The notes beneath the pieces were generated by a model. That model worked only from the letters and a program-made list of their open reading frames with translations. It did no database searches and was not told where the DNA came from. A program made the position numbers and the translations under genes. DNA of 20,598 nt from a virus. Location of the stretch: positions 1-20,598 of IMG/VR virus record IMGVR_UViG_3300042691_036900. The stretch is one strand, 5' to 3'. Below are positions 1 through 20,598 of the stretch, piece by piece; the stretch's first letter is position 1, and every line of letters begins with the position of its first letter.

Positions 1-11
1 GTTGAAGTCTG

Positions 12-278
12 ATGAAAGTGGTGAAAAAACCAACCGTTCTTATGGAACGGTTTCCTTATCGTTATATTCAGGTCGGTACTTTGGAAATCAATGGAAAACC
101 TGACTGTCGCATTCAAAAAGTAGATTCCTATACAGGTAGGTATAGAGATATGTATCTCTGTGATAATGAAATGCAACTTATGACTGCGATGGAAGACTTT
201 GATTATACTTGCTGGTTGGATCCCGATAGGGTTCCTTGTTATATTAAAGACGATGAAGAAGACACGGATGGTCTATAA
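12..278 (+). CDS. Hypothetical cyanophage protein, 88 aa
   Basis: Small soluble protein with no family I recognise. It is rich in acidic residues at the C-terminus (a DDEEDTDG stretch), has several Tyr and Cys residues and shows no signal peptide or membrane segment. The ATG overlaps the stop of an upstream gene by one base (TGATG at 10-14; the last codons of that gene, Val-Glu-Val-stop, occupy 4-12), which suggests translational coupling to a gene outside the window. A 21-base stretch near its start (52-72) is almost identical to bases 6455-6475 inside the GDP-mannose-3,5-epimerase-like gene, both encoding PYRYIQ. Function unknown. Confidence 0.7.
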   Translation: MKVVKKPTVLMERFPYRYIQVGTLEINGKPDCRIQKVDSYTGRYRDMYLCDNEMQLMTAMEDFDYTCWLDPDRVPCYIKDDEEDTDGL

Positions 279-307
279 CAGCACTGGTCGGTGATGAAAA
301 ACCCCTT

Positions 308-535
308 ATGTCTAAAACAAGTATCTTAAGGTATCTTGGAAACTTTCTCCTCTTACTTGGTTATCAAATCATGTTATGGGGAGATTTTAAAAATGGTTTG
401 ATAATTAAGTTTATCGGGGGACTCCTTGGTATTCCTTTTGCTATCAAACTTAAACTTTGGGACGTGCTATTTCTGATAGCATTCTTTGGTATCACCGAAA
501 TATCAAAGTTAACCCAACTTTTCTTGGTTTCCTAA
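308..535 (+). CDS. Small hydrophobic membrane protein, 75 aa
   Basis: Hypothetical protein that is mostly hydrophobic, with two or three likely transmembrane segments (about residues 8-24, 31-48 and 51-64) separated by short charged loops (DFKNG, KLKLWD). It starts 30 bases after the preceding gene and uses an ATG followed by SKTS. Its stop codon lies inside the loop of a perfect 8-bp hairpin (523-530 with 535-542). No family recognised; probably an inner-membrane phage protein of unknown role. Confidence 0.6.
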   Translation: MSKTSILRYLGNFLLLLGYQIMLWGDFKNGLIIKFIGGLLGIPFAIKLKLWDVLFLIAFFGITEISKLTQLFLVS

Positions 536-665
536 AACCAAGTGGTGGAGTCAATCTGACCCCTTCTGGTTTCTTTCTTTCCCATAAAAAAGCAAGTGGT
601 GCGGATGGGACTCTCTCCCGCCTGGTTTCTTGTTTCCAGTCAAAGAACAAGTGGCGAGCCTGAGC
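523..665. repeat. Three degenerate tandem hairpin units, ~55-nt period
   Basis: The core CAAGTGG occurs at 539, 593 and 648 (spacing 54 and 55), and TGGTTTC at 525, 567 and 623. Each CAAG is the 3' arm of a hairpin whose bases differ between units while pairing is kept: CTTGGTTT/AAACCAAG (523-530/535-542), CTTTCTTT/AAAGCAAG (one mismatch, about 573-596) and CTTGTT/AACAAG (629-634/646-651). Two units are followed by a second small hairpin: GGAGTC/GACCCC (547-552/558-563) and GGGA/TCCC (607-610/616-619). On the minus strand units end in CCACCA or GCACCA, a superficial tRNA-3'-end look, but no cloverleaf is present. The stretch ends just before a terminator, so it may be a structured RNA. Function unknown. 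Confidence 0.55.
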
Positions 666-670
666 ATATG

Positions 671-699
671 AAGGTGGGTTGCATAAACTCACCTTTTTT
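671..699 (+). terminator. Rho-independent terminator
   Basis: A 10-bp stem with one G-T wobble (671-680 with 686-695), loop GCATA, runs into six T's (694-699). It closes the left-edge genes before the sugar gene block. Its loop side doubles as the -35 region of the next promoter. Confidence 0.8.
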
Positions 700-707
700 A
701 GTATAAT
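679..707 (+). promoter_or_regulatory. Sigma70-like promoter of the sugar gene block
   Basis: TTGCAT (679-684), a 17-base spacer and a perfect TATAAT (702-707). The start of transcription would be about 714, some 14 bases before the first gene at 728. The -35 lies in the terminator stem-loop and the spacer covers the terminator's 3' arm and T-run. Confidence 0.65.
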
Positions 708-727
708 AAAATAAAATAGATCTCAAT

Positions 728-1231
728 ATGAAAATCGGATTTAATTGTAGTTCATTTGACTTGTTTCATGCCGGTCATGTTACGATGCTTAAAATGGAAA
801 AAGAAATGTGCGACTATTTGAAAGTCGCACTTCAAGTAGATCCTACTATAGACCGTCCTGGAATCAAAAATAAACCAACACAATCTGTCTACGAACGATA
901 TGTTCAATTGCAAGGATGTAAGTATGTTGATGAAATTCTTGTATATGAAACTGAGGCTGATCTACTTAATTTAATTAAAACGCAAACAATCCATGTTAGA
1001 TTTCTGAGTGAAGAGTATATTGACATCGACTTTACTGGAAAACAGTATTGTGTTGACAATGGCATTGAACTTTTCTATCATTTGAGAAGACATCAATATT
1101 CTTCCACAGAACTTAGAAATAGAGTATATTTGCTTGAGAAAGAGAAGAAAGAAAAAAATTCTTCAAACGAAAAAGTTCCATATCAATACTCTCCGGAACT
1201 TTTAGAAAAATATTCTTTAAGGAACGATTGA
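728..1231 (+). CDS. Cytidylyltransferase-like nucleotidyltransferase (TagD/RfaE-C fold)
   Basis: 167 aa. The N-terminus carries the nucleotidyltransferase signature: SSFDLFHAGH, with the HxGH motif at residues 14-17, and a C-terminal SSTELR (125-130) in the place of the family's ISTT/SST motif. A lysine-rich tail (about 138-148) follows. In this family such enzymes transfer CMP or AMP from CTP/ATP to a sugar or polyol phosphate, as in glycerol-3-phosphate cytidylyltransferase. It is the first gene after the promoter at 679-707 and is followed directly by an RmlB-like gene, so it may activate a sugar or alditol phosphate for this block. The RfbH-type enzyme further down uses a CDP-sugar in known pathways, but this protein is not an RfbF-type hexose-1-phosphate cytidylyltransferase. 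The substrate is therefore open. Confidence 0.85.
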   Translation: MKIGFNCSSFDLFHAGHVTMLKMEKEMCDYLKVALQVDPTIDRPGIKNKPTQSVYERYVQLQGCKYVDEILVYETEADLLNLIKTQTIHVRFLSEEYIDIDFTGKQYCVDNGIELFYHLRRHQYSSTELRNRVYLLEKEKKEKNSSNEKVPYQYSPELLEKYSLRND

Positions 1232-1233
1232 CA

Positions 1234-2154
1234 ATGACTATTTTAGTTACTGGTGGAGCTGGATTTATTGGAAGTAATTTTCTCCATCACTTACTTACCT
1301 GCACAAATGAAGAAATTATATGCATAGATAACCTAAGTTATGCTGCCGATTTGCGTAATATTCCAGATCCTGTAAAACTTTATACTACTGATATTGCAGA
1401 TGAGCATAACTGTGAATATGTTTTCAAAAAACATAAACCATCAATAGTATTTCATTTTGCCGCAGAAAGTCACGTAGATAATTCAATTCAAAATTGCACC
1501 CCATTTGTTCATACGAATATCAATGGAACAGTTAATCTTCTAAATCTATCTGTGAAATATGGGATTCAGAAGTTTATTCACATTTCAACGGATGAAGTTT
1601 ACGGATCAATTGATGATGGATATTTCACGGAGAAATCAAACTATGCTCCTAGAAATCCATACTCTGCATCTAAGGCGGCAAGTGACCACTTTGTAATGGC
1701 ATATCACAACACATATGGATTGCCAGTAGTAATTACAAACTGTTCTAATAACTATGGTCCGAGACAATACCAGGAAAAGATGATTCCTAAAACCATCTCT
1801 AATCTTTTATCTGGTAAAAAAGTTCCTGTTTATGGTGATGGTAAGCAAGTTCGTGATTGGTTGTATGTTCAAGATCATTGTGAGGCATTGATTGAAGTAT
1901 GGTTAAAGGGGAGAGTTGGGCAAAAATATAATATTGGTGGTGAATGTGAAGTTCGCAATATTGATCTTGTTCGTATGATTCTTGACCGTATGAATTATAC
2001 TGAAGATATGATAGAATATGTTCAAGATAGACCTGGACATGACCGTAGATATTCAACTGATATTACTAAAATTCGACATGAATTAAAATGGTCTCCAAGA
2101 TTTTCTATAGAACAAGGTCTTAATGAAACAATTAAATGGTATTCCCAATTATGA
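1234..2154 (+). CDS. rmlB: dTDP-glucose 4,6-dehydratase-like (RmlB family)
   Basis: Extended SDR, 306 aa (RmlB is usually about 340-360, so slightly short). The Rossmann motif GGAGFIG lies at residues 7-13. HFAAESHVDNS (74-84) and STDEVYG (118-124, the Thr-Asp-Glu of the dehydratase active site) are present, as is Tyr143-x3-Lys147. NCSNNYGP and a later RDWLYVQDH segment are RmlB hallmarks. The family oxidises C4 of dTDP-glucose and removes water across C5-C6, giving the 4-keto-6-deoxy sugar. I chose the ATG at 1234, preceded by AAGGA about 10 bases upstream, over the in-frame TTG at 1228. No RmlA or clear RmlD is nearby, so the dTDP-sugar must come from the host or another locus. CDP- or GDP-glucose as substrate cannot be excluded. 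Confidence 0.85.
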   Translation: MTILVTGGAGFIGSNFLHHLLTCTNEEIICIDNLSYAADLRNIPDPVKLYTTDIADEHNCEYVFKKHKPSIVFHFAAESHVDNSIQNCTPFVHTNINGTVNLLNLSVKYGIQKFIHISTDEVYGSIDDGYFTEKSNYAPRNPYSASKAASDHFVMAYHNTYGLPVVITNCSNNYGPRQYQEKMIPKTISNLLSGKKVPVYGDGKQVRDWLYVQDHCEALIEVWLKGRVGQKYNIGGECEVRNIDLVRMILDRMNYTEDMIEYVQDRPGHDRRYSTDITKIRHELKWSPRFSIEQGLNETIKWYSQL

Positions 2155-2807
2155 ATGATACTGCTGTTTTAGTTACAACTTATTGTGCTGGTGAGCATGA
2201 AGAGATTCAAAGAAAGATGACCAAAACAATTTGCAAAAATTTATTTGAATCTGGTCACTTTGTTGTTCTTGCGTCACATTCTCCAATAGATTTGGATACA
2301 CAAAAATACTGTCATATATTTTTGTATGATTTTGATAATAGTTTTTCTGTAAATGGGATTCCTTCAAATCATAATCAAAATCATGGTATTGCAGAACTAA
2401 GGTTGTTTCATGATGCACTAGACATATTGCCTAAAAACTTTAAATATGTTTTTAAACTTGCTTATGACAATAATCCAGATCTGGATTATCATGACATAAT
2501 TTCTAAATGTAGAGAAACTAATAAAAGATTAGTCACTGGAAAATGGGGTAATGATACTACCTTCGGTCTTCATACATGTTTTTTTGAAGTTGACTTTTTT
2601 AGGGAAACTTTTTCTTGGGATGAACTCTATCGTTTTGAAAATTCAGTAAATATAGAACATGTTTGGTTTGAATCTGTAAGAGACAAAAATCTATTAGAAG
2701 AAACTCATCGAGAAACATACCATACTCCTCCTTATTTCTTCGGATATTACATCAATGATTATTCTAATGATGGGGGAAAAAGTGTTCAAGATTATCCGCA
2801 TAGTTAA
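2151..2807 (+). CDS. Unknown protein, possible glycosyltransferase, 218 aa
   Basis: No confident family. The start at 2151 forms an ATGA overlap with the RmlB stop; an upstream in-frame ATG at 2136 is less likely. The N-terminus TAVLVTTYCAG followed by an alternating hydrophobic strand (FVVLASHSPID) resembles the first strands of GT-A type transferases. FKLAYDNNPDLDYHD is a possible metal-site region with several acidic residues. There are many aromatic residues and no membrane segment. Lying between RmlB- and RmlC-like genes suggests a role in transferring or modifying the sugar made there, but this is inference from position and general look only. Confidence 0.7.
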   Translation: MNDTAVLVTTYCAGEHEEIQRKMTKTICKNLFESGHFVVLASHSPIDLDTQKYCHIFLYDFDNSFSVNGIPSNHNQNHGIAELRLFHDALDILPKNFKYVFKLAYDNNPDLDYHDIISKCRETNKRLVTGKWGNDTTFGLHTCFFEVDFFRETFSWDELYRFENSVNIEHVWFESVRDKNLLEETHRETYHTPPYFFGYYINDYSNDGGKSVQDYPHS

Positions 2808-2817
2808 TTAATCTTAT

Positions 2818-3357
2818 ATGAATGCAATTGAAACCAAACTAAAAGATGCATATTTAATAACAAATAATATTTTTTCTGATGATAGAGGATCTTTTAGAGA
2901 ATCATTTAATCTTCGTGAGGTTCAAAAAATTATTGGAAAATATGAATTTGTGCAAGACTGTCATTCTATTTCTTCAAAGAATGTAGTTCGTGGAATGCAT
3001 TATCAAATTCAACATGCACAGGGGAAACTTGTAAGATGTATTGTTGGGGAAGTGTACGACGTTATAGTTGATATTCGTAAGAGTTCTCCAACGTTTGGTC
3101 AATGGTTTGGTGTCATTCTTTCTCCTGGTTCTACGCAATTATGGGTTCCTCCTGGGTTTGCTCATGGTTTTAGATCTCTCGTAGATAAATCTGAAGTTCT
3201 TTACAAGGTTACTGACTATCAGTACATAGAATATGAAAGAACTTTAATGTGGAATGACTCAGATTTAAATATTGATTGGATGGATGACTTCTCTCCAGTC
3301 TTATCCGAAAAAGATCGAAAAGGAAAGTATTTTATTGATTGTGACAAGTATGAGTAG
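2818..3357 (+). CDS. rmlC: dTDP-4-dehydrorhamnose 3,5-epimerase-like (RmlC family)
   Basis: 179 aa, the normal RmlC length. DDRGSFRESF (21-30) matches the family's DxRGxFxE strand. RGMHYQ (58-63) carries the catalytic His61, QGKLVR (68-73) the substrate-binding Lys, and DVIVDIRKSSPTFGQW (81-96) the conserved Asp strand. VPPGFAHGF (110-118) is the cupin closing motif. The family epimerises C3 and/or C5 of a dTDP-4-keto-6-deoxyhexose. Together with the RmlB-like gene at 1234 it would give a 4-keto-L-hexose intermediate. Its 3' end overlaps the next gene by 8 bases. Confidence 0.88.
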   Translation: MNAIETKLKDAYLITNNIFSDDRGSFRESFNLREVQKIIGKYEFVQDCHSISSKNVVRGMHYQIQHAQGKLVRCIVGEVYDVIVDIRKSSPTFGQWFGVILSPGSTQLWVPPGFAHGFRSLVDKSEVLYKVTDYQYIEYERTLMWNDSDLNIDWMDDFSPVLSEKDRKGKYFIDCDKYE

Positions 3358-4174
3358 AATATCTGTTTTTGGAGGAAAAGGGTTTATAGGAAATACTTTT
3401 TGCAGTTTATATCCCGAAGAAACTATTATCGTCCCAAGAGAATCAAGAAATTTTGATACAAAAGAAGTTCTTTACTTTATAAGTACAACTACTAATCAAA
3501 ATGTTTTTAAAGATCTTCATATTGACATCGATACAAATTTAAAAATATTTGTAGATTTTCTTTCAAACTGTAAAAATAGAGATGTGACTATTAACTTTAT
3601 AAGTTCTGGATTTGTTTATGGTAATGATATTATAGATGCAAAAGAGTCTGATTGTTGTAATCCAACAGGATTTTATTCTATTACTAAGAGATGTGCTGAA
3701 CAACTTTTAATATCTTTTTGTGAAACTTTTAAAATCAAATATCGTATTTTTAGAATCGGTAATGTTTATGGGTTAGATAAAACAATTTCTCCAGGAAAAA
3801 ATGTTCTTGCATATATGGTAAGACTTTTAAAAGAAGATAAACAAATTAAACTTTATGATGGTGGAAATTTTTTAAAAGATTATATGTTTGTTGAAGACGT
3901 ATGTAGATCAATAAAATTAATAATAGATTCGGGGAACATCGATGAAATTTATAACATATCTTCTGGTGAATCATTTTTCTTTAGAGAAATTATTAATACT
4001 GCAAAATCAATCGTCAATAGTTTGAGTGAAATTGTAGATGTCCCTATGCCATTAGATCAAGAGTTTATACAGATTAGAAATATGACATTGAATATAGACA
4101 AGTTGAATCTTCTTAATTTCTCCTGCGAAATGAAATTTGAGAAGGGTTTGCAAATGATTTGTGATATGGTATAA
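3350..4174 (+). CDS. NAD-dependent epimerase/dehydratase (extended SDR)
   Basis: 274 aa. GGKGFIG (8-14) is the Rossmann glycine motif. ISSGFVYG (84-91) and Tyr109-x3-Lys113 (YSITK) give the SDR catalytic residues. RIGNVYG and a DYMFVEDVC segment match NDP-sugar epimerases and reductases. The start at 3350, in the last codons of the RmlC gene, places the Rossmann motif at the usual distance from the N-terminus. Given its position after RmlB/RmlC it may do the final 4-keto reduction (an RmlD-like role) or a 4-epimerisation; sequence alone does not decide. Its last codons contain a candidate promoter, with the stop codon inside the -10 box. Confidence 0.8.
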   Translation: MSRISVFGGKGFIGNTFCSLYPEETIIVPRESRNFDTKEVLYFISTTTNQNVFKDLHIDIDTNLKIFVDFLSNCKNRDVTINFISSGFVYGNDIIDAKESDCCNPTGFYSITKRCAEQLLISFCETFKIKYRIFRIGNVYGLDKTISPGKNVLAYMVRLLKEDKQIKLYDGGNFLKDYMFVEDVCRSIKLIIDSGNIDEIYNISSGESFFFREIINTAKSIVNSLSEIVDVPMPLDQEFIQIRNMTLNIDKLNLLNFSCEMKFEKGLQMICDMV

Positions 4175-4175
4175 T
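4148..4175 (+). promoter_or_regulatory. Internal promoter, extended -10
   Basis: TTGCAA (4148-4153), a 16-base spacer and TATAAT (4170-4175) preceded by TG (4167-4168), an extended -10 box. It covers the stop codon of the preceding epimerase gene and would start transcripts about 15 bases before the next ATG at 4198. The gap of 23 bases here is one of the few non-overlapping junctions in the block. Confidence 0.5.
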
Positions 4176-4197
4176 AGTAAAAAATAATTGTTTGTTG

Positions 4198-4926
4198 ATG
4201 AGCCTATCTAAAACTTTAGTAGTAAGCAACCATGCAAATCATGACTTAGAATGGTTAAAGATAACTTATGAATATGGTTTTTCACCAGAAAATATTATCA
4301 TCTATGATAGAACTCCAGATGATTTTCCTCAAAAATCAAAAATAGATCATTTAGGAAAAGTAATAAAATCTCCAAATGTAGGATCAAATCCTTATGATAT
4401 TGGTAGATATATTTTTGATCATTATGAAGATCTTCCTGATATGATGATTCATATTAAAGGAAATCTTTTGCAGAAAAAATACACAACTGAAGAAAAATTT
4501 ATCTATGCCTTAAAATCTAATTGGTTTGTTCCGATTGATGGTGGAACATTGTGCGATTCTTATTTTCCTTATTTTGTAAATGATAATTGGTTTGCACAAC
4601 CTATGGAATGGGAAGATAGAATAGAGAGTGAGAAGTCAGAAGAGATTAAAAATATGAAAGTCTATCCTAGAATTTCTAGTCTTAGAGAATTCATCCAAGA
4701 TCTTTTTATTATAGATACTATTCCTAAGTTTCTTAGTTTTGCTCCAGGAGCAAATTATGCCGTACCTAAAAACTGTATTTTGAAGTACAGTAAAAACTTT
4801 TATAAAAAAATGATGCACTATACGGATTATAATAACAATCCAATTGAATCTCATTGGTTTGAAAGAATCTTGCAAATGGCATGGCAAGGTTGTCTTCAAG
4901 AAAATTTTTCTTACACAGTAGAATGA
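4198..4926 (+). CDS. DUF3431-like protein, possible glycosyltransferase, 242 aa
   Basis: The opening TLVVSNHANHDLEWL (6-20), the middle NVGSNPYDIGRYIFDHY (60-76) followed by MIHIKGN (83-89), and the late SFAPGANYAVPK (180-191) are what I associate with the uncharacterised DUF3431 family, thought to be GT-A-like. This assignment is from memory of the pattern, not a search. The ATG at 4198 is preferred over two upstream TTG codons; no strong ribosome site is visible. It overlaps the dehydratase gene that follows by ATGA. Neighbours suggest a role in glycan assembly. Confidence 0.7.
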   Translation: MSLSKTLVVSNHANHDLEWLKITYEYGFSPENIIIYDRTPDDFPQKSKIDHLGKVIKSPNVGSNPYDIGRYIFDHYEDLPDMMIHIKGNLLQKKYTTEEKFIYALKSNWFVPIDGGTLCDSYFPYFVNDNWFAQPMEWEDRIESEKSEEIKNMKVYPRISSLREFIQDLFIIDTIPKFLSFAPGANYAVPKNCILKYSKNFYKKMMHYTDYNNNPIESHWFERILQMAWQGCLQENFSYTVE

Positions 4927-6230
4927 ATATGAAAGAACAAGTAAAACAATTTATTGATGGATTATTTGACAGTCAAGAAGATTTTTTTCCATATCTTTAC
5001 AATAACGATTATGTAAAGGGGGAAAGTAATATTTTTTACTCTGGTCCTTATTGGGATAATCAAGAAATTGAAGCAGCTCTTAAGACCTTCTTTACGGGCA
5101 AATGGCTTTCTTCTGGTGAAAGTGTTAATAGGTTTGAAAGAGAGTTTTCAAAAAAGTTTAATTTTGGTTATTCTGTAATGGTGAACTCTGGGAGTTCTGC
5201 AAATTTAGTTATGATTGCGGCTCTCAAAAAATATTTTGGTTGGAAAGATGGAGATGAAATTATTGTTTCTGTTTGCGGTTTCCCCACAACACTGAATCCC
5301 ATTATCCAAAATAATTTGAAACCAGTATTTGTTGATATTGATTATCAAGATCTAAACTGGGATTTAGAACAAATTAGAAAGAAGATTACTCCAAATACAA
5401 GGGCATTATTTTCATCACCTGTTCTTGCAAATGCATATGACTATGATGAAATTTTGAATATCTGTGATGAATATGGTATTCATCTAATCGCAGATAATTG
5501 TGACAGTTTGGGTAGCAAGTGGAAAGGTAAGTATCTTACTGATCATGCTGTTGCTGCATCTTGTTCTTTCTACCCTGCACATCACATTACCACAATTGAA
5601 GGTGGTATGGTATCTTCTAATATTAAAGAAGTTGTAGATCTTGCTCGTAGTTTTGCTTGGTGGGGTAGAGACTGTTATTGTGTGGGATCCCAAAATCTTT
5701 TGAGTTGTGGTACTTGCGGAAAACGATTTGATAATTGGCTAATTGGATATGACAAAGTTGTTGATCATAAGTATGTTTTTGGTCAGATAGGATACAATTT
5801 AAAACCAATTGATATGCTTGGTTCTATTGGATCTGTTCAACTTAAGAAGTTTGATGAGATTCATTATCTTCGTAGATATAATAAGTCAAGACTTCATAAG
5901 ATTTTTGAAACTATTCCTGGAGTTCGTGTTGTTGATGAATTGCCAAATGCCGAAACAAGTTGGTTTGGTGTTCCTATTATTTGTGATGGGGATAAAACTG
6001 AACTTGTTAAATTCCTAGAAGATAATAAAATTCAAACTAGAAATTATTTTGCAGGTAATCTTCTTATACATCCTGCTTATAGACATTTAGAATCAGCATT
6101 TAATTATCCAAATGCGATGAAAGTTTTGGATAATGTATTTTTTGTTGGTTGTTCTCCCGTAATTACCGATTCTATGATAGAATATATAGAAGAAATTGTT
6201 AATCTCTACAAAACTGGACATCATGAGTAA
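4923..6230 (+). CDS. rfbH: RfbH/E1-type 3-dehydratase (PMP, [2Fe-2S])
   Basis: 435 aa, DegT/DnrJ/EryC1/StrS fold. The usual PLP lysine is replaced by histidine: SFYPAHHITTIEGG (215-228, His220/His221), the change that defines RfbH/E1 (and ColD). Cysteines at 193 (ADNCD), 251, 253 and 262 (or 265) closely follow the C-X57-C-X1-C-X7-C iron-sulfur ligand spacing known for E1, here with X8; this separates it from ColD, which lacks the cluster. The family removes the C3 hydroxyl of CDP-4-keto-6-deoxyglucose, leading to 3,6-dideoxyhexoses (abequose, paratose, tyvelose, ascarylose). The E1 reaction needs electrons from a reductase (RfbI/E3), which is absent here; a ferredoxin of host or phage might substitute. 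ATGA overlap upstream; 8-base overlap downstream. Confidence 0.9.
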   Translation: MNMKEQVKQFIDGLFDSQEDFFPYLYNNDYVKGESNIFYSGPYWDNQEIEAALKTFFTGKWLSSGESVNRFEREFSKKFNFGYSVMVNSGSSANLVMIAALKKYFGWKDGDEIIVSVCGFPTTLNPIIQNNLKPVFVDIDYQDLNWDLEQIRKKITPNTRALFSSPVLANAYDYDEILNICDEYGIHLIADNCDSLGSKWKGKYLTDHAVAASCSFYPAHHITTIEGGMVSSNIKEVVDLARSFAWWGRDCYCVGSQNLLSCGTCGKRFDNWLIGYDKVVDHKYVFGQIGYNLKPIDMLGSIGSVQLKKFDEIHYLRRYNKSRLHKIFETIPGVRVVDELPNAETSWFGVPIICDGDKTELVKFLEDNKIQTRNYFAGNLLIHPAYRHLESAFNYPNAMKVLDNVFFVGCSPVITDSMIEYIEEIVNLYKTGHHE

Positions 6231-7275
6231 TTATAAGAAAAAGGCACTTGTTCTTGGTGCTGGTGGATTTATTGGGAGTCATATGGTAAAAAGACTCCGA
6301 TCTGAAGGATATTGGGTTCGTGGTGTAGATTTAAAGAGACCTGAGTTTTCTCTTACTGAAGCAAATGAATTTGTTAGTGGAGATCTTAGAGATGTAGACT
6401 TTGTTCGTCGTGTCCTTGAGTATAAAGGTGATCGTGGAAACTTCTATCATTCAGTTCCTTACCGTTATATTCAGGCATTTGATGAAATTTATCAGTTTGC
6501 TGCTGATATGGGTGGTGCAGGATTTGTTTTTACTGGTGAGAACGATGCAGACATTATGCATAATTCAGTTACTATTAATCTGAACGTTCTTGAGATGCAA
6601 CGTCATATGAATGAAAGACTTGGTAAAAATAACACCAAGATCTTCTATTCTGGTTCTGCTTGTATGTATCCAGAGTACAATCAATTGGATCCTGATAATC
6701 CTGATTGCAGTGAAGACTCTGCATATCCAGCAAATCCAGATTCAGAATATGGATGGGAAAAACTCTTCTCGGAGAGATTGTATTTTGCCTATCATCGTAA
6801 TTATGGTATTCCAGTTAGGGTTGCTCGTTACCACAATATTTTTGGTCCAGAAGGAACCTGGGAAGGAGGAAGGGAAAAGGCACCCGCAGCAATCTGTCGC
6901 AAGGTAGCATACCTTCCAGAAGAAGGTGGTACGATTGATGTGTGGGGTGATGGAAAGCAAACTCGTTCTTTTCTTTACATTGATGAGTGTATTGAGGCAA
7001 CTCGTCGTCTGATGGATTCTAACTTTATTGGTCCAGTCAACATTGGATCTGAAGAGATGGTGACAATTGATCAACTGGTTGATACTACTGCTAAAATTGC
7101 TGGTAAAACAGTTGATAAGCATTATAAACTTGATGCACCTCTTGGTGTTCGAGGACGTAACTCTAATAACGATATAGTTCGCAAAGAACTTGGGTGGGAT
7201 TATTCTCAAACTCTAGAGGAGGGTATTGCTAAGACTTACGATTGGATTGTGGGGCAAATAAATGCAAAAGCATAA
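6223..7275 (+). CDS. GDP-mannose 3,5-epimerase-like SDR
   Basis: 350 aa. LGAGGFIGSH (11-20) is the NAD site. FAADMGGAGFVF (92-103), SGSACMYPE (143-151, with Cys147) and Tyr176-x3-Lys180 (YGWEK) match GDP-mannose 3,5-epimerase, as do the later HNIFGPEGTW, GGREKAPAA, GDGKQTRSFLYIDECIE and GVRGRNSNN stretches. The plant enzyme converts GDP-D-mannose to GDP-L-galactose/L-gulose. Bacterial relatives in polysaccharide clusters may have other GDP-sugar substrates. The stretch 67-88 (around NFYHSVPYRYIQAFDEI) seems longer than the plant enzyme at this place. The ATG at 6223 gives the correct distance to the Rossmann motif. An activated L-galactose or related sugar would fit the fucosyltransferase-like genes downstream. 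Confidence 0.85.
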   Translation: MSNYKKKALVLGAGGFIGSHMVKRLRSEGYWVRGVDLKRPEFSLTEANEFVSGDLRDVDFVRRVLEYKGDRGNFYHSVPYRYIQAFDEIYQFAADMGGAGFVFTGENDADIMHNSVTINLNVLEMQRHMNERLGKNNTKIFYSGSACMYPEYNQLDPDNPDCSEDSAYPANPDSEYGWEKLFSERLYFAYHRNYGIPVRVARYHNIFGPEGTWEGGREKAPAAICRKVAYLPEEGGTIDVWGDGKQTRSFLYIDECIEATRRLMDSNFIGPVNIGSEEMVTIDQLVDTTAKIAGKTVDKHYKLDAPLGVRGRNSNNDIVRKELGWDYSQTLEEGIAKTYDWIVGQINAKA

Positions 7276-8074
7276 ATTTAATCTTGTTGGAAATACTTTT
7301 AATTATATTGATGCTCCTAGATGTTCAGTAGCAGGGAAAATTTCTAAATTTACCGAATGGGTTGATGAGGGTGGGGATGGAACTTTTTATATTGATGCTT
7401 CTATTGGACTAGCATTAGACGATTCGAATGATTCGCAATCCGGATCAAAATATGCTTGGATTCTTGAATCTGCTGCAATTCTTCCTCAAATTACTGATTG
7501 GGTTAAAATGAACTCTGATCTAGTGATGAATACTTTTGATATTATTTTTACTCATAATCAAGAACTACTTGATATTAATTCTGATAAATTTAAGTGGGTC
7601 CCTGCACAAGGAACTTGGATTAAAGAACCTAAGATCTATGAAAAAACAAAAATAATTTCTATGATCTCTTCAAATAAAAATATGTGTGCAGGACATCGTA
7701 ATCGTCTTGAATGGGTGGAAAAATTTAAAGACCAAGTTGATTTTTTTGGTAGGGGATTTTCTACAGAAATTGAAACTAAAGAAGAAGGTCTATGTGATTA
7801 TATGTTCTCAATTGCGATTGAGAATGCATCTTATGAAACTTACTTTACCGAAAAACTTTTGGATTGCTTTGCCACAGGAACTATTCCTGTCTACTATGGA
7901 TCTCCAAACATTGGAGACTATTTTAACAAAGATGGTATTATTGATTTAAGTGAAGAGTTTGATGTTTCTGATGAAATCTATTATAGTAAAATGGATGCAA
8001 TCAAAGATAATTTGGAAAGAACTAAAAAGATGGAAGTATTAGAAGATTTTATTTGGGAGACTTATTTTTCATGA
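7262..8074 (+). CDS. GT10 (alpha-1,3-fucosyltransferase family) glycosyltransferase
   Basis: 270 aa. The GT10 C-terminal donor-binding motif is clear at 182-221: FSIAIENASYETYFTEKL followed by GTIPVYYGSPNIGDYF. ISMISSNKN (132-140) and HRNRLEWV before it are the usual family strand and 'R' segment. GT10 enzymes transfer fucose, or related 6-deoxy-L-sugars, from a GDP donor. There is no membrane anchor, as in bacterial members. It overlaps the GME-like gene by 14 bases, hinting that the two act on the same GDP-sugar. The acceptor is unknown. Confidence 0.88.
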   Translation: MQKHKFNLVGNTFNYIDAPRCSVAGKISKFTEWVDEGGDGTFYIDASIGLALDDSNDSQSGSKYAWILESAAILPQITDWVKMNSDLVMNTFDIIFTHNQELLDINSDKFKWVPAQGTWIKEPKIYEKTKIISMISSNKNMCAGHRNRLEWVEKFKDQVDFFGRGFSTEIETKEEGLCDYMFSIAIENASYETYFTEKLLDCFATGTIPVYYGSPNIGDYFNKDGIIDLSEEFDVSDEIYYSKMDAIKDNLERTKKMEVLEDFIWETYFS

Positions 8075-8619
8075 CTAAAGAATTTTATAATAGGGCTGCA
8101 TCAGAAGGAAAAAACCCTATGTATTATGTTTATGAATATTTTGGTATTCAAAAAGATTGTAAGTATTTTGTAGAAACTGGAACTAATTTTGGTGGCAGTA
8201 TAGAAGTTGCACTTGAACTTGGATTTGAAAAAGTTTTAAGTTGTGAGTTTATGCAAGATAGATATGAATATTGTATGAATAAATTTGAAAAAAATAATAA
8301 TGTATTTCTTTGGAATGGATTATCTATTGATGCCCTTCCCGAAATAATTTCTAAACTTGATAAAAAATGTTTGTTTTGGCTTGACGCTCATGCTGAAGGT
8401 GGTGGTGTTCCTACATTTGAAGAACTTGATATAATTAAAACATCGGACATTAAAACTCATAATATTTTAATTGATGATATTCCTGAATACTTTTCAAATA
8501 CTCTTGAACACCTGAAACAAAAAATCTTAGAGATCAATCCTGAGTATAAATTTATTGATTTTAAAACTAATCATGGTGCAGATTGTGATGTTCTTGGTGC
8601 CTATGTAGAGGAAAGTTGA
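8071..8619 (+). CDS. Putative SAM-dependent methyltransferase, 182 aa
   Basis: The segment KYFVETGTNFGGSIEVAL (31-48) looks like a class I methyltransferase motif I with a Glu/Gly-rich SAM loop. CEFMQDRYEYC (58-68) fits the acidic end of strand 2, and LFWLDAHAEGG (101-111) and NILIDDIPEYF fit the motifs around strands 4-5. The start at 8071 gives an ATGA overlap with the GT10 gene. A sugar O-methyltransferase role fits the context; methylated sugars are common in cyanobacterial surface glycans. The fit is by eye, and the class is less certain than for neighbouring genes. Confidence 0.65.
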   Translation: MTKEFYNRAASEGKNPMYYVYEYFGIQKDCKYFVETGTNFGGSIEVALELGFEKVLSCEFMQDRYEYCMNKFEKNNNVFLWNGLSIDALPEIISKLDKKCLFWLDAHAEGGGVPTFEELDIIKTSDIKTHNILIDDIPEYFSNTLEHLKQKILEINPEYKFIDFKTNHGADCDVLGAYVEES

Positions 8620-9374
8620 TGAGTGATAAAGTTTGTATCATTAAGCAACCCGCAGGAATAGGGGACATTTTTTTCTGTCAGAAAATCGCACAATCGGTTA
8701 GAACAGAAACCAAATATAAAAAAGTTATTTGGCCAGTAGCATCAACATATTCTTATTTGAAGGATTATATGATTTCAGATGGTGTTGAGTTTGTTGATGA
8801 AAATCAAGAATTTCCCTGTAAAGAAATTTACAATTCAAATAGTTTGTATATGGAACAAACTGATGAATATTTGTTTGTTCCACTTCAAACATCAGACTAT
8901 ATTCAAAAAGTATGTAAATGCCATAATAACAACTTAGCACATGGGCATATGAAATATGATTTTTGTAATGTTGATTATTCTGATTGGAAGGATTATTTCA
9001 ATTTCAAACGAAATGATGAAAGGGAAACTTCCTTAATCGAAAGAATTGGTGTTGACATTACAAAACCATACAATCTTATTAATAAAAATTCTGGAACATA
9101 TCCTAATTTTGGAACTAGAGATGATCTGGTTCCAAATAATGATTATCAGAATATCTATATGGAATTTTATGATGATGTAAATTTATTTGATTGGATTAAG
9201 GTATTTGAAAACGCAAAAGAAATTCATACTGTAGAAACATCTGTTTACTATATTTTAGAAAAACTAAATTTAGAAAACGTTCACATTTACGCAAAACCAA
9301 CACCACAAAATAGAGCAAATGATTTTTCTTATATGAAGGATCATTGTAGTAAAAAATGGAAGTATATTAATTAA
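8619..9374 (+). CDS. GT9-like (heptosyltransferase-fold) protein, 251 aa
   Basis: The N-terminal KQPAGIGDIFFCQKIAQ (9-25) resembles the glycine-rich first loop of heptosyltransferases (xxGIGDxL). The C-terminal EIHTVETSVYYILEKL (201-216) resembles the donor-site motif of GT9 (a TxxSgxxHLA-like element, here ETSVYYI). The protein is shorter than typical GT9 enzymes (about 320-350). The ATG at 8619 shares one base with the preceding stop (TGATG). A second GT9-like gene lies at 11607 and ADP-heptose genes follow, so heptose transfer is plausible but not shown. Confidence 0.6.
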   Translation: MSDKVCIIKQPAGIGDIFFCQKIAQSVRTETKYKKVIWPVASTYSYLKDYMISDGVEFVDENQEFPCKEIYNSNSLYMEQTDEYLFVPLQTSDYIQKVCKCHNNNLAHGHMKYDFCNVDYSDWKDYFNFKRNDERETSLIERIGVDITKPYNLINKNSGTYPNFGTRDDLVPNNDYQNIYMEFYDDVNLFDWIKVFENAKEIHTVETSVYYILEKLNLENVHIYAKPTPQNRANDFSYMKDHCSKKWKYIN

Positions 9375-9379
9375 AGACT

Positions 9380-10399
9380 ATGAAAGCAGCAGTATTAGTG
9401 AAAATTGATGCACCTCTTACAGTGTGCAATGTTGAATTGACCGAACTCAAAGTTGGTCAAGTTCTTGTTAAAGTTCTTGTAAGTGGTCTATGTGGAGCTC
9501 AACTTCATGAGATTAGGGGGCATAAAGGAAATGCTAAGTTCCTCCCCCATCTGATGGGACATGAAGGATGTGGAGTTGTTGAGGCTGTCGGAGATGGCGT
9601 GACAACTGTTAAAGTAGGTGATAGGGTTGTTATGCACTGGAGACCTGGATCTGGTATTGAAGCACCATTTCCAAGTTATGTTCTTGATGGAAAGACAATG
9701 AGTAGTGGTAAGGTTACTACTTTGAGTGAATATTCTATTGTTTCTGAAAATAGGTTGACTGTAGTTCCTCAGGATACTCCAGCAGAACTTTGTGCTATTC
9801 TCGGTTGTGCCCTTACGACTGCTATGGGCATTATTGATAATGAAGTTGATCTTAAATTTGGTGAGAGTGTTGCCGTTATCGGAACTGGGGGAGTTGGACT
9901 GAATTTGATTCAGGCAGCAGCAATGAAGAGTGCCTGTCCTATTATCGCGGTGGACAATAATCCAACCAAGGAACAGATGTGTCTTGATATTGGTGCAAGT
10001 AAGTTCTATACTTCTATCGATCAAATTGAAGGGAAAGTTGATATTGTAATTGATACGACAGGAATTCCTGAAGTTATTAGTCAAGGTATCTCCATTCTTT
10101 CAAACACAGGTAGAATGATTCTTGTGGGTCAACCTGCTCCAGGAAAGTTTGTTGAAGTGATGAATGCCGTTAATCTTTTCAATGGAATCGGACAAAGCAT
10201 TAAAGCAACGCAGGGTGGAAAAACGAATCCTCAGGAAGATATACCTCGTTATATTAAACTATATAAGGAAGGACTATTGGATGTAAGTAAATTAATAACA
10301 CATACATTCACATTAGATCAAATCAATGAAGCATTTGACTTGCTTAAATCTGGAAATGCTGGTAGAATTATGATTAAAATTGTAGAGGAACTTGTATGA
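9380..10399 (+). CDS. Zinc-dependent alcohol dehydrogenase (MDR)
   Basis: 339 aa. The catalytic zinc ligands Cys38 (SGLCGAQ), His61-Glu62 (MGHEGCG) and Cys143 (LGCALTTAMG) are present. The four-cysteine structural zinc loop is missing: around 87-118 the sequence instead reads WRPGSGIEAPFPSY and onwards. The NAD(P) motif GTGGVG is at 168-173, followed by an acidic AVDNN, suggesting NAD preference. It is joined to the thiamine-diphosphate enzyme gene by ATGA, so the pair probably works together, for instance oxidising or reducing a sugar carbonyl/alcohol before or after the carbon-carbon step. The base composition is somewhat less AT-rich than the flanking genes. Confidence 0.88.
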   Translation: MKAAVLVKIDAPLTVCNVELTELKVGQVLVKVLVSGLCGAQLHEIRGHKGNAKFLPHLMGHEGCGVVEAVGDGVTTVKVGDRVVMHWRPGSGIEAPFPSYVLDGKTMSSGKVTTLSEYSIVSENRLTVVPQDTPAELCAILGCALTTAMGIIDNEVDLKFGESVAVIGTGGVGLNLIQAAAMKSACPIIAVDNNPTKEQMCLDIGASKFYTSIDQIEGKVDIVIDTTGIPEVISQGISILSNTGRMILVGQPAPGKFVEVMNAVNLFNGIGQSIKATQGGKTNPQEDIPRYIKLYKEGLLDVSKLITHTFTLDQINEAFDLLKSGNAGRIMIKIVEELV

Positions 10400-11598
10400 G
10401 AAAGAAGTGGACTAAGGAAGAACTAATTGCTTTTGAGGATCATATTGGAGATCTATATCTTGATAATAAGCTTCCATTTCTTTTTCATTTATCGGGAGGG
10501 AATGAAGATCAACTAATTGAAATTTTTGAGAACATTAATGAAGGTGATTATGTAATCTCAAATCACCGTAATCATTACCATGCACTTCTTCATGGTATCC
10601 CTCCTGAAGATGTTGAAGATAGAATTCTCAATGGTAGGAGTATGTTTATCTATGATAGGCAACGTAACTTCTTCCTTTCTGCCATCATTGGTGGAACTCC
10701 TGCCATCGCTGCAGGTATTGCTTGGGCTCTAAAACGTAAAGGTTCTAAGCAAAAAGTCTGGTGCTTTGTTGGTGATGGTACTGAAGATAACGGACATCTT
10801 GCTGAGGCAATCCGTTATGTTGATGGTTGGGATCTTCCCTGCACCTTTGTGATTGAGAGTAATGATAGATCCTGTGAAGCATCCAATGCAGATCGTTGGG
10901 GAAAAACTGGACATCCTGAATGGAATTCTCCATCCGTAATTCGATATAAGTATACTTGTACTTATCCTCACTGCCGTAAACCTGGAATGATCGATCTCTC
11001 CAAGGCAGTTAAAAAGACTGATGAAGAGTATTTCCCTCTTCTTCCTGAGTTTACTTATCCCGAATATCCTGAACTTGATGGATCTGACATTAGCTACAAG
11101 GATGCTATCGTTCAATCAATGAATGAACTTGGTGAACAAGGTGCAATCTTTATCGGATATAATGTTGCATATGGTGATGCAATGGGTACTCTTAAGGGTG
11201 TCCCCGCAGAACAAAAACTGGAAACTCCAGTTGCCGAAAACCTGATGGCAGGACTTGCTATCGGTATGTCATTTGAAGGATTTCTTCCCGTTCTCTATTA
11301 CGAACGTCATGACTTTATGTTAGTTGCTGCTGATGCAATCATTAATCATATCGATAAGATTGAAAGAATTTCTCATGGAGAATTCAAAGTTCCTGTGATT
11401 ATTCGTGCAGTGACTGCTGATGCTGGTCCGTTCTATTCGGGAATTACCCACTCGCAGGACTTTACTGAAATGTTCCGATCTGCAGTAAGTTTCCCTGTCA
11501 TTGATCCTGTAACTGGTATTGATGTTCTTAAAGCAGTTCGTGGTGCTGTTGAGAGTGGAAAACCAATGATGTTGATTGAAAGAAAATCTAGGTACTGA
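10396..11598 (+). CDS. Compact fused E1-alpha/E1-beta-like thiamine-diphosphate enzyme
   Basis: 400 aa. The first half matches the alpha subunit of 2-oxo-acid dehydrogenase E1: NHRNHYHALLHGI (56-68), GTPAIAAGIAWALK (100-113), and the ThDP motif GDG (126-128)-X27-Asn156. The second half matches the E1-beta pyrimidine-binding domain: PVAENLMAGLAIGM (278-291, Glu281 in the place of the cofactor-activating Glu), then a YYERHDFMLVAADAI stretch. The protein ends at IERKSRY (394-400), so the transketolase C-terminal domain of E1-beta is absent. Separate subunits would total about 650 aa. ThDP enzymes in sugar pathways add two-carbon units; AviB1/AviB2 of avilamycin biosynthesis are E1-like. A role in branched-chain sugar formation with the adjacent dehydrogenase is inference. 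Confidence 0.82.
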   Translation: MRKKWTKEELIAFEDHIGDLYLDNKLPFLFHLSGGNEDQLIEIFENINEGDYVISNHRNHYHALLHGIPPEDVEDRILNGRSMFIYDRQRNFFLSAIIGGTPAIAAGIAWALKRKGSKQKVWCFVGDGTEDNGHLAEAIRYVDGWDLPCTFVIESNDRSCEASNADRWGKTGHPEWNSPSVIRYKYTCTYPHCRKPGMIDLSKAVKKTDEEYFPLLPEFTYPEYPELDGSDISYKDAIVQSMNELGEQGAIFIGYNVAYGDAMGTLKGVPAEQKLETPVAENLMAGLAIGMSFEGFLPVLYYERHDFMLVAADAIINHIDKIERISHGEFKVPVIIRAVTADAGPFYSGITHSQDFTEMFRSAVSFPVIDPVTGIDVLKAVRGAVESGKPMMLIERKSRY

Positions 11599-11606
11599 GT
11601 GTTTAT

Positions 11607-12455
11607 ATGAAAACTTATATTTGCACAGGTATTGGTGATATGATGTCCTTAGATGCTGTGATATCACCAGAAGAAAAGGAAAGTATTACTGAAATTTATT
11701 GGGGTTGTAGATTCGGTAAAAATTTAATTCCACTTTTTGAAAATAATCCAGAATACCCCAATCTTAAAAAACAGCATGTGATCGACGATGAAGTTGGTAA
11801 GAAAGCAATGTCAACTCTAGATCCAATTGCAGTTCCTTTCTGGCATTTTAGACCAGATATCCCTAAAAATCTTCAAGTGGGGTTAAAATTATTTGGTATT
11901 GAAAATGAAGAAATTCAACTAGTTGATGCAGCAGCAAGATTCCTTGATGTTGGTAGAATGGTTAGATCTGGAAAAGATCTTAGTGAATTTTATTATGGTT
12001 CTTCTCTAATAAGAAATTCTAAAAATCCAGAATTAGGAAACTTTATTCTTTTTCATTATCCAACATCAACTAGACCAAGGAATGACATATCTACAATAGA
12101 CTCTTCTGATTGGGAGTTTGTTGAGCAATTATCAAATACTACAGGATTAAAAGTTATTGTAGTATCTGATTGTGAGATTGATGTTCCTCTAACAAATTAT
12201 TCTTTATTGATTAATCCAGACATTAAATTTATTGTGGATTTAGCATCTTATTGTGATTATTATGTTGGATGTGATTCTTTTTGTGGAATTCTTTCTTCGA
12301 ATAGACTTCCAAAAGAAAAAATATATATGAAGACCCATGATAGAAATATTAAACAAAATGTAGGTGCTGAATCTGCATATTATTCCTGTCATTTTCTTCC
12401 ACATCCTCCGAATGATATTGCTTATTTTTATAAACCTTATATTGGGGAACCGTGA
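11607..12455 (+). CDS. GT9-like glycosyltransferase, 282 aa
   Basis: YICTGIGDMMSLDAV (4-18) resembles the N-terminal GxGD loop of GT9 heptosyltransferases and O-antigen relatives. NFILFHYPTSTRPRND (145-160) would be the inter-domain strand. DLASYCDYYVGCDSFCGIL (211-229) matches the C-terminal donor loop (ADxvVgvDSGxxHlA type, with Cys in place of Gly). The protein is shorter than classic members. It sits directly before the HldE-like kinase, with a GTGA overlap, so ADP-heptose or a related donor is a reasonable guess. Confidence 0.65.
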   Translation: MKTYICTGIGDMMSLDAVISPEEKESITEIYWGCRFGKNLIPLFENNPEYPNLKKQHVIDDEVGKKAMSTLDPIAVPFWHFRPDIPKNLQVGLKLFGIENEEIQLVDAAARFLDVGRMVRSGKDLSEFYYGSSLIRNSKNPELGNFILFHYPTSTRPRNDISTIDSSDWEFVEQLSNTTGLKVIVVSDCEIDVPLTNYSLLINPDIKFIVDLASYCDYYVGCDSFCGILSSNRLPKEKIYMKTHDRNIKQNVGAESAYYSCHFLPHPPNDIAYFYKPYIGEP

Positions 12456-13180
12456 AAAAAATTTTAGTTATTGGTGAAAGTTGTAGAGACATTTTTGTAT
12501 ATTGTAATTCCAATAGATTGTGTCCAGAGGCACCTGTTCCAGTTCTGAACATTGTTGATCAGAGAGAGAATCCTGGAATGGCTGGTAATGTCCGTAGAAA
12601 TATTGAGAGTATATATGGAAAAGTTGATATCCATACTAATAGAGATTGGTATGAAATAACTAAAACTAGATATGTGCATCAAGAAACCAATCACATGTTT
12701 TTTAGAGTCGATACTACTCAGGAAATAAAGAGAACAAATGTTAAAAAAATAGATCTAGATTGTGAAGTGGTTGTTATTTCTGATTATAATAAAGGATTCC
12801 TAACAGAAGAAGATATTGAATATATTTGTTCTAATCATGATAATGTTTTTATAGACACTAAAAAAATTCTTGGTAGTTGGGTAAACAAAGCGAGATTTAT
12901 AAAAATTAATGATGTTGAATATAATAATTCAAAATCTTTTCTCACTAAAGAATTATCAGAAAAAATAATTCACACTATGGGAGGACTGGGATGTGAGTAT
13001 AAGGGAAAAAGATATCCAACAAAAAAAGTAGAAGTTAAAGATTTATCAGGTGCTGGGGATACATTTATATCTGCATTTGTTGTTAAATTTTTAGAAACCG
13101 ATGATGTTGGAGAAAGTATTAAATATGCAAATTTATGTGCTTCAAAGGTGGTTGCACAAATGGGAGTGGGTGTGATATAA
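12452..13180 (+). CDS. HldE-like heptose-7-phosphate kinase, short form
   Basis: 242 aa, PfkB/ribokinase fold. LCPEAPVPVLN (23-33) and GMAGNV (42-47) match HldE. SDYNKG (110-115) and DLSGAGDTFISA (197-208, catalytic Asp203) complete the kinase signature. The domain is normally about 315-330 aa: here roughly 60-80 residues are missing, mainly after GNVRRNIESIYGK, where the substrate lid region normally lies, and the end after VAQMGVGV is trimmed. The start is GTG at 12452 (GTGA overlap). HldE phosphorylates heptose-7-phosphate to the 1,7-bisphosphate. In bacteria this domain is often fused to the nucleotidyltransferase, which is here a separate gene at 13997. The last codons hold a promoter. 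Confidence 0.85.
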   Translation: MKKILVIGESCRDIFVYCNSNRLCPEAPVPVLNIVDQRENPGMAGNVRRNIESIYGKVDIHTNRDWYEITKTRYVHQETNHMFFRVDTTQEIKRTNVKKIDLDCEVVVISDYNKGFLTEEDIEYICSNHDNVFIDTKKILGSWVNKARFIKINDVEYNNSKSFLTKELSEKIIHTMGGLGCEYKGKRYPTKKVEVKDLSGAGDTFISAFVVKFLETDDVGESIKYANLCASKVVAQMGVGVI

Positions 13181-13181
13181 T
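13152..13181 (+). promoter_or_regulatory. Internal promoter, extended -10
   Basis: TTGCAC (13152-13157), an 18-base spacer and TATAAT (13176-13181) preceded by TG (13173-13174). It overlaps the end and stop codon of the kinase gene. The predicted start lies about 20 bases before the HldD ATG at 13209, across a rare 28-base gap in an otherwise overlapping gene row. Confidence 0.5.
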
Positions 13182-13208
13182 ATAAAAAACATAATTGAAT
13201 ACCGACAA

Positions 13209-14000
13209 ATGGCAGGAAATTTGATTATACTTACTGGATCTCAAGGATTTATTGGAAAAAACTTCAAATCCAAATTAGAAAATATTATAGAACTTGACAA
13301 ACATAACTGTTGGGAATTTTTGGACACTTTTGATAAATGGGATGAAGTATCACTCATCCTTCATCAAGGTGCAATTTCTTCAACGACAGAAACGGATATT
13401 AATAAGATCCATAGATGGAATGTTGATTATACTCTTCGTTTGTTTGAGTATGCCATTCAGTATCAAATTCCAGTTAAATATGCTTCTTCTGCATCAGTCT
13501 ATGGGACTATGGATGGAACTATAGTTAATCCGTTAAATTATTATGCAATATCTAAATTGCAGATTGATTATTGGGTGCAGGATAATATAGATAAATTTAA
13601 AAGTATTCAAGGATTTAGATACTTTAATGTTTATGGTGATGGTGAGCAGGATAAGGGAGATCAGGCAAGTCCTGTGAGTAAATTTTCTAAACAAATTAAA
13701 GATACTGGAAAACTTAGATTATTTGATGGATCTGATTCTATGTTTAGAGATTTTATTTGCGTAGATGATGTAGTCAATATTGTTTTACATAATATTAAGA
13801 GTTCTGGTATATATGATCTAGGAACAAGTGATCCAGTAACCTTTAGTTATGTTGCTGATTGTGTTGTAGAAAAATATGGTGGAGAAATTGAAATAATTCC
13901 ATTTCCAAATAATCTAATAGGAAAATATCAAAATTTTACTTGTGCTCAAAAAGTTTGGGATAATTACAAGTTCAAGACAATAAAGGAATTTTTATCATGA
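13209..14000 (+). CDS. hldD: ADP-glycero-manno-heptose 6-epimerase-like (HldD/RfaD)
   Basis: 263 aa (typical HldD about 310). GSQGFIGKNF (10-19) is the cofactor motif. HQGAISSTTETD (52-63) is an HldD hallmark, as are FRYFNVYG and FICVDDVV. Catalytic Tyr112-x3-Lys116 (YAISK) is present. The C-terminal GIYDLGTSDPVTF and IPFPNNLIGKYQNFT also match HldD. HldD inverts C6 of ADP-D-glycero-D-manno-heptose. A short spacing follows the promoter at 13152-13181, and the gene ends with an ATGA overlap to the heptose nucleotidyltransferase. Confidence 0.88.
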   Translation: MAGNLIILTGSQGFIGKNFKSKLENIIELDKHNCWEFLDTFDKWDEVSLILHQGAISSTTETDINKIHRWNVDYTLRLFEYAIQYQIPVKYASSASVYGTMDGTIVNPLNYYAISKLQIDYWVQDNIDKFKSIQGFRYFNVYGDGEQDKGDQASPVSKFSKQIKDTGKLRLFDGSDSMFRDFICVDDVVNIVLHNIKSSGIYDLGTSDPVTFSYVADCVVEKYGGEIEIIPFPNNLIGKYQNFTCAQKVWDNYKFKTIKEFLS

Positions 14001-14398
14001 AAACTATTTTTGTAAATGGGTGTTTTGATATTCTTCATCCTGGACATATTGAATTATTTAAAATTGCAAAGTCTCTTGGTGATCGTTTGATTGTTGCTAC
14101 AGATACTGATCAAAAAATTAAACTTGATAAGGGAAACTCTAGACCTATCAATACATTATCTCACAGAAAGTTAATGTTAGAATCAATCAAATACATTGAT
14201 ATTGTTCTGACTTTTAATACAAATCTTGAACTTGAACGTCTAATAGAATTGTATAGACCGGATATTTTAGTCAAGGGTGGTGACTGGAGAGATGGTGAAA
14301 TAGTAGGAGGAAAATTTGCACAAGAAGTAAGATTCTTTGATAGATATGGCGAATACTCCACTACTAAATTTCTAGAACAATTTCAAGATCAATTATGA
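13997..14398 (+). CDS. HldE-like heptose-1-phosphate nucleotidyltransferase
   Basis: 133 aa, a stand-alone copy of the C-terminal domain of HldE. VNGCFDILHPGHIELF carries HxGH at 14-17. SRPINTLSHRKLM (48-60), RPDILVKGGDW (87-97) and YSTTKFLEQF (120-129, the ST-T-K motif) follow the HldE order exactly. The family transfers AMP from ATP to D-glycero-beta-D-manno-heptose-1-phosphate; CTP-using relatives exist. With the short kinase at 12452, HldD at 13209 and the HAD phosphatase at 14395, it would complete ADP-heptose synthesis except for the sedoheptulose-7-phosphate isomerase (GmhA), which I do not see. Confidence 0.88.
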   Translation: MKTIFVNGCFDILHPGHIELFKIAKSLGDRLIVATDTDQKIKLDKGNSRPINTLSHRKLMLESIKYIDIVLTFNTNLELERLIELYRPDILVKGGDWRDGEIVGGKFAQEVRFFDRYGEYSTTKFLEQFQDQL

Positions 14399-14721
14399 AA
14401 AAATATGTTGTTGATATTGATGGAACCATATGTACAACAGTAACTAATGGTGAATATTCGGGTGCTCTTCCAATTTATGATAGAATAGACAAAATAAATA
14501 AGTTATATGATGAAGGAAACTACATTGTATACCTAACTGCCAGAGGAATGGGTCGGCATAGTAATAATGCAGATCTGGCAAAAGCAAGATTTTATGACAT
14601 TACAGAACTTCAATTAAGATTGTGGGGATGTAAATATCATGAATTATTTCTAGGAAAACCCTCTGGTGATTTTTACATCGATGATAAAGGGATTAATTCA
14701 GATGAATTCTTCAAAAATTAA
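14395..14721 (+). CDS. HAD-superfamily phosphatase, 108 aa
   Basis: The HAD motifs are all visible in a minimal protein: DIDGT (7-11), Thr48 in YLTAR (46-50), Lys88 (GKPSG) and the acidic pair Asp96-Asp97 (YIDDK). It resembles small HAD proteins found in capsule and LPS clusters. Placed directly after the heptose nucleotidyltransferase (ATGA overlap), it is a candidate for the heptose-1,7-bisphosphate phosphatase step (GmhB in bacteria is also a HAD enzyme). The sequence is not GmhB itself: the zinc-loop cysteines of GmhB are not evident. Another sugar-phosphate substrate is equally possible. Confidence 0.78.
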   Translation: MKKYVVDIDGTICTTVTNGEYSGALPIYDRIDKINKLYDEGNYIVYLTARGMGRHSNNADLAKARFYDITELQLRLWGCKYHELFLGKPSGDFYIDDKGINSDEFFKN

Positions 14722-15058
14722 ATTTGTTCCTAAGGGTTGGGGATTTGAAAAGTGGATTGTCAATAATAAAGAATATTGTGGTAAGTTATTATATTTTGCC
14801 AAGGGTAGAAAATGTTCTTGGCATTATCACGTCCTTAAAGATGAAACATTTTATATTCAATCTGGAAAAATTATACTTAGATATAGTGATGATGATGACA
14901 TTGATACTGCTAGTAAAACAGTATTAAGAAAAGGAGATCACTTTCATATTTACACAGGACTGAGGCATCAAATGTATGCCTTAGAAGATACTGAACTTTT
15001 TGAATTTTCTACACAACATTTTGAAGAAGATAGCTACAGACTTTTGAAAGGAGATTGA
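14702..15058 (+). CDS. Cupin-fold sugar isomerase-like protein, 118 aa
   Basis: Single cupin domain with metal ligands His41 and His43 (SWHYHVLKDE), Glu48 and His89 (GLRHQ), the HxH...E...H pattern. KGDHFHIYTGLRHQMYAL and FEFSTQHFEEDSYRL follow the pattern of small sugar-phosphate isomerase and mannose-6-phosphate-isomerase-like cupins. The gene starts at 14702, overlapping the HAD gene by 20 bases; an upstream in-frame ATG at 14666 would lie deep in that gene and is rejected. It may supply or isomerise a sugar for the block; the reaction is unknown. Confidence 0.75.
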   Translation: MNSSKIKFVPKGWGFEKWIVNNKEYCGKLLYFAKGRKCSWHYHVLKDETFYIQSGKIILRYSDDDDIDTASKTVLRKGDHFHIYTGLRHQMYALEDTELFEFSTQHFEEDSYRLLKGD

Positions 15059-15061
15059 TTC

Positions 15062-15916
15062 ATGATTGGTATGAATTCTTTGGGATCTAACGGTAGACTT
15101 GGAAATCAAATGTTTCAGTATTCTGCATTAGTTGGTATAGCAAAAAATAGAGGATTTGATTACTGCATTCCGGATCATTCTCAAGCAACTTGGTTTGATC
15201 GTTCTCAAGGTGATGGAATCGTTACTGTATATCATCAACTTCAACATTGTTTTCAAATGACTCATTTGGGTAATAGATTTGGTGAAGTTGATGGTGATAC
15301 TGTTGAATTGGAACAACATCATTTTTGTCAAGAATTATTTGATGAATGCCCTGATAATGTAACCCTTCATGGACATTTTGAAAGTTATAAGTATTTTGAA
15401 AATGTTGAAGAAGAAATTAGATCTGATTTTACATTTAAGTCAAATATATTAGAAGAATCTCAAAAGTTTCATAATAAAAATAATATACAAGATGCCGTTT
15501 GTATTAATGTAAGACGTGGTGATTTTATAAAATTTCAAAACTATCATGCTCCTTGTACAGAATCTTATTATTATGAATGTATTAATCTTTTGGGAAAAGA
15601 TAGGCAATATCTAATTACATCTGATGATATTTTGTGGTGTAAGGAAATATTTAATGGTACTAATTTTATTTTTGTAGAAGAAACACCAGAAAATATTCGT
15701 AAAGGATATTTTGATATGTGTGTATCATCTTTGTGTTCTGATTTTATCATTTCAAATAGTACATTTTCTTGGTGGATCGCCTGGTTGAGTACTAATAAAA
15801 ATAAAAAGGTGCATGTACCTACTCCATGGTTTGGAAAGGCACTCTTACATTTGGACACCAGTGATATGCACCCAGATTATTTTACAGAAATTAAAAGAAA
15901 CATTGTTGAAGTATGA
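15062..15916 (+). CDS. GT11 (alpha-1,2-fucosyltransferase family) glycosyltransferase, copy 1
   Basis: 284 aa. GRLGNQMFQYSAL (11-23) is the GT11 N-terminal signature. NVRRGDF (149-155) is the HxRRxD-type donor motif, with Asn for His. SNSTFSWWIAWL (231-242) is the third conserved motif. GT11 enzymes transfer L-fucose from GDP-fucose in alpha-1,2 linkage; related sugars are possible. It is paralogous to the gene at 16716, about 800 bases away. A ribosome site AAAGGAG lies about 10 bases before the ATG. Confidence 0.9.
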   Translation: MIGMNSLGSNGRLGNQMFQYSALVGIAKNRGFDYCIPDHSQATWFDRSQGDGIVTVYHQLQHCFQMTHLGNRFGEVDGDTVELEQHHFCQELFDECPDNVTLHGHFESYKYFENVEEEIRSDFTFKSNILEESQKFHNKNNIQDAVCINVRRGDFIKFQNYHAPCTESYYYECINLLGKDRQYLITSDDILWCKEIFNGTNFIFVEETPENIRKGYFDMCVSSLCSDFIISNSTFSWWIAWLSTNKNKKVHVPTPWFGKALLHLDTSDMHPDYFTEIKRNIVEV

Positions 15917-16719
15917 TGGATTTAACTTTTTTGATTCCTACTCGAATTGAGACGGAAGATCGTTTAAGGAATATTATTTCTTCTGTTTCTTATCTTCTTA
16001 AGCATATTCCTGCAAAGGTAATTGTTAAAGAAGTATCTAATCATCCTACCTTTAAGTTTAGAGCAATTCCAGAAATTAGAAAGTATGTCGATACTTCTAA
16101 TCTTGAATATTTGTATGAAGAAAGTTTGAAACCTTGGTTTTGTAAAAGTAAAGTATTAAATGATTTAATCGTTGCATCAAATACAAAAGTCGTAGCAAAT
16201 TATGATGCTGATGTAATTTTACCCATTCAATCATATTTTGAAGCTTATCAATTGATTGATGAAAAACATGCAGATGTAGTTTATCCCTATCAGTGTGGTG
16301 TTTATCAATGGAAAGTAGAATATAATTCGGATATCTGTAATGAGTTTATTACAAATTTGGATACAAAAATTCTAGATAAAAATAAAACACTTCATAACTC
16401 CACAATAGGGTGGAGTCAATTTGTAAATCGTCAGATTTATATTGACTCCTTTATGATGAATGAAAATTTTATTTCTTGGGGATGTGAAGATGATGAATTT
16501 TACTACCGTATGAGTTGTCTTGGTAAAAGAATTGCTCGTGTGAATAATTATGTCTATCATCTAGAGCATTCGAGAACACTAAATTCTTGGTTTAGTAATC
16601 CAAATTTTAATAATAATTATCAATTATGGAATAAAATTAAAACATTTGACAAAAATCAATTGATACAGTATTATAAGAATCAGGACTATCTAAAAAAACG
16701 CAGACAAGAATTGATATGA
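15913..16719 (+). CDS. GT2/GT7-like (galactosyltransferase C-domain) glycosyltransferase
   Basis: 268 aa, GT-A fold. LTFLIPTRIETEDRL (4-18) is the first strand and nucleotide region. NYDADVILP (96-104) carries the DxD metal motif. ISWGCEDDEFYYRM (187-200) matches the GWGxEDxD(L/F)xxR motif of the beta-1,4-galactosyltransferase C-terminal family, also found in bacterial polymerising GT2 enzymes. The next motif, VYHLEHSR, is the usual H-x-x-H/S metal-closing element. It lies between the two GT11 genes (ATGA overlap on both sides) and so probably makes the acceptor linkage fucosylated by them. Confidence 0.85.
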   Translation: MMDLTFLIPTRIETEDRLRNIISSVSYLLKHIPAKVIVKEVSNHPTFKFRAIPEIRKYVDTSNLEYLYEESLKPWFCKSKVLNDLIVASNTKVVANYDADVILPIQSYFEAYQLIDEKHADVVYPYQCGVYQWKVEYNSDICNEFITNLDTKILDKNKTLHNSTIGWSQFVNRQIYIDSFMMNENFISWGCEDDEFYYRMSCLGKRIARVNNYVYHLEHSRTLNSWFSNPNFNNNYQLWNKIKTFDKNQLIQYYKNQDYLKKRRQELI

Positions 16720-17534
16720 TAGGATTTAATGCTCTTGGTAGAATGGGGCGTCTGGCAAATCAAATGTTTCAGTACGCATCTCTTAAAGGTATTGCTAGAA
16801 ATGTGGGGACAGATATAATTGTTCCTTATTACAAAGATGCAGTAGATGATGGAATTGGTAATAAACTTCGATCTGAACTATTTGATAGTTTTAATCTTAA
16901 TGTGAGTATTGGTCTGTTGAATAATGGCAATGCTCCTGTAGTTCAAGAAAGATTTTTTCACTTTGATGAGGAACTTTTTAAACTTTGCCCAGACCATGTA
17001 TCTCTTCATGGATTTTTTCAATCTGAAAAATATTTCAAACATATTGAAACCGAGATTCGTCAAGATTTTGAATTTAATGATGATCTACTTGCTCCATGCA
17101 AAGAGATGATTGAATTGGTTGAAAATCCTATTGCTCTTCATATTCGAAGAACTGACTATGTAACTAATAGTGAAAATCATCATAATCTTTCTTTGAAGTA
17201 TTATGAAGATGCTCTATCTCACTTTAAATCGGATCGAAATATAATCGTCTTTTCTGATGATCCTAAATGGTGCAGTGAACAAAAATTATTTTCTGATGAT
17301 AGATTTTTGATTTCTGAAAATACTGATAACAGAGTAGATTTATGTCTGATGACTTTGTGTGATGATTTCATCATTGCAAATTCGTCATTTTCATGGTGGG
17401 GAGCATGGTTATCTTCCAGTAAAAATAAAAAAGTTATCGCACCTATTGAATGGTTTGGAAAAATAGGTTATACTAAAGATCATGATACTAAAGATTTAAT
17501 TCCTGATGAATGGATTAGAATTACAGATGGATAA
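16716..17534 (+). CDS. GT11 (alpha-1,2-fucosyltransferase family) glycosyltransferase, copy 2
   Basis: 272 aa. The same three motifs as copy 1: GRLANQMFQYASL (11-23), HIRRTDY (142-148, the canonical His form) and ANSSFSWWGAWL (221-232). The two proteins share the opening MIG-N-LG-x-GRL-NQMFQY and overall layout but have diverged clearly in the middle, so this is an old duplication or separate acquisition. It overlaps the GT25 gene by 8 bases at its 3' end. Copy 2 matches the family consensus better than copy 1. Confidence 0.9.
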   Translation: MIGFNALGRMGRLANQMFQYASLKGIARNVGTDIIVPYYKDAVDDGIGNKLRSELFDSFNLNVSIGLLNNGNAPVVQERFFHFDEELFKLCPDHVSLHGFFQSEKYFKHIETEIRQDFEFNDDLLAPCKEMIELVENPIALHIRRTDYVTNSENHHNLSLKYYEDALSHFKSDRNIIVFSDDPKWCSEQKLFSDDRFLISENTDNRVDLCLMTLCDDFIIANSSFSWWGAWLSSSKNKKVIAPIEWFGKIGYTKDHDTKDLIPDEWIRITDG

Positions 17535-18315
17535 AAATAAATCAATATCTAAAATTAAGGGTCTTCCCCCACTTCTATGGTTGAATTTGGATAATGATAC
17601 TCATCGTCGTGAGTATATGGAAAATCAATTTAAATATTGGGAAATCGAAAATCACATTCGTATTTCTGGATTTGATGGCAGAGTTAATGATGTATGTGAG
17701 CATTTAAGTGGACGTGCTCCAGATAATATGACTGAAAATGAGATTGGATGTTGTATGTCTCATTTGAAGGCAATCAAATACTTTTATGAAAATATGACTA
17801 ATGATTATGTTCTTATTGTGGAAGATGATGTAGTTATTGATTTGGCAAAGTTTTGGAATTTTAATTGGAAAGATTTTATTTCACATCTTCCCCATGATTG
17901 GGATTGTGTACAGTTAACTACAATATCTACCGGAAATATTCATATCAAACTACATCACTACTTTATTAACGATTTTTCAGCTGCGGCATATTTAATCACC
18001 AGACATCATGCCTCAAAAATTATTAAAAATCATGTTCGTGGACAAAAATTTAAATTAGATAATGGTGTAAAACCAAGACCTACTTCGGAAGATCTTATTT
18101 TTGGATCCGGAAAAACTTATTCAATTCCAATTTTTCTTTATAGTCTCAATCTTGGTTCAGCAATTCATCCTGAACACATTGATATCTATCATAGAGGTAG
18201 TCATGATGCACTATTAAATTTCTGGCAGAATCAGGGATGCCAAATGACAATTAAAGAATTGATGGAGTATGATCCCTATCTTGGAAGAATTTCTGAACCA
18301 ACACAAAGTGCTTGA
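17527..18315 (+). CDS. GT25 (LPS glycosyltransferase) family protein
   Basis: 262 aa. WLNLDNDTHRREYM (18-31) is the GT25 opening (xINLxxxxxRR). ENEIGCCMSHLKAI (70-83) is the family's E-x-GC-xSH motif. LIVEDDVVI (96-104) carries the metal-binding EDD. AAAYLITRHHASKI and HPEHIDIYHRGSHD follow in the expected order. GT25 enzymes (Lex1/LpsA type) usually add galactose or glucose to LPS cores. I chose the ATG at 17527 over 17506 because the GT25 start strand then begins near residue 14, and an 8-base overlap repeats a pattern seen at other junctions. Its stop codon lies inside the -35 box of the hli promoter. Confidence 0.88.
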   Translation: MDKNKSISKIKGLPPLLWLNLDNDTHRREYMENQFKYWEIENHIRISGFDGRVNDVCEHLSGRAPDNMTENEIGCCMSHLKAIKYFYENMTNDYVLIVEDDVVIDLAKFWNFNWKDFISHLPHDWDCVQLTTISTGNIHIKLHHYFINDFSAAAYLITRHHASKIIKNHVRGQKFKLDNGVKPRPTSEDLIFGSGKTYSIPIFLYSLNLGSAIHPEHIDIYHRGSHDALLNFWQNQGCQMTIKELMEYDPYLGRISEPTQSA

Positions 18316-18340
18316 CACCCCTTTATTTTTGCTATATAAT
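18312..18340 (+). promoter_or_regulatory. Perfect sigma70 consensus promoter of the hli operon
   Basis: TTGACA (18312-18317), 17-base spacer, TATAAT (18335-18340): full consensus. The -35 contains the stop codon of the GT25 gene (18313-18315). Transcription would start near 18347, about 20 bases before the hli ATG. A host-type consensus promoter fits early, host-sigma-driven expression. Confidence 0.85.
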
Positions 18341-18367
18341 TGTGTAACAATTCTTAATGAATTTACA

Positions 18368-18562
18368 ATGACTGTAACGACAAACGAACGTGGGCAGCAA
18401 AACATGTTTGCCAAAGAACCCACGATGTACTATGAAAACTATGGGCAGCTAACTCCCAATATGGTAAAGGAGAGGACCAATGGACGCTGGGCGATGGTCG
18501 GCATTGTTGCTGGTGCTGTTTCTTATGCTCTCACTGGCAAACTCTTCTTCGGAATCTTCTGA
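18368..18562 (+). CDS. hli: High-light-inducible protein (HLIP), 64 aa
   Basis: The C-terminal transmembrane helix carries the chlorophyll-binding motif ERTNGRWAMVG (35-45) followed by IVAGAVSYALTG (46-57) and FFGIF. This matches phage and cyanobacterial Hli proteins, single-helix relatives of the light-harvesting complex family that bind chlorophyll and carotenoid and protect photosystem II assembly. The N-terminal 30 residues are polar and Hli-typical. The ATG at 18368 lies about 21 bases after the predicted transcription start; upstream in-frame ATG/ORF sequence belongs to the previous gene's region. It shares its last base with the following small gene (TGATG). Confidence 0.92.
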   Translation: MTVTTNERGQQNMFAKEPTMYYENYGQLTPNMVKERTNGRWAMVGIVAGAVSYALTGKLFFGIF

Positions 18563-18648
18563 TGACTGAAGCACTCTGGACAATAACCACTATTGCTTTT
18601 TTTGTGATTTTGGGTTATGCTATTGAGCAACTTTCCGAAACATACTGA
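18562..18648 (+). CDS. 28-aa single-helix membrane peptide
   Basis: A very short gene, tightly coupled on both sides (TGATG at 18560-18564 and at 18646-18650). The peptide has one hydrophobic helix (about ALWTITTIAFFVILGYAI, 4-21) and a polar end EQLSETY. It looks like the small single-helix subunits of photosystems or cytochrome b6f (PsbX/PetL size class), but I cannot match it to one. Its position between hli and other photosynthesis-linked genes supports a thylakoid role as a hypothesis only. Confidence 0.6.
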   Translation: MTEALWTITTIAFFVILGYAIEQLSETY

Positions 18649-18926
18649 TGACCGCTGCAATGCTTGGGCAATTTGCTCTTGCCCTTCAAGAACTTGGATG
18701 GGACGCTAACGATGAACTCTCAGTTGAAATTGGTGGTGTGGCGGTAACAGGAACTGCTACTAGTCCAACTGCAAATCCAAAGTGGGCAAAACCATTTGGA
18801 ACAGTATCCTATCAAAACGATGCTTTCATCGTAATTAAAAACAAGTCAAGGAACCCAGTTGTTCCTTCACAACCAAATCCTGACCTTAAACAACAACACC
18901 CTTATAATGGAACACTCTCTAATTGA
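18648..18926 (+). CDS. Hypothetical protein, 92 aa
   Basis: A soluble-looking protein starting MTAAMLGQFALALQELGWD with a following VEIGGVAVTG strand. It is Gly/Ala/Thr-rich in the middle and has a polar, Pro/Gln/Asn-rich tail. No family recognised. It starts by TGATG coupling with the 28-aa peptide and overlaps the next gene by 20 bases, so it belongs to the hli operon. Confidence 0.65.
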   Translation: MTAAMLGQFALALQELGWDANDELSVEIGGVAVTGTATSPTANPKWAKPFGTVSYQNDAFIVIKNKSRNPVVPSQPNPDLKQQHPYNGTLSN

Positions 18927-19092
18927 ACTGCTGACTTATTATGTTATTGTTGCTGCTCTCTTTATTGGAGCACCAGCAGTATTTTTCACAATTGTCTTTA
19001 TGCCTGCCCTGATGAATACAAAGGGTGCAGTTGTTGGTTATAAAATTCACCGTGATTATGGTGAAACCTCTATCTATTCTAATGTAAAATAA
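18907..19092 (+). CDS. Small membrane protein, 61 aa
   Basis: One long hydrophobic segment (about residues 11-34, YYVIVAALFIGAPAVFFTIV) followed by a polar C-terminus with a Gly-Tyr-Lys motif. The ATG at 18907 is inside the last codons of the previous gene; a start at 18859 would lengthen the overlap to 68 bases and is less likely. It precedes the second hli gene by 12 bases. Possibly a thylakoid-targeted accessory protein; identity unknown. Confidence 0.6.
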   Translation: MEHSLIELLTYYVIVAALFIGAPAVFFTIVFMPALMNTKGAVVGYKIHRDYGETSIYSNVK

Positions 19093-19104
19093 AGGAGAAA
19101 AACA

Positions 19105-19212
19105 ATGAACGAACGTGCAGAACGCATTAATGGTTGGTTCGCAATGATCGGAATCGTTGCCGCAATGGGATCTTATGCCCTGACTGGACAAATTATTCCC
19201 GGTGTTTGGTGA
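19105..19212 (+). CDS. hli: Very short high-light-inducible-like protein, 35 aa
   Basis: MNERAERINGWFAMIG and then IVAAMGSYALTGQIIPG form a minimal HLIP: only the helix and motif, no N-terminal tail. The motif reads ERINGWFAMIG, with Trp where the first hli (and most HLIPs) has the Arg that pairs with the glutamate. A good ribosome site AAGGAG (19092-19097) stands 7 bases before the ATG. It is followed by a terminator, so it is the last gene of the hli operon. Too short to be found by usual length filters. Confidence 0.82.
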   Translation: MNERAERINGWFAMIGIVAAMGSYALTGQIIPGVW

Positions 19213-19231
19213 AATAATTCTACATAATAAT

Positions 19232-19268
19232 AAACTCTGCTCTAAATAAGGGGCAGAGTTTTTTTTTT
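19232..19268 (+). terminator. Strong Rho-independent terminator after the hli operon
   Basis: An 11-bp stem (19232-19242 with 19251-19261, one G-T pair) around CTCTGC/GCAGAG, loop TAAATAAG, then about ten T's (19259-19268). Confidence 0.9.
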
Positions 19269-19272
19269 GTAT

Positions 19273-19437
19273 ATGCCAAGAGGACAATTGACAAAGGACA
19301 TCATAAAATGTGAGATCCTCAAAATTAAAAGAGATTTGGATAAGGAGTGGATGAATAAATCTGGATATGATCCAAAATGGTTGGCACACCAGTATCTCAA
19401 CAAAGTCCTGGACAAACTGGAAGAATACAGGGCTTGA
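19273..19437 (+). CDS. Hypothetical protein, 54 aa
   Basis: A charged, helical small protein beginning MPRGQLTKDIIK with KIKRDLDKEWMN and a C-terminal HQYLNKVLDKLEEYRA, which would form two amphipathic helices. It starts five bases after the terminator T-run, so its own promoter is unclear (possibly terminator read-through). Its stop codon is inside the -35 box of the psbA promoter. I have the impression of similar short proteins near psbA in other cyanophages but cannot confirm that here. Confidence 0.65.
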   Translation: MPRGQLTKDIIKCEILKIKRDLDKEWMNKSGYDPKWLAHQYLNKVLDKLEEYRA

Positions 19438-19467
19438 CACGGACGGGAAACAGTAGTATGATAAATA
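19434..19467 (+). promoter_or_regulatory. psbA promoter: sigma70-like with overlapping late-type box
   Basis: TTGACA (19434-19439), 17-base spacer, TATGAT (19457-19462). The bases GATAAATA (19460-19467) overlap the -10 and match the T4-type late promoter consensus (N/T)ATAAATA. So psbA could be read early by the host sigma factor and late by phage gp55-type sigma. As at 18312, the preceding gene's TGA is part of TTGACA. Confidence 0.7.
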
Positions 19468-19468
19468 G

Positions 19469-19629
19469 GTAAACAAATGTTACGAAATCAAAACATTTCG
19501 CAACACTGTGACTCCCACTAACCGAGACCTATGGGGAGTATAAAAACGTCTCTCATATCCCTGCTGAGGGTGCAGGGAGCATAGTATCACCACCATTTCC
19601 CTGATGGTCCTACTATTCTTTTCAAACAA
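19469..19629 (+). ncRNA. Structured psbA 5' leader, candidate PhotoRC-type RNA
   Basis: Four hairpins in about 160 bases: (1) TGTT-CGAAAT / ATTTCG-AACA (19478-19505, one A-C mismatch, loop CAAAAC); (2) ACTCCC/GGGAGT (19511-19516 with 19534-19539); (3) a perfect TCCCTGC/GCAGGGA (19558-19564 with 19572-19578); (4) ATAGTA/TACTAT (19581-19586 with 19611-19616) enclosing ACCAT/ATGGT (19592-19596 with 19604-19608). No ORF of note and no strong ribosome site before the psbA ATG. Conserved PhotoRC-I/II RNA motifs are known upstream of psbA in marine cyanobacteria and cyanophages; I cannot verify which, if either, this is. A role in mRNA stability or translation control is likely. Confidence 0.6.
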
Positions 19630-19808
19630 ATGACTGCTACAATTTCAGTAAAACAACAAGAAAATCTTTGGGAAAAGTATCTCAACTGGGTTACTTCTAC
19701 CGATAATCGTATATACATCGGCAATTTTGGAACCTTGATGATTCCAACATTGCTCGCAGCAACAATCTGCTTCATCATCGCATTCATCGGTGCTCCTCCC
19801 GTAGACAT
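19630..19808 (+). CDS. psbA: Photosystem II D1 protein, exon 1
   Basis: The first 59 codons plus two bases of codon 60. [20 protein letters not shown] and then [20 protein letters not shown] is unmistakable D1 N-terminus and first helix. D1 binds the photosystem II reaction-centre chlorophylls and is rapidly damaged by light; phage copies sustain photosynthesis during infection. The exon stops after GTA GAC AT; reading on into the intron gives Ile-Asn-stop (TAA at 19813-19815), so unspliced RNA yields a 61-aa fragment. One odd change: GNFG where host and other D1 proteins normally read GWFG. The rest follows at 20523. Confidence 0.92.
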
Positions 19809-20009
19809 TAACTAATCGGTGTCCCTTACTCGTAAGAGTATTGACGAAACTGGGTGAATTGCTGGAAACCGAAAGGCAATCAGCAGCCAAGCCTCAAGTA
19901 CACTTGAGGAAGGTTCAGAGACTACCTGAGGGGTTTAGTCCCCTTAATAACAGGTTTAAGTGCCCAGCCCCTTCTATGAAGGGTGAAGATATAGTCCACA
20001 CATCTACAG

Positions 20010-20046
20010 TTGACAAAAGTTTGCGAATGCTGTATAAATAATACAG
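20010..20046 (+). promoter_or_regulatory. Intron-internal promoter for the endonuclease gene
   Basis: TTGACA (20010-20015), 17-base spacer, TATAAA (20033-20038). TATAAATA (20033-20040) is at the same time a perfect T4-type late promoter. The box is in a hairpin, CTGTAT/ATACAG (20030-20035 with 20041-20046, loop AAATA). About 17 bases later comes the ATG at 20063. This would express the endonuclease separately from psbA, late in infection. Confidence 0.65.
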
Positions 20047-20062
20047 TAGAAGCAAAACTAAA

Positions 20063-20515
20063 ATGTTAAACTTGTCCGAAACTGAAATTGCTTGGATTGC
20101 TGGAATATTGGAAGGTGAAGGATACTTTGGAATAGACAATCGTTCCAAAGACCGTTATGAGGTTTCCAAATCTCCACCAGCACCTTTTATCAAAATTTCT
20201 ATGGTTGATGAAGATATTATTCAAAGGTTGAGTAAACTTTTAGATAAATCTTATTTTTCACCATCAAGAAAAACTGTAAAAGACAAACAAGTTTATACAC
20301 TTCATATCGGAGAGAAAGAAAAGGTATTATTCATTCTACAAAAAATACTTCCGTATATGGGAGTAAGAAGAGGAGAACGAATAACTGAATGCATTTCTCA
20401 TCTACAAACTTGGAAAGAGTGGGTAGAAAACGGTGGAAGAGTTGAAAACGCAAAACGAGCAAATCAAATTCGTCAACTGAAACAATCTAAGTCTAATGAT
20501 ATGGTTGTTTGTTAG
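20063..20515 (+). CDS. LAGLIDADG-family homing endonuclease, intron-encoded
   Basis: 150 aa. [15 protein letters not shown] (10-24) is a LAGLIDADG motif, with Glu18 (EGEG) as the metal-binding acid. One motif is clear, so the protein probably works as a homodimer; a second motif is not obvious. The middle (about 70-110) has alternating charged strands typical of the DNA-binding sheet, and the tail is basic ([13 protein letters not shown]). Homing endonucleases cut intron-less alleles at the insertion site so that the intron is copied in. The gene lies wholly within the P9-like loop; its stop codon is part of that stem. The intact ORF suggests the intron is still mobile or recently acquired. 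Confidence 0.88.
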
Positions 20516-20522
20516 ATGTAAG

Positions 20523-20598
20523 CGACGGGATTCGTGAACCAGTTGCTGGTTCACTCATGTACGGAAACAACATCATCTCTGGTGCTGTGATTCCTTCG
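20523..20598 (+). CDS. psbA: Photosystem II D1 protein, exon 2 (runs off the window)
   Basis: Joined to exon 1 it reads AT+C GAC GGG ATT, i.e. [28 protein letters not shown], the standard D1 sequence after the first helix. The reading frame is intact to the last base; the rest of D1 (about 270 residues, including the QB site) lies outside the window. The exon start at 20523 is the only junction I found that keeps frame, sequence, the U before the 5' site and a G at the intron end. Confidence 0.92.

Follow-up and report, generated by a model that had tools for sequence, protein, structure and literature searches.

A compact ThDP enzyme linked to a zinc dehydrogenase and a heptose-type kinase in a cyanophage glycan region: a possible module for two-carbon addition to sugars

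YerE of yersiniose biosynthesis catalyzes the ThDP-dependent two-carbon (C2) branching of a keto-sugar in LPS; it belongs to the acetohydroxyacid synthase/decarboxylase family. The alphaKADH2 enzymes AviB1/AviB2, Pau11/Pau12, and KbDH-alpha/beta, whose genes reside in sugar clusters, combine an E1-alpha-like with an E1-beta-like ThDP half, and C2 transfer from pyruvate to a keto-sugar or a ketone analogue has been proposed or shown for them (PMC12247030, PMC4425429). They act on antibiotic deoxysugars and consist of two full-length subunits with about 670 residues in total; Pau11 and Pau12, which are of the AviB1/AviB2 type, comprise 325 and 345 residues, respectively (PMC4425429). For miharamycin and amipurimycin, it was proposed that an oxidoreductase generates a ketone, to which a split transketolase then adds a C2 unit (PMC12247030); this enzyme differs from the one studied here in belonging to the transketolase family and in using a hydroxyacetyl donor. 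In viruses, the gene pair described below has been annotated, without a function, since the genomes of Synechococcus phage S-SM2 and Prochlorococcus phage P-TIM68 became available. For the wider module, no description was found in the open-licence papers searched.

The DNA analysed here, in the following named the window, is a stretch of 20.6 kb from a virus record. It contains many genes for sugar enzymes and glycosyltransferases as well as one for a high-light-inducible-type protein. The closest relatives of the ThDP enzyme encoded in the window are AIR93527.1 of P-TIM68 (79% protein identity) and ADO97531.1 of S-SM2 (63%), both assigned to phrog_34187 and annotated as 'transketolase central region-containing protein'. 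Gene content and these relatives identify the window as a glycan region of a T4-like cyanophage. In P-TIM68 and S-SM2, the same compact protein is encoded beside this zinc dehydrogenase and a carbohydrate kinase, and nothing essential differs from the arrangement in the window. The two ORFs which the initial annotation had paired are real and translationally coupled: In the ATGA overlap at positions 10396-10399, ATG opens the ThDP ORF and TGA closes the dehydrogenase ORF. The pair as such was thus confirmed, but the linked unit is larger, as the kinase gene also belongs to it. Table 1 lists the features.

Table 1. Coordinates of the features in the window and the evidence for their assignment.
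Feature	Position	Strand	Evidence
RfbH/ColD-type NDP-4-keto-6-deoxysugar 3-dehydrase	4881..6230	+	NF011936 4.1e-106; 3bcx_A 9.7e-71
Zinc-dependent MDR alcohol dehydrogenase, 339 aa, predicted to be NAD-dependent	9380..10399	+	Pfam ADH_N, ADH_zinc_N; phrog_2640
Compact single-chain ThDP enzyme, 400 aa	10396..11598	+	Pfam, NCBIfam, PHROG, 41-sequence alignment, full-length E1 alignment, model, PDB comparison
GDG-X27-N ThDP/Mg motif, residues 126-156 (GDG 126-128, 27 residues, N156)	10771..10863	+	sequence, invariant or nearly so
Predicted catalytic Glu281 codon, E1-beta-type glutamate, motif ETPVAEN	11236..11238	+	invariant; aligns with PDH E1-beta and full-length sugar-cluster E1-beta
His352 codon, HSQ motif, position of the E1-beta active-site histidine	11449..11451	+	invariant; aligns with HSQ of PDH E1-beta
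Compact PfkB kinase of the HldE domain-I (D-glycero-D-manno-heptose-7-phosphate kinase) type, 242 aa	12452..13180	+	TIGR02198 6e-33, PfkB 1.4e-13; GAGD motif conserved
HldD-like ADP-glyceromanno-heptose 6-epimerase	13209..14000	+	TIGR02197 5e-61
HldC-like (HldE domain II) nucleotidyltransferase	13997..14398	+	TIGR02199 2.8e-34
Small EcbF/BcbF-type HAD phosphatase, associated gene	14395..14721	+	TIGR01689 2.7e-12

The initial annotation had regarded the ThDP ORF as a compact fusion of E1-alpha and E1-beta, and domain matches and invariant residues bear this out. Searching with profiles for both halves gave the Pfam matches E1_dh (residues 12-157, 1.2e-15) and Transket_pyr (residues 232-400, 5.7e-10), with nothing thereafter; the chain consists of an E1-alpha-like PP half (approximately residues 1-190) and an E1-beta-like PYR half (approximately residues 230-400). 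Among the NCBIfam profiles, E1-alpha matched best (3.7e-24), and matches to transketolases spanned just 40-54 residues around the GDG motif. In an alignment of 41 homologues, Gly 126, Asp 127, Asn 156, and Glu 281 as well as His 31, His 57, His 62, and His 352 are invariant and Gly 128 is nearly so; the cofactor motif and the glutamate in the pyrimidine domain had been pointed out beforehand. The same is true for the missing C-terminal transketolase domain: Transketolase_C (PF02780) is absent from the ORF and from the whole family, and no separately encoded copy was found in the complete genomes of P-TIM68 and S-SM2. The match to phrog_34187 (2e-223) and dN/dS values of 0.04-0.09 relative to close relatives, which signal strong purifying selection, rule out a chance ORF.

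The comparison with known enzymes shows where this protein departs from them. Like the alphaKADH2 enzymes, it possesses an E1-alpha-like PP and an E1-beta-like PYR half with intact ThDP residues; unlike them, it is a single chain of 400 residues, lacks Transketolase_C, and is linked to a heptose-type kinase. It thus differs from the AviB type in size and domain content. The parallel to AviB1/AviB2 drawn in the initial annotation fits with respect to the logic of the reaction; membership in that family fails, since AviB-type enzymes are full-length and consist of two subunits, and the likeness is one of analogy. TPP_enzyme N/M/C domains in the order PYR-central-PP, as in YerE, were absent in the Pfam search, which gave just E1_dh and Transket_pyr, with PP first.

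Closer counterparts are the full-length E1 pairs found in sugar clusters of marine cyanobacteria (L161-L164, L167), Pelagibacter (L102, L103), and a CPR bacterium (L152). They share with the compact enzyme the motifs THRxHxH, SEN, and GPTHSQ, a dehydrogenase of the same family, and an HldE-type kinase; they differ in consisting of two chains with Transketolase_C and complete E1-alpha C-terminal regions. According to the alignment, about 120 residues of the E1-alpha end and the entire E1-beta C-terminal domain are gone from the compact form, whereas the active-site motifs HLS.G, THR.H.H, GDG, E..N..S,.EN, and THSQ are retained. In PDH-type E1, E2 docks on the E1-beta C-terminal domain. Its loss agrees with a stand-alone enzyme, and we propose that this domain was lost as no E2 would be involved. 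That the protein is a host-acquired E1 component of a 2-oxoacid or acetoin dehydrogenase complex is exceedingly improbable, even though PDH E1-alpha and E1-beta are the sequences it matches best: No E2- or E3-type domain occurs in the ORFs of the window that were scanned, as the initial annotation had held; the docking domain is absent family-wide; and glycan genes surround it in every lineage. The PDH/acetoin complex was rejected on the first two grounds.

An AlphaFold model of the monomer reached a pLDDT of 88.6 and a pTM of 0.91. Its PYR half superposes on PDH E1-beta (1w85_B; Z-score 22.6, RMSD 1.8, 169 residues); for the complete chain, a transketolase monomer gives a match (3l84; Z-score 19.7, RMSD 3.4, 353 residues). 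PP and PYR follow each other in one chain, as in transketolase. This arrangement suggests a transketolase-like homodimer in which ThDP is bound where the PP half of each chain meets the PYR half of its partner. A transketolase in the strict sense was rejected, as sequence support for it is weak; its Transketolase_C domain is absent as well.

The dehydrogenase ORF matches ADH_N (1.6e-16) and ADH_zinc_N (5.6e-14). The ligands of the catalytic zinc (Cys 38, His 61, Cys 143), the Rossmann motif GxGGxG (residues 168-173), and Asp 192, which is part of the NAD-type Rossmann motif, are conserved in 77 relatives; the cysteines of the structural zinc are absent in this comparison. The model (pLDDT 94.4) was superposed by VIA-align on vertebrate ADH 1p0c_A with a Z-score of 42.6 and an RMSD of 1.6 for 325 residues. 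As the fold is that of the ADH family, it leaves the substrate of the modelled enzyme unspecified.

For the neighbourhood survey, one viral scan contributed 78 loci and one genome scan 22 loci. The dehydrogenase lies within six genes of the ThDP gene in 78 of the 81 loci with a fused enzyme and is directly adjacent in 71; the compact HldE-type PfkB kinase lies within the same distance in 76. These are not independent counts, as the 81 loci include many nearly identical ones. The genetic coupling of a zinc dehydrogenase to the ThDP enzyme within a sugar cluster, as described in the initial annotation, is supported. In two of the three loci without dehydrogenase (L037, L069), a radical-SAM protein is present, and the third (L048) stops at a contig edge. 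The 78 viral loci and the cellular relatives in Patescibacteria, DPANN archaea, and Prochlorococcus show that the system is not unique to this virus. In cells, the compact form is rare: It was found in about 5 of 279 DPANN, 1 of 380 CPR, and 2 of 251 cyanobacterial-family genomes. The linked gene set, which also occurs in several unrelated microbes, probably makes an unusual cell-surface sugar. The compact ThDP genes of L085 and L086 come from MAGs that bear the labels Bifidobacterium breve and Chlamydiae. They cluster with sequences from viruses, and their contigs are probably misbinned or phage-derived.

The kinase has a PfkB fold with HldE-type motifs. It is shortened internally, and its match to TIGR02198 (114 of 345 bits) is below the equivalog cut-off; by its motifs it is of the HldE domain-I type, and action on heptose 7-phosphate is predicted. 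In cyanophages, genes for HldD-like, HldC-like, HAD, and cupin proteins usually come after it, and the set of kinase, HldD, and HldC looks like a pathway to an activated heptose. As the constant partner of the ThDP enzyme is a heptose kinase, often accompanied by HldC, HldD, or GmhA, a heptose-type sugar is suggested rather than a deoxysugar of the antibiotic type. The complete genomes of P-TIM68 and S-SM2 contain HldC, HldD, and the kinase, and no match to GmhA was found in either. Four CPR genomes (L087-L090) carry the triad of dehydrogenase, ThDP enzyme, and kinase; neither GmhA nor HldC was found in these MAGs, which may be incomplete. Genes annotated as 'phosphoheptose isomerase' do occur in S-SM2 and P-TIM68 (L002, 21983-22294 and 23624-23953; L001, 17489-17827). 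Their counterpart in the window is the EcbF-type HAD protein, and position and size place them in this group of small HAD proteins; the annotation was rejected as evidence for GmhA.

The missing GmhA raises the possibility that a minimal transketolase-like enzyme makes a heptulose-type precursor for the heptose kinase and bypasses the usual GmhA route. This would account for the kinase being the most constant neighbour after the dehydrogenase, for the gene content of the two phages and the four CPR genomes, and for the superposition on transketolase. We nevertheless consider it quite improbable. In profile searches, the sequence is much nearer to PDH-type E1 (6e-18) than to DXS/transketolase (about 1e-6), and cyanobacterial hosts already make sedoheptulose 7-phosphate. 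Moreover, in Prochlorococcus, where the compact-enzyme loci adjoin HldE, HldD, GmhB-like, and GmhA genes, and in marine cyanobacteria, the pair lies next to a complete or nearly complete heptose pathway including GmhA. Finally, a bypass leaves the dehydrogenase or radical-SAM protein unexplained.

In some lineages, other proteins stand at the place of one or the other member of the pair. In the CPR genome G538 (L152), the operon encodes the dehydrogenase (8e-159), an E1-alpha of 317 residues, an E1-beta of 363 residues, and the compact kinase (2e-119); here, a full-length E1 pair occupies the place of the compact phage enzyme. The order dehydrogenase, E1-alpha, E1-beta is likewise found in L153. 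In the marine cyanobacteria mentioned above, a recurrent operon with the dehydrogenase and full-length E1-alpha and E1-beta additionally encodes an L-2-hydroxyglutarate-oxidase-like protein, a sugar nucleotidyltransferase, a GmhA-like SIS protein, a methyltransferase, an HldE-like protein with reversed domain order, and two epimerases. In Pelagibacter, the full-length E1 occurs with the dehydrogenase, a reversed HldE, and GmhA-like genes. Conversely, compact enzymes split into two chains (about 207 and 174 residues), found in Nanoarchaeota, Pacearchaeota, other bacteria, and a huge phage (L003), are paired with a radical-SAM protein in place of the dehydrogenase; the archaeal one tested is of the SPASM type. 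A fused enzyme occurs with radical SAM in a DPANN genome (L154) and in the phages L037 and L069. Since the latter two fall within the clade of dehydrogenase-type enzymes (group support 100/98), the partner was exchanged there; as the kinase is missing too, this was not a clean swap of one gene.

Radical-SAM/SPASM proteins usually oxidise or isomerise and rarely reduce their substrates. This is why their presence at the place of the dehydrogenase favours oxidation as the partner reaction and, together with the known C2 logic of E1-like enzymes, an order in which oxidation comes first. In the reverse order, the ThDP enzyme would first join the C2 unit to an aldehyde or a keto-sugar, and the dehydrogenase would then reduce the resulting ketone, so that the product carries a hydroxyethyl group or is a polyol. 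Zinc dehydrogenases are reversible, translational coupling is compatible with this order as well, and in paulomycin biosynthesis Pau7 reduces a ketone made by a ThDP enzyme (PMC4753412). With radical-SAM/SPASM proteins at the position of the dehydrogenase in several lineages, we judge the reverse order to be unlikely.

We therefore return to oxidation followed by C2 addition, the logic of the initial annotation, which fits the neighbourhood survey including the replacement of the dehydrogenase by radical SAM. The core of the phage-borne module would be formed by dehydrogenase, ThDP enzyme, and kinase, working within a heptose-type pathway. The NAD-dependent zinc dehydrogenase would turn a sugar hydroxyl into a ketone or an aldehyde. 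From a donor that is most likely pyruvate, the ThDP enzyme, as a homodimer, would form a C2 carbanion-enamine and join this unit to the carbonyl made by the dehydrogenase, which would yield a sugar with a branch or a longer chain. Heptose-type kinase, nucleotidyltransferase, and epimerase would make an activated heptose-like sugar, which may be either the substrate or the product of the C2 step. We give this reading about even chances. A branch in particular, as had been suggested for the C2 unit, is unsupported; the addition itself fits, and chain extension or ketose synthesis are alternatives. Several points speak against this reading: The radical-SAM protein may run a reaction other than that of the dehydrogenase, e.g. 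that of an epimerase, and in L037 and L069 the kinase is missing as well; the likeness to known sugar-branching enzymes is at superfamily level only; and six marine phage loci (L076-L081) encode a split enzyme with neither the dehydrogenase nor the same radical-SAM family nearby. A different radical-SAM/SPASM protein is present in L076 and L077, and its relevance is unproven. In L078, L079, and L081, 2OG-Fe/PhyH-type oxygenases lie beside the split enzyme; their relevance is likewise unproven and their presence may be a coincidence. AviO2 of avilamycin is a non-haem iron enzyme as well.

More tentatively, and with less than even confidence, we propose that cyanophages, marine cyanobacteria, SAR11, CPR bacteria, and DPANN archaea share an undescribed pathway. 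In it, either a zinc dehydrogenase or a radical-SAM enzyme, the two being interchangeable, would oxidise a heptose-type sugar, which a ThDP carboligase would branch or extend with a C2 unit; the minimal form of this carboligase, 400 residues long, would have been selected in viruses and small genomes. If true, the compact enzyme would be a natural minimal carboligase of the E1 type without docking domain, from a family that makes tertiary-alcohol sugars, and abundant ocean microbes and their viruses would have in common a surface-sugar pathway that has so far gone unread. Surface glycans govern which phage infects which cell. As some lineages have a dehydrogenase and others a radical-SAM protein, the chemistry can be tested directly.

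The RfbH/ColD-type 3-dehydrase, which YerE-type branching would bring to mind, lies outside the conserved core and is a possible supplier of a keto-sugar. Its sequence reads FYPAHHIT, with a histidine at the position of the PLP-binding lysine of aminotransferases. RmlB- and RmlC-like genes adjoin it, and a 3-deoxy-4-keto sugar could come from there. A related RfbH homologue (12126-13445) follows the E1 operon in the cyanobacterial locus L163, and a few genes past it an acetolactate-synthase-like protein is encoded (16173-17969); this YerE/RfbH-like combination suggests a second branching pathway of the yersiniose type. At positions 20063-20515, the window encodes a LAGLIDADG-like protein with a weak match to PF14528, possibly a homing endonuclease.
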